Assembly: GCA_002839855.1 (NCBI GenBank)
Contig: PGYV01000012.1
Location: 1-64,000, forward strand
Length of the DNA: 64,000 nt
Origin: Candidatus Goldiibacteriota bacterium HGW-Goldbacteria-1
GTDB lineage: Bacteria > Oederibacteriota > PGYV01
Reading direction: 5' to 3'
Shown here: piece after piece, positions 1-64,000 of the stretch
How positions within the stretch are numbered: the stretch's first letter is position 1
How the letters are laid out: every line of letters starts with the position of its first letter
Position numbers and translations under genes: made by a program
The notes under the pieces: generated by a model
Told to the model about the DNA's origin: nothing
Databases searched by the model: none
The model's input: the letters and a program-made list of their open reading frames with translations, nothing else

Positions 1-691
1 CATCGCCGCTAAGGCAGCTATGCGGGAATTGAAGCTGTGTTATTACTGAAAGGACTATAAGGTCCGGCCCGCCTGTTGTTGTTACTGTCCGGCTGCCGGT
101 AGGTGTTGGTGTTGGCGGTACAGTCAAAGTTTTCGTGGGAGTAACGGTAATTGTAACTGTATGCGTAACCGATGTCTGCACGGTACATATAGGCAGCGGT
201 GTAAGCGGTGGAACCAGTGCCTGGAAAGAATTATTTGATTCGTCAGTTTCAGCTATAACATCTGAAGGGTCAACTATCGCGCTCATCGAAAAACCTGACG
301 GAGGCGTGTTTTCCACCCAGACGTTTTCCGTTTCCCCGGGTGCAAGCCCGCCGTTGTATGAATAGCTGATTACCACTCCGTTTACATTTATTGAAACAGC
401 GCCTGTAACCGTTACACATCCCTGATTTTTCAGGTAAACAATATAACCGGGATGATCGTAATTATCCACGCATCCCCGTGTTACATTGCTGTAAGTCGCT
501 GTCATTCCGGTAATGGTCAGATCCGGAAGCACGCATCCCACAACCGCAGTATTCGTGGCAACCGGGGTGGAAATTCCGGGAATAACGGGTGTTATATCAG
601 GTGTCGTGGGATTCCTTTTAGGGTTACAGCCGATATTTAATACAAGCAAGAAAATGAGAGCTGTTAATAAAACCGCCGATGTTTTTCTCAT
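1..691 (-). CDS. CARDB-domain lipoprotein, 3' end outside window
   Basis: The frame is open from the ATG at 689-691 to the left window edge, so about 230 residues are visible and the C-terminus is missing. The start has GGAGG about 5 nt upstream. A signal peptide ends in a lipobox (LVLNIGC), so the protein is predicted to be a lipoprotein. Residues roughly 60-165 form a CARDB-like immunoglobulin fold (LPDLTITGM at its start, AETDESNNSF near its end). A Thr-rich linker (TVTITVTPTKT) follows, and then GPDLIVLSV, which looks like the start of a second CARDB domain. Such repeats usually sit in surface-displayed adhesion or scaffold proteins. The function here is unknown. Confidence 0.85.
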   Translation of the reverse strand, partial: MRKTSAVLLTALIFLLVLNIGCNPKRNPTTPDITPVIPGISTPVATNTAVVGCVLPDLTITGMTATYSNVTRGCVDNYDHPGYIVYLKNQGCVTVTGAVSINVNGVVISYSYNGGLAPGETENVWVENTPPSGFSMSAIVDPSDVIAETDESNNSFQALVPPLTPLPICTVQTSVTHTVTITVTPTKTLTVPPTPTPTGSRTVTTTGGPDLIVLSVITQLQFPHSCLSGD

Positions 692-789
692 CTGAACCTC
701 CGCTAAAATTTAATCAGATTTCATACCCCTTACTTTATATGACAGATTTTAGCGGAAAAAGTTCCTGCTTATATGTTTAAACTGCCGTT

Positions 790-1380
790 CTAAAACGGCA
801 GGTCCTCATCATCCTTTTTTGGCACTCCGTCAAAATCATCCGCTTCTTCTTTAACAACTTCAGACGCGACAGGCACAGACTTTTCAAGATCATTAAAACT
901 GTCATATGAAGGTTCGCTGTCAACCGCAAAAGTGTCGTCTGAATCAGCTGATAATACCTGCTTTTTACCATTTTTATAAATACCGCGCTCTGCTATGGCT
1001 CCGTTTTCGTCATATGTTTCAAAAGGCCCTTCAAGCACGTTATTAACCGCGGTCATATCGGATTTAAGCGACCAGTTTGAATGAAAGGTGCATATTTTGC
1101 CGTCAATTACCTTTCCTTCTTTAGTTATATTGCCGTCTTTTTCATATATCCATTTTGCCACTTCTTCCTTGCCGGTAAAAAACACCATTGTTGAAGCCTG
1201 CTGTTTCCACCATCCGCGCACGTATGAAATTTCCTCGCCCTGCGGAAGCCTTTTCTGCCCGGGATAAGGCATGCTTGTCTTGCAGTCCGGATATCCTGTG
1301 CAGCTGAAAAATTTTCCGAATTTACCCTGTTTTAACACCATCTGTTTGCCGCACTTGGCGCATAATATTTTCTCGCTCAT
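790..1380 (-). CDS. Topoisomerase-type C4 zinc-finger protein with SSB-like acidic C-terminal tip
   Basis: 196 residues. I start it at the ATG at 1378-1380, because GGAGGAAAAG lies directly upstream; an in-frame TTG at 1392 overlaps that ribosome site and is unlikely. Residues about 6-32 form a C4 finger (CAKCGK...CTGYPDCK) as in the C-terminal fingers of bacterial topoisomerase I, which bind single-stranded DNA. The middle contains a MORN_2-like stretch (EGPFETYDENGAIAERG). The tail is acidic and ends DDEDLPF, which closely resembles the DDDIPF tip that SSB uses to recruit repair proteins. A role as a DNA-binding or recruiting protein is inference. It is the last gene of the 790-8971 operon. 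Confidence 0.8.
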   Translation of the reverse strand: MSEKILCAKCGKQMVLKQGKFGKFFSCTGYPDCKTSMPYPGQKRLPQGEEISYVRGWWKQQASTMVFFTGKEEVAKWIYEKDGNITKEGKVIDGKICTFHSNWSLKSDMTAVNNVLEGPFETYDENGAIAERGIYKNGKKQVLSADSDDTFAVDSEPSYDSFNDLEKSVPVASEVVKEEADDFDGVPKKDDEDLPF

Positions 1381-1407
1381 CTTTTCCTCCAATTTTTAAT
1401 TACGGAC

Positions 1408-2196
1408 TTATTGTCCAAACATTCCTTTAAGCATGTCCGCCGCTTCCTTTGCCGCCTTTTCCTGCATCTGCCCGCTTATATCTTCATCTTCGGCTTCTTC
1501 TTCAGATTCATCCCCGCTGTCATCCTGCACGGCTTTTTTATTCCCTGTTTTTTTAACGTCCGGCTGCATGCCTTTTAATAAATTTTCCATATCAACCATT
1601 TTTATATCGCCCGGAATTTCAAAAAGCGAATCCGCCAGTTTCACATCTTTTTTCAATGAGATAACATCGCTTGTGTATTTTGACTTATCCCCTTTTATTG
1701 TTTCTGACACTGTCCTGTAGATAAAACCGTCTTTGCCTCTCCATTCTTTAACTTCCATAGTTTCCCCGTCTTCGTCAATGGTGTACTGCCATATTTCACA
1801 CGCAACACCGTTAACTTTTTCAGAACCGGTTTTTTTCGCTTTATCCCTGTATTGTGCCTGCACATTTGAAAGTTTCTGCGGATTGGAATCGCTTTTATTC
1901 GAGTATTTAAAACCGCTTTTACTCTGCGGCATGTACATGTACGTTGATTCATTTGTTACAATTATTACCTGTTCTTCGTTTTTGCCGGAATCCGGATTTT
2001 TATAAACACCTTCTATCCTCATCTTATTACTCTTATAAAATACTTTCTGATCCATTTTCATCGGGTAAGAGCCTTCAACAACAGTTTTAATTTCCCATGA
2101 CGCGCTCTTATAAGGGATATACTTAAAAGCGCTTTCCCCGAAAACACCAAGTACAAAAACAAAAGTTAAAGCAAATAAAAACAGTATTTTTTTCAT
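1408..2196 (-). CDS. Exported LolA/DUF4412-like protein
   Basis: 262 residues from the ATG at 2194-2196, which has AAGGGG upstream; in-frame ATGs further upstream lack a ribosome site. The N-terminus is a cleavable signal peptide (MKKILFLFALTFVFVLGVFG). The body (YPMKMDQKVFYKSNKMRIEG, then TYMYMPQSKSGFKY and GFIYRTVSETIKG) has the alternating beta pattern of outer-membrane lipoprotein carrier (LolA/LolB) and DUF4412 proteins, which form half-barrels that hold acyl chains. The last 60 residues are an acidic, low-complexity extension (DDSGDESEEEAEDEDI). It lies 10 nt downstream of the oxidoreductase gene in the same operon. Its ligand is not known. Confidence 0.7.
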   Translation of the reverse strand: MKKILFLFALTFVFVLGVFGESAFKYIPYKSASWEIKTVVEGSYPMKMDQKVFYKSNKMRIEGVYKNPDSGKNEEQVIIVTNESTYMYMPQSKSGFKYSNKSDSNPQKLSNVQAQYRDKAKKTGSEKVNGVACEIWQYTIDEDGETMEVKEWRGKDGFIYRTVSETIKGDKSKYTSDVISLKKDVKLADSLFEIPGDIKMVDMENLLKGMQPDVKKTGNKKAVQDDSGDESEEEAEDEDISGQMQEKAAKEAADMLKGMFGQ

Positions 2197-2206
2197 ATGC
2201 TTCCCC

Positions 2207-3727
2207 TTAAATTTTATCATCAAGCGATGATGGTTCTTTATATTTTACACCGTGTTTTTTACTTATCATATTTGCGGCAATCCTTCCGGATTCATAAATT
2301 GTCGGAAGCCCGCTTCCGGGATGCGTGCCGCCGCCTGTCAGATAGCAGTTATCAAGGCATTCAAACTTATTGCGCGGCCTTAAATACAGCATCTGCGTAA
2401 GGTTGTGGCCAAGGTTAAACGTGGCGCCGTAATAAACATTCAGGTCATCGCGCCAGGTTTCAGGCGTGTAAATCCTTTCTTCTTCTATATTATCCATAAG
2501 GTCTTTCATCTCTGTCTTTTTTACCACTTCTTCAAGCACGCGTTTTCTAAACGCGTCTTTTTCTTTTTTCCAGTCAATATTTCCTTTTAAGCTGGCAACG
2601 GGCACAAGTATGTAAATACCTGACTTGCCTTCAGGCGCAAGTGTGGGGTCAATTATAGAGGCGTTCTGCACGTAAAACGATATCTGTTCTGACAGTTTAA
2701 GGCGGGTAAAGATATCATCCACATTTTCCCTGTATTTTTCCGCGAAAAACACGTTGTGATGAGGCATATCGTATTTCTTTTTTACCCCAAGGTATAACAT
2801 GAATATTGAACAGGAGTATTTTCTTTTTGCAAGTTTTGCGGGGCTGTATTTTTTTACATGCTTTTTATCCATTAAGGCGGTAGCGGCGTATGAAAAATCC
2901 GCGTTTACTATAACTTCATCGGCGTTTACTATTGTCCCGTCTTCAAGTTCAACACCCGTGGCTTTTTTACCGCTGTTAATAATCCTTTTAACCGGGGTGT
3001 TAAGTTTTAACTTTCCGCCTTCTTCTTCAAATACTTTTGCCATTGCGTCTGAAATCTTATTCAGCCCGCCTATGACGTGATAAATACCCCATTTATGTTC
3101 TATATAAGCTATCATGGCAAAAGCTGCCGGGCATTCCCACGCGGACATTCCCAGATACTTTGACTGAAACGTAAAGACAAACCTTAACTTTTCCGGTTTA
3201 AAATAGTTGCCAAGGACATTAAAAACACTTCGTCCAAGGTCCAGGTGCGGCAGGGCTTTTAAAAGCGGGTTTTTCATCATGTCAAATATGGAAGAATATG
3301 GCTTCTGCAGGCACGGGAAAAGGTATTTAAGCCTTTTCTCTTCGTTTTTTAAGTATGCCGTTAAACCTTTACCTTCTCCCGGAAATATTTCTTCAATCTC
3401 TTTTTCCATCTTTTCATGATTATCAGTTACAAGAATCTGCTTATCCGTAAACTTTAACCTGTACATAGGGTCAAGTTTATGAAATTTTAGATAGTCTTCT
3501 GAATTCCTTCCGGTTTCAGTAAACATCTCGTCCAGAATAAACTTCATCATAAGGAAAGTGGGGCCTGTGTCAAAAGTATACTGCCCAAGTTTAATGGCGG
3601 CGTTGCGCCCGCCGACAACACCGGCTTTTTCATAAATAGTGACATCAAAACCGCGGTGCTGAAGTATCATCCCTGAAGTTAAACCGCCGGGACCCGCGCC
3701 TACAACTATTACCTTTTTCTTTTCCAT
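2207..3727 (-). CDS. CrtI-family FAD-dependent oxidoreductase (phytoene desaturase-like)
   Basis: 506 residues, the normal length for carotenoid desaturases/isomerases. The N-terminal Rossmann dinucleotide motif is VVGAGPGGLTSGMILQHRG. TGPTFLMM follows near residue 55, and the C-terminus has the family signature GGGTHPGSGLPTIYESGR. In the family, FAD-dependent desaturation or isomerisation of polyene chains occurs at the membrane. The start ATG lies one base after the photolyase stop, so the genes are co-transcribed and probably coupled. No phytoene synthase is in the window, so the substrate could be a carotenoid made elsewhere or another prenyl/polyene lipid. The family call is firm but the substrate is open. 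Confidence 0.85.
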   Translation of the reverse strand: MEKKKVIVVGAGPGGLTSGMILQHRGFDVTIYEKAGVVGGRNAAIKLGQYTFDTGPTFLMMKFILDEMFTETGRNSEDYLKFHKLDPMYRLKFTDKQILVTDNHEKMEKEIEEIFPGEGKGLTAYLKNEEKRLKYLFPCLQKPYSSIFDMMKNPLLKALPHLDLGRSVFNVLGNYFKPEKLRFVFTFQSKYLGMSAWECPAAFAMIAYIEHKWGIYHVIGGLNKISDAMAKVFEEEGGKLKLNTPVKRIINSGKKATGVELEDGTIVNADEVIVNADFSYAATALMDKKHVKKYSPAKLAKRKYSCSIFMLYLGVKKKYDMPHHNVFFAEKYRENVDDIFTRLKLSEQISFYVQNASIIDPTLAPEGKSGIYILVPVASLKGNIDWKKEKDAFRKRVLEEVVKKTEMKDLMDNIEEERIYTPETWRDDLNVYYGATFNLGHNLTQMLYLRPRNKFECLDNCYLTGGGTHPGSGLPTIYESGRIAANMISKKHGVKYKEPSSLDDKI

Positions 3728-3728
3728 T

Positions 3729-5111
3729 TCACTTGCCCCCTTTAAGATTCTTATGATTGCTTATCTGCATAATATTCCACATTTTAACGTAAGTGTCCAT
3801 ATCAAATTTTCTTTCAAGCCCCTTGTCATTCATGTATCTGACCTTTCCAAAAATCTTTCTCTGCGGCCATGCCCTGTCGTGTTTGCCAAAACACCACGCA
3901 ACACCCGCATAGCTGTTGGGGTCACGCCCGTCAAGTTCGTATTTATCATTCAGATAAATCATTTTATTATAAGCCTGCTCCGGGGTTTTTGACCACTCTA
4001 TTATTTTTTTGCCCCAGTACATCCTCATATAATTATGCATCTTTCCTGTTATTACCATCTGCAACTGTGCCGCATTCCAGTATTTATCATGCGTGGCTCC
4101 TGTTTCAAGCTGTTTAAGCGTGTACAAATAAGGCCTTTCATCAACCGAATGAATCCGCAGAGTCTCTTTCGCCCAGTTTGGCAGGCATTCAGGATTTTCA
4201 TAATTTTTATTGTAATAGACAAAATTAACGGCAAGTTCGCGCCTTATAATAAGTTCATCAAGAAACTTGCCCGCCACCTTACCTCCGGCTTTTAGTACTT
4301 CAACGGCAATATACAAAGGAGATATCTGCCCAAAGTGCAGGTAAGGGCTTAAATTTGATTCTATGTTTTTATCCGGATGGCTGCGAAAATCAGCGTATAG
4401 AGAAAGCTTGTTTTCAATAAAATCCTTAAGGTGTTTTTTTGCCTGTGAAGTGCCGCCCGTAAACACAGGCGATGGCGTCACATCTTTATTCATTCCGGAT
4501 GAGTCCAGCACAGAGACGTAATCACTAATGTCAATATCATCAGTTTTTATGTTTAACGAAGATAGTTTGGGTTTAACTTCCTTAAATGGAATTATGTAAT
4601 CATTAAGCTGAACATTAATCTTTCTTCTTATTGTGGCGGCGCCGTATTCCTCTTTGGGCGACGCCGCTTCAACCGGCACTATGACATCGCTTTCAACGCC
4701 GTAAAAAGCGCATTTTATCTTCTCTGCGGCCGACTTTCTCCACTGCCTTTGAATTGTTGTATAACCAATGTCTGTTATTACCGCCGCGGCATCCGCGGAA
4801 TATTTAACAGCCGCTTTATCAGGGCTGTCTTTTATAACACCAAGTTTTATTCCCTTTTTTTCAAGGGCGGCTTTTGTCTCTTTTAAACCCTGCAGCATAA
4901 ACGCATAATGCCTGTAATTGGCGGATGGATAGCCAAACGTAAGCCCAAAGACCGCCAGGAGAGGAAGTTTTAACCGGTTTGCTTTATCCGCGGCAAAAGC
5001 CAGTGCGTGGTTATATTCCGCGCGCTGCGATGCCTGCATCCAGTAAAGGACATACCTGCCTTTTAATTCGTTTTTATTGTTTAGTTTTTTGACACGGTTG
5101 AAACTTTCCAT
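3729..5111 (-). CDS. phr: Class II deoxyribodipyrimidine (CPD) photolyase
   Basis: 460 residues, full length for class II photolyases. It starts MESFNRVKKLNN with AGGGGATTA before the ATG. RYVLYWMQASQRAEYNHAL is the class II antenna-domain entry, and the C-terminal FAD-binding block DPNSYAGVAWCFGKHDRAW followed by FGKVRYMN is the class II signature. The enzyme uses blue light and FADH to split cyclobutane pyrimidine dimers in DNA. It sits 21 nt after the DUF523-DUF1722 gene and one base before the CrtI-like gene. That layout suggests a light- or UV-protection unit even though the organism may be subsurface. Confidence 0.95.
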   Translation of the reverse strand: MESFNRVKKLNNKNELKGRYVLYWMQASQRAEYNHALAFAADKANRLKLPLLAVFGLTFGYPSANYRHYAFMLQGLKETKAALEKKGIKLGVIKDSPDKAAVKYSADAAAVITDIGYTTIQRQWRKSAAEKIKCAFYGVESDVIVPVEAASPKEEYGAATIRRKINVQLNDYIIPFKEVKPKLSSLNIKTDDIDISDYVSVLDSSGMNKDVTPSPVFTGGTSQAKKHLKDFIENKLSLYADFRSHPDKNIESNLSPYLHFGQISPLYIAVEVLKAGGKVAGKFLDELIIRRELAVNFVYYNKNYENPECLPNWAKETLRIHSVDERPYLYTLKQLETGATHDKYWNAAQLQMVITGKMHNYMRMYWGKKIIEWSKTPEQAYNKMIYLNDKYELDGRDPNSYAGVAWCFGKHDRAWPQRKIFGKVRYMNDKGLERKFDMDTYVKMWNIMQISNHKNLKGGK

Positions 5112-5132
5112 TAATCCCCTGCTTAGTTTTTA

Positions 5133-6083
5133 TCAGTCTCCGCCGCCAAGTTCTTCGGGGTATGGTTCAAAAAAGGTCTGGCTTAAAAGGTATTCTTCAT
5201 TAAACCTTACGGCAAAAAGTTTCAGCAGGTTTAAAGGTACAGCCTGAATAACCTTTCCTTTTTGATATTTGCCGAGAATTTCAAGAAAAAAAGTTTTTTC
5301 CGCAGCTTTTAAACCTTCCTTAAAATAACCAAAAGCGTGCATCATTGTGTTTACAATGTTTGATACCTTTGGCTGTGAAGCGGTCAGTAAAAGCAGTTCG
5401 GCAAAATACTTTTCACATAAGCCTTTAAAATCTCCACTCCCTGAACCTGACACAAGTTTTCCCATCTTTCTCATTATATTCTGATTATACGACATAAACA
5501 GAAGTTTGTTTTCAGAGTGGTATTTTACAAGCTGTGAAGCACGGCCGCTGTCAGATGCCTTTCTAAAACCCGCTATTAAAAATACTGATTTTAAAAAGTG
5601 GTCTCTTATGGCGGCATTTAAAAGGCGTGCTTCATCTTCCGCGGGTATTCCCGGATAATGAACGGGCACTTTACCGCCAAAAAATCCCGCGCCCCTTTTT
5701 GTCAGCATCATGCCATGCTCGCCGGACGCGTATATCTTTACATCTTTTAACCCCGACGAAGGCGACTTGGACTTAAGGACAAAACCGTCCACCCGCCCCA
5801 GTTTTTCAAGGTAATTTTCCGCCCACGTGTTCATCTTCTGCGTAAAATCAAGGCTTGTGTCCGGCTGAAAAAGGCGCAGATTCATCATTTTAGAATCATC
5901 AGACACAATACGCAGAGTCTTTCTTGGAACAGGCAGCCCAATGGCTGTTTCCGGGCATTCGGTTTTTAAATCAACATATTTCAGAAGTTTTTCAACAAAT
6001 ATACTGTTAACACGCTGCCCGTCATACCTGCACGCGCAGGTTTCAATACATTTGCTTACAAAAACTACCGGTTTTATCTCCAT
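5133..6083 (-). CDS. DUF523-DUF1722 fusion protein (YbgA-like)
   Basis: 316 residues from the ATG at 6081-6083, one base after the upstream stop. A TTG at 6104 would extend it but overlaps the upstream gene without a ribosome site. Residues about 1-150 match DUF523: VVFVSKCIETCACRYDGQRV holds the conserved Cys cluster and CRYDG, with RGAGFFGG later. Residues about 190-300 match DUF1722/YbgA (YHSENKLLFMSYNQNIMRKM; FGYFKEGL). Fusions of these two domains are often next to photolyase genes, as here. The biochemical function is not established; the Cys cluster suggests a thiol or metal site. Confidence 0.9.
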   Translation of the reverse strand: MEIKPVVFVSKCIETCACRYDGQRVNSIFVEKLLKYVDLKTECPETAIGLPVPRKTLRIVSDDSKMMNLRLFQPDTSLDFTQKMNTWAENYLEKLGRVDGFVLKSKSPSSGLKDVKIYASGEHGMMLTKRGAGFFGGKVPVHYPGIPAEDEARLLNAAIRDHFLKSVFLIAGFRKASDSGRASQLVKYHSENKLLFMSYNQNIMRKMGKLVSGSGSGDFKGLCEKYFAELLLLTASQPKVSNIVNTMMHAFGYFKEGLKAAEKTFFLEILGKYQKGKVIQAVPLNLLKLFAVRFNEEYLLSQTFFEPYPEELGGGD

Positions 6084-6084
6084 G

Positions 6085-7050
6085 TTAAAGCATCTGCCCT
6101 TCAAGATCCCAGTTATTCATTTTCTTTATCTCTTCCCAGTAAGGGCTTGTGGACAGGTGCTCTTTGAACGCCTCTAAAAAATCACCCTTATCGGACTTAT
6201 CCGTACTTCTTCCCGCTTCTGTCATTGACTCTTCCCAGTCCTCGTTCCATTCCACCATGTCATAAAAATCCCACGCCTTATCCCCATTGCCGCCATACAC
6301 CAGCGCAAGCATATACTCCCAGACGTATGAAATAAATTCATCTTTATTCTTTGCTGCGTATTCCTGCATTTCCTCATCAAGCGGGGGTGACTTTTTCATA
6401 AGGTCTGCCGCAATCACAAACACACCGTCTTTATATTCAAGAATAACTTTAGGCGCGGTCTCATTTCCAAAATTAGCCCACCAGTTTAAAAAGGTGCAGT
6501 CATTACCCAAAAGCTCCGGAATGCCGTCGCCGTTTAAGTCTTTAAAAGAAATCCCCTCACTTAGCCCCTTAATCTCTGCCATAAGTTTAAAGTCATCCTC
6601 AACAGAAAAAACGGAGTATACATTAGAACAGCTGTCTTTTTCAGAATATGATTGAAGTACCAAATCAGGCTTATTATCGCCCGTGACATCAGAAAACGCC
6701 TGCGGAAGGGACTTGTTTTCACCGGCAGTATTCAGTTTAAAGCCTTCTTTTTCCCCGGCTTCTTTTGTAATTATCGCTTTGCCGTCTTTTATAACCTCGA
6801 AAACTTTCCCTTTCTCTGTTTCTTTTATATTAAATTCGTAACCTTTCATTTTTGTGGTGCCGGCTGCCGAAGGAGCCGCTTTCTTTTCGCCGGGCTTTGC
6901 TGTTGTATCTTCAATAACTTCGGTGGCAGCCGCCTTAGGCGCTGCCGCTTTATTCATACTTCCCCTGCCGCATCTTAACGTAAGCAGAAAAGCAACAAGA
7001 ATTACAAAAATTGCCGCAATTACAACAACACGCTGTTTGGTTGTCATCAT
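6085..7050 (-). CDS. Membrane-anchored FG-GAP/VCBS-like protein
   Basis: 321 residues. The N-terminal hydrophobic segment (residues about 8-26) is followed by a Cys and an Ala/Pro-rich linker. It therefore looks like an exported protein held by a signal anchor, or possibly a poor lipobox. The body has two FG-GAP-like calcium-loop motifs (VTGDNKPDLVL, LNGDGIPELLGN), typical of beta-propeller surface proteins. The start ATG overlaps the stop of the M48 protease gene by one base (TAATG), implying translational coupling. No catalytic motif is visible. Confidence 0.75.
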   Translation of the reverse strand: MMTTKQRVVVIAAIFVILVAFLLTLRCGRGSMNKAAAPKAAATEVIEDTTAKPGEKKAAPSAAGTTKMKGYEFNIKETEKGKVFEVIKDGKAIITKEAGEKEGFKLNTAGENKSLPQAFSDVTGDNKPDLVLQSYSEKDSCSNVYSVFSVEDDFKLMAEIKGLSEGISFKDLNGDGIPELLGNDCTFLNWWANFGNETAPKVILEYKDGVFVIAADLMKKSPPLDEEMQEYAAKNKDEFISYVWEYMLALVYGGNGDKAWDFYDMVEWNEDWEESMTEAGRSTDKSDKGDFLEAFKEHLSTSPYWEEIKKMNNWDLEGQML

Positions 7051-7859
7051 TATTTTATTACTGCCTTAATTTTGTCAAACGCAGCTTTATTTCTGGCGGT
7101 GGAAGCAAGCCCCTTTGCGTTAATATATTCAGCCGCGTGCGCTATTCTCTCTTCAGATATGGGATGCGTTGACAGCATCTGTTCAAGGACTCCCGGTTTT
7201 GACGCCCTTAATTTCAGCAAAAGTTCCTGCACATCTATCATGGCTTTGGGGTCATATCCTGCCGAGGACGAAAGATAAGCGCCCTGTTCGTCAGCTTCAA
7301 ATTCGTTTTCCCTTGAATTTTTAGCAAAAAGAAAATTAAGCCCTATCGCGGAAACCATTGAAGCAATCTGTGATTTTGTTGCGCCTTCTTCCCCCGAAGA
7401 CATCATATTTTCAACATAGGCAAGGCCGTACTGTGCCACAAGCTGGCGCTGCATCTGTTTTACGCTGTGTTTTTTTGCTATATGCCCTATTTCATGGCCG
7501 ATTACCGCGGCAAGCTGCGCTTCGTCATTTAAGTTTTTAATAATTCCGGAAGTGACATAAACAAACCCTCCCGGCACCGCAAAAGCGTTTATTTCCGTGG
7601 AATCCACAACTGAAAACGTATATTTAATAGAGCTGCGCTCCGCGTTTGCCGCAAGCTTGTTTCCCAATGACGAAACATAAGACTGAACAGTTGTATTTGC
7701 AAGGGCTTTATACTGTAAATCCACCTGTACTTTTGTGGCAAGGCCAAGCTGCATTTCCATTGATTCCGGAATTAAAACAGGGTCATACTTTGTTGAAGTT
7801 AAAGTGGCGCAGGAAGTAATAAAAAACAAAGCCATTACCAGAGAAAGAATTTTTTTCAT
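7050..7859 (-). CDS. M48-family metalloprotease lipoprotein (LoiP/BepA-like)
   Basis: 269 residues with a lipoprotein signal (FFITSCATL). Zinc ligands are seen as HEIGH at residues 122-126 and a third acidic ligand in ENEFEAD near 186, followed by the usual YDPKAMI and STHPISEERI motifs. LoiP/BepA-type M48 enzymes act in the periplasm on misfolded or misassembled outer-membrane proteins. AGGGAGA precedes the ATG. It lies 11 nt after the propeller gene and overlaps the next gene. The length fits the compact lipoprotein M48C subfamily without TPRs. Confidence 0.92.
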   Translation of the reverse strand: MKKILSLVMALFFITSCATLTSTKYDPVLIPESMEMQLGLATKVQVDLQYKALANTTVQSYVSSLGNKLAANAERSSIKYTFSVVDSTEINAFAVPGGFVYVTSGIIKNLNDEAQLAAVIGHEIGHIAKKHSVKQMQRQLVAQYGLAYVENMMSSGEEGATKSQIASMVSAIGLNFLFAKNSRENEFEADEQGAYLSSSAGYDPKAMIDVQELLLKLRASKPGVLEQMLSTHPISEERIAHAAEYINAKGLASTARNKAAFDKIKAVIK

Positions 7860-7870
7860 GTGTGTCTCCC

Positions 7871-8971
7871 TTAAAATTTTCCGGATATACCGGTGATTAA
7901 ATAGCCGTCTTTGACTTTTGAAATATAATACGCGGCTTCATCCGCACCCGCGTCATAATACTTTATCCACCGGGGTGTTCCCGCCTTATCTATCAATGAA
8001 ACCATTATATCACATGTATTATTAACACCGCAAGATACCCCCGCTATAATGGAATTATCGCCCTGTTTTTCTATCCAGTACGCGGCTTCATCTCCATCTG
8101 TTCCAATAGAGCGCGCCCATCGGCAGTTGCCTGCAGCATCAACACTTATAAGGTAAGCATCCGACCCGCCCGCGCCGAACGATTCAGTGACCCCGGCGGC
8201 AATCACACCGCCGTTTTTACCGCCGCATATTGAATAAGTACGTTCAAAATATCCGCCGCCATAAACGAAGTTCCACAAAGTCCCGCCTTTCTCGTTTCTT
8301 TTTGTCACTGACATTTCATGAAATTCCGCGCCGGGTATCTCTGCGCCGTTAAGTTCATATATATTACCTGCCGGGTCAATGACGCCGTAGTTTCCCCATT
8401 CAAAATACTTAATCCCGGAATACCTCTGCAGCAGCGATTTATCCGGCATCACCTGTTCATAATAATAACCCGTGTCGGGCTGGCTTGGTATTTTTACCGC
8501 GCCTGCTTCAAGGGCTCCGCCGCCTTCAAGGTTTATTTCAATACTGTCTTCACCGAATTCCTTTTCGCTTATAATTTCACCTTTATCATTACAACTGATT
8601 AGGAATGGCAGCGAAACTCCGGATTCAGTATCATACTGCCTTCCAAGTATATTTATTGATCCGTCAGTGGAAACAAAAACAGCTTCCGCCCACCTTGGTT
8701 TCTGTGCGTCATATGTTTTAAGCCATACCTGATTCCCGTTAAAATCTGTCTTTAACAGAAATACCGAATACTTTGTTTTAACGCCGGGTATCTGGTCCCT
8801 TAATATAAAGCTTGCCTTATCCCCCGTCTTATACATCCCCGCCGCGGGAATAGGTTCCGGAATATCTTTTCCCGGGGCAAACTTATTTTTATCGCATTTA
8901 ATTAAAAATAAAAGAATTATCAACGCGGCAGCTATTACAATTAAAGATATTTTAATTATCCTGTTTTTCAT
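7871..8971 (-). CDS. Exported beta-propeller (SBBP-like) protein
   Basis: 366 residues. The N-terminal hydrophobic segment ends LLFLIKCDKN, so it is exported, either membrane-anchored or a lipoprotein with an unusual Lys before Cys. The body repeats units of the form KTDFNGNQVWLKTYDA, SVDAAGNCRWARSIG, LIDKAGTPRWIKYYD, each followed by DEAAY. These are SBBP/delta-60-type blades that fold as a propeller. It is the first gene of the 790-8971 operon, with AAGGGGAATAA before the ATG. It resembles the protein at 44809-46116. Ligand unknown. Confidence 0.75.
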   Translation of the reverse strand: MKNRIIKISLIVIAAALIILLFLIKCDKNKFAPGKDIPEPIPAAGMYKTGDKASFILRDQIPGVKTKYSVFLLKTDFNGNQVWLKTYDAQKPRWAEAVFVSTDGSINILGRQYDTESGVSLPFLISCNDKGEIISEKEFGEDSIEINLEGGGALEAGAVKIPSQPDTGYYYEQVMPDKSLLQRYSGIKYFEWGNYGVIDPAGNIYELNGAEIPGAEFHEMSVTKRNEKGGTLWNFVYGGGYFERTYSICGGKNGGVIAAGVTESFGAGGSDAYLISVDAAGNCRWARSIGTDGDEAAYWIEKQGDNSIIAGVSCGVNNTCDIMVSLIDKAGTPRWIKYYDAGADEAAYYISKVKDGYLITGISGKF

Positions 8972-9044
8972 TTATTCCCCTTTATTATTTTATATAACAT
9001 ATAGAATATCACTTTTTTAAATTTTTAAAAGCGGATTTATTAAG

Positions 9045-9145
9045 GACGGAGGGTCGGAGGGTCGGATGCACGGAGAGACGGATGCACGGAGAGACGGAGG
9101 GACGGAGGGTCGGATGCACGGAGAGACGGATGCACGGAGGGTCGG
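9045..9145. repeat. 8-bp tandem repeat (minisatellite), twelve units
   Basis: Twelve consecutive 8-mers of the pattern SWCGGAKR (for example gacggagg, gtcggatg, cacggaga) run from 9045 to 9140, with a partial thirteenth. The variants group into higher-order 16-bp pairs (gtcggatg plus cacggaga; gacggatg plus cacggaga). Since 8 is not a multiple of 3, it is not a coding repeat. Confidence 0.9.
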
Positions 9146-9263
9146 TTTGGTACTGGTAGCCGCGCCTTTTAAGGCGCGTGTTTTTTTGCAATCAACTGTC
9201 CCTGCTGCTTTCGCTCGCAAGCCCGCTTAATTGCCGGGATTTCCACTCACAAGCCTGCTCCAA

Positions 9264-9283
9264 CCGCGGGCTAAAGAACCGCG
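9264..9283. repeat. REP-like hairpin, type CGCGGG-ctaaaga-CCGCG
   Basis: The hairpin CCGCGGGCTAAAGAACCGCG is followed by gtctacca. The same unit with the same tail recurs at 20787-20805. Confidence 0.7.
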
Positions 9284-9411
9284 TCTACCAAAACAAAACC
9301 AAACTACATCCCCTCTCTTTTTCCATTTATGCTTAAAGACTTATAACTTAACACGTTTTTTTTGTATGAGTAAAAGTATTATCCCTACAAATACAATCAA
9401 ACCTAAGATCA

Positions 9412-9431
9412 AGACGCAATATATTGCGTCT
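9412..9431. repeat. REP-like perfect palindrome AGACGCAATA-TATTGCGTCT
   Basis: This is a perfect 20-bp palindrome followed by ctact. Close relatives lie at 20849-20870 and 36246-36267, all intergenic. Confidence 0.8.
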
Positions 9432-9521
9432 CTACTTCTAAACACCATTCTTATTTCCGCGTATGCGTATTTCCTTCCGCTTATGCTTAACTGCTTATAG
9501 CTAAATTCGATATTTTTTCTC

Positions 9522-9557
9522 TTGACACAAATGCTATAAAATGCTATAACTTGATAT
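9522..9557 (+). promoter_or_regulatory. Sigma70 promoter with overlapping direct repeats
   Basis: TTGACA (9522-9527), a 17-nt spacer, then TATAAC (9545-9550). The expected start of transcription, about 9557, is one base before the XRE ATG, so the message may be leaderless. ATGCTATAA occurs twice 10 bp apart (9531-9539 and 9541-9549) across the -10 region, as expected for an autorepressor operator. Confidence 0.7.
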
Positions 9558-9746
9558 ATGAAGAATATGATAAAGGAACTTGAACAATACAGGTTAGAAA
9601 AGAAAATTTCACAGATGGAACTGGCGGAAAAACTTGAAGTTGCTTTCTGCACTGTTAACCGCTGGTTTAACGGGCGCAACTATCCAAGCAAAATTCAGGA
9701 ATATCACATAGCTAAAATGCTAAAAAAATTTAAAAGGAGCGTGTAA
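9558..9746 (+). CDS. Small XRE-family HTH regulator
   Basis: 62 residues, essentially one Cro/CI-type helix-turn-helix (KISQMELAEKLEVAFCTVNRW, then FNGRNYPS). No Shine-Dalgarno sequence precedes the first ATG (ttgatatATG), but a good promoter predicts transcription starting at that ATG. A second Met at codon 4 is an alternative start. It is followed, with one base between stop and ATG, by a 59-residue gene. Likely an autoregulated DNA-binding protein; whether it is chromosomal or a relic of a mobile element is not clear. Confidence 0.8.
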   Translation: MKNMIKELEQYRLEKKISQMELAEKLEVAFCTVNRWFNGRNYPSKIQEYHIAKMLKKFKRSV

Positions 9747-9747
9747 C

Positions 9748-9927
9748 ATGAACAATGACAGGAACAGCTACAGCCCGGGAGTAATCACAATGGAAGAAAG
9801 AGAAATTCTTATCAGTAATGACAGCACGGCAAAAAGGATGATGAACAGTATGGAAAAGACTTATGAAGAAGAAGGTAAAATAGTAAGGATAGATTCGGTT
9901 TTAAAAAGGCTTTACCTGGCTCTTTAA
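9748..9927 (+). CDS. 59-residue small protein downstream of XRE gene
   Basis: It starts at the ATG at 9748-9750, with AAGGAG 8 nt upstream inside the end of the XRE gene, and ends at TAA 9925-9927. The protein is charged and probably helical (MEEREILISNDSTAKRMMNS ... RIDSVLKRLYLAL). I do not recognise it. A terminator follows at once, so it forms a two-gene operon with the XRE regulator. It could be a partner protein or antitoxin-like factor, which is inference from context only. Confidence 0.65.
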   Translation: MNNDRNSYSPGVITMEEREILISNDSTAKRMMNSMEKTYEEEGKIVRIDSVLKRLYLAL

Positions 9928-9943
9928 TTTTGATGTTACCCTG

Positions 9944-9977
9944 CCGGGCGGTAAATACTTCCGCCCGGAGTTTTTTT
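9944..9977 (+). terminator. Rho-independent terminator of the XRE operon
   Basis: Perfect stem CCGGGCGG/CCGCCCGG with a 9-nt loop, followed by ag and seven T. It ends just before the convergent zinc-ribbon gene's stop. Confidence 0.9.
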
Positions 9978-9980
9978 ATC

Positions 9981-10526
9981 TTATCTTCTTTCCCTGCGCC
10001 CCCCGCTATTTCCGGACGCGTTCATTATAGACATTTTATAAGCGCCCAGAATATCGTTTATGTGTTTTTCCTTTCCCGCGTCAAGCCAAAGCGCTTTGCA
10101 TTCCGTACACATATCCGCCTGCATCTGCCCTAATTTTTTTACAGCCATTTTCTTGCCGCAAAACGGGCATATAAGAAACGGCGGTTTTTCCCTTTTCTCA
10201 AAAAACGGCGGCCTTCTGTAATCGCGTTCTTCCGCGCTTATGTCAATTATCTTCTTTTCAAGCGCCTGCATTTTCATTAAAGTGTCCCTTGGATACGCGC
10301 TGCCTTCACATTCCGCGCAGTGCAGCATTTCCCTTCCGGCAATCTTTGCTTTATATATTGGAAGTTTGCACACAGGGCAGTTAACGGGTTTTTCAACCGG
10401 CCCTACAGCCTGACCATCCGCACCACCCAATATCATAGGCCTGCCGCATGACGGGCATTTATCCTCGCCGCCTTTTAATTCAGCGCCGCACCTGGGGCAT
10501 TCTTTTCTTGAAGATGCATTATTCAT
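9981..10526 (-). CDS. Multi-zinc-ribbon protein (zf-TFIIB type)
   Basis: 181 residues with three Cys4 zinc-ribbon modules: CPRCGAEL...CPSCGR (residues about 9-28), CPVCKLPI...CAECEG (about 50-75), and CPFCGKKM...CTECKALWLDAGK (about 115-145). The last is a classic zf-TFIIB motif (CP-C...C--C-G-WLD). The start ATG overlaps the radical SAM stop by 4 nt (ATGA), so the two are translated together. These ribbons usually mediate protein or nucleic-acid contacts. The role in this operon is unknown. Confidence 0.85.
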   Translation of the reverse strand: MNNASSRKECPRCGAELKGGEDKCPSCGRPMILGGADGQAVGPVEKPVNCPVCKLPIYKAKIAGREMLHCAECEGSAYPRDTLMKMQALEKKIIDISAEERDYRRPPFFEKREKPPFLICPFCGKKMAVKKLGQMQADMCTECKALWLDAGKEKHINDILGAYKMSIMNASGNSGGRRERR

Positions 10527-11407
10527 ACACGTCCTCCGTCTGCTTTAAGTTTATAATCAAACCTTTTCCTGAAAGAACACCTTTGACAAAGCGGTTCAAC
10601 CGCGCGCCTTTGGGTGAATCCGTCATAAATGGCTTTTGCCCGCGGGCTGTCAATTATTTCCTGTAAAGGCGTTTCAATAACATTGCCAAGGTTCATAATA
10701 CCCTGCGCGTCAAGGCAGCACGGCACTACAGTGCCGTCAACAAGAATGGCTGCCTGATCCCTTAGCCCATAGCAGAAAGCTTCGCCGGGCAGTTCTTTGC
10801 CGTTAATGTCAGGCCATTCAAATTTCTCCGCCTGTTTTAAAAAAACCTTATCGCCTATCTTTATCCCGTTTACAGGCGTTTCGCCCTGCTGAATATCGCC
10901 GGTATATCCAAGGCGCTGTTTAAAACTTTCTATTATTGACTGATTCTGTTCATTTTTTTCATCAGCAATTAAATTCCACAACCTTAAAGAAACAGAAATA
11001 TTTTTTCCCTTAACAGCCCTGATAAAATCAAATATGGCGTTTAAATAACTCTCTGTCTGTGACTTATTATTTCCTTCAAGGCTGTGCAGTGAAAAACTTA
11101 CCTGCCTTAAAGCTGTTTTACCGGCATATGCTGTTAGACGCTGCGCAAGGATTCCGTTTGTGGTTAAATTTACCCTGAACCCTTTTTGCGCGCACAAATC
11201 CAGAAACAAGCCAAGCAGCGGGTGCAGAAGCGGCTCGCCCATTACATGAAAATACAGGTTGTCAGAGTGCCCTTTTATGCGCTCAAGGATTTTATCAAAT
11301 ATTTCCGCGGCCATGAATTCTGATTTTCTCTTTGTCCCCGGACAGAAATCACACGATAAATTGCACGCGTTTGTTATTTCTATGTATGTCTTTTTAAACC
11401 GTTTCAT
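10523..11407 (-). CDS. Radical SAM protein with SPASM-like C-terminus
   Basis: 294 residues. The [4Fe-4S] motif is CNLSCDFC (Cys 15, 19, 22) in the context YIEITNACNLS. HVMGEPLLHP and VNLTTNG are the usual radical SAM core blocks. The C-terminal part has CYGLRD, VPCCLDAQG and LCQRCSF, the Cys arrangement of SPASM auxiliary-cluster proteins that modify peptides or other substrates. It is coupled by 4-nt overlaps to the large protease upstream and the zinc-ribbon protein downstream. No precursor peptide gene was seen between them. Confidence 0.9.
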   Translation of the reverse strand: MKRFKKTYIEITNACNLSCDFCPGTKRKSEFMAAEIFDKILERIKGHSDNLYFHVMGEPLLHPLLGLFLDLCAQKGFRVNLTTNGILAQRLTAYAGKTALRQVSFSLHSLEGNNKSQTESYLNAIFDFIRAVKGKNISVSLRLWNLIADEKNEQNQSIIESFKQRLGYTGDIQQGETPVNGIKIGDKVFLKQAEKFEWPDINGKELPGEAFCYGLRDQAAILVDGTVVPCCLDAQGIMNLGNVIETPLQEIIDSPRAKAIYDGFTQRRAVEPLCQRCSFRKRFDYKLKADGGRV

Positions 11408-14034
11408 AATCCCGGCACGCTTATTCCAAAACCCACGGTAACAGCTTCGTCAATGCTGTATGCCCCCATGAACTTTATGTCAAGCCGGACTGAAAAGAGC
11501 GTAAATGCTTCCAGATGCAGTTCCGCCCCAAAGGACGCCCTTGTTTCATACTGAGAGAAGGCGGAATCAGCAAACAATGCCACTGCCGCGTCTTCAAGGT
11601 AAAAATTCGGGTTCCATAACCCTTTACGGATTTCAAATAACACGCAGGTGTATTCAGCAGATACCTTTGTGCCAAAATTGCCTTTCATATCGGAAGAATA
11701 ACCCCTTAAAACAGCAAAAGTGTCAGCGTTATTATCAGGGTCATAAACATAATCAGCCGAAACCGAAAACATACCGTCAAATAAATCCTGTTTAATATTC
11801 AACGAAGGATATATTCCGGTTCTTAACAAGGCATCATATTCGTAATCCGGCTCCAGCGCAGCGCTTAAAGTAAGCCTTATATCGGTATTTGGGAAACTGA
11901 ATCCGGCAAAAATATACGGCCTGAATTCATCCCTGTAAAAATAATCAAACAGCCTGTAAGAAAGGCCCGCCTGCAGAGAAGTAAACCCCGGAAGCAGGCT
12001 TGTGTAAAGCGGATACCCGATACCCGTGTTAATTTCCGGCCCGTCATAATCTGACAGCACATAATAAAAATTCATGGGCGCCAGAAATTTTGAACTTATA
12101 TTAATACTGTACCCAAGTTTCTGCTCCTGCCAGTCATATATTCCCTCTGCCATGTAAGACAGATTACCCAGGGCGTCTTCCGCGGACAGTAAAAGCCCCG
12201 TAGCCGCACTGCCGGTACTGTCAAAATACAATAACGGAACGCGTATTTTTGGTATCAGCAGCGCGAAACTGTCGCCTATTCCGGCCTCTTTTACATCTTT
12301 AACATTAAGCCCGCTGAAATACGGCTCTGTGTATTTTTCCGCAGGCAGGACAAACTTATCAAAAACAGCGGGTTTTCTATAAATGTCAAAACCATAGGAG
12401 TTAAGGGATGAATAAAATATTTCGCCTGTCTTTTCACTGTAGGCCGGCGCTTCTGCCGTACCGTTTTGCGTAAGCCGGTAAAACTTTTTATCCTTTAAAT
12501 CATAACTGTAAATACAGTTAAAAGGGCCAAAGTTGGCGTTAAAAAAAAGTTTGTCACCGTAAAGGCGTACGTTTCTTTCCTGAAAAGGCGTGTCAGTTAT
12601 TTTTGTGAACTCCCCTGTTCCGGTATTTATGGCAATTATGTCGGGATTTTCATTCTCTTTTCCGCCGGAGAAATATATGATACCGTCATGCCCGTCAATT
12701 GAATGAACATTGTACTGCGTGTCAAAAAGAAGTTCTTCGGCGCCGGATGAAAGAATATGTTTTTTTATTCTGCATCCCGGGGTATCATTATTTTCTTCCG
12801 CGTAGATAATGCTTATGCTTACATTATTATCAACATAAAATGCCCTTATATCGCCTTTTACGATTTCTTCTTCTTTGCCGGTAACAAGGTTCTTTCTGAA
12901 AATTACCGTGTCGCCGCCAAAAGTATCCTGTGATATATTGCCAAAACCGGGTGCAATCTGCGCCACGCCGTAATATATATAATCTCCGTTAAAATATGGG
13001 GGCACGTTAAATGACGAAGTGGTGGATATTAATGTTTTAGGCATCCCGTTTTCAATATCAACTTCAACAATTTCATTATAAGCTTTAACCTTAAAAGCGC
13101 CTTTTTTTTCGTTAACTGATTTTCTGTAATATAATTTGTTTCCATACACCACGGGTGTAAATGAATACCAGCCGTGATTTGTAACCTGTGTCCCTTCAAT
13201 TTCATAATCCATATATTTCGCGGTTTGTTCCGTTTCCCAGTCATCCCAAAGCTGCGTTGTAACTTTTCCAAAAATTTCATCAAACGTCCTGTCAATTCCG
13301 GCAAACGGAATTAACGGAGACAGGTACGAAGCGGGCGACGCGCCGAAAGAATTAAAAAATTGCACAAATTTTTCTTCGCCGTATGTATCGTTTAAATAAC
13401 TGAAAAATTCCCCGCCAAACAGGTACCATCCCATATATGAAGGCGCTTCATTTGGCGCGTAAGTGGCTTTTAAAATGTCCGGGAACCTGCCGTCCGCCAC
13501 ACAGGCGGCCATATAAGCATCAAAATACCCCGTGTTTAACCTTCCGGTATAAGGCGACAGCTTATCTTCGCTTAAGGTGGTTATGCCCTCTGTCACCCAG
13601 CCGGGCGATAGCAGATTAGGCGCGGCAATATTTCCGGCTATTAACGTGATTAAACCCGGTATACCCGATGAATTGGTAAGGTGAAGCATGTGGACAAATT
13701 CGTGAACCGCCACATTAGCAAGGCCGTTTGCGTCTTCATAACTGTTATTTGCAAGGCTTATTTTGTAATAGACGGGATTAGCCGACCCGCCGTATGGATT
13801 TACGCGGCCAAATTCTTCCAGCAGCACGGGTATATTTGGGACAGTATTACCCGTAAGTTTTTCAGCCATAGGCGCGTTTTTTTCCATTGATTCCAAAAGC
13901 CGCAGGGCTTTCTGCTCTGTGCCGGGGCGGTAAAACAGGGTGAACCGCTCTGTCTTGTACGCTTTCCAGTTAAAGTCCGCGTAAATTATCTGAGATAAAG
14001 CCAGTAATAAAAAAACAGCAGTTATCTTTTTCAT
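11404..14034 (-). CDS. Gluzincin protease fused to TolB-like propeller and predicted outer-membrane barrel
   Basis: 876 residues with a signal peptide (MKKITAVFLLLALSQIIYA). The N-terminal peptidase_MA-type domain shows HEFVH at residues 111-115 and a third ligand in WVTEG (Glu149). Residues about 270-570 contain TolB/WD40-like blades (KLYYRKSVNEKK, GIIYFSGGKENENPDI, GDKLFFNANFGPF, GEIFYSSLNSYGFDIY). The last 270 residues alternate hydrophobic strands and end FGISVPGL, as in outer-membrane beta barrels. It is therefore likely a surface protease. GGGAG precedes the ATG, and the stop overlaps the radical SAM start. Confidence 0.85.
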   Translation of the reverse strand: MKKITAVFLLLALSQIIYADFNWKAYKTERFTLFYRPGTEQKALRLLESMEKNAPMAEKLTGNTVPNIPVLLEEFGRVNPYGGSANPVYYKISLANNSYEDANGLANVAVHEFVHMLHLTNSSGIPGLITLIAGNIAAPNLLSPGWVTEGITTLSEDKLSPYTGRLNTGYFDAYMAACVADGRFPDILKATYAPNEAPSYMGWYLFGGEFFSYLNDTYGEEKFVQFFNSFGASPASYLSPLIPFAGIDRTFDEIFGKVTTQLWDDWETEQTAKYMDYEIEGTQVTNHGWYSFTPVVYGNKLYYRKSVNEKKGAFKVKAYNEIVEVDIENGMPKTLISTTSSFNVPPYFNGDYIYYGVAQIAPGFGNISQDTFGGDTVIFRKNLVTGKEEEIVKGDIRAFYVDNNVSISIIYAEENNDTPGCRIKKHILSSGAEELLFDTQYNVHSIDGHDGIIYFSGGKENENPDIIAINTGTGEFTKITDTPFQERNVRLYGDKLFFNANFGPFNCIYSYDLKDKKFYRLTQNGTAEAPAYSEKTGEIFYSSLNSYGFDIYRKPAVFDKFVLPAEKYTEPYFSGLNVKDVKEAGIGDSFALLIPKIRVPLLYFDSTGSAATGLLLSAEDALGNLSYMAEGIYDWQEQKLGYSINISSKFLAPMNFYYVLSDYDGPEINTGIGYPLYTSLLPGFTSLQAGLSYRLFDYFYRDEFRPYIFAGFSFPNTDIRLTLSAALEPDYEYDALLRTGIYPSLNIKQDLFDGMFSVSADYVYDPDNNADTFAVLRGYSSDMKGNFGTKVSAEYTCVLFEIRKGLWNPNFYLEDAAVALFADSAFSQYETRASFGAELHLEAFTLFSVRLDIKFMGAYSIDEAVTVGFGISVPGL

Positions 14035-14080
14035 AAATCTCCCGGATAATTATTATAACCTAAACAGGTATAAGTTAATT

Positions 14081-14770
14081 TTACATATTACTTATCATTA
14101 CAAAAAAAGTATCAAAGGTAACATTTGATGGCATGCACTCTGTACGAAAAACCATTTTATGCTGCGTCAACACTCCTGTTCCTTCGTAAAGATTTGCAGT
14201 TATTACAGAATCCTGCGAATAATCAAAAACAAAATACTTCATAAGAACATCACCGATTACCGATCTGATTTCATATTTTTCCAGCCTGTCATTTAGATAA
14301 AAGTATTTTCCATAGTCGCTGCTTATAGCCCCTGTATCACGATAAAAGTATGTTGTGTCATATACCCCATTTACAAGATTACTGGCAATGCTGTTATATA
14401 CAGAAGGTCCGGGAGTATATCTGACCTGACCTGTCAGCATGGCTTCTGTAAATGTCTGTTCCGCCCACTCAACATTATTGCCTAAAGAATCAAATGTATC
14501 CCATCTTGTATTTGAAATATTGTGTTCCATATGCGCCGCAAAAGTTCCATTGCCGTTGTAGACATCCCTTCTTGCCAGATTTCCGGCTGCATCATATGTA
14601 ACATTTACAGACATAATCTTACTTCCTGTAACATCAAAAATTTCAAAACCCGCAACCCTATTGCAGCCGTCCGTATTAACAGCCAGATCAATAGCCGCAG
14701 GAGATTTATGCGCTGAACATGAAAATAACACAGTTAACACAACCGCTAAAAACAGTGCATTTTTCTTCAA
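14081..14770 (-). CDS. Lipoprotein with RHS/YD-like segments
   Basis: 229 residues, most likely starting at TTG 14768-14770, with AGGGGG 8 nt upstream; the nearby ATG is out of frame. The lipobox is VLFSCSAHK. The repeats NVTYDAAGNLARRDVYNG and WDTFDSLGNNVEWAEQT are like YD/RHS repeats, and DYSQDSVITANLYEGTG near the end is similar. The protein at 54518-55360 has the same style. Function unknown; an envelope-located lipoprotein is predicted. Confidence 0.75.
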   Translation of the reverse strand: MKKNALFLAVVLTVLFSCSAHKSPAAIDLAVNTDGCNRVAGFEIFDVTGSKIMSVNVTYDAAGNLARRDVYNGNGTFAAHMEHNISNTRWDTFDSLGNNVEWAEQTFTEAMLTGQVRYTPGPSVYNSIASNLVNGVYDTTYFYRDTGAISSDYGKYFYLNDRLEKYEIRSVIGDVLMKYFVFDYSQDSVITANLYEGTGVLTQHKMVFRTECMPSNVTFDTFFVMISNM

Positions 14771-14833
14771 AATTCATTCCCCCTTAATTTCTATATTACT
14801 TCAAATTAATTATAAGCAATATTTACGTAACTT

Positions 14834-15502
14834 CTATTCAGTGTCGCAGGCGTCGCCTATGCCGTTCATATCCGAATCGGCCTGATCCGGGTTCGCGATA
14901 TCCGGGCAGTTGTCACATAAATTCCCCACAGAATCACCGTCATTATCCAACTGATCCGCATTTGCAATTGACGGGCAGTTGTCACACGCATTGCCTTTGC
15001 CGTCACTATCAGCATCTGCCTGATCTGTATTTGCAATACCCGGGCAGTTATCACACGCGTCGCCCACCTGGTCGCCATCAGCATCAGACTGGCCGGGATT
15101 TGAAACAAAAGCACAATTGTCACAAACATTGCCTTTTCCATCGCTATCAGAATCTAACTGGTCGTTATTGGCCGTATTAGGGCAGTTATCGCAGGCATCG
15201 CCTTTTGTATCGCCATCGCTATTTTGCTGTCCGAAATTTGCAACCATTGGGCAGTTATCACACGCATCGCCAAAAGTGTCATTATCCGCATCAGCCTGGT
15301 CTGCGTTTGCAGCAGAAGGGCAATTATCAGCGGTATTAAGAATGCCGTCGCTGTCAGAATCATCAGGCACAGCAGTTGTGGGTGTCGGGGTTGCCGGCGC
15401 GGGAGAAGAAGGAGTTTCCGAAGAATTGTTACACCCGATTAATACCATAAAAAACAAAAATGAAACTGCAATAACAATAACCGCCGGGCTCTTCTTTGCC
15501 AT
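14834..15502 (-). CDS. Thrombospondin type 3 repeat lipoprotein
   Basis: 222 residues from the ATG at 15500-15502, with GGGAGG upstream; an ATG further upstream has no better ribosome site. The lipobox is FFMVLIGCNNS. After a Thr/Pro-rich linker the whole protein consists of seven to eight TSP3 repeats of the form DSDGILNTADNCP, DADNDTFGDACDNCP, DSDGKGNVCDNCA, whose Asp-rich loops and Cys pairs bind calcium. Such modules act as calcium-stabilised stalks on cell surfaces. No other domain follows, so it may be a stand-alone stalk or calcium sink. Confidence 0.92.
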   Translation of the reverse strand: MAKKSPAVIVIAVSFLFFMVLIGCNNSSETPSSPAPATPTPTTAVPDDSDSDGILNTADNCPSAANADQADADNDTFGDACDNCPMVANFGQQNSDGDTKGDACDNCPNTANNDQLDSDSDGKGNVCDNCAFVSNPGQSDADGDQVGDACDNCPGIANTDQADADSDGKGNACDNCPSIANADQLDNDGDSVGNLCDNCPDIANPDQADSDMNGIGDACDTE

Positions 15503-15516
15503 GCAAACCTCCCGCA

Positions 15517-16824
15517 TCATTTTGAAGAGATATACTCTTTTATCGCATCCGCTATCGTATTTATTATATTTTTAAACTTATCCATGTCTGTTTCAAGCAG
15601 TGTTATCCTGAAGCCATAAAGGTCTGAATTAAATCCTGACGATAACGGCACAACGCATATCCCCCTTGACGCAAGCAGGTGGTATGCAAACTGTTTGTCA
15701 AGAACGTCTGTTTTTAAAAGCGGTTTTATTATCTCCGCGGCTTTTTCATTAATTGGTTTTAAAGATTGTCCGTCTTTTAAAACGCCGTCTTTAAACACGA
15801 CAGTCATGTAAAACGCGCCCTTTGTAAGGTTAACCTTAAGCTGAGGCATTTTGGAGAATACCGCGTAAGCGGCCTGTGATTTTTCCCAGTACCTGGCGGT
15901 GCGCTGCGCAAGATACGGGTAATACCTGTCATCGCCCATCACTTTAGGCAGCACCCTTTGCGGAAGCGTTGTCGCGCATACTTCCATCATCTTGGCATCC
16001 ATGATTGTCTTGGCGTAACGGGCAAATTTCGCGTCTTTGTCCCTGTTGTAAAATTCCACCCAGCCGCAGCGCGAACCGGGCCATGGGAATTCCTTGGATA
16101 TTCCACGAAGCGCCATTCCGGGGGTATCGCCTATTACCGCTGCCAGTTTGTTATGAACTGAGCCTCCGTAAAACAGGTTGGAATAAATTTCATCCGATAT
16201 TATAAACAAATCAAACTCTTTGGCAATATCCACAACTTTCTTTATTACATCCTGCGAATATACCATACCTGTGGGATTATCAGGATTGACAATTAAAATC
16301 GCGCTTATTTCAGGGTGCCTGATTATTTTTTCGCGCATATCGGCAAGGTCCGGATACCAGCTGTTATCGGGGTCAAGGTTATACGTAATATGGCGCGAAC
16401 CCGCGTGAGCCGCTTCCGCGGAAGAGTGGGTTGAATACGCCGGGTTAGGCCCTATTACGCGCGACTCTTTATTCAGGTAATTGTATATTGTCGCTATGGC
16501 ATCGCCCAGGCCGTTAAAAAACAGAATGTCATCCGGTACTATCTGCGCGCCGCCTTCAAGGTTGCGTTCTTTTGCTATGTATTCACGGGTTTCTAAAAGC
16601 CCTTCGGTTGGAGAATACCCGTAACTTAAATTATCATTTTTTACCGTGTCCGCCACAATGTCCTTTATCCATTCGGGTACTTTTTCACCTTTGGCAACCG
16701 GGTCGCCGATGTTTTCCCATATTATGTCAACGCCAGTCTTTGCAATCTTATTTCCAACCTTTACTATCTCGCGTATTTCATACGTAAGTTCGTCAGCTCC
16801 GGGATGAATTATGTTGTTTCTCAT
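15517..16824 (-). CDS. Class I/II PLP-dependent aminotransferase
   Basis: 435 residues. Fold-type I motifs are clear: IVNPDNPTG (residues about 178-186), the cofactor aspartate in IISDEIYS (Asp211), and the Schiff-base lysine in GISKEFPWPGSRCGW (Lys244). The sequence is closest in style to alanine/aspartate aminotransferases (AlaA/AspB branch). It would move amino groups between an amino acid and a 2-oxo acid in the cytoplasm. AGGAGAATGCC precedes the ATG. Substrate specificity cannot be read from the sequence. Confidence 0.9.
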   Translation of the reverse strand: MRNNIIHPGADELTYEIREIVKVGNKIAKTGVDIIWENIGDPVAKGEKVPEWIKDIVADTVKNDNLSYGYSPTEGLLETREYIAKERNLEGGAQIVPDDILFFNGLGDAIATIYNYLNKESRVIGPNPAYSTHSSAEAAHAGSRHITYNLDPDNSWYPDLADMREKIIRHPEISAILIVNPDNPTGMVYSQDVIKKVVDIAKEFDLFIISDEIYSNLFYGGSVHNKLAAVIGDTPGMALRGISKEFPWPGSRCGWVEFYNRDKDAKFARYAKTIMDAKMMEVCATTLPQRVLPKVMGDDRYYPYLAQRTARYWEKSQAAYAVFSKMPQLKVNLTKGAFYMTVVFKDGVLKDGQSLKPINEKAAEIIKPLLKTDVLDKQFAYHLLASRGICVVPLSSGFNSDLYGFRITLLETDMDKFKNIINTIADAIKEYISSK

Positions 16825-17017
16825 GGCATTCTCCTAATTTTTTAACAGTCAATAGCGCTGTGAGTGTTAATTTTTTTTGAATTAATTAATAAATATTAAC
16901 ATAAATTTCCCCCAATGACAACGTGCAGATAAACATGGCAATCAGCACCCCGTTTATACTTATTTTATGCGCCCCAAAAAAATACGGGTTAAAACAGCAA
17001 TTAAATTCATATATCAT

Positions 17018-17046
17018 TTGACACTGCAAGACAGGTGAATTATAAT
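17018..17046 (+). promoter_or_regulatory. Full-consensus sigma70 promoter
   Basis: TTGACA (17018-17023), 17 nt, TATAAT (17041-17046): a perfect match in both hexamers and spacer. It predicts a start near 17053 and a 23-nt leader with AAAGGGG before the ATG at 17076. Confidence 0.9.
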
Positions 17047-17075
17047 TAGCTGACAAAAAAATAAAGGGGTGCAGC

Positions 17076-17825
17076 ATGTCAAAGAATTCAGGTCTTTATG
17101 TTTTCATATCTATTGTCCTTTTTATGGCAGTTATACTCTCCTGCAGTAAAAAAACACCTACAGTTCCGGCCGAAACTGCGCCGACTGCCACATTCACGGC
17201 AACATACACAGCCACAAATACAGGTACAAATACACCTACGGCAACGCCTGTCACAATTGCGGATTTTGAAGAGTCATCATGTATTACCTCAATAATATGT
17301 TCTAACTGCACAAACCAGGTCCTGGGCGCTGTAACAACAGGAATTGATCTTTACGCCAAAAACTGCATTACACTTTCATCGCAGCCGGCAGAATACGGCA
17401 CAAAAGCATACAGCGTTTCCGCGACCGCTCAGAATGATAATAACAAATGGTTTGCCGCTTATCCTCAGACGCGTTCGGTAAACGGGGTTGGCAGCGATTT
17501 TTCCGCTTATAACCGTTTAAACTTCAGCTACAAGGTAAACACAGATGCCGTTTTAGCAGATAAGATAAAATTAAACATTTCACTTATAGATGCGACAATA
17601 GCACACAGGCTTGAAATATCAGGAATAGAACTTGACCGCACAGGTAACTGGGCTTCCCTGTCGCTTGACCCTTATACTTTCACCAACACAAGCACAACGC
17701 TGACCACGCCACAGATACTTGCCATAGTGGAACAGGTAAGATTTTACATAAGCGTTGAAGGCGACGGGCTTTCAACCCCTTTTGTGGAATTTATCTTTGA
17801 CAACGTAACAATGTCAAGACAGTAA
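17076..17825 (+). CDS. Lipoprotein with Thr-rich linker and CBM11-like domain
   Basis: 249 residues. The lipobox is AVILSCSKK, followed by a Thr-rich linker (TATFTATYTATNTGTNTPT). Residues about 65-249 form a jelly-roll-like domain (IADFEESSCITS at entry, FDNVTMSRQ at the end) resembling CBM11-type or cellulase-associated carbohydrate-binding modules. A similar module sits in the GH5 enzyme of this window. It is a monocistronic plus-strand gene between a consensus promoter and a strong terminator, so it is probably abundantly expressed. A role as a cell-surface glycan binder is inference. Confidence 0.8.
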   Translation: MSKNSGLYVFISIVLFMAVILSCSKKTPTVPAETAPTATFTATYTATNTGTNTPTATPVTIADFEESSCITSIICSNCTNQVLGAVTTGIDLYAKNCITLSSQPAEYGTKAYSVSATAQNDNNKWFAAYPQTRSVNGVGSDFSAYNRLNFSYKVNTDAVLADKIKLNISLIDATIAHRLEISGIELDRTGNWASLSLDPYTFTNTSTTLTTPQILAIVEQVRFYISVEGDGLSTPFVEFIFDNVTMSRQ

Positions 17826-17840
17826 ATTTATACTTATGGA

Positions 17841-17868
17841 AAAGGCGCGGTAAAACGCGCCTTTTTTT
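17841..17868 (+). terminator. Rho-independent terminator
   Basis: Stem AAAGGCGCG/CGCGCCTTT with a 6-nt loop and a T run, 15 nt after the lipoprotein stop. Confidence 0.9.
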
Positions 17869-17894
17869 ATCCGCAGACACAGACCGGGCGTACC

Positions 17895-17999
17895 TTAATT
17901 ACCGTTTTTCTCTTTTATTATCCTTACAAAACAGTATATCAGCGTAAGAATAATTACCAGCCACGCGGACGCCATAAAAATTATGCCAGATATTTTCAT
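17895..17999 (-). CDS. metS: MetS-like small subunit of NSS transporter
   Basis: 34 residues read from the sequence: ATG at 17997-17999, TAA at 17895-17897. It is a single membrane helix (IIFMASAWLVIILTLIYCFV) with a short basic tail. It starts 2 nt after the stop of the NSS transporter gene, and the GGGGA in that gene's last codons serves as the ribosome site. In Corynebacterium, MetP needs the tiny MetS protein, and MetS/NSS-small-subunit proteins of this size and position are widespread. Assignment rests on position, size and topology. Confidence 0.8.
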   Translation of the reverse strand: MKISGIIFMASAWLVIILTLIYCFVRIIKEKNGN

Positions 18000-18001
18000 T
18001 T

Positions 18002-19537
18002 TTATTCATCCCCCTTTTCCCCGCGCCTTTTCCACGCAAGTTTCACCATAACGCACAGGGCGGCAAAAAGCGCCATAAGCCCTATCCTTGTCCACAGTAT
18101 GTAAATTTTGTCCGCTTCAGAGGTATTTTTCATTGTTATAACAGGCCATCCGTCCTGTATGAACCACATGACAAGTATCACGATTAAAAAAGCGGGGGTA
18201 ATATATTTTATTATCCACTTGTAAATTTTCGGGATACGCATCTGCGCGCCTTTATGGATTTCATCCCACGCCTTGTCAATACCGAACACCCATGAAAAAA
18301 GCACAGCTTCAAAGGTGCCAAAAAGGACAAGCGCGAAAGTGCCGCCCCAGAAATCAAGTTCGTCAATAAGCCCGTGGGACATTAAAAATATTACCGGCTG
18401 AATAAGTATAAACGTCACAGCGGCTATAATGGCAACGGCTTTTTTTCGAGAGGCGTCAAATTCATCTTCAAAAAACGCGATTGAAGGCTGAAGCATTGAT
18501 ATGGATGAGGTAATGCCGGAAAAAAACAGCAGCAGAAACCAGACAAAGGCAAAAAACGCTGAAAACGGAACTTCTGCCAGAACAATAGGCATTGTTATAA
18601 AACCAAGGCTTACAGCGCCGCTGCCCGCCACCTGTATTATTTTTTCCGGCCCAAAAAAAGCAAAAGCCGCGGGTATGACAATGCTGCCGCCTATTATTAT
18701 TTCGGCAAACGTATTGGTGGAAGCGGCGGTAAGGCCGGATAACGCCACGTCGTCTTCTTCTTTTAAATAACTGGCGTACGTGATAATAACGCCCATTCCC
18801 ACGCTTAAGGTAAAAAACACCTGCCCTGCCGCGGCAAGCCATACTTTTGCGTTTTTTAACACCGCAAAATCAGGATTCCACATAAAACCAAGGCCTTCGT
18901 TGACAGACCATCCCATCTTTGTGCCGGCGGAATCAAGGGTAAGAACCCTTATTGTTAAAAATAATCCAAGCATAAGCAGAACTGGCATTAAAAATTTTGA
19001 CACGCGCTCTATCCCGTTTTTTATTCCAAAAAACAGAATCAGGAAATTCAGCGAAAAAGTTATTATAAAAAATATGTAAGCGGGCGATAAGGGGGATTTT
19101 ACGGTTATATAATTTCCAAAGAATTCCGCGGTAAGCCCCGCTTCAAGCGCCTTTGCGTATTGCGGGGTAAGCGAATAAAAAGTAAATCCTAAAAGCCATG
19201 ATTCTATGTAGCAATAATAAAGAAAAATGGCAACCGGCCCAAACATGCCCACGACGCCGAAATATTTAATAAAACGGTTTTTGTTGCCCATCGTGTGGAA
19301 TATTCCCGGCGCTGTACCGTGTCCAAAACCGCCGCCGTAGCGCCCTGCTGTCCATTCAATCCACATAAGCGGAATTCCCACAAGCAAAAGCGCGGCAAAA
19401 TAAGGAATCATAAAAGCGCCTCCGCCGTTAGAAGCGGCCTGCACCGGAAACCTTAAAAAGTTGCCAAGCCCTATTGCCGAACCCGCCACAGCCATAATAA
19501 TTCCAAGCCGCGAACCCCACGACTGCCTTTTTTTCAT
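18002..19537 (-). CDS. Sodium-dependent transporter, NSS (LeuT/SNF) family
   Basis: 511 residues, about 11-12 membrane helices. The NSS signature in helix 1 is SRLGIIMAVAGSAIGLGNFL then RFPVQAASNGGGAF, with the unwound sodium-binding region. SLGFITMPIVL and SGITSSISMLQP lie further along. It imports an amino acid or related amine with sodium. The small MetS-like subunit downstream points to a MetP-type methionine/alanine transporter. A 10-bp-arm inverted repeat overlaps the leader just upstream of its ribosome site (GGAGGCGCC), suggesting repression by a dimeric regulator. Confidence 0.93.
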   Translation of the reverse strand: MKKRQSWGSRLGIIMAVAGSAIGLGNFLRFPVQAASNGGGAFMIPYFAALLLVGIPLMWIEWTAGRYGGGFGHGTAPGIFHTMGNKNRFIKYFGVVGMFGPVAIFLYYCYIESWLLGFTFYSLTPQYAKALEAGLTAEFFGNYITVKSPLSPAYIFFIITFSLNFLILFFGIKNGIERVSKFLMPVLLMLGLFLTIRVLTLDSAGTKMGWSVNEGLGFMWNPDFAVLKNAKVWLAAAGQVFFTLSVGMGVIITYASYLKEEDDVALSGLTAASTNTFAEIIIGGSIVIPAAFAFFGPEKIIQVAGSGAVSLGFITMPIVLAEVPFSAFFAFVWFLLLFFSGITSSISMLQPSIAFFEDEFDASRKKAVAIIAAVTFILIQPVIFLMSHGLIDELDFWGGTFALVLFGTFEAVLFSWVFGIDKAWDEIHKGAQMRIPKIYKWIIKYITPAFLIVILVMWFIQDGWPVITMKNTSEADKIYILWTRIGLMALFAALCVMVKLAWKRRGEKGDE

Positions 19538-19549
19538 GGCGCCTCCAAA

Positions 19550-19578
19550 TTGTAAAATACGATTTTGTTATTTTACAA
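19550..19578. promoter_or_regulatory. Operator-like inverted repeat ahead of NSS transporter gene
   Basis: TTGTAAAATA, a 9-nt spacer, then TATTTTACAA: a perfect 10-9-10 dyad ending 12 nt upstream of the start codon. The location fits a repressor site or a leader hairpin. Confidence 0.65.
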
Positions 19579-19770
19579 TAAACAGGTTTGAATTCAAAGT
19601 TAAAATACCGCAATTTTTTTCAGAAGTACGCAGTTTTTGTTAATTCCCCGGAGTAAGATTTACAAAGTAAAAAAAGCGGATAATAAATACAATACATTAA
19701 ATCTGTTTCCTAATTATATCCGCGGATATGAAAGTTTACTGTTTGCAAGCGTATGAATGCAGATAATATG

Positions 19771-20688
19771 TCAGTGATACAAAAGTTCGTAAATCTTTAA
19801 ATTATCATTATATGCCGTGCCGGATGACAGCAAAGGCGCGGCATAAAGGCCAAAATGCGCCTGTGCAAGGCCCTGTTCATATGTCAAAGAGCACATACTT
19901 TCCGCATCCGCCACATCATTCCCGTCCCAGCCCGAAAGGCACGCGGGCCACAAAGCAGAATCAGCAGGCGGATTAATCCTTGGATTAAATGTGGCCGCAG
20001 ATACAAGTACCCCATCCTGCCAAAGCTTCGCGTAAGGCGAAGAGTACTGATTTTGGGATGAGAAATCAACAAGCATTGTTATTTTCACCCATTGCCTCAT
20101 AGGAAACGCTATTGCGTCATTTTCATATATATCTATGACATGTTCCCCCTGATTAGGTACATGAAACAGGTGCAGGTTGTGGTTATAACTTATATTCGCG
20201 GTTATAACCCTGTACCAGCTGTCGTCAGAATAGGTACATAATGTGACAAATGAAAACCAGTTTTTATTTTCCATTTCTTCCAGTGCGATATCAAGCCATA
20301 CCATAAGTTCAATAAACACCGGGCCGCTAAAAACCCCTTTATCTTTATACATCTGAACCGTGGGATATCCCCTGTGGTTTGTGTTTGTACCATAAATCAC
20401 CGTATTTGCCCCGTATATCCACCCTTTGTGCGCAAAATTGCCGCCATAGATATTATCCTGTGAAAGTTCATGCGACGCTGTCTCCATGTGGTTCTGCGGC
20501 ACTGTGAAATATCCGGAAAAGTCATCAGCGCTTTCAAAACCCGAATTTGTAATTGAAACATCTGTAGTCCCGGTATATTGCGCTATATACTGAATTTTGG
20601 GATCTGTCTGCACCGCGGGTAACGCGGTATTCTTCCCCGAACAAGACAAAAGCAGCGAAACCGCAAGAAGTAACAGTATTTTTTTCAT
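19771..20688 (-). CDS. Lipoprotein, probable jelly-roll (polysaccharide-lyase-like) fold
   Basis: 305 residues with a strong lipobox (LLLSCSGKN) and GGAGAG before the ATG. The mature part (FSGYFTVPQNHMETASHELS; FIELMVWLDIALEE; WVKITMLVDFSSQNQYSSPY; VKIWQDG-like AKLWQDGVLVSAAT; AHFGLYAAPLLSSG) has the strand order of concanavalin-like beta-jelly-roll proteins such as LamG or family 7/20 polysaccharide lyases. I see no catalytic residues that I can assign. A surface glycan-binding role is a cautious guess. Confidence 0.65.
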   Translation of the reverse strand: MKKILLLLAVSLLLSCSGKNTALPAVQTDPKIQYIAQYTGTTDVSITNSGFESADDFSGYFTVPQNHMETASHELSQDNIYGGNFAHKGWIYGANTVIYGTNTNHRGYPTVQMYKDKGVFSGPVFIELMVWLDIALEEMENKNWFSFVTLCTYSDDSWYRVITANISYNHNLHLFHVPNQGEHVIDIYENDAIAFPMRQWVKITMLVDFSSQNQYSSPYAKLWQDGVLVSAATFNPRINPPADSALWPACLSGWDGNDVADAESMCSLTYEQGLAQAHFGLYAAPLLSSGTAYNDNLKIYELLYH

Positions 20689-20786
20689 TTTCTCTCCGGC
20701 AAATTATTTATTTAAACTTATTGTATCACTTGAACAGTAAAAACTTACAGAATATTTATTGTGCCTGGCTTGGAAAATTCAAAATC

Positions 20787-20805
20787 CGCGGGCTAAAGAC
20801 CCGCG
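20787..20805. repeat. REP-like hairpin CGCGGG-ctaaaga-CCCGCG
   Basis: A 6-bp-arm hairpin followed by tctaccac, the second copy of the unit at 9264-9283. The 226-bp gap around it contains no gene. Confidence 0.7.
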
Positions 20806-20848
20806 TCTACCACTACCGGAACCATATTACGTCTTGTTTTTAACCCCG

Positions 20849-20870
20849 GAGGCGTAATGTATTACGCCTC
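20849..20870. repeat. REP-like palindrome GAGGCGTAAT-gt-ATTACGCCTC
   Basis: A perfect 10-2-10 palindrome with tacatt after it. It keeps the symmetry of the 9412 and 36246 copies although the arm bases differ (GAGGCGTAAT versus GAGACGCAAT). Confidence 0.8.
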
Positions 20871-20914
20871 TACATTAAAAACAAAAACAGCATCAAAAAC
20901 CATTATCAATTCTT

Positions 20915-22087
20915 CTACCCTGCGCTCATGACATTTAAAATCACTTTTACAATCGTGTCTTTTTCCGCGGGGGCGCTTATCGCAGTTAAAAGCGTAAGCG
21001 ATGCCAGCGCGCCGTTGCTGATAGACGTGCTGCCGTCCGGTTTAAAAAGCAGCCTGTTCTTTGCCAGGTAATATAAAAACAATATCGCGGCAATACGTTT
21101 ATTGCCGTCGGCAAACGGATGGTCTTTTACGGCAAAGTATAATAAATGCGCGGCTTTTTCTTCCGCAGTCGGGTACACATCTTTGCCGTTAAAAGACTGG
21201 TTTACCGCGCCAAGCAGGCTTTTAAGTTTATCAGGCCTGCCTTTTCCAAACAACGCGGATGCCTTTTTGCCTTTAATATATTGCACCTTTGATTTTTCAA
21301 TAACGCTGATAGCGTCACCATATGTAAGTTCATATTCCTGTTTCTTTTTACCGCCCGATTTAAGTTTCATATCATCATAATTCTGAAGAATATTCAGCGA
21401 ACCGGCAAAACTGTTAATGACCTCTATTAATTCCGCTTCAAGCCCCTTGAAGCTTTCATCATTAATTGCCCTGTAAAGAATCCCCACGGCATTCTTAAGT
21501 TCATCAAGTTTCATAGTGCTGTCTTTAAGCATTTTAGAATTAAGCACGAACCCTTTTGTAACATATTCGCGCAGAACGGACGTAGCCCAAACCCTGAACC
21601 GGGTGGCTTTAATTGAATTCACCCTGTATCCTACAGAAATAATCATATCCAGATTATAAAAAACAGTACCGTAACTTTTACCGTCTTCTGCAGTATGTTC
21701 CATAATGGAACTTACTGCATTTTTTTCAAGTTCTCCTGAATCTATTATATTATTAATATGTTTGGTAATAGCAGGCCTTTTAACCCCAAAAACCGATGCT
21801 ATCTGTTTTTGTGTCAGCCATATGGAATCATTAATAAGTTTTGCCTGCACAGAAGGCCCGTTCACCGATTCATATATTGCAAGTTCGCCTTTTGAAATCC
21901 AGCCATAAGCCGCCGGTTCTTCATCGCTGACAATAAAATCATCCGCTTCAGATGACGGAATTACATAATCCCTGCCCGCCTTTTTTGCTTTTATCTGACC
22001 TTTTTTAACTTTCTTATAAACCGCTATACGGCTTATATTCATAAGTTTTGCAAGTTCCGGTATGCTGTAAAATTCCTTCTTTTCCAT
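20915..22087 (-). CDS. HTH-RhuM-Fic/Doc three-domain protein
   Basis: 390 residues. Residues about 5-52 are an excisionase/MerR-like helix-turn-helix (YSIPELAKLMNISRIAVYKK). Residues about 65-185 match the RhuM family (SIWLTQKQIASVFGVKRPAI, YNLDMIISVGYRVNS). Residues about 200-390 are a Doc-type Fic domain with HPFADGNKRIA (His323). Doc-type Fic enzymes phosphorylate or AMPylate targets. No separate antitoxin gene adjoins it. AAGGAGGG precedes the ATG, and four GTTAAC sites lie just upstream, suggesting self-control by its own HTH. Annotated relatives are called RhuM/Fic/DOC proteins; the added HTH is less usual. Confidence 0.9.
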   Translation of the reverse strand: MEKKEFYSIPELAKLMNISRIAVYKKVKKGQIKAKKAGRDYVIPSSEADDFIVSDEEPAAYGWISKGELAIYESVNGPSVQAKLINDSIWLTQKQIASVFGVKRPAITKHINNIIDSGELEKNAVSSIMEHTAEDGKSYGTVFYNLDMIISVGYRVNSIKATRFRVWATSVLREYVTKGFVLNSKMLKDSTMKLDELKNAVGILYRAINDESFKGLEAELIEVINSFAGSLNILQNYDDMKLKSGGKKKQEYELTYGDAISVIEKSKVQYIKGKKASALFGKGRPDKLKSLLGAVNQSFNGKDVYPTAEEKAAHLLYFAVKDHPFADGNKRIAAILFLYYLAKNRLLFKPDGSTSISNGALASLTLLTAISAPAEKDTIVKVILNVMSAG

Positions 22088-22100
22088 AAACCCTCCTTAT

Positions 22101-22148
22101 GTTAACTTTAACAAAGGTTAACTTTGGTTAACTTATTAAAAGGTTAAC
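22101..22148. promoter_or_regulatory. Four-site GTTAAC operator-like array
   Basis: GTTAAC occurs at 22101, 22117, 22127 and 22143, spaced 16, 10 and 16 bp. This makes two related 22-bp blocks (22101-22122 and 22127-22148), each flanked by GTTAAC. The array starts 13 bp upstream of the HTH-RhuM-Fic start codon. Confidence 0.75.
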
Positions 22149-22242
22149 ACAGATAGAGTTATCAATCAAGTATAAATTACAAAACAATAAAAAGGATTTT
22201 TATTGAGGTGCCGTCAGATCAATATACCTTATTCGGGGCGTT

Positions 22243-22509
22243 TTATATCCTTCCGGAAATTTCCCGTGCGGATTGAAAATCAAAAACCGGGTTTTCCGTG
22301 CCGCCATTAACACGCAGCCCTGATACCGGCTCCTGATTAATCATTTTTTTACCGCAATCACTATTTTTCTTTGCTTCTTCTATCCACTCTTCAACTTTTA
22401 CCAGCTGTTTTGTTAATTGATTCTTTTTCACCGAATCGCCTGCACAATCAAGCGCGCGTATCAGTTCATATTTTTTTCGCAGCAGCGCCTCCGTTTGAAC
22501 ACTCCCCAT
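22243..22509 (-). CDS. Small coiled-coil-like protein, unknown
   Basis: 88 residues with a very strong ribosome site (GGAGGGG) before the ATG. The first half is charged and helical (TEALLRKKYELIRALDCAG, LTKQLVKVEEWIEEAKK), and the second half is likely disordered. It has no signal peptide and no motif I recognise. It lies between the RhuM-Fic gene and a divergent XRE regulator. It is supported as a gene mainly by its ribosome site and codon pattern. Confidence 0.55.
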   Translation of the reverse strand: MGSVQTEALLRKKYELIRALDCAGDSVKKNQLTKQLVKVEEWIEEAKKNSDCGKKMINQEPVSGLRVNGGTENPVFDFQSAREISGRI

Positions 22510-22619
22510 ATCCCCTCCAAGCCCTTATAAAATTCACCCGCCCCAAGCTTCCTATATGCCCTTAAGATCACAGTATATTTTTACCATTATTATAACCATA
22601 AGTCAAGTAACAGCCTAAT

Positions 22620-22669
22620 TTATAGTATGTTGTTATATAGCACCAGTGGTAATATGATTTTTACTATAA
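22620..22669. promoter_or_regulatory. Possible operator/promoter region of XRE gene
   Basis: TTATAGTA (22620-22627) and TACTATAA (22662-22669) form an 8-bp inverted repeat 34 bp apart, with a TATAAT -10-like hexamer at 22665-22670. Between them lies the small palindrome ACCAgTGGT (22642-22650). No good -35 is visible. Confidence 0.4.
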
Positions 22670-22691
22670 TCATATGAAACGGGGTGGCTAA

Positions 22692-23033
22692 ATGGACATC
22701 TATAAAGAAACAGGAAAGAGATTAAAGGAAATAAGAACGAAATCAAATATTACACAGGAAAGGCTTGCCGAGTTATCGGGAATAAGTTCTAATTTTATAA
22801 GCCAGATAGAAAGGGGCAGAAATAAATGCAGCCTTGAAACCATACACAAACTTGCAATAGCCCTTAACACCCCTGTTACAAATCTTATTAATTTTAAATC
22901 CGCCCCTGTTAACAGCAAAGACAAATACCAGAAGCAAATAGAACTTTTGCTTAAAAATCTGAACGACAATGATAAAAATCTTGTCATGGAAATAACAAAA
23001 GACGTCTACGGAAAACTTAAAAAACGTAAATAA
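22692..23033 (+). CDS. XRE-family HTH transcriptional regulator
   Basis: 113 residues. Residues about 6-65 are a full Cro/CI-type DNA-binding domain (RLKEIRTKSNITQERLAELS, then FISQIERGRNKCSLETIHKL). The remaining 50 residues are a helical tail (LLKNLNDNDKNLVMEITKDV) that may dimerise. ACGGGGTGG precedes the ATG. It is one of the few plus-strand genes and is divergent from the 22243-22509 gene. Inverted repeats in its promoter suggest autoregulation. Its targets are unknown. Confidence 0.88.
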   Translation: MDIYKETGKRLKEIRTKSNITQERLAELSGISSNFISQIERGRNKCSLETIHKLAIALNTPVTNLINFKSAPVNSKDKYQKQIELLLKNLNDNDKNLVMEITKDVYGKLKKRK

Positions 23034-23226
23034 CACTTAAGGACGCCCTCTGCAGATTAATAACAAACACATCCGTTTAACAGGTCGCCTTTTCAGAAAT
23101 AAATCCAATCAACCATGCGGGACAGGCGGATTTAAACCACGGACACGACGTATTATACCTTAACATCAGAAGACAAAAACTGACTTTCAATTAAACTAAA
23201 CCAATCCTGAACCGATATAAAAACTT

Positions 23227-23949
23227 TTATCCTGCCGCCTCTAAATTCTTTATCCGCTTTGGCAGTGCCGGGTGTGTGGAAGTTATTTCAACCAGCCACG
23301 GGAAAAACCCGCGCTCGTTTTGCGACTGTTCAATTACCGCCTGCAGGTTTATCTTTTTATGTACTTTGTTCCCCACCGCAAGCATCGCAAGTGCATGGCT
23401 GCTTTTCTTGCCTGTAAAATACACCGCCTGCATGTCGCAGGTGTATTCACACGCGCGGGAATAAGCAAGTTCCAGAAACGGCACAAACATCGCGCCTATT
23501 TTTTTCACCCAGTTAGAAGTGTGTTTTCTTTTTACATGAACCAGTTCATGGCACAGCACAAATTCAAGTTCTTCCGCGCCCTCTTCGTAAGCCATCTGGA
23601 ATATGTCGGAATATATTATTACATAATCCCTTTTAAGCAGCCTTGCCGCAAAGGCGTTAAGCGCGCCCGCGCCGTTCATGATATATACTTCCGGTATTGA
23701 TGCCATCTTCATTGCGCCGCAGAGCTTTTTAACGGATTCGTAAACTTCAGGATACTGTTTATCTGACACCTTAATAGAATTCTGCCTGATAACAGCGGCA
23801 AAGTAGCCATGCGAAATAATAACGCCGATTAAAACAACAAGCAGAATCACAATACCAATCAGAGATACAACCGCACCGATAAGGATAAGAATTCCCATGA
23901 CAAAAGCGATACTTCCGTAAATACTTTCCTTTGAATGAACAGGTTCCAT
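23227..23949 (-). CDS. HtpX-like M48 membrane metalloprotease
   Basis: 240 residues from the ATG at 23947-23949, with GGGAGGG upstream. Two membrane helices occupy residues about 12-50. The zinc site is HELVH (134-138) in LEFVLCHELVHVKRKH, and the third ligand is in the YSRACEYTCD segment; Cys replaces the usual Ala in the E-x-x-A-D motif, but the Glu and Asp are present. STHPALPKRIKNL closes the domain. HtpX-type enzymes degrade damaged membrane proteins. It appears monocistronic. Confidence 0.88.
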   Translation of the reverse strand: MEPVHSKESIYGSIAFVMGILILIGAVVSLIGIVILLVVLIGVIISHGYFAAVIRQNSIKVSDKQYPEVYESVKKLCGAMKMASIPEVYIMNGAGALNAFAARLLKRDYVIIYSDIFQMAYEEGAEELEFVLCHELVHVKRKHTSNWVKKIGAMFVPFLELAYSRACEYTCDMQAVYFTGKKSSHALAMLAVGNKVHKKINLQAVIEQSQNERGFFPWLVEITSTHPALPKRIKNLEAAG

Positions 23950-24015
23950 AAACCCTCCCAAGTATGATTTAAAACATTTTATATCATAATATTATTTCAT
24001 CTTCCCCGATGCCTG

Positions 24016-24849
24016 TCAGTAATAATAAAAATCCTTTGCCCAATAAATAGCACTGGCTGTGGCTCCAATAAAATTAGATGTTAAATGTATGTCCAGTTTC
24101 ATTCTTACCTGAGGCTGATGCGCGTACACAACGTTTTCCGGCGCGCTGCCGTTGACACTTACGGTGTAATTATTTCCTGATATATGTTTAACCTCAAAGA
24201 TTATATAATTACCTTCAAAATAGGATCTGGCTAACTGATAAAATTTCTGTGTAAATCCATCCTGCGAATTTCCTGTTTCTATCGTAAACATACAATAATC
24301 ATCATATCCAATGGCGCTGAAACCATAGTAATAGATACGCCCTTTAAATGCTTTTGTGCCCTCAGGGCATTTTGATGTCATTGAAACAACCGCATCGCTT
24401 CCGGGAACACTTGTTTTTGCCCTTAAATCAAATCTGCCGAAACCAACATTTATGGTATTTCCCGCTCCCGAACTCTGATAATCCCATTTGGCAGGGTCAG
24501 GCGACGGCCCTTCTGTAAGAGGATCGTAAAGAATATAAACCGGCGGAGCCGCGGTGCTTGTGCATGTAACAGTAGCGGTAACTGTCTTTGTCGCGGTTAT
24601 TGTGATTGTGGGAGTGGAGGTGATTGTCATTGTGGATGTATGCGTAAAAAGCGCCGCAATTGCTGTTGATGTGGACGCGGCTTCATGCGTCTGTGTCGCC
24701 CTGGCAGAATCAGATATCTTTATTATCTCTGTTACTGTCATCATGGTATCCGGCGGCGCGGGCATTGTGGGGGCTGATGTTTTTTTGCATCCGATAAACG
24801 GCAGTATAAAGACGGATAAAACACCTAATATAAACGTAATTTTTTTCAT
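24016..24849 (-). CDS. Lipoprotein with Thr-rich linker and LamG-like domain
   Basis: 277 residues from the ATG at 24847-24849, with GGAGATAATTAT upstream. The lipobox is ILPFIGCKKT. Residues about 50-105 form a Thr-rich spacer (TITITATKTVTATVTCTST). The C-terminal 170 residues (ILYDPLTEGPSPDPAKWDY; FKGRIYYYGFSAIGYDDYC; FEVKHISGNNYTVSVNG; SAIYWAKDFYYY) look like a concanavalin/LamG-type jelly roll. Surface glycan binding is inference. A strong terminator for the next upstream gene separates the two. Confidence 0.75.
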   Translation of the reverse strand: MKKITFILGVLSVFILPFIGCKKTSAPTMPAPPDTMMTVTEIIKISDSARATQTHEAASTSTAIAALFTHTSTMTITSTPTITITATKTVTATVTCTSTAAPPVYILYDPLTEGPSPDPAKWDYQSSGAGNTINVGFGRFDLRAKTSVPGSDAVVSMTSKCPEGTKAFKGRIYYYGFSAIGYDDYCMFTIETGNSQDGFTQKFYQLARSYFEGNYIIFEVKHISGNNYTVSVNGSAPENVVYAHQPQVRMKLDIHLTSNFIGATASAIYWAKDFYYY

Positions 24850-24943
24850 ATAATTATCTCCTAATTCTATTACGCCTTCCCCCAAAACTTAAAGCGCTGT
24901 TTGGTTATTATACAATATACTGTTAAATACGCAAAACAATAAA

Positions 24944-24992
24944 AAGCAAACGCCCTGTCCGGGGTTTGTACCCAAAACAGGGCGTTTGCTTT
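24944..24992 (-). terminator. Long rho-independent terminator (CGCCCTGT family)
   Basis: A perfect 15-bp stem AAGCAAACGCCCTGT/ACAGGGCGTTTGCTT with an 18-nt loop, followed on the minus strand by a T run. It lies 20 nt after the stop of the 25012 gene. Related hairpins are at 36308-36343 and 41978-42015. Confidence 0.85.
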
Positions 24993-25011
24993 ATTAGAAA
25001 TTAAACTGCTG

Positions 25012-25461
25012 TTATCTGCGGCTTAAAACAATCTTATCACCGAGCATTAAAACTGCAGCGCTTTTTTCAAGTTCGCTTAACGATTCAAACGAATATATTT
25101 TAAGCGCCGGGCTGTTTGCGGAAATATCAATGCCGGTTTCTTTTGACACAATATCCTCTATGTCTTTAACAGTACTGTTATCCGGGTCAAACGAGACCTT
25201 TTTCATATCTTCCGGTTCCATGCTTCCGTAAGTCCCCGGCAGGTAAATACATCCGGTCGAAAAATCAACAATGTATGCCACAATTCCCGGAACAACAAAC
25301 AGCAGTACGCAAAGCCCGTCCATAACGGCAACGCTTACATCAATCTGACCGCCCTTCTGCCCCGCACGTTTCGGGTACAATATGGTTCCGCACCCCACAA
25401 GGACAAATACCAACAAAACACAGACCGTTAACCTTAATATCCCTGTTAACTTCCCCGTCAT
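25012..25461 (-). CDS. Small YceK-like lipoprotein with one internal membrane helix
   Basis: 149 residues from the ATG at 25459-25461, with AAGGGGGTG upstream. The lipobox is FVLVGCGTILYP. It continues KRAGQKGGQIDVSVAVMDG and a hydrophobic helix LLFVVPGIVAYIVDFSTG, followed by CIYLPGTYG. I know this pattern (GCGT-LYP-R-GQ ... IPG-IA-AVDF--G-IYLP) from small uncharacterised proteobacterial lipoproteins. The last 70 residues are a helical/beta tail that is specific to this protein. Function unknown. Confidence 0.75.
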   Translation of the reverse strand: MTGKLTGILRLTVCVLLVFVLVGCGTILYPKRAGQKGGQIDVSVAVMDGLCVLLFVVPGIVAYIVDFSTGCIYLPGTYGSMEPEDMKKVSFDPDNSTVKDIEDIVSKETGIDISANSPALKIYSFESLSELEKSAAVLMLGDKIVLSRR

Positions 25462-25580
25462 AAAACACCCCCTTAAAGGATTTTTTTTCCCTGAATAATA
25501 ATACAATTATTACTATTACCCGCTATTAATTTATTACATATTCATTTTCTTAACAATACATTTTGACACAATAATTTGTT

Positions 25581-26336
25581 TTACTTTTCCCAGTACTTGG
25601 GCCTTCCGTGGTAATCATACAACCTTGTCTCATATCCCCTGTTTACCGGCGACGAAGGGTCATAAACGGGGCTCTGCTTAAGCGTTTCTTTAGTAACGCT
25701 TACCCTGACACTTTCCCGTTTCCATTCAAACTCGTCAACCCATGACGGATCAACCAACACCTTGCCTCCGGGCAGCCAGGAATTTGTATCTATGACAAGA
25801 TAATGCGCCTGCCATGTCTCGTCATCAATAATGATGTCCTCTACATTACCAACTTCTCCGTCTTTGGCCTGTATTTTATACTTAATAAGGCCTTGTACGC
25901 TGAACAGGTGCGGGTCAACATTTTTTTCTTCAGGCTCTTCTTCGGGTTCTTGTGTTATTTTTCCAGGATTAATACCCGTGATAACCGGGCTGCCGTAAAT
26001 AGACTGCTGCTGCCAATAGACAGGCCAGCTGAAATGTTTAAGCAGTTTGTCCTCTTCCTGCCTGTTTACCGGTTTTTTCAAGTCAATATCCGGACACTTG
26101 GCAAGCATGTCCGAAGAAATATCAAATACAAAACTCTTGGTTTCCCAGTCCGGGGCCTTAATCAGTGCTTTCGGAGTTACAAGAACACTTTTACCCGGTA
26201 TTTGTTTATCCAGTTTCACCACAAGGTACCTTATAATCCACAACTTGTTATCAAAAAAGAAATCTTCCACACTTCCCATTTCATCTTCCGGCGTCAGCGC
26301 GCTGTACCCTTTAAGACTCTTTAAGCTTCTTAACAT
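25581..26336 (-). CDS. Double PRC-barrel domain protein
   Basis: 251 residues, no signal peptide, with GGAGG before the ATG. Two PRC-barrel domains are seen. One is at residues about 1-75 (LKSLKGYSALTPEDEMGSVE, WIIRYLVVKLD, VLVTPKAL). The other is at about 140-225 (VQGLIKYKIQAKDGEVGNVE, DDETWQAHYLVIDT, VLVDPSWV). A conserved spacer between them holds HFSWPVYWQQQSIYGSP. PRC barrels with this spacing occur in stress-induced or RimM-like proteins. The molecular role is not established. Confidence 0.9.
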   Translation of the reverse strand: MLRSLKSLKGYSALTPEDEMGSVEDFFFDNKLWIIRYLVVKLDKQIPGKSVLVTPKALIKAPDWETKSFVFDISSDMLAKCPDIDLKKPVNRQEEDKLLKHFSWPVYWQQQSIYGSPVITGINPGKITQEPEEEPEEKNVDPHLFSVQGLIKYKIQAKDGEVGNVEDIIIDDETWQAHYLVIDTNSWLPGGKVLVDPSWVDEFEWKRESVRVSVTKETLKQSPVYDPSSPVNRGYETRLYDYHGRPKYWEK

Positions 26337-26700
26337 TTTTAAGCCTCCTTCAATTCAAATTTTCAATATGTTAATGTTTAATAATTATTACAGCCAAACA
26401 AGTATTTTGTAATGCAAATACTCTGTCAGACATTGACTTTTTTCGCCTATTTCGTTTTCCTGAATTTTATCCTGTTTTTGACTTTATATACGGTTTCATA
26501 GGCTTTTTTAAGATTTTCAGGTAATCTTTTAATATATATAATACTCCCCTCATTAGAAAAATCAGAATTTTCTGTCAATCCGGATAGATTTTATTTTCTA
26601 CGGATTTAGGATGTATCATCAAAGTATTTTTTCGTTAATTATCAACTGTTTAAGTGTTTAAGGCCTGACGTCAAACAGGGCATTTAAAGGACCAAACCGC
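26337..26700. other. 364-bp intergenic region, nothing recognised
   Basis: AT-rich. I see no open frame with a ribosome site, no convincing hairpin and no member of the repeat families found elsewhere in the window. Confidence 0.7.
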
Positions 26701-27621
26701 CTATTCAACCTTAAAATTAATCATAACCGGCTGAAAATTTAAAACCGAAGGATGCGAATTTGGGTCTTCGGAATGCCAGTTCGGCGAGTGCGCTTCCACC
26801 GTATAAGCCGAAAGCGGTATATTTACGTCTTTAACACATTGATTGGACGCCTCATTACATGTAAAACCGGTATATTCCGTGCTGCCCACTTTTACGCGCC
26901 AGTCAGTCATAATTATTGACGGCTGGGCAAAACACGACACCTTATATGGTATTATAATCTTTTTTATCCTTCTGCCGGCGCAATATGAATTGATTTGATT
27001 CTGCGCTATCGAGCCCGCCCATTTAGCCCCTGACTGCAGCTGATTCCACGCAAGGCTTACAAGCAGCTGCCCCTGCGAAAGGCAGCTTGTACTTGTCCCC
27101 GGGGTTGGTGTATTTGCGGGGCTAATTCCGGGAATATACTTAAAACGGACAAAAAGGTTTGAATTATTTATGCTTCTTCCCTTTGTATCTGCCCCGGATA
27201 CAAAAAAGCCGTAAACATCCCCTACGGCTCCGGCTAGCCCGGTTATGCGCTGCCCGTATGATGACACCATACATTTATTTAAAAATTGTTTTTCCTGCCA
27301 TGGCTGGTAAAACACCATGCGGTCATCGTGTTCTTTTCTCCACGATGTTTTAACAGACATAATACAGGCGCTGCTTTTCGCTGATAAGTAAGCCTGAAAA
27401 GGTATACCTGCCGGAAATTCATCATAATTAATTGTATACGAATTGCTGCCTTCCTGAAAATTTGCCTGATAAGATTTAGGAACATTACCTGCGCGGTAAT
27501 TTAGCGTGATAGAGTTAATTATTTCCCCGTCTTTGGGCTTGCAGCAGCACCCCGAACATCCCGTAAAAGCGGCAGCAACAGCCAAAACACACAACAAAAA
27601 AAAATGAAAACTGATTTTCAT
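26701..27621 (-). CDS. Cys-rich lipoprotein, unknown function
   Basis: 306 residues with an AGAGGGGGG ribosome site. The lipobox is VAAAFTGCSGCCCKP, giving four Cys in the first mature residues. The body has two apparent beta domains (ITLNYRAGNVPKSYQANFQ; SCIMSVKTSWRKEHD; then ISYKVSC-like IIPYKVSCFAQPSIIMTDW and FKVE at the end) and several scattered Cys that may form disulfides. A short Thr/Pro stretch (SPANTPTPGTST) splits them. I do not recognise the family. Confidence 0.65.
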   Translation of the reverse strand: MKISFHFFLLCVLAVAAAFTGCSGCCCKPKDGEIINSITLNYRAGNVPKSYQANFQEGSNSYTINYDEFPAGIPFQAYLSAKSSACIMSVKTSWRKEHDDRMVFYQPWQEKQFLNKCMVSSYGQRITGLAGAVGDVYGFFVSGADTKGRSINNSNLFVRFKYIPGISPANTPTPGTSTSCLSQGQLLVSLAWNQLQSGAKWAGSIAQNQINSYCAGRRIKKIIIPYKVSCFAQPSIIMTDWRVKVGSTEYTGFTCNEASNQCVKDVNIPLSAYTVEAHSPNWHSEDPNSHPSVLNFQPVMINFKVE

Positions 27622-27800
27622 AATACCCCCCCTCTATGTTTTAATATATTTTTATCACTCTGTTGTAAATATAACAAACGGCAAAACTGACCGTCCGGCA
27701 TAAAAAATAACGTTTAATTTGTTTTTTTATCCTGCTGCCGTAAATAAAACAGAAACAAAAAAGATTACAATCTTTAACGTAATATTATACTGTTTAATCC

Positions 27801-28181
27801 CTACTGCGGTGTGAATATAACCTGATCAAGATATGCTTTATCGTCATTTCCCGAGAGCGATAAATCCTTTTCATAAACCCACCTTATTGTGCTGGTGCCG
27901 TCTATAAAGACGGAAACCTGCGCCCAAGCCGTGTCTCCCGATATACTTTCCTGCTCTACTCCATCCGCAATCCATTTAAATTCATCATAATCAGGCTCCG
28001 ATGATACGCGCCACCAGAAAGACAAAGTCCCGGTGCCTGTTACTACCGCTTCTATATACGCGGCGCGTCTGTCATCTAAAGTATTTGTTGAAGCCATGTC
28101 TGTTCCGTCATGGCTTAGAACATCAGTTTTTCCCGTCCATAATCCGTCCCCACCCGCCGTGAATGTAATACCCGTATTATC
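27801..28181 (-). pseudogene. Orphan LamG/MAM-like surface domain, no start codon
   Basis: An open frame of 126 codons (stop at 27801) encodes one complete domain beginning DNTGITFTAGGDGLWTG and continuing TVTGTGTLSFWWRVSSEPDY-like TGTGTLSFWWRVSSE, WIADGVEQESISG, IRWVYEKD and LDQVIFTP. This is the module that recurs in many secreted bacterial proteins (N-T-LTFTTGG...GPGTLSFWWKVSS). The frame starts directly after a stop, overlaps the last codons of the upstream gene in a +1 frame, and lacks a start codon at its 5' end. A Met at 28095-28097 would remove the first 28 residues of the domain. Likely a decayed fragment. Confidence 0.7.
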
Positions 28182-29886
28182 TTACGCGCACCAATTTTGA
28201 CATTTCCGACTTTTTTTCAGATTCGGTGCATGCTGTCACTTTGTAAATAAACAATCCGGAAGCAGCATCTTTATTTGCCCGGTTTTTACCTTTCCAATAA
28301 AACCTGTTATACCCGGCAAGCGCGTTTATACCCTGCTTTTCCAGAAGGACTTCACCGGATACCGTAAATATTTTAACACTTACAACCGCATCAACTGACA
28401 GCCAGTAAATGATATCCGTATCATACTTAAACGGATTCGGATAATTTCCCTTAAGTATAAGCATAAGCGGCGGCGGAGTATTTGTGGCAGTTGCCGTAGG
28501 AACGGCTGTGGATGTCATTGTAACGGTTTCTGATGCTGTAGCCGTGCAGGTGGCAGTCTGTGTCGCTGTCTCGGTTGCGGTTAACGTGGCCGTCATAGTT
28601 GCAGTCAAAGTGGGCCTTATATCCCTGACTGCCGAACCTCCCGGATAACCGTACGATTCATAACTTGCGTTGCCGTAAACATATACCCCAAAAGGATCAG
28701 GAGCAGATAGTTCATGAACACCCTGCGAAACATAAATTCTTACATAATAATAAGGGCTTCCCGTAACGGCACTATAATCCCCTGCCGGCACAGGGTTCCC
28801 ATCAAGGGTCAGCAGTCCGACAGAAGCTAAAGGAGCAATAATATTAATGTAATTTGTGCCAATTGACGGGTTAACGGTGCTTACGATATAAGAATTCCTG
28901 AACTGTTCGCACGGAATCACGGTTATCATGGACGGGTCCTTTCCGCCGTAGTCAACACTGTGCATATACTGCATGACTTGTGCCGGTTTGCTTGTTGTTA
29001 TTCTGGACGGCATGGAAAGCGCAGTCTGGTAAAATTTTCCCCTGTTTATGGTTGCAACAACAGCCCCATTTATGTTTACCGCCGTCCCGTCGCTTAAAGC
29101 CACAACCCTGTAAGTATCATTTATCATATAATTACCGGTAGGAGCCGTGATAAATTCTTTACCCCAGCTGTATGCCGGAAAATTCTGTTCAACAATGTGA
29201 TCGCTTGAAGACCCCGCAAGTGTCATTGACGGCACAAAAACATTTTCATGAGCCGAAAAAACAGCTATAGGTTTATCCGCGGTAACATGCGTGCCTGTAA
29301 GATCAAGATTTTCATAGAGCTGATATGCATCCCCCTCATTAAGCACTATATTAAAAGGAACTCCCGCCGGCCTTGAACCTGTGCTGACAGAAGGGTTAAT
29401 AGTAACAGTCGTATTATTTTCCGACGCGGCGACTCCCATTTCCGGATCAGTGGTGAAATTCCCGAACGTTGAAATAAAATATTCCGTACCAAGGGCACTG
29501 ACCGGTATGCCCAAAAAACCATCGGATGAATAAGTTGCCATATTGTAACCGTATACAACGACATCATTATCCGCCGTTATGTGAACCGCTTTTTGCTCTA
29601 TACAATCATGACATGTAACATAAGCATCAACGGGAAGCGCAACCTTTGTTCCCACGCCGGGGGATACCGTAAACGGCTGAGAAAATGACAGTCCCGGAAT
29701 TTCAACCGTGCCCGATGTATTTACAGCGCTCAGTATTATCAGATATTTTGACGATGACGCGGAGCCGGCCCTGTTAAACATAAGCCGGAATTCCGTGCCG
29801 CTGATATTTTCCGCGGCGCGTAAAGGGAGAGCCGTATAAAATATTATAATCAAAAAAATTAAAATCTTACTGCAGTTTAACTTCAT
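28177..29886 (-). CDS. IgGFc-binding-like adhesin with T9SS/FlgD-type C-terminal domain
   Basis: 569 residues with signal peptide (LIIIFYTALPLRAAE). Residues about 30-420 match the IgGFc-binding N-terminal family (GTEFRLMFNRAGS, VHITADNDVVVYGYN, GTEYFISTFGN, ITADKPIAVFSAHE-like VTADKPIAVFSAHENVFVP). Residues about 430-475 are a Thr-rich linker. The last 95 residues are a FlgD/secretion-tail Ig domain (NYPNPFKYDTDIIYWL, FTVSGEVLLEKQG, LFIYKVTA) like those used for T9SS-type sorting. It is likely a secreted or surface adhesin. AGGGGATTGT precedes the ATG. Confidence 0.8.
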   Translation of the reverse strand: MKLNCSKILIFLIIIFYTALPLRAAENISGTEFRLMFNRAGSASSSKYLIILSAVNTSGTVEIPGLSFSQPFTVSPGVGTKVALPVDAYVTCHDCIEQKAVHITADNDVVVYGYNMATYSSDGFLGIPVSALGTEYFISTFGNFTTDPEMGVAASENNTTVTINPSVSTGSRPAGVPFNIVLNEGDAYQLYENLDLTGTHVTADKPIAVFSAHENVFVPSMTLAGSSSDHIVEQNFPAYSWGKEFITAPTGNYMINDTYRVVALSDGTAVNINGAVVATINRGKFYQTALSMPSRITTSKPAQVMQYMHSVDYGGKDPSMITVIPCEQFRNSYIVSTVNPSIGTNYINIIAPLASVGLLTLDGNPVPAGDYSAVTGSPYYYVRIYVSQGVHELSAPDPFGVYVYGNASYESYGYPGGSAVRDIRPTLTATMTATLTATETATQTATCTATASETVTMTSTAVPTATATNTPPPLMLILKGNYPNPFKYDTDIIYWLSVDAVVSVKIFTVSGEVLLEKQGINALAGYNRFYWKGKNRANKDAASGLFIYKVTACTESEKKSEMSKLVRVR

Positions 29887-29964
29887 ACAATCCCCTGTTA
29901 TTGATATAGCCCACTAAGCCAATTAATTATTATTTGATGAATAATAAAAAGATTTTTTCCGGCC

Positions 29965-30657
29965 CTAACGCAAAACCGCGAATTTACCTTTTTTTATACC
30001 GCCGCTGCCGTCAGATATAACATAAACATATACTCCCGGTACAAAAGCGCTGCCATTAAGATTGCATGAAAAACCGGGTGATTTGTCATCCTTTATTGCC
30101 GTATAAACAAGTTCCCCGTTTAAATTATAAATTCTAATTACCGCTTTTTCTGTAAGATTTACAAAAAACAAAATATTATTTCCCCTGTCCATCCTTAAAG
30201 GCGACGGATAACAATAAGCGCCGGATAAATTGGCGGCAAAAAGTTCCGGGGTTGGCGTGGGTGTACATGTAACCGTTGCGGTTACAGTTGGGGTAAATGT
30301 ATTTTTTGGGGTCAGTGTAATTGTCGGCGAGCAGGTGGCTGTATTTGTTTTTGTCTGTGTCATTGTCGCTGTAGCCGTAATTGTTTCCGTTGACGTAATT
30401 GTGGCCGTCACAGTGGCGGTATTAGCAGGCGCGGCAGGATGCAGGTAACCCGAATAAAGTATATACCCGGAAGATGAAGAAGTCTGAACAGCAATCTGCC
30501 CCACTGCATTCAACAACTTATACGACAAAGAAGAAGATGTATTTCCACCTCCATCAAGGACATTTTTAACAATCGTATAATTCGCGGATGACTGCGCGTT
30601 TAAAGAAAAAACGCTAAATATTAAAAAAGCCGCTAAAAAAAAGAAAACTTTTTTCAT
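29965..30657 (-). CDS. Secreted protein with Thr-rich linker and sorting-type tail
   Basis: 230 residues with signal peptide (MKKVFFFLAAFLIFSVFSLN). The first 60 mature residues (NYTIVKNVLDGGGNTSSSLS, LLNAVGQIAVQTSSSSGYIL) match the short leader domain common in proteins ending with secretion tails. A linker of TxTxT repeats spans about 78-135. The last 90 residues are a FlgD-like tail (CYPSPLRMDRGNNILFFVN, IRIYNLNGELVYT, FVPGVYVYVIS). It has no catalytic domain and starts 9 nt after the beta-helix gene, so it may be its partner. Confidence 0.75.
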   Translation of the reverse strand: MKKVFFFLAAFLIFSVFSLNAQSSANYTIVKNVLDGGGNTSSSLSYKLLNAVGQIAVQTSSSSGYILYSGYLHPAAPANTATVTATITSTETITATATMTQTKTNTATCSPTITLTPKNTFTPTVTATVTCTPTPTPELFAANLSGAYCYPSPLRMDRGNNILFFVNLTEKAVIRIYNLNGELVYTAIKDDKSPGFSCNLNGSAFVPGVYVYVISDGSGGIKKGKFAVLR

Positions 30658-30666
30658 CTTTTACCC

Positions 30667-32001
30667 TTAAAAAGACGGCATGGCAGTCCCGTCGCTGCGC
30701 ATATTAAAATTACCGCGCGGGCCGGCGGCGCCCCATACAGGCAGGGCGCCTGTAGCACCGTTCACAATATCTTTAGCGGGCGCACCTTTATGAAAAACAT
30801 TGTTCGCAACACTGCCGGTTCCCCCTGCTGTAAGAAATATTCCGACTGAAGCTGTAGTGCCCGCCGCACCCGTTGTAACATATCTGATAGTATTGCCTGT
30901 TATGTAGCAGTCAATAAACGGCGTACCGGAATCTGTTATACCCCTGGAACCGGAAGTACTTGCGGGAAGTACAGAATATGCAATATCTATTAAATTATCC
31001 TTTACATAACAATAACTTGAACCGGCCAGATTAATTCCTTTTGCCGCGCCGGCGCCATATCCAATTATTTGATTTCCTTGTGCGACACAATTAACCGAAC
31101 CCGAAAAATCTATACCAAAATTTATATTTTGCCCTTCAATAACACAGTTTTGTACACGTGCATCCGTAACATTTGAAGCACTAATGATGTTAAGACCGGT
31201 TCCACCCCATATTTTAATATTTTCAAGCGATGAACTTTTGCCCAGTGTTATACCCCCTAAATCAAGTTGCGAACTTTTTGAACTTTCACCCACTACCGAA
31301 ACGTAATCAGGCAAAATCACCCTGCCCGAACCGCCGGTTGTGCCGGCTTCATTAAAACGGCCGCCCTGAACTTTTATAACCCACGGAGTGTTAATAGAAG
31401 GCGCAGGCGTCAAAGGCCCCTCGGTTGAATAAGTACCCTGCCCCAATATTCTATCAACCGCACGCGAAACAGAGCCTTCGTCGCCGCCGTCATAAGCCAC
31501 TGTAAGCACCTGGGTATAAACAACTTTTCTGGCAGCCATAGCATAAGGAACTGATGTCATTTCCTGACGCGGAGAAAGTGTTTCCCATGCTGACGAACCT
31601 ACATCAGTAAACCGTATTTCAATATAGTATTTTTTTCTGAAATCAACATTATATCGTATGCTTGAATTACCGGTAGAGGTATAATAATATTTAAACACTC
31701 CTCCTTCTCTTTCAGTTGTCGATCCGAATATATGGTTAAAATAACCGTTTGATATATTAACAGATGAACGTATTGTACTTGCCATCATATTACCGCCTGT
31801 TAAAGAATCATAAATTAAAATATTGATGTCTTTTAATCCGTTTATAGGCACCCCGGCACTGTCTGTAATATACCCCTGATAATTGATTTCAGCCGGAACT
31901 TTTGTTGTCAAATCAGTTTCATACACTTGAACCGCCATAAGACTTGATGTAAACAACAAAAATACACTTAATAAAAATTGAATTCTGCCCATTTTAAACA
32001 T
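30667..32001 (-). CDS. Secreted right-handed beta-helix protein
   Basis: 444 residues from the ATG at 31999-32001, with AGGGGGAATTATA upstream. It has a signal peptide (QFLLSVFLLFTSSLMA). The first 140 residues include INYQGYITDSAGVPINGLKD and LSPRQEMTSVPYAMAARKVV, the head domain seen in many secreted proteins of tail-fibre-like type. Residues about 200-420 carry parallel beta-helix rungs (SASNVTDARVQNCVIEGQNI, CVAQGNQIIGYGAG, SYCYVKDNLIDIAY, CYITGNTIRYV). NosD/pectate-lyase-like helices often bind or cut polysaccharides. No catalytic triad was identified. Confidence 0.8.
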   Translation of the reverse strand: MFKMGRIQFLLSVFLLFTSSLMAVQVYETDLTTKVPAEINYQGYITDSAGVPINGLKDINILIYDSLTGGNMMASTIRSSVNISNGYFNHIFGSTTEREGGVFKYYYTSTGNSSIRYNVDFRKKYYIEIRFTDVGSSAWETLSPRQEMTSVPYAMAARKVVYTQVLTVAYDGGDEGSVSRAVDRILGQGTYSTEGPLTPAPSINTPWVIKVQGGRFNEAGTTGGSGRVILPDYVSVVGESSKSSQLDLGGITLGKSSSLENIKIWGGTGLNIISASNVTDARVQNCVIEGQNINFGIDFSGSVNCVAQGNQIIGYGAGAAKGINLAGSSYCYVKDNLIDIAYSVLPASTSGSRGITDSGTPFIDCYITGNTIRYVTTGAAGTTASVGIFLTAGGTGSVANNVFHKGAPAKDIVNGATGALPVWGAAGPRGNFNMRSDGTAMPSF

Positions 32002-32027
32002 TATAATTCCCCCTATATTTTCAACTG

Positions 32028-32071
32028 TCAAAAGCCCTATTCAGGATTAAGGCCTAAAACAGGGCTTTTGA
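32028..32071 (-). terminator. Terminator after GH5 gene
   Basis: TCAAAAGCCCT/AGGGCTTTTGA arms 22 nt apart, 16 nt downstream of the GH5 stop on the minus strand. Confidence 0.7.
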
Positions 32072-32086
32072 AATATTAAACCGCAC

Positions 32087-35000
32087 TTATTTAAGTATTA
32101 TTAAACTTGAAATTCCGCTTGCGGATTTTTTGCCGGTTTTATCCTCTGCCGTTATCACAAAATAATAACTGCCGGACGCCAGATTTAAAAGCACAGGCGC
32201 GGGAACTTCCATTGTCCTTATCCCCGGCCAGGCAGAACCTGCAAAAGTAAATTCCTTAACACAGCGCAGCGACTGGGTGTAAACCTTTATGCTTACACTG
32301 CTGTGCCCGCCGGTGAAAGATGCCCTTATCCTGAAAGGCAATCCAAGATTCGGATTATACGGGTTTGGGAATACAAATTCATCCTTAATTTCAAGGTCTT
32401 TGGAACCCGCCGGCGTTAAAGTCGGCGTGGGCGTAAATGTGTTTTCCGGAGTGTTAGTATAAGTGGCCGTATTTTCAGGTGTATTTGTCGGCGTGTGGGT
32501 GTATGTGGATGTGTCAACAGGAGTGTTTGTTGAAGTCCATGCATTAGTATTAGTGTGCGTGGGAGTATTTGTGGATGTATATGTGCGTGTAAAAGTATTG
32601 GTTGCGGAATACGTTGAAGTGTGCGTGAACGTTTCAGCCGGGATATCTGTCGGCGTATTCGTCGCGGTATCAGTATGCGTTGCCGTAACAGCGGGAGTAT
32701 TTGTCAACGTGTGCGTATTTGCCCCTGTCGGCATATCTGTGGCCGTATGTGTGGATGTGTACGAAGGCGTATGTGTTGACGTTTCAGTTGGTATATCGGT
32801 TGTTGTGTCAGTAGGCGTGTTTGTATAAGTCTGCGTAGGCATGTCTGTTGCTGTATCTGTCGCGGTAAATGTATGGGTAAAAGTCGGCGTATTTGTCGCG
32901 GTGTCCGTGAACGTATATGTCTGTGTGTTCGTGGGCAGCGGCACGCCTATTGCCAGATTATTGCTTGTGACAACCCCGCTTGTTACCGGCCATGTCCCAA
33001 CAGAGTCAATACCGCCCGCGCTTGCCTGCAATGTAACAACTCCCTGCGATGCCGCAGTATATATCCAGGTAAACGAAGCGGTTGCTCCCGCAGGTATGGT
33101 TACCGCTATAGACGGCGCCAAAACCAGCGTCACGCTTCCCGTACCCGAAGGCACAAGGCCTGAAGGCAATACATCAGAGGCGGCGCCTGTACCTGTGTTT
33201 TCCACCTGCATTATTACCGTTATGGTATCGCCCGTATTTACAGTGTCAGGAGAAACATTTATTACGGCTGTCAGGTACGCCCCTGTTGTTGCCGTGGGCG
33301 TCGGCGAGTCAGTTGAAGTAAGCGTAACAGTAACTGTCGGGGTAATGGTGGTTGTTATTGTCCCGGAATTAGTGGGCGTTGCGGAAAGTGTCCGTGTAAC
33401 TGTGTTAGTTGCCGTGTTTGGCTGCTGCGTTCTTGTGACGGTCTGCGTTGCGGTTCTTGTAAAAGTGAATGTCTGAACAGCAGTGTTTGTAACCGTGACC
33501 GTACGCGTGGCAATTAAAGTATTTGTTGCCGTATTGGTAAGAGTTATAACCGGTGTTGATGTTCTTGTAATTGTCCTTGTAGCCGTGGACGTTGCCGTCC
33601 TTGTGGCTGTCCTTGTATATGTGCGTGTAAAAGTCCGCGAATATGTTGCGGTGTGTGTATAAGTGGGCGTATTAACAGGCGAAGAATATCCCATAATTGA
33701 TATGGCGTTAAACAGCGCGCCGTCCACGGTTGCACTTGAAGTTATGTCAAGCCTGCCGTCAGTCACGGTTACTATTACCGTAACGTCGTGTGCGGTTTTA
33801 GCGCCGACCGCGGCTACAATATCCAGATTATCAACGACAGTAACACCTTCAATTAATACATCAAAAATCCTTGAACCCGTTCCTGTAAAATACATCTCCG
33901 CGAATTTTAAAGTAACCTGATAAGTGCCGTTGGGCAGTGTAAAGCGATAAAACGGGCTTCCCCACCTTTCAAACTGGTAAAGCGTATCATCCGTGGTCCC
34001 GGCTACGCCATTGGCTGAATTATCGGCAACTCCGCCGCCGCCTTCATACCCCCACGAACCTGTTGTAAAAGCCTTGTCTGCCTGCCATATCTTGCCCGCG
34101 CCGTCAGTATATTGGGCGCCGCCGCAGTTAACCCGCATTTCATAAGCAGGCGTGGGTGTTTTTGTAAAAGTAGGCTGTAACGGATCCCACGTGGGCGTGT
34201 TAGTGGGCGGTGAACAGCCGCCGGCAGCAACCGTCTTAAGGGCGGCAGGCGCGTTTAAAAGCACCACGTCGTCAATCCAAAGGTCATAATTATAAGGCGC
34301 GCCTGTCTGGCCTTCCGTCTGCCACTGAATTGTATCAACAGCAGAAAGCGCCATTGTTTTTGTTACGGTTTTGTCTCCCCAGCCTTCCTGTGAAAATAAC
34401 AGGCTGGAGAAATCAACAGTTACTTTCTGCCACGAAGTTCCCGCGGTAAAGACATAACCGTACATGTCTTCGTCTAACTTTCCGCCGAATGCCTGCGGTG
34501 AATTTATTTTCAGCCTGAAATCCCTGGACTGGCTGCTTTTACACCAGAAACTTATTCCGGTGGCCGTGCTTATGTTAACGGGTCCTTCCGGTTCCACAAG
34601 CGGAAGCCCAAGCCCTGTAAATCCGTATAAGAACGTAGTGGTGACCACGCCCGTAATACGCGCGGCGTAATCGCCCGCGCCGTTGCGTCCCGGCTGCTGC
34701 ATGTAGAATTTCTGAACCGGCAGTCCAAGATCTTCCCAATGGTCCTTTGACCATGGAACTATCTGCGAGTTTCCATGCGGATTGGCCACACAGTCCTTAT
34801 CAGTACAGTCATTACTGTCATCGTATGAATACCAGTATGTACAAATATTGCTGGTGTCATCCCCATCCGTCATGCTGTCCAGGCGCAGGTCTGTTGCCGG
34901 AATTGTCTCTGTTGGTATAGGGGTCAGCCCATTGCTGGTAGGCGTAGGGGTTGGAACAGAACATGTGCCAAAACTATCAGCGGGACTTGAAATCTTTCCC

Positions 35001-36001
35001 ATGACATAAGAACCGGTCGGTTTCAGCGATGTCCAGTTCTCTGAAGTGCACGCTCCAACATTCAGCATGCCTGAAGTTTCCGGAGCCTCTGACCATGACC
35101 ATGCGCACCAGCTTATTTTAGGGCCGCCTGTATTACCGGCCATTATGTTTATAAATTCATCTGCCCTGGTATTGTTTGTCCCTCCCGCGCCCGATGCCTC
35201 TGTTGTACCCCACTCGGTAACAAAAATAGGAAGCTGATTGATATAAGGAGTAAGCATGCTTGTGTCATGAGTTGCCGCGTAAAAGTGGAATGTGTACATG
35301 ATATTGGAATATGAAAGTTTGTTGTTTACAACATCAGAACCAAGCTGTGACCAGTTAGGGGTTCCCACTATTATAACCGAATCAGGATCAATCGCTCTTA
35401 TAAGCGGTATTATTGTATTTGCATAAGTTCTGATATTTGTCCATGAACCGTCGCCGTTTGTATAGTTTGGCTCATTACATATTTCATAGATTACATTTTT
35501 CCTGTCCTTGTGGGCGGTTGCCATGTCGCTCCAGAACTGCTGTGCATATGTCAGATTCACAAGCGGATTGGATTCGCCCATTACATGCCAGTCTATTAGG
35601 GCATATATCCCGTTTTGCTCGCATATCTGAACAAGATTGTTAACCTGTGCCGTAAATCCGCTGGGATTTGATATGTATCCAAAAGTGGGGTCATCATCCG
35701 GATAAACCGCAATTCTGAAAATATCAATTCCGGCAGTATTTGCAAGATACTGAATAGCCGATTCTGTCGCACAGCAATAATCCATGCAGCTTGCCAAACC
35801 ATACCACTGAAGCCCATGGCTGGAAACACCCCTAAGCTGTACTGCCTGTCCGCATTCATTTGACAATTGATTACCTATAACCTTCAGCTGCCCGTTTTGT
35901 GATAACGGAGTGGAGTATAATAAGGAAGACAGCATCAGAAACATAACCGTCATAAAAATCATCACGCGAAATTTCGCATTCAAAACAGTTTTTCTTATCA
36001 T
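32087..36001 (-). CDS. Multidomain GH5 glycoside hydrolase (endoglucanase-like) with CBM, malectin and sorting tail
   Basis: 1304 residues from the ATG at 35999-36001, with GGGGG upstream. After a signal peptide, residues about 30-350 are a GH5 domain with acid/base Glu177 in YEICNEPN and nucleophile Glu263 in FVTEWG, an endoglucanase-type retaining enzyme. Next come a CBM11-like jelly roll (about 375-600), a malectin domain (about 620-775, RVNCGGAQYTDGAG), a Thr-rich linker, a DUF11/CARDB-like Ig domain (about 885-1000) and a second linker of nearly 200 residues. It ends in a FlgD-type tail (FVFPNPYNPNLGLPFRIRAS). It probably attacks beta-1,4-glucans at the cell surface. Domain borders are by eye. 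Confidence 0.9.
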   Translation of the reverse strand: MIRKTVLNAKFRVMIFMTVMFLMLSSLLYSTPLSQNGQLKVIGNQLSNECGQAVQLRGVSSHGLQWYGLASCMDYCCATESAIQYLANTAGIDIFRIAVYPDDDPTFGYISNPSGFTAQVNNLVQICEQNGIYALIDWHVMGESNPLVNLTYAQQFWSDMATAHKDRKNVIYEICNEPNYTNGDGSWTNIRTYANTIIPLIRAIDPDSVIIVGTPNWSQLGSDVVNNKLSYSNIMYTFHFYAATHDTSMLTPYINQLPIFVTEWGTTEASGAGGTNNTRADEFINIMAGNTGGPKISWCAWSWSEAPETSGMLNVGACTSENWTSLKPTGSYVMGKISSPADSFGTCSVPTPTPTSNGLTPIPTETIPATDLRLDSMTDGDDTSNICTYWYSYDDSNDCTDKDCVANPHGNSQIVPWSKDHWEDLGLPVQKFYMQQPGRNGAGDYAARITGVVTTTFLYGFTGLGLPLVEPEGPVNISTATGISFWCKSSQSRDFRLKINSPQAFGGKLDEDMYGYVFTAGTSWQKVTVDFSSLLFSQEGWGDKTVTKTMALSAVDTIQWQTEGQTGAPYNYDLWIDDVVLLNAPAALKTVAAGGCSPPTNTPTWDPLQPTFTKTPTPAYEMRVNCGGAQYTDGAGKIWQADKAFTTGSWGYEGGGGVADNSANGVAGTTDDTLYQFERWGSPFYRFTLPNGTYQVTLKFAEMYFTGTGSRIFDVLIEGVTVVDNLDIVAAVGAKTAHDVTVIVTVTDGRLDITSSATVDGALFNAISIMGYSSPVNTPTYTHTATYSRTFTRTYTRTATRTATSTATRTITRTSTPVITLTNTATNTLIATRTVTVTNTAVQTFTFTRTATQTVTRTQQPNTATNTVTRTLSATPTNSGTITTTITPTVTVTLTSTDSPTPTATTGAYLTAVINVSPDTVNTGDTITVIMQVENTGTGAASDVLPSGLVPSGTGSVTLVLAPSIAVTIPAGATASFTWIYTAASQGVVTLQASAGGIDSVGTWPVTSGVVTSNNLAIGVPLPTNTQTYTFTDTATNTPTFTHTFTATDTATDMPTQTYTNTPTDTTTDIPTETSTHTPSYTSTHTATDMPTGANTHTLTNTPAVTATHTDTATNTPTDIPAETFTHTSTYSATNTFTRTYTSTNTPTHTNTNAWTSTNTPVDTSTYTHTPTNTPENTATYTNTPENTFTPTPTLTPAGSKDLEIKDEFVFPNPYNPNLGLPFRIRASFTGGHSSVSIKVYTQSLRCVKEFTFAGSAWPGIRTMEVPAPVLLNLASGSYYFVITAEDKTGKKSASGISSLIILK

Positions 36002-36076
36002 AAAACCCCCGTCTAAGGTTATTATTAAAGCGTTTAAATAAAGTATCAAAAAAAAGGAATTTGCTTTCCCGAATTG

Positions 36077-36104
36077 ATTTTAATACAATAAATCATGGTG
36101 TCAA
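36077..36104 (-). promoter_or_regulatory. Sigma70-like promoter of GH5 gene
   Basis: On the minus strand TTGACA (36104-36099), a 16-nt spacer, and TAAAAT (36082-36077), predicting a leader of about 70 nt before the GH5 ATG. Confidence 0.5.
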
Positions 36105-36245
36105 GGAAATATTTGGTGTTTTTCCGGATTTTTGGCAAAGTGAAAATGTCCGCTTTTAACCTTTTATCTTCACCTCTGATAATCCTTAAAATCATCAGAC
36201 CGAAAATCACGCACCGTCATTAACCGGTTGTTGTCGTTTAAAGTA

Positions 36246-36267
36246 GAGACGCAATACATTGCGTCTC
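36246..36267. repeat. REP-like palindrome GAGACGCAAT-ac-ATTGCGTCTC
   Basis: A perfect 10-2-10 palindrome, third copy of the 9412/20849 family. The surrounding 406-bp gap (36050-36455) otherwise holds only the GH5 promoter and the VapBC terminator. Confidence 0.8.
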
Positions 36268-36307
36268 GTTTTTCGTTGTTAAACCCAAGACAAAAGACAG
36301 AAAGCAA

Positions 36308-36343
36308 ACGCCCTATCCTCAGTTAAGACCCACGACAGGGCGT
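36308..36343 (-). terminator. Weak terminator of the CGCCCTGT family
   Basis: ACGCCCT/AGGGCGT arms 22 nt apart with T-rich sequence following on the minus strand. Its left flank (aaagcaaacgccct) matches the 24944 terminator. Confidence 0.5.
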
Positions 36344-36455
36344 ATTGAATTATAAGTTTCCACATCATTTAACAAATAAAAATTATAAGCAATACCTGGC
36401 ACATTAACTTTCTACTTTCAGGGCCCGGCGTGGTAATTTTATTTTCAAAAAATAA

Positions 36456-36827
36456 TCAATATTCCGGAGTTATAACCCTTACCCTTTTATCCGGATAATG
36501 CTTTTTATTACGCGTTATAAGGGGTATATTTCTCTTTATTGCGATTGCGGCTATCAGGCAGTCATACAACTCTAAAGAGTGGCCTTTTGACCTGCGTTTT
36601 ATATCAAGGGCAATTTCAGCTGTCTCTTTTTCAACACCAACCGTTTTAAAAGCATTTAAAAACATCAGTGTTTTTTCATCTTCATGTTCTCTCATTCCAA
36701 ACAGTATTTCACCATAGGTAATAACGCTTATCAGGTTTTCCATGCCGGAATATTTTAATACGGCCTCTTTTGCCCCGGCCTTACCACGAAGGATATCAAT
36801 TAAAACATCCGTATCAAATAACGGCAT
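36456..36827 (-). CDS. vapC: VapC-type PIN-domain toxin
   Basis: 123 residues. PIN-domain acidic residues are seen in LFDTDVLIDIL (Asp4/Asp6), GEILFGMREHE, LYDCLIAAIA and the terminal IPLITRNKKHY. VapC proteins are Mg-dependent ribonucleases, usually cutting tRNA or rRNA, held inactive by VapB. The start ATG overlaps the antitoxin stop by one base (TGATG), the standard VapBC arrangement. Confidence 0.9.
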   Translation of the reverse strand: MPLFDTDVLIDILRGKAGAKEAVLKYSGMENLISVITYGEILFGMREHEDEKTLMFLNAFKTVGVEKETAEIALDIKRRSKGHSLELYDCLIAAIAIKRNIPLITRNKKHYPDKRVRVITPEY

Positions 36828-37075
36828 CAGATTTTTCTGCCTTTGCGCATCTTTCTTACATAATTATCAGTTCCGTTTTTAAGTTCGGGATGTTTTTTAT
36901 CACTCCAGGCCCCATAACCCGCCTCAATATCTTCTGAAAAATGCTGTGCTTCAATATAATTTTCTATCGCCTCTGTTACGATTGTGGAAAAATTGGTTTT
37001 TTTCCGTTTTATAATAGGAACAAGGGAATCTAAAACAGATTTTTCAAGCCTTAATGCCTTCAGCTGCGTTTTCAT
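36827..37075 (-). CDS. vapB: VapB-like antitoxin with ribbon-helix-helix-type N-terminus
   Basis: 82 residues. MKTQLKALRLEKSVLDSLV and FSTIVTEAIENYIEAQ fit a ribbon-helix-helix DNA-binding domain. The basic C-terminal part (WSDKKHPELKNGTDNYVRKM) would wrap the toxin. GGAGGATGGT precedes the ATG. An inverted repeat GTATAAC...GTTATAC lies about 50-80 nt upstream and could be the operator. The family assignment rests on fold pattern and position before a VapC gene. Confidence 0.82.
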   Translation of the reverse strand: MKTQLKALRLEKSVLDSLVPIIKRKKTNFSTIVTEAIENYIEAQHFSEDIEAGYGAWSDKKHPELKNGTDNYVRKMRKGRKI

Positions 37076-37126
37076 ACCATCCTCCTTTTTATCCTGTATA
37101 CAAGTATATCAGAAAAAGATGATTTC

Positions 37127-37155
37127 GTATAACAAAAAGTTAAAAATCGTTATAC
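37127..37155. promoter_or_regulatory. Inverted repeat upstream of vapBC
   Basis: GTATAAC (37127-37133), a 15-nt spacer and GTTATAC (37149-37155). The same 7-bp arms, 12 nt apart, precede the Phd-PIN pair at 48453-48478. Confidence 0.5.
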
Positions 37156-37280
37156 ACAAGAGAAATGTAATAAGATGCATTTACTTTCCACTTTTAACCC
37201 CGGATAAGGCGTTTAGTATTATGCATTTCACAATATTTTAGTTTAAAAAGAACTGTAAGCAAGGGCTGACCCCATCGCTT

Positions 37281-37697
37281 TTAAATACCCAGCTGGCTGA
37301 ACATCGTCTGTTTATCCCAGTATCCGTGCTGCGAAATAATCTTCCCTTCCCTAAACTGAAAAACTTCACATCCGCGCATATTAAAACCGCGGCCTGTGGG
37401 CGGATGCCCCGCAAAATCACCGCTCATTGTGCCTTTGAATACCCATTCAATCGCCGCCCCGTCACCGTTTTCCAGCAGTTTTTCAACTTCAAGGCGGATA
37501 TCAGGGAAAGCCTGAAAAGTCTTTTTATATACAGCCCGGATACCTTCCCGTCCCTGTACAGGGCTTGGGTAAGGAATCTGCGTATTGACCGCATCATCAT
37601 GGTATAACTCCGCGATGGCATCCGCATTATGGCTGTTATAAGCCTCCGCCCACTTTTCAACAAGGTGTTTGAATGAATTACTCCCCGGATGTGCCAT
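37281..37697 (-). CDS. SnoaL/NTF2-like cyclase-fold protein
   Basis: 138 residues from the ATG at 37695-37697, with AAGGGGG upstream; the ATG 15 nt earlier contains that ribosome site. The sequence (WAEAYNSHNADAIAELYHDD, AVYKKTFQAFPDIRLEVEKL, FKGTMSGDFAGHPPTGRGF, GKIISQHGYWD) is typical of the SnoaL-like polyketide cyclase / ester cyclase branch of the NTF2 superfamily. These form a cone-shaped pocket for small hydrophobic ligands. It is monocistronic, and the ligand is unknown. Confidence 0.85.
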   Translation of the reverse strand: MAHPGSNSFKHLVEKWAEAYNSHNADAIAELYHDDAVNTQIPYPSPVQGREGIRAVYKKTFQAFPDIRLEVEKLLENGDGAAIEWVFKGTMSGDFAGHPPTGRGFNMRGCEVFQFREGKIISQHGYWDKQTMFSQLGI

Positions 37698-37814
37698 ACA
37701 ACCCCCTTTCATTAATGTTATTTTATTACATCAGATTTAAAATTAAAGTTACCGCAGCACGGGTAAAATCAACCCCTGACAAAGATAAAAGTTATCAGCA
37801 AGGCCTGCCCCCGT

Positions 37815-39260
37815 TCACTTATCCGACGGATGCATTTCAAGCGAATTGCTTATATCCATCATCCGTGGCATTTTGAAATCAGCATCGTTTATATTATTCA
37901 CCATATCATCAGCCATCTGCGCGTATTTTGTATTTGAACCGCTTTTATTAATCACTTTAAAATATTTCAGGGCCTTGTCAGTATCTGCCTTCGCGGAGTT
38001 TATACCCAGAAAGTAATACGCGGCATCATGAATGTAGGCATCGTCATCTTCACAAAGGCCGGACCAGTATTTATCCGCCGCGGACTTATCCGCAAGATTT
38101 TGCAGGGCCCACGCGTAGTAATAATCCACTTCCCTTTTTTCATCTTTTGAAAGGGTAACATTGGCATATATTCTGTCCATTACTTTTTTCGACCTGGAAT
38201 AAAGGCTGTATTTTAAAAGGTCATACGCCAGATTAATATTAATGATAAGCGATTTCGGATTCTCTTTACCCATTATTTCAAGAGCAAACATACGAAGGTT
38301 GCTGTCAATATTACTTATTTTCAGGGTTTTCAGATCGGCTTTATCGCCCTGCCCGATAAATAAATTAATGAATTCAACATCATTATCTTCGCCTTTTTTG
38401 AATTGCTTCAGGGTGTTTGCCCAGGAAGGCTTTTTATAGAGCCGCTGATACATCCCCTTGTATGCAAGATGATAATCATTGCCTTCAAGTTTGGAATAAA
38501 TCTCCGCCGCTTTCAGTGCTTTGGCATATTGTTCAACCGAAAAATAAATAGAAGTAACAGTCATTGCCGTAATGCTGTCAACATTCCCGATTTCCATACA
38601 CTTATCAGCGTACTTCACCGCCTTTTCGTAATCGCCTTCACGGACATACAACACCGCAAGGTCGTTTGAAAACAGTGATTCTTTCGGGTAAATTTCTATC
38701 AATGTTTTATAGACCTTTACAGCAGAATTAAAATCCGCCCTTTTATACAGGTTTACGGCGTAATCCCCAAAATTCGCTATCATATCGCGGTTGTCCGGAA
38801 ACTGTGCCTTCATGCGCTTTATCATCCCTATAAGTTTGTCTGTATTATATGAAACCGAGTACATATGGCAAAGCGTGTAATAAGATGTCAGCCAGTCCGG
38901 TTTTGCCTTTATCGCCTTTATCAAATACCCCTCTGACACGGCAGCTGTTTCTTTATCTACAGTATAAGGAAGGCCTCCCGTATATGCGGCAGCACGGGAG
39001 AATATAGATTCATCAAAATTGCGGAAAATTGCCACATCACCTTTATTAACAAGATACCGGGACAGATATATGCTTGATTTAAGCGTGTAGCCCTCGTGGA
39101 CATTCTTACCGGATTTTATCATAGAATCCGCAAGGGCATCCGCGCTGTCAAATTCCGCTTCGCCGATAAGCGAGCAGCCTTTGCTGTATTGTTCGGAATC
39201 ACCGAAAGCAAAAGCGCAGAATAAAGTCAGAATTAACATAATAAATAAAGTCCTTTTCAT
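37815..39260 (-). CDS. Exported TPR-repeat protein
   Basis: 481 residues with signal peptide (MKRTLFIMLILTLFCAFAFG). TPR units are seen across about residues 20-290 and at the end (SAVKVYKTLIEIYPKESLFS, NDLAVLYVREGDYEKAVKYA, YAKALKAAEIYSKLEGNDY, DKALKYFKVINKSGSNTKYA). Such proteins usually act as periplasmic scaffolds. The gene is followed at 39304 by another exported protein on the same strand. No enzymatic motif is visible. Confidence 0.82.
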   Translation of the reverse strand: MKRTLFIMLILTLFCAFAFGDSEQYSKGCSLIGEAEFDSADALADSMIKSGKNVHEGYTLKSSIYLSRYLVNKGDVAIFRNFDESIFSRAAAYTGGLPYTVDKETAAVSEGYLIKAIKAKPDWLTSYYTLCHMYSVSYNTDKLIGMIKRMKAQFPDNRDMIANFGDYAVNLYKRADFNSAVKVYKTLIEIYPKESLFSNDLAVLYVREGDYEKAVKYADKCMEIGNVDSITAMTVTSIYFSVEQYAKALKAAEIYSKLEGNDYHLAYKGMYQRLYKKPSWANTLKQFKKGEDNDVEFINLFIGQGDKADLKTLKISNIDSNLRMFALEIMGKENPKSLIININLAYDLLKYSLYSRSKKVMDRIYANVTLSKDEKREVDYYYAWALQNLADKSAADKYWSGLCEDDDAYIHDAAYYFLGINSAKADTDKALKYFKVINKSGSNTKYAQMADDMVNNINDADFKMPRMMDISNSLEMHPSDK

Positions 39261-39303
39261 AAACCCTCCTCAACGTGTAAATAACGATAATAATCCCTTT
39301 TTG

Positions 39304-40497
39304 CTATTTTTCCTTGTCTTTCTGCTTCAATACGTTTTTTAACAAAGAAGCAAGCCATGAACGGGCGCCGGCATCCAGATCTTTTTCATTTTCATAGGCA
39401 AAGTAACAGTAATCAAAAACCAAATCATGCCGGCTGCAGTTGCTTAACAGTGATTTTACCGCGGCGCCAAAGATAGCACCTTTTAAAAGTTCTTCTTTAT
39501 CTTTCTTGGTGGGGCTGGTGATATTTTTATAATTATCCACCCTGTCATTATATTTGCCGTATTCAAGGACTTCAACAAGCCGCTTAACCGGTTTATAACT
39601 GCCGGTGGCAAAAAACTCCCCCCACAATGCGTCAAGCTGCCCGCCGTCTTCAATACTTTTATATGGATTTTTTACGTACTCGACGTCTTTTATCTTTTCG
39701 TAAGCGGTTTTTTCATCGCCCTTAAGGCCGGCAAAAAAATCTTTAAAATCATAATCCGAATACCTAAAAAGCCACAGCAGGTAAAGTTTTGCCTTTAAAT
39801 CAACTTTCTTATACTCTTCAAGCGCTATTGGCACTAAAAACATATTATTATTAAAAACATTAAGGACAAAAGCAAACATTGGCACAAAAGAACTGTCGCT
39901 TTCTGATAATGCACTTTTGCCATAATACAAATAATTGGCTAACACCTTTCCGGGTTCCGGCTTTTTATAATAATTCATCATCCATTCGCCAAGTTCATCG
40001 TCATTTTTAACCGGCTCTTCCCCTTCAAACTCCGCAAGCTGAAAATCGCCTTCCAGTTTTTTCTCGCTTCCTTCAATTTTATCTTTAAGCACAGCCTCAA
40101 CTTTATACTTCCCAAGCGGTTTGTCTTTTTCAAGGTTAATCTTTATGTTTCCGCGGGCAATATAAACTCCTTTAGGATTAAGCCCATCCGTTTCAATTGC
40201 GGGTATATCTTTCTGCTGAAAATATATTTCATTTTCAGGATTTGTAACTTTAATATCATAAACAACATTCATATGCCCGTTTTTATCAGCTTTATAATTC
40301 CCAAAAACAACATTTATAAAGAAAAATTCATCCTGATAGACTTTTCCCGTTGTCGCGATATTAGGAGCATTCTCATAAACGGTTTTATACCAGTGGTCTT
40401 CCAGATTAAAGTTTTTATGGATCAGCAGAACCCCGTCAACCGCAAAAAGATTTAAAGCCGGCAATAAAAACCCCAAAAGTAATATATATTTTTTCAT
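39304..40497 (-). CDS. Exported protein of unknown function
   Basis: 397 residues from the ATG at 40495-40497, with AGGAGGGTGT upstream; in-frame codons upstream lack a ribosome site. It has a signal peptide (YILLLGFLLPALNLFA). Residues about 25-160 look like a beta-sandwich (FFFINVVFGNYKADKNGHMN, YIARGNIKINLEKDKPLGKY). The rest is helical (LYLLWLFRYSDYDFKDFFAG, KRLVEVLEYGKYNDRVDNYK). It lies 43 nt upstream of the TPR gene and is probably co-transcribed with it. I do not recognise the family. Confidence 0.72.
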   Translation of the reverse strand: MKKYILLLGFLLPALNLFAVDGVLLIHKNFNLEDHWYKTVYENAPNIATTGKVYQDEFFFINVVFGNYKADKNGHMNVVYDIKVTNPENEIYFQQKDIPAIETDGLNPKGVYIARGNIKINLEKDKPLGKYKVEAVLKDKIEGSEKKLEGDFQLAEFEGEEPVKNDDELGEWMMNYYKKPEPGKVLANYLYYGKSALSESDSSFVPMFAFVLNVFNNNMFLVPIALEEYKKVDLKAKLYLLWLFRYSDYDFKDFFAGLKGDEKTAYEKIKDVEYVKNPYKSIEDGGQLDALWGEFFATGSYKPVKRLVEVLEYGKYNDRVDNYKNITSPTKKDKEELLKGAIFGAAVKSLLSNCSRHDLVFDYCYFAYENEKDLDAGARSWLASLLKNVLKQKDKEK

Positions 40498-40625
40498 ACA
40501 CCCTCCTGATATTTTAAAACAATTTATTATATTCCCATTTAAACTATTTTGCAATTGACACTTTATCAATTTTACCGCAAAATAAATTGTTTGCAGTTTA
40601 CTAAACTATACCTGGGAGGGTTTTA

Positions 40626-41957
40626 ATGGAAAAGACAAAAAAGGTTTCTTTTACAGAAAGTGTCAAGGAAGGGGCGCAGCTATACTTTAACAATCTGGCT
40701 TTAATTATAATTATTGACCTTATTTCGCTTATACCCTATGCAGTCACTCACTACCTTGCTGCCGCGGGAAAAGCAAGCAGTTCTTTTATTATTCCCGCGA
40801 TGCTTATAAACGCGTTTCTTATGCTGGTAAACAACGGCGCGCTATACACGTTATTTCATAAATCTTATAACGGCGTTAAAATAAGTTTTTCAGAGGCTTT
40901 TATGGCCGGCGTTAAAGTAAGCGGAAAGCTGTTATTGGTAGGATTACTTATAACCGCGGCAATCATGGCGGGTTCTTTTCTGTTAATAATTCCCGGTATA
41001 ATAATAGCTTTTAAATACTGGTTTGCCGTCATTGCGGTTATCGTGGAAGATAAAGAAATAGGGCCATTAAAACTTAGTTCGCATCTGTCAAAAGGAAACG
41101 CCGGAATAATCTTCCTGACCATGCTGCTTTTTGTCCTTGTGTCAGTTTTCACGCCTTTTATTTACAGGTTAGCGCCTGTAAACGCTTTTTTATTCTTTCC
41201 TTTAATGATCATTTTCAATCTGTTAAGCACCATAGTCCAGTCAATACAATACATCACTTACGCAAAAATACGCGCGTCCAAAGCCGATGAAATATCGCCT
41301 GATAAAATAAAAGCAATAGACTCCGGCGCGGGCTGCGCGATTACAGCCGCGTTAATAATTTTTTTAACAGCCGCCGGAATAATTGCGGCAGTATTTGTCA
41401 CAAAATCAATCGGTTTTAACAAAATTCTAAAAGCCATTTACGGCAACACCGCGGTTTTATCAGAGGATATCAATTTGCAAATGAACGAAAACTGGTATTT
41501 TATCAAGCTGCCTCCGGGCCATTACAGTTACACTGTAATCAGGCATAACGAAACAGGCAAACAAGGAATATACGCGGCAATGATAAGGTCAATTGAACTG
41601 ACCGAAGTTGAAAAAACGCTTATGGGAGATTCCGGGGTAATCAATTCCCCTTTAAAGCTGATACACGCCCTGGAAGCAAGGATAAATAACGGAAATGAAA
41701 GCAATTCAATTCCGGCAAAATGGAACCTTGATGAAAAAATTAAAATATTGCCTGTTATGGTAAACGGCACAAAATGGTCTAAAGCTGTTGTTCCAAACGC
41801 GGATGAAAGCACCGGGACAAAATGGAACGTGTTCTTTACCACGAAAAAAGACAGGCTTATCTATCTTTTTTACCGCACCGCGTTTGATAAAACTGATATT
41901 AAGACATATACAGAAGACGAAAAAGAGCTGTTTTCACTTTTTGAAATTAAGAAATAA
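40626..41957 (+). CDS. Multi-pass membrane protein with extracytoplasmic C-terminal domain
   Basis: 443 residues with a GGGAGGG ribosome site. Residues about 20-265 hold six or seven membrane helices, including FLLIIPGIIIAFKYWFAVIA. That FLLIIPGIIIAFKY-type segment is characteristic of DUF975/glycerophosphodiesterase-type membrane domains. The last 175 residues follow a final helix and are mostly polar (NEDWYFIKLPPGHY-like NENWYFIKLPPGHYSYTV), resembling a small beta domain outside the membrane. It is divergent from the exported-protein gene and ends at a strong terminator. Confidence 0.75.
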   Translation: MEKTKKVSFTESVKEGAQLYFNNLALIIIIDLISLIPYAVTHYLAAAGKASSSFIIPAMLINAFLMLVNNGALYTLFHKSYNGVKISFSEAFMAGVKVSGKLLLVGLLITAAIMAGSFLLIIPGIIIAFKYWFAVIAVIVEDKEIGPLKLSSHLSKGNAGIIFLTMLLFVLVSVFTPFIYRLAPVNAFLFFPLMIIFNLLSTIVQSIQYITYAKIRASKADEISPDKIKAIDSGAGCAITAALIIFLTAAGIIAAVFVTKSIGFNKILKAIYGNTAVLSEDINLQMNENWYFIKLPPGHYSYTVIRHNETGKQGIYAAMIRSIELTEVEKTLMGDSGVINSPLKLIHALEARINNGNESNSIPAKWNLDEKIKILPVMVNGTKWSKAVVPNADESTGTKWNVFFTTKKDRLIYLFYRTAFDKTDIKTYTEDEKELFSLFEIKK

Positions 41958-41977
41958 ATTCACTATCTTTTAATTAA

Positions 41978-42015
41978 AAACGCCCTGTCCGTGGTAAACC
42001 ACCGGACAGGGCGTT
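41978..42015 (+). terminator. Long hairpin terminator (CGCCCTGTCC family)
   Basis: Arms CGCCCTGTCC and GGACAGGGCG, extended inward by GTGGT/ACCAC with one bulged C, plus outer AAA/TTT. It lies between two convergent genes. Confidence 0.85.
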
Positions 42016-42076
42016 TAAAATTTAATAACAAACACGCGACATGCTGTATTTCATCTTTGCATATTCCGCTAAAACC

Positions 42077-42101
42077 CTTAGTCAGGGCACGGCGCCGGGT
42101 T
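42077..42101. repeat. Decayed MITE right end
   Basis: The segment ccttagtcagggcacggcgccgggttac matches the right-end consensus (agtcaaggcacggtgtcgggttac) of the MITE-like family with several changes. No left end is seen. Confidence 0.4.
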
Positions 42102-42134
42102 ACTTTATAAACACGGCAGGACATGTTTACTTAA

Positions 42135-42947
42135 TTATTCCCCGCTCCAGCTTTTATTCTTTATAAGCTGTTTAAATACCGGCAGCGTAAGCATCTGCGC
42201 TTCATTTCTATTTATAAGAAATTTTTCAACATCCGATTTAACCTGTTTAAAATCAACCTTTTCAAGACGTTTTAAAAGCGCCGCAGGCAGATTTGCACTG
42301 TCATAAACCGCTTCTTTATTCTCTGTCTGGCGCGCGGCATTTGAAAGCATTTTATAATTAGGCGTTACCTTCTTTGTAAGGTACCACAACAGGTCGTAAT
42401 AATCCCTTGCCTTTGAATATTTTCGGAACAGGCAGGCGTGCAGTTTGCCGCTGAACAGCGACGGCAAATCGTGGCAGTTAAGCTGAAAAATATAAAATTT
42501 ATTTATCAGCACGGTCTCATTGCGCCACCCGCCGGGCGGATTCATATCCACTTCAATTTTAACGCTTATATTCTGGGACTTCATACTGCCCGCGCCGGCC
42601 TGAGCGATAAGCCCAGGGAATTTTAAAAACAAAAACTTTACCGCCTGCCCTCCGGTTTTTTTATTATATTCAATGCCGCTTTTATTCAGGCTGTTATAAA
42701 GCCCTTGGCACATTGCGTCAAAATCAAATCCCTTTTTCAGGGTCAGCGAAAAATCCAGATCTTCCGAAAAACGGTTTAAACCGTGTACAATGCGCAGCGC
42801 GGTTCCGCCCACAAATGAAATATTCTTAAACATACCCCGGTCTGAAAGTTCCTTTAAAATAATAACCTGCAGGTTTTCCCTTAGTATGTTTGTTTTCTGC
42901 TCTGCCGACTGATTTTTTTCAATATCCTGAAAAATAAGTTCTTTCAT
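42135..42947 (-). CDS. AbiEii/AbiGii-type nucleotidyltransferase toxin
   Basis: 270 residues. The nucleotidyltransferase motif is SFVGGTALRIVHGLNRFSED followed by LDFSL. Further family features are the lysine region HACLFRKYSKARDYYDLLWY and YLTKKV. AbiEii-like enzymes (MenT/AbiE) transfer nucleotides to tRNA and arrest growth, giving abortive infection. It overlaps the upstream antitoxin gene by 4 nt (ATGA). The length is normal and all motif residues are present, so the toxin looks intact. Confidence 0.92.
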   Translation of the reverse strand: MKELIFQDIEKNQSAEQKTNILRENLQVIILKELSDRGMFKNISFVGGTALRIVHGLNRFSEDLDFSLTLKKGFDFDAMCQGLYNSLNKSGIEYNKKTGGQAVKFLFLKFPGLIAQAGAGSMKSQNISVKIEVDMNPPGGWRNETVLINKFYIFQLNCHDLPSLFSGKLHACLFRKYSKARDYYDLLWYLTKKVTPNYKMLSNAARQTENKEAVYDSANLPAALLKRLEKVDFKQVKSDVEKFLINRNEAQMLTLPVFKQLIKNKSWSGE

Positions 42948-43573
42948 TTTTCCCCCTTTTCATAAGCCCGGCGCAGCGTTTCTGCATATCTTGCCGGAAA
43001 TTTGACGATATAAGCGTTTAGGACTTTTTTATCAAGCAATTTAAGGTTCTGCACCCTGTTTTTTTCAATAAAACCTTCAATAGGTTCTGTTTTAGAACGC
43101 CTGCAATATCTAAGATATACAAAATCAAGAAACGCCTTTTCCGGCGCCGCCACAAGTACATTCATTCCATTTTCATCTTTTTGCGGTACAGCGCCGAAAA
43201 AAAGCGCGCTTTTAAGGTTGGAATATGAAAACACGCCGAAATGATTTTCAAAAACAGCGGTTTTGGAAGCGGTTACGGATGTCATTTCATGGACAGTCTC
43301 CGGAATCATTCCGTAATGGTACATGGCGTATTCCATGCTTACGTATGAAGGAGTATAGATATAATTGGCGATGAAAAACCTGCTTAAAGGGATTTTCCTG
43401 TCATTGTCATTAAGCGTGTACAGGTTATTCTTAAGCCTGTACAGATAACCCTTTTTTGTCCATTTATTGATATTATCCCTAAGCGAAGGCCGATTTAAAG
43501 CCGCGCCTTCCAGCGCGGAAATATTAAACACAGGTACATTCTGATAACTGTTTTTAAAGTCAATATACTTCAT
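42944..43573 (-). CDS. AbiEi-type antitoxin / transcriptional regulator
   Basis: 209 residues from the ATG at 43571-43573; a TTG six bases earlier is possible. The N-terminus is a winged-helix (NINKWTKKGYLYRLKNNLYT) and the body has the AbiEi-family block FFIANYIYTPSYVSMEYAMY then YGMIPETVHEMTSVT and APEKAFLDFVYL. AbiEi proteins bind their own promoter and counteract the AbiEii toxin. The partner toxin follows with a 4-nt overlap. It forms a complete type IV-like AbiE module. Confidence 0.9.
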   Translation of the reverse strand: MKYIDFKNSYQNVPVFNISALEGAALNRPSLRDNINKWTKKGYLYRLKNNLYTLNDNDRKIPLSRFFIANYIYTPSYVSMEYAMYHYGMIPETVHEMTSVTASKTAVFENHFGVFSYSNLKSALFFGAVPQKDENGMNVLVAAPEKAFLDFVYLRYCRRSKTEPIEGFIEKNRVQNLKLLDKKVLNAYIVKFPARYAETLRRAYEKGEK

Positions 43574-43768
43574 TTCCAAAAACCGCCTTTTTTACATGTT
43601 TTTAGAAATATACAATATAAAAGCAGTTTTGTCAATAAAATCCCTTTATCGGTTGAAATTGCCCTGTCACCTGTCATCTCCGCCCCATTCTCTTATACCC
43701 AAGTGAGGCCTAACACGTTTACTTGTTTCTCAACTCTCAACTTAGGGTCCGTCCCCTATTATCTTTTC

Positions 43769-44434
43769 TTACTTATGGGTTTCTTTGATAAGTTTTATGT
43801 TCACTTCCGGGCTTCCCGGCGGGCCCTGCGGCCCTCTGTATTTCACCCCGGCGCCGTCTGAAGTTCTAAACCAAAAATCCGCGCTCCAAAACACAGACAA
43901 AAATCCCGCCATTCTCATTTCCACTTTTACTGTTTCCGTCGGTTTTCCAAGAACATCAATTGTTTCATTTCCTTTTTTCTCCAGCTTCATGTTAAAAACT
44001 TCAAAATCAAAAGGCCTTACCATTGCGAATTCCTGTGATTTCTCTTTTGACAGTGCAAAACTGCCGCCCTGGACAAATATATACTGATAAAGAGGTTTGC
44101 CCTCTTCAGACTTAACCGTTTTGCTTATGCTGTTTCCTTTGAAAACTCCCATGGAAAAAATATCATTTCCCATTCTTTCTGTTTTTATATGAATATTGTT
44201 TTTATCGTCATCTATTGTAAACCGTAAAGTTTCGCCGTCAGGAGTGTTTACAGCGGTTGTTGTAACGCCGTCAATATTATTATATAAATATGTATCCCCG
44301 CCGCGTTTATCAATTATCCATATACTGTCAGATGTTTTTCCGCCTACCGTGACATCAAACAGGTATTCATCCGCCGCCGCCAACAGGGATGTTACCGCAA
44401 TCATAATAAATACAAATACAAATTTTTTCATCAT
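43769..44434 (-). CDS. Exported DUF3108/DUF6134-like protein
   Basis: 221 residues with signal peptide (FVFIMIAVTSLLAAA) and CGGAGG before the ATG. The body is all-beta by pattern (YLFDVTVGGKTSDSIWIIDK, LRFTIDDDKNNIHIKTERMG, TIDVLGKPTETVKVEMRMAG, FWSADFWFRTSDGAGVKYRG). This resembles the DUF3108/DUF6134 proteins, periplasmic beta proteins of unknown function in which a tyrosine-rich strand pairs with FW-x-x-WF-R. The assignment is tentative. It is monocistronic and is followed by the decayed TM2-like gene. Confidence 0.6.
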   Translation of the reverse strand: MMKKFVFVFIMIAVTSLLAAADEYLFDVTVGGKTSDSIWIIDKRGGDTYLYNNIDGVTTTAVNTPDGETLRFTIDDDKNNIHIKTERMGNDIFSMGVFKGNSISKTVKSEEGKPLYQYIFVQGGSFALSKEKSQEFAMVRPFDFEVFNMKLEKKGNETIDVLGKPTETVKVEMRMAGFLSVFWSADFWFRTSDGAGVKYRGPQGPPGSPEVNIKLIKETHK

Positions 44435-44475
44435 TTAAACCTCCGCCGTTTTTTTAATAATTTTTCTTAGAATCG

Positions 44476-44512
44476 CAATTCAATTTTGGAGTCTGACCCC
44501 AAATTTGAATTG
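44476..44512. repeat. Near-perfect palindrome with GTCTGACCCC core
   Basis: Two 18-bp arms (44476-44493, 44495-44512) match at 16 positions around one central T. The core GGAGTCTGACCCC resembles REP-type palindromes flanking RAYT transposases. A partial relative, gtcagaccccgg, is near 61050. Confidence 0.7.
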
Positions 44513-44515
44513 AGC

Positions 44516-44713
44516 CTAAAGCAAAAATACAAAGAGAGAAAAAACGCCGCCTATTGCCCCCAATACCAGCAATATTATTGCTATCGCACAGCCTGCAGGC
44601 GACCACGCGGATAAGGCATAGCCGTCACCGTCCGGAAACCCGCCAATGCCGATTCCCAAAAACAAACACAAATAAAACGTCAGCGTTCTTGACCTTGCAC
44701 CATTATTTCCCAT
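44516..44713 (-). CDS. Small TM2-like membrane protein, probably decayed
   Basis: 65 residues, ATG with GGGGAAA upstream. The start RSRTLTFYLCLFLGIGIGG and second helix CAIAIILLVLGAIGGVFSLF give two membrane segments, as in TM2-domain proteins. A second copy at 51866-52076 encodes FLGYLGINR at the corresponding place, closer to the TM2 consensus FLG--GIHRFY. This copy has lost 13 nt relative to it, although the frame stays open. I therefore regard it as a shortened, perhaps non-functional, TM2-like gene. Confidence 0.5.
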   Translation of the reverse strand: MGNNGARSRTLTFYLCLFLGIGIGGFPDGDGYALSAWSPAGCAIAIILLVLGAIGGVFSLFVFLL

Positions 44714-44759
44714 AATTTTCCCCTGTTATTAATATTTATTTCCCGCATCCGGCAGTATT
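44546..44759. repeat. Duplicated segment, copy 1
   Basis: Nearly identical to 51896-52121; within the first 105 bp only one difference is seen. It covers most of the TM2-like gene and its upstream region. Confidence 0.9.
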
Positions 44760-44808
44760 AACTCTCCACTCTTATCCGTCTGCTGTTATGCTTTTTCTTG
44801 GTGTCGGG

Positions 44809-46116
44809 TTATTTTAATATAGAAAAATCATTGTCTGTCTGTACAATATAATATTTCTTTTTCGTTTCGTCATTTGAAGTGTATTTGTTTTTTTCGCGGA
44901 ATTCTTTTTCATAAAACTCTCCAAAAATTATCTGCCTGCCGTCGCTGCAGGTTTTCATATCAATTACTCTTGTGTAATCGCCAACCTTCAGGGAATATGC
45001 GCAATTTATATTTAAATCGCTGTCAACATTAAGAATAACGTTGTCGCAGGATGAAAATAAACCAGATGTTTTACAGGTATCACCGCTTACAAAAATATCC
45101 CTGTTGGCCGTCTTACAAATTGACCGCATGTCAAAATTCCTGCATAAAGTAGAATATAAATACCCCTTTTTTGGCGTAAACTTCTCAAACTTCATAAGGT
45201 ATCTCTGCATAGGTGCAAAATCTTCACCATCTAATATTGCTATTGCAAAAATATTATCGTTTACATCCACAAAATCATGCAGCTCCGCGCATCTGACATA
45301 TCCCCAATCGCGGATGGAATCACCTGCGTTGCCGCTGTATACCGTTTCAAGACGAAGCCCCTCATCAATCCCTTTATTATTCATTGTGATTGTATTAATA
45401 GGATTAAGATCCTCATCCATAGAAAACAACAAACCATTTTTCCATAAATTACCGGATACCAAATACTTATTTTCAGAAATAAAAGCAATTTTATACCCTC
45501 TTGCAGATTTTGTATGTGTACCTATAAAACTTTCTCTTTTTACTTCTTCCCCCGCAGAATTCATTTTAACAATAAAAACCTTCTCGTTATCATCATTCTC
45601 ATCATCAATCTGGCCCGTGGCAACAATATCCCCGGCAGGGTTTACTGTAATTGATGTAAAATACCCCTCCTTAATTTTTTCATTAAAGGTTTTATACCAC
45701 AAAAGTTTGCCCATTTCGTCTATTTTAGCCATAAATGGTTTATCACCTGAACTTCCGGCAAAAACGTATCCGTCTGCAGCGGCAATTATATCAATGCCCC
45801 AATCATCTTCAGCTTCCCCAAAATACTTTTTCCACATTATTTTACCGCCGGCATCAGTTTTAACAACAAGAACATCAAAATTACCGTTTTTTAAAGTATC
45901 TGATTTACCTATAAAAACATAATTGTTTTCCCTGTTGGTAAAAGTTTCCAGTTCTTCGCCTATTTGTATTTCAAAATTCATTGCTTTTTTAACACTTATT
46001 TGTTTCAGCGGAATACATGTAGGTGTCGCAGTTGCCTCCGACTGCTCAGAAAAAGCATGTAAATTCCAGGAAAATAGAAAAACAGACAAACAAATAAAAA
46101 TCACCCTAATCTTCAT
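44809..46116 (-). CDS. Exported SBBP-like beta-propeller protein
   Basis: 435 residues with signal peptide (FICLSVFLFSWNLHA) and AAGGGGTGA before the ATG. Blade motifs recur: VVKTDAGGKIMWKKYFGEAE, FMAKIDEMGKLLWYKTFNE, FIVKMNSAGEEVKRESFIG, each followed by an EDDWGIDIIAAADGYVFAG-type strand. This is the delta-60/SBBP pattern, giving an extracytoplasmic propeller. It resembles the 7871-8971 protein. No enzymatic site is visible. It may read as a secreted logging or binding scaffold, but its function is unknown. Confidence 0.8.
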   Translation of the reverse strand: MKIRVIFICLSVFLFSWNLHAFSEQSEATATPTCIPLKQISVKKAMNFEIQIGEELETFTNRENNYVFIGKSDTLKNGNFDVLVVKTDAGGKIMWKKYFGEAEDDWGIDIIAAADGYVFAGSSGDKPFMAKIDEMGKLLWYKTFNEKIKEGYFTSITVNPAGDIVATGQIDDENDDNEKVFIVKMNSAGEEVKRESFIGTHTKSARGYKIAFISENKYLVSGNLWKNGLLFSMDEDLNPINTITMNNKGIDEGLRLETVYSGNAGDSIRDWGYVRCAELHDFVDVNDNIFAIAILDGEDFAPMQRYLMKFEKFTPKKGYLYSTLCRNFDMRSICKTANRDIFVSGDTCKTSGLFSSCDNVILNVDSDLNINCAYSLKVGDYTRVIDMKTCSDGRQIIFGEFYEKEFREKNKYTSNDETKKKYYIVQTDNDFSILK

Positions 46117-46197
46117 TAATCTTCACCCCTTTAAGTCTATCTTTTTTTAAATCAATCAAATTGGTGTCACCCACTTAACCAATTGACAATACCAAAA

Positions 46198-46266
46198 AAA
46201 TCCACATTCCGCTATATTTTATTGGAGTTTATTCTGTCAAAGTCATTAGTCAAGGCACGATGTCGG
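46198..46266. repeat. MITE family, left-truncated copy D
   Basis: It matches the right third of the full copies (atccacattccgctatattttattgg ... gtcattagtcaaggcacgatgtcgg) but lacks the left inverted repeat. Mutations in the right repeat suggest age. Confidence 0.7.
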
Positions 46267-46299
46267 GTTACTTGTCTTTGAAACGGATATAATGACATA

Positions 46300-47313
46300 C
46301 TACTCCGCCAGTTCGTATTTTCCTGTTTTTCTGCCGCCGGTTCTTGCTATTATACCCGCTTTCTGCAGTGGTTTTAAAATAAAATGTGTTCCCTGTACTG
46401 TAATCTTAAGTGCGGATGATAATTCCTTTACGCTTAATCTGCCTGCGTTTCTAAGCAGATTCAGTGTTTTTTCCTGTTTTGGGGTAAGTGTAATATCCCG
46501 GCCCATGGAAACTACACCCGCTTCCAAAACGCGCGTCCAGGCTTCTGTCAAAGCCTGCGCCACCGCTTCCAGATAGAATTCAAGCCAGCCTGTTAAGTCT
46601 CCGCCGGATGCGGATTTAAGCGCAAGATAATAATTCCTTTTGTGCCTGTATATGATATCATCCACGGAAAAAATATGTAGCGTGTCAAAATTGCGCCTTA
46701 GCAGCTCCCACATTCCAAGAAGCCTGCCTACCCTTCCATTGCCGTCAACAAACGGGTGTATAGCCACAAACTTATAATGAATAAGCCCCGATGCGATTTC
46801 TGCGGGATAATCTATTGCCTTTGTTTTTATCCATTTCTCCAGATCCTGCATAAGCTTTAACACCTTAACTGAGGCCGGCGGTTTGTATATTATGTTACCC
46901 AGACCATCAACTACATAATTCTGTATTTTACGGTACTCTCCGGCCGCGCTGCCCTTTAACGTGCCTTCCGTGGTTATCTGATGAAGTTTTAATATAGTGT
47001 TCTGTGAGAGCGGTTTTTTGGATGCTTTTTGAACAAACCTGATAGCTGCAAGATAATTTAAGACCGCCCTTTCGGCAATGCTTAATTCCCGTCCGGGATT
47101 TTTCTGCGCTGCCAGCGCTTTAACTTCCGGAAGGCTAAGTACAAAACCTTCTATAGCTGTTGAGCCAAGGGCGTTGCGTAAAAAAGCTTCTTTTTGAAGC
47201 GCGGGTTTATACGCAAGCTTGACTCTGGAACCCTCTATTTTACCTTTTAATTCATTAATCTCGGCAACAAGGGCAATTATGTGATTTGTGGTTATAAATC
47301 TGGTATCCGGCAT
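46300..47313 (-). CDS. Class II Fic-domain protein with C-terminal winged helix
   Basis: 337 residues with AGGAGGGC before the ATG. The Fic motif HPFVDGNGRVGR (His186) is complete, so AMP transfer is predicted. The N-terminal inhibitory helix STAIEG (Ser51-Glu55-Gly56) matches the class II (S/T)xxxE(G/N) motif, so the enzyme should be self-inhibited. Residues about 260-337 form a winged helix (TLTPKQEKTLNLLRNAGRLS, LKITVQGTHFILKPLQKAGI) that may bind DNA. No adjacent antitoxin is needed for this class. Confidence 0.92.
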   Translation of the reverse strand: MPDTRFITTNHIIALVAEINELKGKIEGSRVKLAYKPALQKEAFLRNALGSTAIEGFVLSLPEVKALAAQKNPGRELSIAERAVLNYLAAIRFVQKASKKPLSQNTILKLHQITTEGTLKGSAAGEYRKIQNYVVDGLGNIIYKPPASVKVLKLMQDLEKWIKTKAIDYPAEIASGLIHYKFVAIHPFVDGNGRVGRLLGMWELLRRNFDTLHIFSVDDIIYRHKRNYYLALKSASGGDLTGWLEFYLEAVAQALTEAWTRVLEAGVVSMGRDITLTPKQEKTLNLLRNAGRLSVKELSSALKITVQGTHFILKPLQKAGIIARTGGRKTGKYELAE

Positions 47314-47433
47314 ATGCCCTCCTTTTTTATATTAAAGCATATTTAAAGTAATATTTCAAGCGGGCAAATGCCGGTAATGGACCATAAAAGTATATATCAG
47401 CCATTGGGCCGTGCCCTATTGGCAAAAAGAAAT

Positions 47434-47702
47434 CCCAACACCGTGCCTTGACTAAAGACATAATACAAAAATCCGCCAAATTTTAAGGCACTTTCTTTAA
47501 AACCACGTAAATAATAAATTTTAAACGCTTATTTTATTTACACGGCTGTATTCTGAAACACATTTTAAACATCATTATTTTCCAACAAATCCGCATTCCG
47601 CTATATTTTATTGGCGTTTGTTCTATCAAAGTCATGAGTCAAGGCACGGTGTTGGGTTGCTCTTTATTCTATCAAAGTCATGAGTCAAGGCACGGTGTCG
47701 GT
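47434..47702. mobile_element. MITE-like element, copy A
   Basis: The left end ccaacaccgtgccttgact (47435-47453) is inversely repeated at 47637-47656 (agtcaaggcacggtgttggg), giving a 223-bp element without a coding frame. The right end is tandemly duplicated to 47702. The internal sequence aligns with copies B and C. It fills most of the 405-bp gap 47314-47718, in which no gene is seen. Confidence 0.8.
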
Positions 47703-47718
47703 TTACTTTTTTATTTCT

Positions 47719-48120
47719 TTAGCTTACTTCCAGAAATTCTGCCGGTGTTACCACTCTGGTATTCCCATATTTTTTTCCCGGGAAATGTTTTATGTTTCCT
47801 GTTATTATAAAATCCGCGCCGCCCGAAACAGCCGCCGCTATAAAAATAATGTCATCTTCCGGCACGTTGTCATGAAACCCGGACGAATCAACGCATTCAA
47901 AAACATCTTTTCCCATAAAAAAAAGAAATGCATTCAGATCTGCGGCCGAAAACCCGAACTTCTTCCTGCTCAGCACACCCTGATACTCTTCAAGCACCGC
48001 TTTGCTTACAACCGGAAATATCCTGCCGTCAAAAACCATCTGCATAACCTGCGAAGGTTTTCCTCCGGGGCTTAACAGAGCGGATACAAGTACATTAGTA
48101 TCAATTACCGCCTTTATCAT
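47719..48120 (-). CDS. PIN-domain toxin (PilT/COG1569-like)
   Basis: 133 residues. PIN features are VIDTNVLVSALL (Asp5), the central acidic EEYQGVLSRKKFG, VPEDDIIFIAAAVSGGADFI and ITGNIKHFPG, which is the COG1569 type of ribonuclease toxin. The start ATG overlaps the antitoxin stop by 4 nt (ATGA). With the upstream Phd-like gene it forms a type II toxin-antitoxin pair. It lies directly beside MITE copy A. Confidence 0.9.
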   Translation of the reverse strand: MIKAVIDTNVLVSALLSPGGKPSQVMQMVFDGRIFPVVSKAVLEEYQGVLSRKKFGFSAADLNAFLFFMGKDVFECVDSSGFHDNVPEDDIIFIAAAVSGGADFIITGNIKHFPGKKYGNTRVVTPAEFLEVS

Positions 48121-48410
48121 TTAATTTTTTTACGGGCGCCTCTTTTATCCGCCCTGTATTCTTGAATTTCCTTAAGCCCTTCTTTTTCCCCGATACCCCC
48201 GTGCGCACCCTTTTTCTGCATTCTTCCAAACGCTGCTGCAGCTTTGATTCTCATAGCCTCATTTACCACAAACTCAAAATTATCCTCATTAATGGGCAGC
48301 ATATAGGCTATAGGTTTTCCGTTCAGGGTTAAAACGCTGTCTTCCCTGCTCATTATCTGCCTTGTTTTTTTATTTTTCACGGCCAGATCCCGTACTGTTA
48401 TGAACTTCAT
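48117..48410 (-). CDS. Phd/YefM-like antitoxin
   Basis: 97 residues with GGAGG before the ATG. MKFITVRDLAVKNKKTRQIM and SVLTLNGKPIAYMLPIN match the Phd/YefM fold, whose N-terminal half binds DNA and whose tail blocks the toxin. The C-terminal third is basic and probably unfolded alone (LKEIQEYRADKRGARKKIK). An inverted repeat overlapping its promoter fits autorepression. Confidence 0.85.
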   Translation of the reverse strand: MKFITVRDLAVKNKKTRQIMSREDSVLTLNGKPIAYMLPINEDNFEFVVNEAMRIKAAAAFGRMQKKGAHGGIGEKEGLKEIQEYRADKRGARKKIK

Positions 48411-48452
48411 CTTCGGCCTCCTTCGGTTCGTTATTTACCTGTTGTAATAAAA

Positions 48453-48478
48453 GTATAACATATGTTTGACAGTTATAC
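48453..48478 (-). promoter_or_regulatory. Operator dyad in promoter of Phd-PIN pair
   Basis: GTATAAC, 12 nt, GTTATAC. On the minus strand it overlaps a promoter-like pair, TTGTAT and TATACT, 17 nt apart. The same arms precede vapBC. Confidence 0.6.
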
Positions 48479-48670
48479 AACAATTTGATAAAAGGAAAAA
48501 CCTGCAATACAAAGAAAAAAAAGAAATAGTGCCGGACTTTGAAATCAGAAAGTATCCCCATGCCTGCCGTTTGTTATTGCCATTATCAAGTCACGAATCA
48601 GGCTCCGGCACCATTTTTATTACTCTCAACACAAGGTCCGTCCCCTTTTACTTATTACGCTTAAAACACA

Positions 48671-48706
48671 AAAAGCCGGGCTTATAATTTCCAGCCCGGC
48701 TTTTTT
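48671..48706 (-). terminator. Bidirectional terminator
   Basis: AAAAGCCGGGCT/AGCCCGGCTTTT with a 10-nt loop and T runs on both strands, 15 nt after the stop of the propeller lipoprotein gene. The remaining gap sequence up to 48410 holds one ggtccgtcccc motif and no gene. Confidence 0.9.
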
Positions 48707-48720
48707 ACATTATATTTTGA

Positions 48721-50154
48721 TTATTCAGTAAATTTCATAACCATTGCTTTTGCACTTAGGTTTGAATCCTTAAAGGAAACATACAGTGTTCCTGTCCCGG
48801 TATCCGCGTGAATGGAAACAAAACCCGCATACCCGGGAGAAAAACCTGCCGCGCCTACAAGAACCCAGCTGGTTCCGTTATATTTTTTTACTGTTACCTT
48901 GCCTGCATTATCCGCATCGCTGTATGCAACATATGGTATGCCGCCATAAAGACAAATTGATGAGTAAGCAGAATTGGAAGACCCTCCTGTATTTACGCTT
49001 ACAGTTGTAAGATTCAATCCAACCTGAGCCCAGCTTCCGGCTGTAAATTTTTTAACTTTTACTATGCCGTCTTCCACTGAAGCCAGGTATGGTGTACCTG
49101 TTGATACATCAAGTGAATGATAATAAGCCTGCAAACCCGAAGAACCGGCATTACCCACCGCTGCCCATGATGTACTGTACTGCATTACAGCAGATCTTCC
49201 GCCGTTTGCCACATCATCATATGCCACATAAGGTGACCCGCCATACACATATAAAGATGGAGTATTTATTATTCCGGCTGATATGCCCGCGCTGCCTACC
49301 GCACCCCATGAGCTTCCGTTAAATTTCATAACCGTAGCCTTGGAACCGTTTCCAACATCCCTGTATGCAACGTATGGCGTTCCGCTGTCAACAAACAATG
49401 ATGTGTCATATACATCAGCCGCAGAAAAACCTCCTGTGCCCACCAGTTCCCACGCTGAACTGTTATATTTTTTCACTACCACGCCGAAACCGTAATCGTT
49501 ATCCGCGTAAGAAACATATGGAATGCCGTTATACACAAAAACGGATATCGAGTCAGCTTCCCCGTTTGTAAGCCAGCTTCCAACTGTCTCCCATGCTGCG
49601 CCATTATATTTTTTTACCAGAATTTTCTTTGCGTTTGCTTCATCCTGATATGCCACATATGGCGTTCCATTGTATACATATGAGGCAATATAATTTACAC
49701 CTCCATCAGAAAAACCCGCAGGTCCTACATACTGCCAGGCGGCTATTGTTGCTGTTGCGGTAAGCGTTATCGTGGCTGTCACTGTCACCGTATTCGTCTG
49801 CGTGACAGTTTTTGTAGGTGTAGCCGAAGATGTCCGCGTGACTGTCAGCGTAGCAGAAAATACAGGCGTAACCGTTGCGGTAAGCGTGAAAGTATTTTCT
49901 GCTGTTGAAGACTGCGTCATGCTGCAGGTTATTGTATGGGTCATTGTGGCGGTAGCGGAATAAACTGCCGTCGCGGTACCTGTACCCGTAACTGACTGCG
50001 TTATTGTTGAAGTTAAAGTCGCGGTACCTATGACCGCAGCAGGCGTATTTGTGCTTACAACCGGAGCGGTTGGAGAAGCTTTTTTACAACCGTTTAAAGC
50101 TACTAAAGATAAAATTACTACAACGCATACCACCGTCATTTTTACGTTTTTCAT
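48721..50154 (-). CDS. Propeller-repeat lipoprotein with Thr-rich linker
   Basis: 477 residues from the ATG at 50152-50154, with GGAGGG upstream. The lipobox is SLVALNGCKK. Residues about 35-140 are almost pure TxTxT linker. The remainder repeats a blade of about 45-50 residues with IPYVAYxDxxNxxK, VKKYNGxxWxxVG and FS or IS (NGTPYVAYQDEANAKKILVK; SGTPYVAYRDVGNGSKATVM; GGIPYVAYSDADNAGKVTVK). This predicts a six- or seven-bladed surface propeller. The neighbouring gene 50639-51808 is a paralogue. Confidence 0.82.
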   Translation of the reverse strand: MKNVKMTVVCVVVILSLVALNGCKKASPTAPVVSTNTPAAVIGTATLTSTITQSVTGTGTATAVYSATATMTHTITCSMTQSSTAENTFTLTATVTPVFSATLTVTRTSSATPTKTVTQTNTVTVTATITLTATATIAAWQYVGPAGFSDGGVNYIASYVYNGTPYVAYQDEANAKKILVKKYNGAAWETVGSWLTNGEADSISVFVYNGIPYVSYADNDYGFGVVVKKYNSSAWELVGTGGFSAADVYDTSLFVDSGTPYVAYRDVGNGSKATVMKFNGSSWGAVGSAGISAGIINTPSLYVYGGSPYVAYDDVANGGRSAVMQYSTSWAAVGNAGSSGLQAYYHSLDVSTGTPYLASVEDGIVKVKKFTAGSWAQVGLNLTTVSVNTGGSSNSAYSSICLYGGIPYVAYSDADNAGKVTVKKYNGTSWVLVGAAGFSPGYAGFVSIHADTGTGTLYVSFKDSNLSAKAMVMKFTE

Positions 50155-50280
50155 ATTCCCTCCATTTATATATCCCAAAATAATTACTTCTAAATAATTA
50201 GTAAGGGCTAAGTATACAGCCTTTTTTTAATTAAATTATTAAAAAATTATTGCCATTAGCGCCGGGGCAACTTGCAAGTT

Positions 50281-50421
50281 TTATTGCACCACTTCAAAGA
50301 TCCCACACATTTTCCTTGCAACATTTTGCATTATCATGTCATTGGCTGTCTTGTATTCGGGTAGTTGTTGATCCGGTTTTGTACCTTCTTTACCGTTTCA
50401 CCGTCACGTTTCCTAAGAAAA
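50281..50421 (-). pseudogene. Probable IS30-type transposase C-terminal remnant
   Basis: On the minus strand one frame reads RKRDGETVKKVQNRINNYP and, after a frame change, YKTANDMIMQNVARKMCGIF then EVVQ and stop at 50281. The order (V-NRINNYP-..-YKTAND) resembles the LNxRPRKxLGYKTPxE region of IS30-family transposases, with the middle lost. It directly abuts MITE copy B. The left part of this 460-bp gap (50179-50280) shows nothing else. Confidence 0.35.
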
Positions 50422-50422
50422 C

Positions 50423-50603
50423 CCAACACCGTGCCTTGACTGAAGACATTATACCAAAAATCTCCTTATTTTAAAGGCGCTTTGCTTAAAACCAGGTAAA
50501 TAATGCATTCTAACCGCTTATGATATTTCCCAACAATTACACATTTCACTATATTTTATTACCGTTTATTCTATCAAAGTCATGAGTCAAGGCACGGTGT
50601 CGG
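50423..50603. mobile_element. MITE-like element, copy B
   Basis: 181 bp between ccaacaccgtgccttgact (50423) and agtcaaggcacggtgtcgg (ending 50603), with the same internal order of motifs as copies A and C. It has no coding frame. Confidence 0.85.
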
Positions 50604-50638
50604 ATTACTTTTTACTCGTCTGTTCCCTTTTATTACTT

Positions 50639-51808
50639 CTAATTTGAAAATTTCATTAACCCTGATACACCCTTATAAGTTGCAGCGACATATGGAATAC
50701 CGTCATAAACAAATATTTTCGGAAGACCGCTGCTATCGTTCATAAAAGCCTGCTTACCTATATATACCCAAGACGCACCATCAAACTTCATCGCCGTAAC
50801 ATTACTTTGAAGCTTTGCATCAATAAAAGCAACATAAGGCACTCCGTCATATACATATAAAGAAATTCCGTCGACTCTTCCCAAAGAGAATTCCGCATCC
50901 CCTACCATTGCCCAGGTGCTGCCAAATAATTTTTTTACCGTAATCCCATCGCAGGTTGTATCATAACAATTTCCATAGCCATCTTTATACGCAACATATG
51001 GAGTATCACCGTCTACGAACAGAGTCAAAATTCTGATTAAATCCGAAGAAATGCTGCCCGAACCAAGTTCCTGCCATACCCCGGATTCATATTTGATTAC
51101 TTTGCCTACAGATATGCCCGATGTAAGATATTCCAAAAAAGATACATAAATTTTGCCATTAGAAACTTGCAGCGAAACGTTGTTTACTTGATTATCAGGG
51201 ATCCCGGAAGAACCAACATCTTCCCAATTTGAACCATTAAACTTTACAACTCTCAGTTTACCGTTATTTGTGTCATCCCTGTAAGCAAGATAAGGAACTC
51301 CCTGGTAAACATCCATCGAACTTGAATCTATATCAGTCTTAGCAAACACCCTGTCTCCTAAAAAAGACCATGTATTTCCATCAAATTTCTTTACAGTTGC
51401 AGCAGAAAAACTGTATTCATAATATGAAAGATACACATTATTCCCATCAACAACCATATTAATATCACGAACCCCGCTGGAACCAACAGAATTATCAATT
51501 AGTGGCTGTTTTACAAATTTATCACCTGTCAATTTAAAAACACTGGGATAATCAAATAAATCAGGATCGGCTGCCGCTAAATAATGTGTGCCATTACTTA
51601 TCGTATAATCTAAACCTTTACCTCCGGCGAATACCCCCGCGACAAATTTCCAGGAAGGCGTCGGCGTTAATGTAATTGTGGCGGTAAACGCAGGCGTGGC
51701 TGTTGATTCAGGTTGGCTTGGCGAAAATGTGTTACTATATCTTTTACACGATATAACAACAAGTAAAAGAATAAAGAAATACAGAATGTAAAAAGAATAT
51801 TTACGCAC
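50639..51808 (-). CDS. Propeller-repeat lipoprotein, paralogue of 48721-50154
   Basis: 389 residues starting at GTG 51806-51808 with AGGAGGTCAT just upstream; the overlapping ATG is out of frame. The lipobox is LLLVVISCKRY, with only a short Thr-rich segment (TATPAFTATITLTPTPS). Blades follow the same IPYVAYxD / FNGSNWEDVG pattern as its neighbour (GVPYLAYRDDTNNGKLRVV; GDTPYVAYKDGYGN; GVPYVAFIDAKLQSNVTAM; GIPYVAATYKG). The linker is much shorter, so the head would sit closer to the membrane. Confidence 0.82.
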   Translation of the reverse strand: MRKYSFYILYFFILLLVVISCKRYSNTFSPSQPESTATPAFTATITLTPTPSWKFVAGVFAGGKGLDYTISNGTHYLAAADPDLFDYPSVFKLTGDKFVKQPLIDNSVGSSGVRDINMVVDGNNVYLSYYEYSFSAATVKKFDGNTWSFLGDRVFAKTDIDSSSMDVYQGVPYLAYRDDTNNGKLRVVKFNGSNWEDVGSSGIPDNQVNNVSLQVSNGKIYVSFLEYLTSGISVGKVIKYESGVWQELGSGSISSDLIRILTLFVDGDTPYVAYKDGYGNCYDTTCDGITVKKLFGSTWAMVGDAEFSLGRVDGISLYVYDGVPYVAFIDAKLQSNVTAMKFDGASWVYIGKQAFMNDSSGLPKIFVYDGIPYVAATYKGVSGLMKFSN

Positions 51809-51865
51809 ATGACCTCCTAAATTACTGTCAATTTCAACTTAAAAATTTTGTACATTGCGCTTTAA

Positions 51866-52076
51866 CTAAATTAGAACCAAAAAGATAGAAATTATGCCGC
51901 CTATTGCCCCCAATACCAGCAATACTATTGCTATCGCACAGCCTGCAGGCGACCACGCGGATAAGGCATAGCCGTCACCGTCCGGAAACCCGCCAATGCC
52001 GATTTATTCCCAGATATCCCAAAAACAAACACAGAAAAAACGTCAGCGTCCTTGACCTTGCACCATCATTCCCCAT
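51866..52076 (-). pseudogene. Frameshifted TM2-like gene
   Basis: From the ATG at 52074-52076 the frame reads TFFLCLFLGYLGINRHW and stops after 33 codons. The second helix (CAIAIVLLVLGAIGGIISIF) continues in another frame to a stop at 51866. Relative to the copy at 44516-44713 there are 13 extra bases. FLGYLGINR is the TM2 signature region. It is a broken duplicate. Confidence 0.7.
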
Positions 52077-52121
52077 AATTTTCCCCTGTTATTAATATTT
52101 ATTTCCCGCATTCGGCAGTAT
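51896..52121. repeat. Duplicated segment, copy 2
   Basis: Partner of 44546-44759, with a 13-nt insertion. Both copies end close to a ggtccgtcccc motif or a propeller gene stop. The rest of the 349-bp gap (51809-52157) holds no gene. Confidence 0.9.
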
Positions 52122-52157
52122 CAAATCTCAACTTAAGGTCCGTCCCCTATTATCCAC

Positions 52158-53249
52158 TTAATTATAAACCTTAAACATCGCTATTATATAATACGGCGGT
52201 ACCGAAACATATACACTGCCTGTACCGCTGTCAATTGCAATAGCATGCGGCAGATACAGGGGCGCGTCCGCAATTTCTGAATTATTCCATTTCTTAATGA
52301 ATACACCATTACTGTCAAATACCTGAATCCTGTTATTATGCGTATCCGCCGCATATACCCTGCCCGTGGCGCTGTCCACTGCAACACTATATTGAAATTG
52401 AAATTTCCCGTCAGCGGTTCCATATCCACCCCATTTCGTAATAAACGTGCCGTTACTGTCAAATACCTGAATTCTGTCATTGCCGGAATCCGCGACATAT
52501 ACCCTTCCCGCGGCGCTGTCTATTGCAACATCCAAAGGGGTGTTAAACTGTCCGTCTTCACTGCCGGCAACTCCCCATTTTGTAATAAACGTGCCGTTAC
52601 TGTCAAATACCTGAATCCTTTGATTCTCGGTATCCGCTACATATACCATGCCTGTGGCGCTGTCAACGGCTATACCGCACGGATTATTAAACTGTCCGTC
52701 AGCGGCGCCTAAACTTCCCCACTTTGTAATAAACACGCCATTACTGTCAAATACCTGAATCCTGTGATTCCCGGTATCCACGACATATACCCTGCCTGTA
52801 GCGCTGTCTGCCGCAACATCTTCAACGGAAATAAGCTGCCCGTCAGAACTGCCGTAACTTCCAAATTTTGTGACATAAACTCCGTCTCTGTCAAACACCT
52901 TAATCACGCCATTATTTGCAATATATACCCTTCCTTTAATGCTGTCTATCGCAACACCGGCAGGATCACTAAGCTGCCAGTCCTCGCCGCCAAAACCGCC
53001 CCATTTTTTAATATACTGAACGCTTATTGTGGGTGTTGCGGTTGCGGATAAAACCGCAATTGCCGTCTTAGACGCGCTGATTCCATTCAACCAGCCGGCC
53101 AGCGCTTCAATTGTCTGCGTTGCATTAGGCGTCTGTGTTGCGCCCGGAGTGTTTGTAGCTTCAGGAAAAGCCGGCGATACAGTTGTTTTACACCCGTGCA
53201 TAAGAATAACCATAAAAATAACAGCCGTTAGGAAATGTATTTTTTTCAT
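52158..53249 (-). CDS. NHL-repeat lipoprotein 1 (six-bladed propeller)
   Basis: 363 residues, ATG with AGGAGCAT upstream. The lipobox is VILMHGCKT. A spacer TQTPNATQTIEAL...SATATPTISVQ follows, then six NHL repeats of about 47 residues, each with AVDSATGRVYVADTxNxRIQVF and FITKWG. The last blade is degenerate (YIIAMFKVYN) and closes the propeller. The second blade is also divergent (NNGVIKVFDRDG). NHL propellers usually bind proteins, peptides or glycans. It lies at the downstream end of the five-member array. Confidence 0.9.
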   Translation of the reverse strand: MKKIHFLTAVIFMVILMHGCKTTVSPAFPEATNTPGATQTPNATQTIEALAGWLNGISASKTAIAVLSATATPTISVQYIKKWGGFGGEDWQLSDPAGVAIDSIKGRVYIANNGVIKVFDRDGVYVTKFGSYGSSDGQLISVEDVAADSATGRVYVVDTGNHRIQVFDSNGVFITKWGSLGAADGQFNNPCGIAVDSATGMVYVADTENQRIQVFDSNGTFITKWGVAGSEDGQFNTPLDVAIDSAAGRVYVADSGNDRIQVFDSNGTFITKWGGYGTADGKFQFQYSVAVDSATGRVYAADTHNNRIQVFDSNGVFIKKWNNSEIADAPLYLPHAIAIDSGTGSVYVSVPPYYIIAMFKVYN

Positions 53250-53353
53250 AAATGCTCCTGATGATTAATGCGTTCTGTTAATTCTAACCGGCGCGCCTTA
53301 CCGGCAATTAAACCTGCCGTAAATTTTTATGACGCGCTGAATTATAAGACTGT

Positions 53354-54451
53354 TCAATTATAAATTTTAAACACCTGAATTCTGTTATTACCGGTATCAG
53401 CAACATATATCAGGCCCCCGGTGCTGTCTACCGCAATACCGCCGGGTTCATTAAACTGCCCGTTTCCGGTTCCAAAAACGCCCCACTTTGTAACAAAAGT
53501 ACCGTTTTCATCAAACACCTGAATTCTGTTATTATAAGTATCTGCGGCAAATACCCTTTTTTTACCGCTGTCTGCCGCGATTCCAAAAATTATATTAAAC
53601 TGCCCGTTTTCGCTTCCGGCACTGCCCCATTTTGTTTTATATACGCCGTTAATGTCAAACACCTGAATTCTGTTAAAATTAGTTTCCGCGACATATACCA
53701 AACCGTTAATACCGTCAACTGCCACACCCCGGGGAAGAACAAAATGCCCATCCGGGCTGACAATAACACCATCGCCTATAACATACCTGCCATTAGTTTC
53801 AAACACCTGAATTCTTTCATTGCCGTCTTCCGCGGTATATACCCTTCCTGTACCGCTGTTTACCGAAATACCCCAAAGGCCAATAAAATTCCCTTCCGCG
53901 GTTCCATAACTTCCCCATTTCATAATAAACGTACCGTTACTGTCAAAAACCTGAACCCTTCTATTATAGGAATCCGAAACATATACCCTGCCTGTGGCGC
54001 TGTCAACTGCCACGCCACAAGGGGTATCAAACTGCCCGTCAGCGGTGCCTAAGCTGCCCCACTTTGTAATAAACACCCCGTTACTGTCAAACACCTGTAT
54101 TCTGTCATTATATGAATCCGCAACATAAATCCTTTTATTAACGGCGTCAACCGCAATGCCCCACGGGTTCCCAAACTGCCCGTCCGCGGATCCCGTACCG
54201 CCCCACTGTTTAACAAACTGAACATTTGCCGTGGGTGTCGCGGTCGCGGATAAGACGGCAACTGCCGTGTTTGTCGCGTTGATATCATTAAGGCCATTGG
54301 TAATAGCCTCTATTGTCTGCGTTGCGTTCGGCGTCAGAGTTGCAGCGGCTGTGTTTGTAGCCCCCGGAACCGCAGGCGACACAGCCGTCTTACATCCGCG
54401 CATAAGAAAAACCGCAAAAATGACAGCTGTTAAGACATATATTTTTTTCAA
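53354..54451 (-). CDS. NHL-repeat lipoprotein 2 (TTG start)
   Basis: 365 residues starting at TTG (54449-54451), with GGAGGGTGT directly upstream and no usable ATG. The lipobox is FLMRGCKTA. Six NHL blades run from residue about 78 to the end, with R[IV]QVF at each (DRIQVF, RRVQVF, ERIQVF, NRIQVF x3) and closing FKIYN. The signal peptide and lipobox coding sequence is almost identical to that of NHL protein 5 (119 bp with one difference), while the blades differ. Confidence 0.9.
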   Translation of the reverse strand: MKKIYVLTAVIFAVFLMRGCKTAVSPAVPGATNTAAATLTPNATQTIEAITNGLNDINATNTAVAVLSATATPTANVQFVKQWGGTGSADGQFGNPWGIAVDAVNKRIYVADSYNDRIQVFDSNGVFITKWGSLGTADGQFDTPCGVAVDSATGRVYVSDSYNRRVQVFDSNGTFIMKWGSYGTAEGNFIGLWGISVNSGTGRVYTAEDGNERIQVFETNGRYVIGDGVIVSPDGHFVLPRGVAVDGINGLVYVAETNFNRIQVFDINGVYKTKWGSAGSENGQFNIIFGIAADSGKKRVFAADTYNNRIQVFDENGTFVTKWGVFGTGNGQFNEPGGIAVDSTGGLIYVADTGNNRIQVFKIYN

Positions 54452-54517
54452 ACACCCTCCGGCACGATAATTCTTTCTTTTTAAATCAAGTCACATTGCC
54501 GGGCGGTTTCGACAAGG

Positions 54518-55360
54518 TTACAAAACAATGAAATAGCAATATACCTGCTCATACATATCAGCAGCGTTTTCATCTATATTTGGAACTCCGTCTTCATAGA
54601 GATAAACCCCATGCTGCTGAAGTGTATTTAATCCGTTTAATACATAAATATCCGTCTTCTTTGCTTCATCACTGGCGGTTATTGTCACTGAATTCTGAAC
54701 AGTTAAAACACTGTTATACTGCCGCCTGACTCTCATTACGTTATTGTGGTCAAAATCCTGCTCAATTCTCATAAAAAAAACATTAGAAGAGTCATAAAAA
54801 TCCTGCCTTGTATATTGTCCATGGGTGTTCCCGACAAAAACCGTGTTAAAAATCATGCGGTCACCGTCATCAGCCACTCTTCTTGTTGCTATCTTACCTT
54901 CAGAATTATATGTGAAATCCATTTCATAAAAAAGGCTTGAAACCGCACCATCATATTTATATTGATCAGTATGAATAAGCTTCCCGGCTGTGTTGTAGGT
55001 AAACTCGGCAATTTTGGTCAGGTTTCCGCCGGAGAAGTAGTTGATTTTATAAATCCTTCCATTTACATCATAAAGATACTCATATGTATTGGCAGAAGTA
55101 CCATTTGCATATTTAACGTCATGGCTTACCAGCTGCTGTGATAAATTATAGTAGTAAACTTCCGAGCCCAAAAGGACTCCGGCGGGAGTGTATGCCGTAA
55201 CGCTGCAAAGCCTGCTGTTTACGGCAGTAGGCACAGGAGTTGCGGTATAGACCGGATCGGGTCCGGATGAAACATCTTTGGAACACGCTGAAAAAAATGA
55301 CGTTATAAACAATATAGAAAGTGAAATCATTGTTACAATCAGCATATTATTCTTTTTCAT
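54518..55360 (-). CDS. RHS/YD-like lipoprotein inside the NHL array
   Basis: 280 residues, ATG with AGGAGGGTGTT upstream. The lipobox is FISTFFSACSKD-like (TSFFSACSKD). The mature part shows degenerate YD repeats (YTPAGVLLGSEVYYYNLSQQ, YEYLYDVNGRIYKINYFSGG, FTYNTAGKLIHTDQYKYDG, FTYNSEGKIATRRVADDGD), as in RHS proteins, but no RHS core or toxin tip. It is similar in style to 14081-14770. It lies between NHL proteins 2 and 3 on the same strand. Confidence 0.8.
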   Translation of the reverse strand: MKKNNMLIVTMISLSILFITSFFSACSKDVSSGPDPVYTATPVPTAVNSRLCSVTAYTPAGVLLGSEVYYYNLSQQLVSHDVKYANGTSANTYEYLYDVNGRIYKINYFSGGNLTKIAEFTYNTAGKLIHTDQYKYDGAVSSLFYEMDFTYNSEGKIATRRVADDGDRMIFNTVFVGNTHGQYTRQDFYDSSNVFFMRIEQDFDHNNVMRVRRQYNSVLTVQNSVTITASDEAKKTDIYVLNGLNTLQQHGVYLYEDGVPNIDENAADMYEQVYCYFIVL

Positions 55361-55432
55361 AACACCCTCCTAAAATTATCTGTTTTTCCTTGTTAAAGAT
55401 AAGTCTTAAGCTGTTTACTTTCCACTTTCAAG

Positions 55433-55632
55433 GTCCGGCACCAATTATTCTGTGTCAAGATACTCTTCTTTTCCGATTATCTATTTTCGATTCCCGATTC
55501 TCACATTAAAATCGCGAAGCAATTTTAATGTCCGGGGACATAGAGGATTTTTACGAGCTACAAAGTAGACCCAACCCCGGACGCACATATTATAAACCAC
55601 AAAAGATTATATCTTCAATCTTAAAATCTATA
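55433..55632. repeat. Repeat X, copy 1 (hairpin-containing)
   Basis: About 165 bp shared with 61146-61330, preceded in both places by ggtccggcaccaattatt. It includes a hairpin with arms at 55503-55512 and 55522-55531 and the motif ggggacatagaggatttttacg. The 344-bp gap (55361-55704) holds no gene. Confidence 0.85.
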
Positions 55633-55704
55633 GTCTGACTAGTTAACTTATTCCTTTTTACTTTCTACTTTCAAGGTCCGGCACCAATTATTTATTAATT
55701 CTTT

Positions 55705-56802
55705 TCAATTATAAATCTTAAACACCAGCATCATGTCACTAAAGTTATGTGCAATATATGCACTTCCCGTTCTGCTGTTTATCGCTATGCCGCGGGGCAC
55801 ATTCAACAGTTCATCTGCGCTTCCGGCATTATTCCATTTTGTGATAAATGTACCATTGCTGTCAAACACCTGAACTCTGTCATTATTAGTGTCCGAAACA
55901 TATACTCTGCCGGTGCTGCTGTCAAATGCAATACCCCATGGATAATGAAACCTCCCGTCTGTGGTTCCATAACTGCCCCATTTTGTAATAAAGTTACCAT
56001 TACTGTCAAACACCTGTATCCTGTTTTGGCCGTAATCAACAACATATATTCTTCCGGTGCTGCTGTCCACCGCGACACAGTTGGGGTTATTTAAATCCAC
56101 ATCATCACTTCCCACTCCCCCTATATTCCGGATAAATAAACCGTTACTGTCAAACACCTGAATTCTTTGATTATTAACATCTGCTGCATATACTATTCCG
56201 GTACTGCTGTCCACTGTCACGCCGCAAATATAACTAAACTGTCCGTCATTAATTCCATAACTGCCCCATTTTGTGATAAATACGCCGTTAGTGTCAAATA
56301 CCTGAATTCTGTTGTTATTGGTATCCGCAACATATACCCTGCCGGTAATACCGTCTACCGACACACCATGAGGATACTTAAACTGCCCATCGGCGCTTCC
56401 ATCACTACCAAATTTTGTAATAAATACTCCGTTGCTGTCAAACACCTGAATTCTGTTATTATAAGTATCTGCAACATATACCCTTTCTGTAACACTGTCC
56501 ACCGATACACCATGAGGCATAGAAAAATCTCCATCTGCGCTTCCGCCACCCAGCCAATTTTTAATAAACTGAACGCTCATCGTTGGCGTGGCAGTTGCGG
56601 ATAAAACGGCAATTGCCGTGTTTGTTGCATTAATTTTATCCAGATCATTGGCAATCGCCTCTATTGTCAGCGTTGCATTTGGCGTCAGCGTTGCAATAGC
56701 AGTGCTTGTAGAAGCCGGAACCGTAGGCGAGACAGCCGTCTTGCATCCGGGCATAATATTAAAAGTTAAAATAACAGCTGTCAAAAAAAATATTTTTTTC
56801 AT
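55705..56802 (-). CDS. NHL-repeat lipoprotein 3
   Basis: 365 residues, ATG with AGGAGAGTTT upstream. The lipobox is NIMPGCKTA, followed by spacer IATLTPNATLTIEAIANDLD. Six blades follow, with NNRIQVF, NNRIQVF, NQRIQVF, QNRIQVF, NDRVQVF and a divergent last blade (DMMLVFKIYN). Blade 4 is unusual: it carries GLFIRNIGGVGSDDVDLNNP in place of FITKWGSxGxxDGQFxxP. It probably displays a distinct binding face. Confidence 0.9.
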   Translation of the reverse strand: MKKIFFLTAVILTFNIMPGCKTAVSPTVPASTSTAIATLTPNATLTIEAIANDLDKINATNTAIAVLSATATPTMSVQFIKNWLGGGSADGDFSMPHGVSVDSVTERVYVADTYNNRIQVFDSNGVFITKFGSDGSADGQFKYPHGVSVDGITGRVYVADTNNNRIQVFDTNGVFITKWGSYGINDGQFSYICGVTVDSSTGIVYAADVNNQRIQVFDSNGLFIRNIGGVGSDDVDLNNPNCVAVDSSTGRIYVVDYGQNRIQVFDSNGNFITKWGSYGTTDGRFHYPWGIAFDSSTGRVYVSDTNNDRVQVFDSNGTFITKWNNAGSADELLNVPRGIAINSRTGSAYIAHNFSDMMLVFKIYN

Positions 56803-56873
56803 AAACTCTCCTGATAATTACTGTCACGCGCCGTTACGGCAAATAAATCTGCCGCGCGGCGTTTAATAAACCG

Positions 56874-57968
56874 TCAATTATAAACCTTATACATCATCAT
56901 TCTGCTCACTGTATATTCTGCAACATATACTATTCCTGTAGTGCTGTTTATCGCCATGCCATAGGGCGAAACCAACGACGCAACTGTACTTCCGGCATCA
57001 TCCCATTTTGTGATAAATGTGCCATTACTGTCAAACACCTGAATTCTGTCATTAGCAGTGTCCGAAACATATACTTTGCCTGTAATGCTGTCTGCTGTAA
57101 TACCTAACGGAGATTGAAACTGCCCGTTTCCGCTTCCCATGCTTCCCCATTTAGTAATAAATATGCCATTTCTGTCAAACACCTGTACTCTATCGTTTGC
57201 GGTATCTACAACATATACTCTGTCCGCGCTATTGTCTACTGCCACACCAAAAGGAAATACAAACTGCCCGTCAGCGCTTCCACGGCTTCCCCATTTTGTA
57301 ATGAATGTACCATTACTGTCAAACACCTGAATTCTGCTATTAAAAGAATCCGCAACATATACCCGTCCCGTGCTGCCATCAACAGCCACGCCATAAGGAG
57401 AGTCAAAATACCCGTCTTCGGTTCCAATATCTCCCCATTTTGTAATAAATGTGCCATTAGTATCAAACACCTGTATTCTGTTATTACCGGAATCCACAAC
57501 ATATACTCTGTCTGTAATACTGTCTATCGCTATACCGGTAGGACCATAAAACTCTCCGTCCAGATTTCCAAGACTTCCCCATCTTTTAATAAATGTGCCG
57601 TTATTGTCAAACACCAAAATTCTTTCAATGCCTCTGTTAGCAACATATACTCTGCCCGTAACGCTGTCTACTGCCACGCCAAAAGGTTCAGATACCTGTC
57701 CGTCAGAACTTCCGTAATCTCCCCATTCTTTAACAAATTGAACGCTTATAGTGGGTGTTTCTGTTGCATAAAAGAGGGTGATTGCCGTCTTTGTCGCATT
57801 AATACCACCCATCCAATTGGTGAATGCCTCTATTGTCTGCGTTGCGTTTGGCGTCTGCGTTGCAATCGGCTTTGCAGCCGCGGGAAAGGTTGGCGGCACA
57901 GTTGATTTGCACCCATATATAAAAACAACCGTTAAAATAACCGCCATAAAAATATATGTTTTTTTCAT
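56874..57968 (-). CDS. NHL-repeat lipoprotein 4
   Basis: 364 residues, ATG with CAGGAGTGTGA upstream. The lipobox is VFIYGCKST. It is the most divergent member in its spacer (PAAAKPIATQTPNATQTIEA, LFYATETPTISVQ), but it keeps six blades (ERILVF, NRIQVF, SRIQVF, DRVQVF, DRIQVF and closing SRMMMYKVYN). The next downstream member starts 71 nt after its stop. The array has the same orientation and gene length throughout. Confidence 0.9.
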   Translation of the reverse strand: MKKTYIFMAVILTVVFIYGCKSTVPPTFPAAAKPIATQTPNATQTIEAFTNWMGGINATKTAITLFYATETPTISVQFVKEWGDYGSSDGQVSEPFGVAVDSVTGRVYVANRGIERILVFDNNGTFIKRWGSLGNLDGEFYGPTGIAIDSITDRVYVVDSGNNRIQVFDTNGTFITKWGDIGTEDGYFDSPYGVAVDGSTGRVYVADSFNSRIQVFDSNGTFITKWGSRGSADGQFVFPFGVAVDNSADRVYVVDTANDRVQVFDRNGIFITKWGSMGSGNGQFQSPLGITADSITGKVYVSDTANDRIQVFDSNGTFITKWDDAGSTVASLVSPYGMAINSTTGIVYVAEYTVSRMMMYKVYN

Positions 57969-58053
57969 TCACACTCCTGAAATTATCTGTTTATTTTTGC
58001 CGAAGATAATAAAGTTTACTTTCCGCTTTCAAGGCCCGGCATGGTAATTTTTT

Positions 58054-59151
58054 TCAATTATAAACTTTAAAAAATTGAATTCTATGACTGAACATGACCA
58101 CAACAAACACTTTACCGGTGCTGCTTTCCACTACAACATCAGCAGGAAAATCAAACTGCTCAGGTGTAAATCCGATATTTGCCCATTTTGTGATAAATGT
58201 GCCATTACTGTCAAACACCTGAATTCTGTTATTCTCGGAATCCGCAACATAAACCCTGCCTGTAACACTGTCAACTGTTATGCCATAAAGAGTATCAAAT
58301 TGCCCGTCAGCGGTGCCTAAACTTCCCCATTTTGTAATAAACGTGCCGTAAGTATCAAACACCTGAATTCTGTTATTTTCGGAATCCGCAACATATACCC
58401 GTCCCGTGCTGCCATCAACAGCCACGCCGGCAGGATAATTAAACTGCCCGTCTTCACTTCCATTGTACCCCCATTTTGTAATAAATGTGCCATTACTGTC
58501 AAAGACCTGCATTCTGTGATTACTTGTATCCATAACAAATACTTTGCCTGTATTGCTGTCTACCGCCGCGCTATGAGGAGAATTAAACTGCCCAAATGCA
58601 GTTCCATTGCTCCCCCACTTTGTAATAAATGTGCCATTAATATCAAACACCTGAATTCTGTCATTCAAGGAATCAACAACATAAACCCGTCCAGTGCTGC
58701 TGTCTACTTCAACACCGGTAGGATATTTAAACTGCCCGTTTTCAGTTCCATAACCGCCCCATTTTGTAACAAACACGCCTTGACTGTCAAATACCTGAAT
58801 TCTGTTATTTTCGGAATCCGCAACATATACCCGTCCCGTGCTGCTGTCTAATGCCGCACCACAAGGCATAAAAAAATTCCCATCCGTATCGCCGATACTT
58901 CCCAATGTTTTAATATACTGAACACTTATTGTGGGTGTTACAGTTGCAGATAAAGCCGCAATCGCCGTCTTAGACGCGCTGGCGTCATTCAACCACCCGG
59001 CCAAAGCCTCTATTGTCTGCGTTTCATTTGGCGTCTGCGTTGCAGCGGCTGTGTTTGTAGCCCCCGGAACCGCAGGCGAAACAGCCGTCTTACATCCGCG
59101 CATAAGAAAAACCGCAAAAATGACAGCTGTTAAGACATATATTTTTTTCAA
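58054..59151 (-). CDS. NHL-repeat lipoprotein 5 (TTG start)
   Basis: 365 residues starting at TTG (59149-59151) behind GAGGGTGT. Signal and lipobox (FLMRGCKTA) match NHL protein 2 nearly base for base, but from ETQTIEALAGWLND onward the sequence is closer to NHL protein 1 (TQTIEALAGWLNG). The six blades are ENNRIQVF, LNDRIQVF, SNHRMQVF, ENNRIQVF, ENNRIQVF and closing SHRIQFFKVYN. The mosaic pattern suggests recombination between paralogues. It is the first gene of the array. Confidence 0.9.
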   Translation of the reverse strand: MKKIYVLTAVIFAVFLMRGCKTAVSPAVPGATNTAAATQTPNETQTIEALAGWLNDASASKTAIAALSATVTPTISVQYIKTLGSIGDTDGNFFMPCGAALDSSTGRVYVADSENNRIQVFDSQGVFVTKWGGYGTENGQFKYPTGVEVDSSTGRVYVVDSLNDRIQVFDINGTFITKWGSNGTAFGQFNSPHSAAVDSNTGKVFVMDTSNHRMQVFDSNGTFITKWGYNGSEDGQFNYPAGVAVDGSTGRVYVADSENNRIQVFDTYGTFITKWGSLGTADGQFDTLYGITVDSVTGRVYVADSENNRIQVFDSNGTFITKWANIGFTPEQFDFPADVVVESSTGKVFVVVMFSHRIQFFKVYN

Positions 59152-59211
59152 ACACCCTCAATTTCAAATTGTTTACTTTCTACTTTCAAGTTCCGGCACC
59201 AATTATTTCCC

Positions 59212-59256
59212 TTAGTGTTTATTTTATTAAAGTCTTAAGTCAAGCCACGGTGTCGG
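59212..59256. repeat. MITE right-end fragment
   Basis: ttagtgtttattttattaaagtcttaagtcaagccacggtgtcgg matches the terminal 45 bp of the MITE family with a few changes. There is no left end nearby. Confidence 0.65.
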
Positions 59257-59292
59257 AATTTATGTTTGCACTTATTATACATCTTTACCGGT

Positions 59293-59784
59293 TTAATTTT
59301 TTTCAATTTCATCCAGGAATCTTTTGTACGTTTCCGCCTTGATATAGCTATTTTCCTCTTTAATCTTTTTCCCGGCTTCTCTTGCCCTTGCCTTTGGAAC
59401 TAACCCTGCCTCTACCAGATTCAAAATCAGCCTGAATCCGCGCATTACAGTTACACCATGTTTTTCACAGGCATTTTTCAGCCCATTATCATTCGTAAGG
59501 CAGATATACCCTTCAGTCCGTGATACTTCCATACAAATATAATCCACTTCCGTTAACCCGGACTCCTGCATCTTAGCCTGTTCTATCAATTCCGGGTCCT
59601 CATCATACATCTTAAACCCCAACGCCATGGCAGCCTTTTCATCTAACTGCTTAATTTCCTGTAATATTGAGTACGGCAGATAAATATCATAAAATTCCGC
59701 GGCATGCTTAAGGATACTTTTATCTGCACTTAAAATATCTATTAAAACGCTGGTGTCACTGACTAATGTTTTTTTCTTCGCCAT
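59293..59784 (-). CDS. PIN-domain protein paired with XRE-ImmA
   Basis: 163 residues. PIN features are LVSDTSVLIDILSADKS (Asp10), YSILQEIKQLDE, SGLTEVDYICMEVSRTEGYI and LTNDNGLKNACEKHGV. The C-terminal 40 residues (KARAREAGKKIKEENSYI) resemble the DUF3368-like tail. The gene starts 29 nt inside the end of the XRE-ImmA gene, with GGAG ahead of the ATG, so expression is coupled. It is probably a ribonuclease toxin. Confidence 0.88.
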   Translation of the reverse strand: MAKKKTLVSDTSVLIDILSADKSILKHAAEFYDIYLPYSILQEIKQLDEKAAMALGFKMYDEDPELIEQAKMQESGLTEVDYICMEVSRTEGYICLTNDNGLKNACEKHGVTVMRGFRLILNLVEAGLVPKARAREAGKKIKEENSYIKAETYKRFLDEIEKN

Positions 59785-60877
59785 CAGGCGGGCTCCAGTA
59801 TTTTCCGCGTTCTCTCATGTCCTGTAAACTGATGCCAAGAATTTCCGCAGCCCTGCTGACGGTAATTATCTCCTTTTCAATAGCATCGCGCACAAGGCCG
59901 ATAAGGCGGACTTCCATGAAGTCTACCCTGTCAAGTTTATGAGGTTCATAATGATTTTTTAAATCATGCCCATAAATCGCCTTATATTGCACAGCAAAAA
60001 CTCTATATGCATTTGAATCAGTTAATCTCATGTCAATTAGCCTTCTTAAAACAGTCTTATAACTTACTTTAAAGTATCTTTTTATATCAAGGACGCTATG
60101 AACCCAATGCAGGCCTTTATTTTCCTGCAATTTTGCAATAAATGCTTTCTCCGGCATCAGAAAATAACTTCCAAACCGGTCAGCTTCCGCTTCCTGTTTT
60201 TCTATCTCTAAAACCTCATTTACATTAAAAGATTCACGATGCATATAAATATGTCCAAGTTCATGCGCCACGGTAAATATCTGCCTTTCAACACTTATTT
60301 CATTATTTACATTAACAGCAATAGCCGGGTATTTACCTTTATGAATAAGCGATATCCCGGAAAGATTATCATCATTTTCATTAAACAGGAATAATTTAAT
60401 GCCTTTAGATTCCACAAGCCCGCAAATATCATTAATCGGCTCAGTTTCCGACAAGCCTAATTTGTGCCTTGCTGATGCCGCTATCTCTTTTGGCGACTTC
60501 AACTTTGCCTGATTAATATCAAAATCAAATTCAGGCTGCTTTTTCATCAGCTTTTCCAGCACACAGAAATTATTCAGCCACATCTTTACTTTATTTAAAA
60601 GTTCTTCTCTGGTATCCATTTGTTTTTTGGTTTTACATTTCTTACAGCGGAATCTTACCTCTGCCATATCAGGCACCACTTCAAAAAAATCCGCAATTTT
60701 TACATTAAAGACTTTCGCCATCCTGTACAAATTGGAAGTTCTGGGTTTAGCGCGTCCGTTCTCAATAGCATTTAAAGCAGCCCTGGTTATTCCCGCTTTT
60801 TCCGCCAGCTCTTCCTGGGTCAATTCGTTCACTTTTCTCAGGCTTTTTACTTTTCGCCCTAACGAATGCAGATTCAT
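59756..60877 (-). CDS. XRE HTH-ImmA/IrrE (M78) metallopeptidase regulator
   Basis: 373 residues with AAGGAGGTAATAAT before the ATG. Residues about 8-65 are an XRE HTH (LTQEELAEKAGITRAALNAI). Residues about 78-85 hold one CKKCK pair. Residues about 135-260 form an M78 domain with HELGH (205-209) and EQEAEADRFGSYFLMP-type third ligand (KQEAEADRFGSYFLM). M78 proteins cleave repressors after stress. Here regulator and peptidase are fused and the PIN gene overlaps the 3' end, so the fusion probably acts as the antitoxin. Confidence 0.92.
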   Translation of the reverse strand: MNLHSLGRKVKSLRKVNELTQEELAEKAGITRAALNAIENGRAKPRTSNLYRMAKVFNVKIADFFEVVPDMAEVRFRCKKCKTKKQMDTREELLNKVKMWLNNFCVLEKLMKKQPEFDFDINQAKLKSPKEIAASARHKLGLSETEPINDICGLVESKGIKLFLFNENDDNLSGISLIHKGKYPAIAVNVNNEISVERQIFTVAHELGHIYMHRESFNVNEVLEIEKQEAEADRFGSYFLMPEKAFIAKLQENKGLHWVHSVLDIKRYFKVSYKTVLRRLIDMRLTDSNAYRVFAVQYKAIYGHDLKNHYEPHKLDRVDFMEVRLIGLVRDAIEKEIITVSRAAEILGISLQDMRERGKYWSPPDGEEKNISQ

Positions 60878-61145
60878 ATTATTACCTCCTTTTCAAAACT
60901 TTACATTTGTATTAATTATACAAAAAAATGTAAAGTTTGTCAATTCGCTGATTTATGCCGCTTTCCGGCAAACTGTAAACAGCGTTCCCCCTGATATCTT
61001 CCGTTTCATCTTCCTTTCCGCCTCTTCTATAACCGGGTAAACTTGGAAGTCAGACCCCGGATTTTAACAGAGCCGCCTGTTATTTCCTATTTAGTATTAT
61101 TATATAAAACCCTCCCGGGTTATTTCTTATTTTCTATTCTTTTTA

Positions 61146-61330
61146 AGGTCCGGCACCAATTATTTCTTTTCCGATTATCGATTTTCGATTCCCGATTTTC
61201 ACACTAAAATTGCAAAGCAATTTTAGTGCCCGGGGACATAGAGGATTTTTACGAGCTACAAAGTAGACCCAACCCCGGACGCACATATTATAAACCAGAA
61301 CAGATTAAATCTTCAATCTTAAAATCTATA
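61146..61330. repeat. Repeat X, copy 2 (hairpin-containing)
   Basis: Partner of 55433-55632. The hairpin arms are at 61201-61210 and 61220-61229. Relative to copy 1, a T-A pair has become C-G (61204 with 61226). The gap 60878-61396 otherwise contains a gtcagacccc motif near 61050 and a MITE end. Confidence 0.85.
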
Positions 61331-61332
61331 TT

Positions 61333-61378
61333 TTAGTGTTTTTTCTATTAAAGCCTTAAGGCAAAGCACGGTGTCGGA
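61333..61378. repeat. MITE right-end fragment
   Basis: ttagtgttttttctattaaagccttaaggcaaagcacggtgtcgg is a diverged right end, directly next to repeat X copy 2. Confidence 0.6.
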
Positions 61379-61396
61379 TTAATAAAGTTTCTCAAC

Positions 61397-62170
61397 TCAA
61401 GGCCCGTCCCTTTTTACTTTTTCTTTTTTAAACCTCTTTCTCTCTATTTTCTGACACTTTGTAATATCATTAACCAATAGATAATCGAGCGGTGTATTTG
61501 AATTTATTTCCGCAACAATTAGGATTTCTTTATTGAACATCTTCCTATAAAAATTCATAACTTCACTATTTTCGCTATTTTTTGTATTTGTATATACAAA
61601 TATTTCATAATTAGGAAATCTAAAACAACAATAAAGTTTACCCAAAAATTTACCAGGGAAAATTCCAGTCAAATAATCTAAATTCGTTTTGGTATTTTTT
61701 CGATAAATTATTGTTAAAAATAAGTCTTCATTATCTGGAATTTCTTTTTTTAGTATTCTCAATGCAATTTTTTCATATTTACCTAGCGAAAACGGAGAAG
61801 AACTTACAGAAACACGCCAGACAAGAGATATAAAAAATCTCCGCAATTCATGAAAACTGAATTGATGTTCTTTTAAAGTATATACAGTACTTAAATCTTT
61901 TTTTAAGGGTTCTTGCTCTGGCAATACACGAAATAATATTTTATTCGCATATCTATCCAATTTACCAATTTCGTTATCACATTCAGCACACATTATCTGT
62001 TCTTTAAAACCATTTTGGAAATTTGGGTTTCTATCAATTTTATTTTCAGAAGGTTTAATAACTGCCACGTTACCTAATTTTTGTAACTGATAAAAACACT
62101 TAGGAATAATATGAGAATCAATCATCTCTTTTTTTTCACCACAAAATTTACAGATACTCATTTGTGACAT
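61397..62170 (-). CDS. HNH/treble-clef endonuclease-like protein
   Basis: 257 residues from the ATG at 62168-62170 (AGGTAGG upstream); an ATG at 62191 is the alternative. CKFCGEKKEMIDSHIIPKCF and IMCAECDNEIGKLD provide two CxxC pairs around SHIIP, as in HNH-like zinc nucleases. The remaining 180 residues (FSFHELRRFFISLVWRVSVS, YEKIALRILKKEIPDNEDLF, IYRKNTKTNLDYLTGIFPG) are helical/beta and unknown. The gene is notably AT-richer than its neighbours, suggesting transfer. A role in defence is a guess. Confidence 0.65.
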   Translation of the reverse strand: MSQMSICKFCGEKKEMIDSHIIPKCFYQLQKLGNVAVIKPSENKIDRNPNFQNGFKEQIMCAECDNEIGKLDRYANKILFRVLPEQEPLKKDLSTVYTLKEHQFSFHELRRFFISLVWRVSVSSSPFSLGKYEKIALRILKKEIPDNEDLFLTIIYRKNTKTNLDYLTGIFPGKFLGKLYCCFRFPNYEIFVYTNTKNSENSEVMNFYRKMFNKEILIVAEINSNTPLDYLLVNDITKCQKIERKRFKKEKVKRDGP

Positions 62171-62344
62171 ATAACCTACCTGCCTATTCATATACTTAAT
62201 ATTTCCTTCCTTTTAAAGATACTATTATCAATTCACAAACTACAAATTCAGACTGTGTATCTATAAGTTTTTAAAATCATAATTTTTTTATTATCGTTTC
62301 TATTTAACTCCAAAGATAATTAGTATAAGTGAGTCCTAATACCT

Positions 62345-62497
62345 TCACTTATTACTTTTATCGGTTTGTAAATATCGATCTTCTTTAGCCCTCTCAATAA
62401 TCCGCCTAAGTTCTTTACTACTGGCTATTTTACCTTTAATACGATGAGCCATACTATAGCAGTTCGAACAAAGAGGTTCTAGATCCAAAAAGAAATC
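62345..62497 (-). pseudogene. 5'-truncated HNH endonuclease fragment
   Basis: The visible C-terminal 45 residues read LDLEPLCSNCYSMAHRIKGK and IASSKELRRIIERAKEDRYL. L-PLCSNCHxMxHR is the second half of an HNH motif; here Tyr replaces the usual His. The frame enters MITE copy C upstream, which supplies spurious codons, and the N-terminal half is absent. It is a remnant cut off by the element or by an associated rearrangement. Confidence 0.7.
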
Positions 62498-62732
62498 CCA
62501 ACACCGTGCCTTGACTAAAGACATTATACAAAAATCTGCCATATTTTAAGGCACTTTCTTTAAAACCATGTAAATAATGAATTTTATCTGCTATCTTAAT
62601 CCCCTGCTGTCTTTTAAAACAGTATCATTTCCCAACAATTACGAATTCCGTTATATTTTATTAGTGTTTATTCTATCAAAGTCATGAGTCAAGGCACAGT
62701 GTCTGGTTACTATGAGTCAAGGCACGGTGTGG
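62498..62732. mobile_element. MITE-like element, copy C
   Basis: The left end ccaacaccgtgccttgact (62498) and right end agtcaaggcacagtgtctgg (to 62706) enclose an interior that aligns with copies A and B. As in copy A, a second right end (atgagtcaaggcacggtgtggg) follows to 62732. It interrupts the HNH gene. Confidence 0.85.
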
Positions 62733-62809
62733 GTTACTTTAAAAAGTGTTAAAATATGTCCGAAAATCTTCAGCCATTATAAACTCCGGATTTGAACAGA
62801 GAATAACAC

Positions 62810-63418
62810 TTAGCTGAAGAGCCAGAACACCCAAGCCAAAGGTTTTGTTATAGTGTTGATAAGTTTGCCATTGCTGTAAATCAGGCAGTAACTAAACTTA
62901 CCATTTACATCATACGCAAATGCCAGCCCATGGTTTACCCCGTTTTTGCAGTTAAATTTATATTTTATTTTTCCGGTTTCGGGGTAAAACTCTTTCTGCA
63001 GCCCTGCATTAATACCATTTTTATAATTTGAAATACTGAAAAGCCTGCCCTGCTCGTCGTAAATCCTTGCCTTGCCGTTCATAACATTCATTCTTATAGT
63101 GTAATTTGCGTGTTGTTTCCCATTCTTATGATAAATTACCACATCTCCATGCGGCAGGCCGTCCTTAAATTTAAGATCGGCGTTTTTTACGCCGTTCTTA
63201 TAATACATAGCTACAGGCCCGTTTATTTCTTCACCTTCGCTTGATACAATCTTATTATGGAATATCGTGTCAGTGGACATCACCTGTACAGCTATTTTTT
63301 CACCGTCTCTGAAGAACGTATTTGTATTTCCTTCGCTTTCAAGAACTATCTCCGCACACAGCAATGCAGGTACCATTACGGCGATTAACGCAGACAGCAT
63401 TAGTAATGTTTTTTTCAT
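62810..63418 (-). CDS. Exported MORN_2 (YwqK-like) repeat protein
   Basis: 202 residues with signal peptide (LMLSALIAVMVPALLCAE) and AAGGGGTTGAG before the ATG. Repeats of about 22 residues match the MORN_2/YwqK family: EINGPVAMYYKNGVKNADLK, FKDGLPHGDVVIYHKNGKQH, MNGKARIYDEQGRLFSISNY, GINAGLQKEFYPETGKIKYK. The end KPLAWVFWLFS is hydrophobic. Although Pfam calls the family toxin-antitoxin, here the protein is exported and more likely a structural or binding repeat protein. Confidence 0.85.
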   Translation of the reverse strand: MKKTLLMLSALIAVMVPALLCAEIVLESEGNTNTFFRDGEKIAVQVMSTDTIFHNKIVSSEGEEINGPVAMYYKNGVKNADLKFKDGLPHGDVVIYHKNGKQHANYTIRMNVMNGKARIYDEQGRLFSISNYKNGINAGLQKEFYPETGKIKYKFNCKNGVNHGLAFAYDVNGKFSYCLIYSNGKLINTITKPLAWVFWLFS

Positions 63419-63506
63419 CTCAACCCCTTAATAAAGCTATATTTTACCGACTTTAACCGGCACAACAACAAATAGAGTAAGAACCTAATTTATAAACCGA
63501 TGTTAT

Positions 63507-63980
63507 TTATTCCTCTGCCGTCTCTGCCTTTCTTTCCTTTGTGCCGTGTATGATTTCTGTCCCAGGAACAGGATTATTATTCAGGTAATCAACCGCATTA
63601 AATACCACATTCACGGTATTTTTTGGTTTCTTATTGTACATTTTTACCCGCGAAGTGGCATTGCAGGGTCTGCAGTATTTGTCTTTTGTCGGGTCTGTCA
63701 TCCGAACCGCGCCCCACACCCCCGGATCTAACATTTCAAAATACCCGTATCCGTTTTCGTAAGCCACTTCCGCAGCTCTGTAAGTGATATAAGGCCCAAT
63801 TTCACTCATGTACATGTTGCCGCCGTGCATTCCAACCCGCCATTCGTCTTCCCCTGTCTTCATGTCCCCGTACCCGCTGCCAAAAATATTTCCCTCATGA
63901 TAAGTCATGGGTGTGACACATCCGCTGAAAAAAAATGTTACAAAAAACAATACCACCGGCACTGCTTTCAATCCGCTCAT
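63507..63980 (-). CDS. CC0125/CC1285-like lipoprotein
   Basis: 157 residues, ATG with AAAGGGGTG upstream. The lipobox is FFFSGCVTPM. SGYGDMKTGEDEWRVGMHGG then TYRAAEVAYENGYGYFEMLD matches the small lipoprotein family CC0125/CC1285 (GYS...YRV-F-GN...RAAELT---GY-YF). In that family the protein sits in the outer membrane or periplasm and has no assigned activity. The C-terminal 60 residues with two Cys (KYCRPCNATS) are an extension. It is probably the last complete gene before the right edge. Confidence 0.75.
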   Translation of the reverse strand: MSGLKAVPVVLFFVTFFFSGCVTPMTYHEGNIFGSGYGDMKTGEDEWRVGMHGGNMYMSEIGPYITYRAAEVAYENGYGYFEMLDPGVWGAVRMTDPTKDKYCRPCNATSRVKMYNKKPKNTVNVVFNAVDYLNNNPVPGTEIIHGTKERKAETAEE

Positions 63981-64000
63981 TTTTCACCCCTTTATTATAT

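What the first reader, a model, noticed from the sequence alone, without database searches (positions are those of the whole stretch)
22101..22148. Symmetric four-site GTTAAC array before the HTH-RhuM-Fic gene
Four identical palindromic hexamers are spaced 16-10-16 bp, which places two 22-bp paired-site blocks at fixed phase. The adjacent protein has its own N-terminal excisionase-type HTH, so a cooperative autorepression switch controlling a Fic toxin is likely.
Basis: partly seen in the sequence, partly recalled or inferred. Interest (0 to 1): 0.6.

Follow-up and report, generated by a model that had tools for sequence, protein, structure and literature searches.

The report
Conserved four-site operator of HTH-Fic genes
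Four copies of GTTAAC sit on the promoter of a toxin-like gene, and the same array sits in front of every related gene found in at least five bacterial phyla, so it is very probably the switch by which a small DNA-binding domain turns its own toxin operon down.

Summary
The array is real. Four perfect GTTAAC sites lie at 22101-22148, spaced 16-10-16, and GTTAAC-N10-GTTAAC occurs only at these two places in the 2.86 Mb genome. On the gene's strand the first site forms the -10 of a TTGATT-17-TGtTAACCT promoter, and the last ends next to the ribosome-binding site. All 24 loci gathered by homology to the N-terminal HTH carry the array (20-24 of 24 letters, from at least five phyla). None of 94 RhuM(-Fic) homologues without that HTH carries it, nor any of 19 other HTH_17 genes in the same genomes. 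The centre spacing is always 10. In most relatives the HTH is a separate ~85-aa gene coupled to a Doc-like Fic gene, an apparent toxin-antitoxin operon; in this order HTH and array were captured once by a RhuM-Fic gene (PADLOC candidate defence PDC-S23). Autorepression by the HTH is the best reading; binding and cooperativity are untested. Unexpectedly, the RhuM domain has been swapped between genera while HTH, array and Fic stayed. I found no report of this HTH_17-Doc pair.

The parts
22143..22148 (.). operator site 1 in gene direction; overlaps the predicted -10
   Evidence: conserved in 24 loci
22127..22132 (.). operator site 2 (inner pair)
   Evidence: TTAAC invariant in 24/24
22117..22122 (.). 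operator site 3 (inner pair), always 10 bp from site 2
22101..22106 (.). operator site 4, nearest the ribosome-binding site
22108..22112 (.). extra TTAAC half-site that makes a second TTAAC-N4-GTTAA inside the array
22164..22169 (-). predicted -35 (TTGATT), 17 bp from the -10
   Evidence: the same 17-bp geometry in 18 of 24 loci
22141..22146 (-). predicted -10 (TAACCT) with an extended TGt before it, embedded in site 1
22091..22098 (-). ribosome-binding site AAGGAGGG
   Evidence: sequence
20915..22087 (-). 390-aa gene: excisionase-type HTH_17 (aa 6-47), RhuM (Pfam match aa 125-195; homology from about 66), helical linker, Doc-like Fic (Pfam match aa 284-341, motif HPFADGNKR at 323)

Best explanation
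The array is the autoregulatory operator of the gene that follows it. The N-terminal winged HTH of the HTH-RhuM-Fic protein binds the TTAAC half-sites, most likely as symmetric pairs on TTAAC-N4-GTTAA (one helical turn apart) with further subunits on the outer sites. It thereby covers the extended -10 element and the predicted start of transcription and represses the gene when protein is present. The operator and HTH come from a family of two-gene HTH-Doc toxin-antitoxin-like operons, and were captured once as one unit by a RhuM-Fic gene. Shown here: the array, its conservation, its position on a predicted promoter, its exclusive coupling to this HTH subfamily in the sets tested, and phylogenies that fit a single capture. 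Inferred: binding, repression, stoichiometry, cooperativity, toxicity of Fic.
For: 24 of 24 loci found by HTH protein homology, not by the DNA pattern, carry the array at the start of the gene: scores 20-24 of 24, per-locus shuffles at most 18. 94 RhuM(-Fic) homologues without the HTH score at most 18, and 19 other HTH_17 proteins in seven of the same genomes at most 16. In 384 genomes, 8 of the 10 places matching the three-site pattern lie just upstream of this HTH. Where Fic or its motif is lost (L012, L148, L150) HTH and array remain, so the array follows the HTH and not the Fic. The predicted promoter, with spacer exactly 17 and its -10 inside site 1 or site 3, is seen in 18 of 24 loci. 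Within G256's phylum the promoter has moved along the array, and the -10 is still inside a GTTAAC. Spacer DNA diverges while the hexamers persist: window against G002 has 24/24 hexamer letters and 11/24 spacer letters. In sites 2 and 3 the inward letters are invariant (48/48) and the outward ones are not (35/48), as an inverted repeat predicts. The HTH model resembles BldC and Pukovnik Xis, wHTH proteins related to ones that bind DNA as multimers. CccR is a proven HTH-Fic autorepressor (PMC9755527).
Against: No binding data exist. The HTH model is of moderate confidence (pLDDT 81) and its fold matches are weak (best E 0.018). The palindromic hexamer hides the orientation of the subunits, and BldC binds direct repeats, not inverted ones. 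A trans-acting regulator that travels with these operons is not strictly excluded. The -35 in the window is only 4/6, and the tool's promoter scan does not list this promoter because TAACCT matches TATAAT in only three letters.
Confidence: 0.83

Rival explanations
1. The array is bound by another regulator, for example the divergently read XRE repressor at 22692-23033, and the HTH of the Fic protein has a different task.
For: An XRE gene (HTH_3) lies 550 bp away and is 99% identical in G001, where the array is also kept.
Against: The XRE gene is absent from the held flanks (1.5-3 kb) of the array in G002, G003, G005, G007, G010 and G032, while the HTH is always there.
Confidence: 0.07
2. The array acts with an activator or with DNA bending: HTH binding as a BldC-like filament tunes or activates the promoter rather than simply repressing it.
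For: Fold relatives BldC and RdfS oligomerise on DNA and can act in more than one way (PMC5859096, PMC11963761); the array has four to six phased sites.
Against: Sites 1 and 2 cover the -10 and the predicted start of transcription, the usual place for a repressor.
Confidence: 0.08
3. The array is an attachment or recombination site of a mobile element, with the HTH as its excisionase.
For: The HTH is of excisionase type; one genome (G118) keeps the array 6 bp after typA without the operon; flanks differ between species.
Against: Array position is tied to promoter and start codon and not to insertion borders; no match to the HTH in the phage, plasmid or IMG/VR collections.
Confidence: 0.02

Closest known systems
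CccR of Yersinia pseudotuberculosis (HTH-Fic autorepressor, PMC9755527)
   Same: One protein with a Fic domain and an HTH; represses its own promoter by binding a palindromic site near -35/-10.
   Different: Its HTH is C-terminal, its operator is AGATAATCAT-N26-ATGATAATCT and no RhuM is described; here the HTH is N-terminal excisionase-type with four GTTAAC sites.
Phd-Doc toxin-antitoxin operon
   Same: Two-gene operon, DNA-binding antitoxin first, Doc-fold Fic second; the Fic part of the window protein is closest to P1 Doc among solved structures.
   Different: The antitoxin here is an HTH_17 protein ending in EYGEVLRLLGKE, not Phd; operator GTTAAC in a 10-bp-centred array.
RhuM-Doc/Fic fusions, PADLOC candidate PDC-S23
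   Same: Residues 67-388 match PDC-S23 at E 1e-108; RhuM-DOC fusions were proposed as toxins in defence loci (PMC3710099).
   Different: The ordinary members lack the N-terminal HTH and lack the array (0 of 94).
BldC / Xis (HTH_17) family
   Same: Closest solved folds to the stand-alone HTH; BldC forms cooperative multimers on repeats about one DNA turn apart.
   Different: BldC binds AATTXXXX(C) direct repeats; here the half-sites look like inverted TTAAC / GTTAA pairs and a C-terminal helix with a conserved tail is added.
Fic/Doc antitoxin families of Makarova 2009 (AbrB, Xre, YhfG, PHD; truncated MerR with PIN)
   Same: A small DNA-binding partner before a Fic/Doc toxin.
   Different: No HTH_17/excisionase-type partner for Fic/Doc appears in the passages read (PMC2701414).

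Membership tests
Autoregulatory operator | sites overlap the core promoter of the regulator's own gene | tested here: met
   predicted -10 inside site 1 or 3 with a 17-bp spacer in 18 of 24 loci
Autoregulatory operator | sites co-occur with the regulator and are absent without it | tested here: met
   24/24 with HTH, 0/94 and 0/19 without
Autoregulatory operator | regulator binds the sites and changes expression | not testable with these tools
   needs EMSA, footprint, reporter
Type II toxin-antitoxin (stand-alone relatives) | small antitoxin gene directly before, and overlapping or abutting, the toxin gene | tested here: met
   HTH gene of about 85 aa followed by a Fic gene of about 140 aa with ends from -13 to +7 bp in most of the 18; exceptions: L144 and L150 have no full Fic after the HTH, and L129 and L132 have shortened ones
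Type II toxin-antitoxin (stand-alone relatives) | toxin and neutralisation activity | not testable with these tools
   only the motif HPFxNGNKR and the conserved antitoxin tail are seen
Type II toxin-antitoxin (window gene) | separate antitoxin that neutralises Fic | tested here: not met
   single gene; the antitoxin tail EYGEVLRLLGKE is missing after the HTH, and no [ST]xxxE[GN] inhibitory motif
PDC-S23 (RhuM-Fic candidate defence) | RhuM plus Fic domain match | tested here: met
   PDLC04965 E 1.4e-108
PDC-S23 (RhuM-Fic candidate defence) | protects against phage | not testable with these tools
   candidate family only
BldC-type DNA binding | direct repeats bound head to tail | tested here: inconclusive
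   GTTAAC is palindromic; letter variation favours inverted pairs

The most novel reading that the evidence does not exclude
A portable 'operator plus HTH' unit of a previously unnamed HTH_17-Doc toxin-antitoxin family was captured by a RhuM-Fic defence gene. In that gene the RhuM domain is an exchangeable recognition module, swapped between genera inside a fixed frame of operator, HTH and Fic, as in specificity subunits of restriction systems.
Probability: 0.45. Interest if true: 0.72.

Novelty: new variant of a known kind. Interest (0 to 1): 0.55.

Why it matters
It gives a defined DNA target for an uncharacterised antitoxin-like HTH family that runs across several little-studied phyla, and a DNA signature by which such operons, their relics and their captured forms can be found. 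The link between operator spacing (upstream outer distance 16-17 bp in fused proteins, 18-20 bp in stand-alone ones) and protein architecture makes the binding geometry testable. The RhuM domain swap makes the unknown role of RhuM testable: it behaves like a recognition module.

Tried and rejected
Chance clustering in AT-rich DNA: rejected. The array belonging to RhuM or Fic rather than the HTH: rejected. The array as a general HTH_17 feature: rejected. The neighbouring XRE protein as the common binder: unlikely. Phage, plasmid or IMG/VR carriage of the HTH: no match (the viral scan used only one short peptide pattern, so it is weak). Paper searches for HTH_17-Fic pairs and for a GTTAAC operator found no description of this system. 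The sigma-70 consensus scan did not list the promoter because its -10 rule is stricter than TAACCT. The raw count of array patterns in 384 genomes is not by itself clearly above the reversed-pattern control (15 against 13 strand-counts); the evidence is where the matches lie.

Full report
THE OBSERVATION. GTTAAC alone is not enriched in the window (21 against 20.7 expected), so the arrangement is the signal. In 2.86 Mb the pair GTTAAC-N10-GTTAAC occurs exactly twice, both here. No simulated window gave a comparable cluster. With a four-site score (outer 15-20, centre 9-11) the window scores 24 of 24 here and at most 18 elsewhere.

WHERE IT LIES. On the minus strand the array runs from 61 to 14 bp before the ATG at 22087 of a 390-aa gene: HTH_17 (aa 6-47, also TIGR01764 excisionase), RhuM, Doc-like Fic with motif HPFADGNKR at 323. 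Reading in gene direction: TTGATT (22169-22164), 17 bp, TGtTAACCT, whose TAACCT (22146-22141) lies in the first GTTAAC. The second site is at the expected start of transcription, and the last site ends two bases before AAGGAGGG. In 18 of 24 related loci a -35 (nine of them perfect TTGACA) lies exactly 17 bp before the TAAC of site 1 or site 3, though 16 and 18 were allowed. In some genomes of G256's phylum the promoter sits one step further along the array, yet its -10 is again inside a GTTAAC. This is the layout of a repressor site.

WHICH PROTEIN IT GOES WITH. Loci were gathered by HTH protein homology and only then scored. All 24 have the array (20-24 of 24; per-locus shuffles at most 18). 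The window itself is one of them, and G001's upstream DNA is a near copy of it, so about 22 are informative. They come from the window's phylum and at least four others (the separate phylum sets). RhuM(-Fic) homologues that lack the HTH have no array: 94 tested, best 18. Other HTH_17 proteins in seven of the same genomes have none: 19 tested, best 16, against 21-24 for the five of this subfamily. In 384 genomes the three-site pattern matched ten places; eight are directly upstream of this HTH. Of the other two, one is a relic (below) and one lies in an ORF. HTH and array survive where Fic or its motif is gone: L012 ends after RhuM, L150 has an unrelated gene next, L148 has HPFQNGNIR. So the array follows the HTH.

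ANATOMY. The centre distance is 10 in all 24, with 9 and 11 allowed. The outer distance is 16-17 in the six RhuM-fused genes; in the 18 stand-alone ones the upstream outer distance is 18-20. Sites 2 and 3 keep their inward letters in 48 of 48 cases and their outward letters in 35 of 48. In L147 and L151 the sites read GTTAAG, CTTAAC, GTTAAG, alternating orientation. The unit is therefore probably an inverted pair TTAAC-N4-GTTAA, one helical turn apart, with flanking sites; L148 and L149 show six sites at 10-19-10-(18 or 19)-10. Cooperativity is plausible but not shown.

WHAT THE RELATIVES ARE. In 18 loci the HTH is a separate 82-87 aa protein with a conserved tail (EYGEVLRLLGKE and variants), mostly followed, overlapping or abutting, by a Doc-like Fic gene of about 140 aa. 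That is the form of a type II toxin-antitoxin operon. In the window's order the HTH, without that tail, is joined to RhuM-Fic. The fused HTHs form one group beside the stand-alone ones (95/93), and the fused RhuM-Fic proteins form one clade (100/100). A single capture of HTH and operator is the simplest reading. RhuM-Fic itself is PADLOC candidate PDC-S23, and RhuM-DOC fusions were proposed as defence toxins (PMC3710099).

MECHANISM. HTH binds the array, covers the -10 and start, and lowers its own transcription. The closest proven parallel is CccR, a Fic protein whose HTH represses its own promoter (PMC9755527); HTH-fic fusions were predicted to regulate fic expression (PMC2686095). The stand-alone HTH model (pLDDT 81) is closest to BldC and Pukovnik Xis, though with weak E-values; BldC binds repeats about a turn apart as multimers (PMC5859096, PMC11963761). 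In the fused gene no separate antitoxin and no [ST]xxxE[GN] motif was seen, so activity of Fic would have to be held by another part, perhaps RhuM. That is inference.

AN UNEXPECTED RESULT. Window and congeners G001/G002 share 92-96% of the HTH and 86-87% of Fic, but only 38-44% of RhuM. The window's RhuM is closest to that of G007, another genus (61%), and G001/G002 to G010 (57-60%) as well as to each other (62%). Trees conflict: the RhuM data reject the congeners as one clade (p-AU 4e-45), while the Fic data give them 100/98 and reject window+G007 (p-AU 2e-111) (the groups were chosen after seeing the identities). The RhuM domain has been exchanged inside a fixed frame of operator, HTH and Fic. 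That is how recognition modules of defence systems behave, and it is the most novel point here.

NOVELTY. Autoregulated Fic/Doc operons are a known kind. An HTH_17 partner for Doc with a 10-bp-centred GTTAAC array was not found in the papers searched, a library without most subscription journals. I rate it a new variant of a known kind.

Noticed in passing
window 21930-21460 (RhuM part of the gene at 20915-22087): The RhuM domain is 38-44% identical to congeners while the HTH is 92-96% and Fic 86-87%; it is closest to another genus. Inter-genus domain swap, strongly supported by conflicting trees.
   Followed up: yes
L137 1510-1544 (G118) against L127 (G260): G118 keeps a four-site array (10-18-10) 6 bp after the typA stop but lacks the HTH-Doc operon that its congener G260 has at the same place: a relic array or scar.
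   Followed up: partly
L004 3830-3976 (G002): A second, partial copy of the Fic C-terminal end (90% identical) lies downstream of the intact gene with another gene between.
   Followed up: no
L148, L147, L129, L132: Several stand-alone Fic genes look damaged (HPFQNGNIR, RPFQNWNKR, truncated frames) while HTH and array are kept.
   Followed up: no
window 22692-23033: XRE repressor, 99% identical protein in G001 but absent beside the array in the other species; with the 88-aa ORF 22243-22509 it forms a block kept only in G000/G001.
   Followed up: partly
stand-alone HTH (L131): Weak similarity to Mad1 of the MADS defence system (PADLOC mad1 E 7e-6).
   Followed up: no
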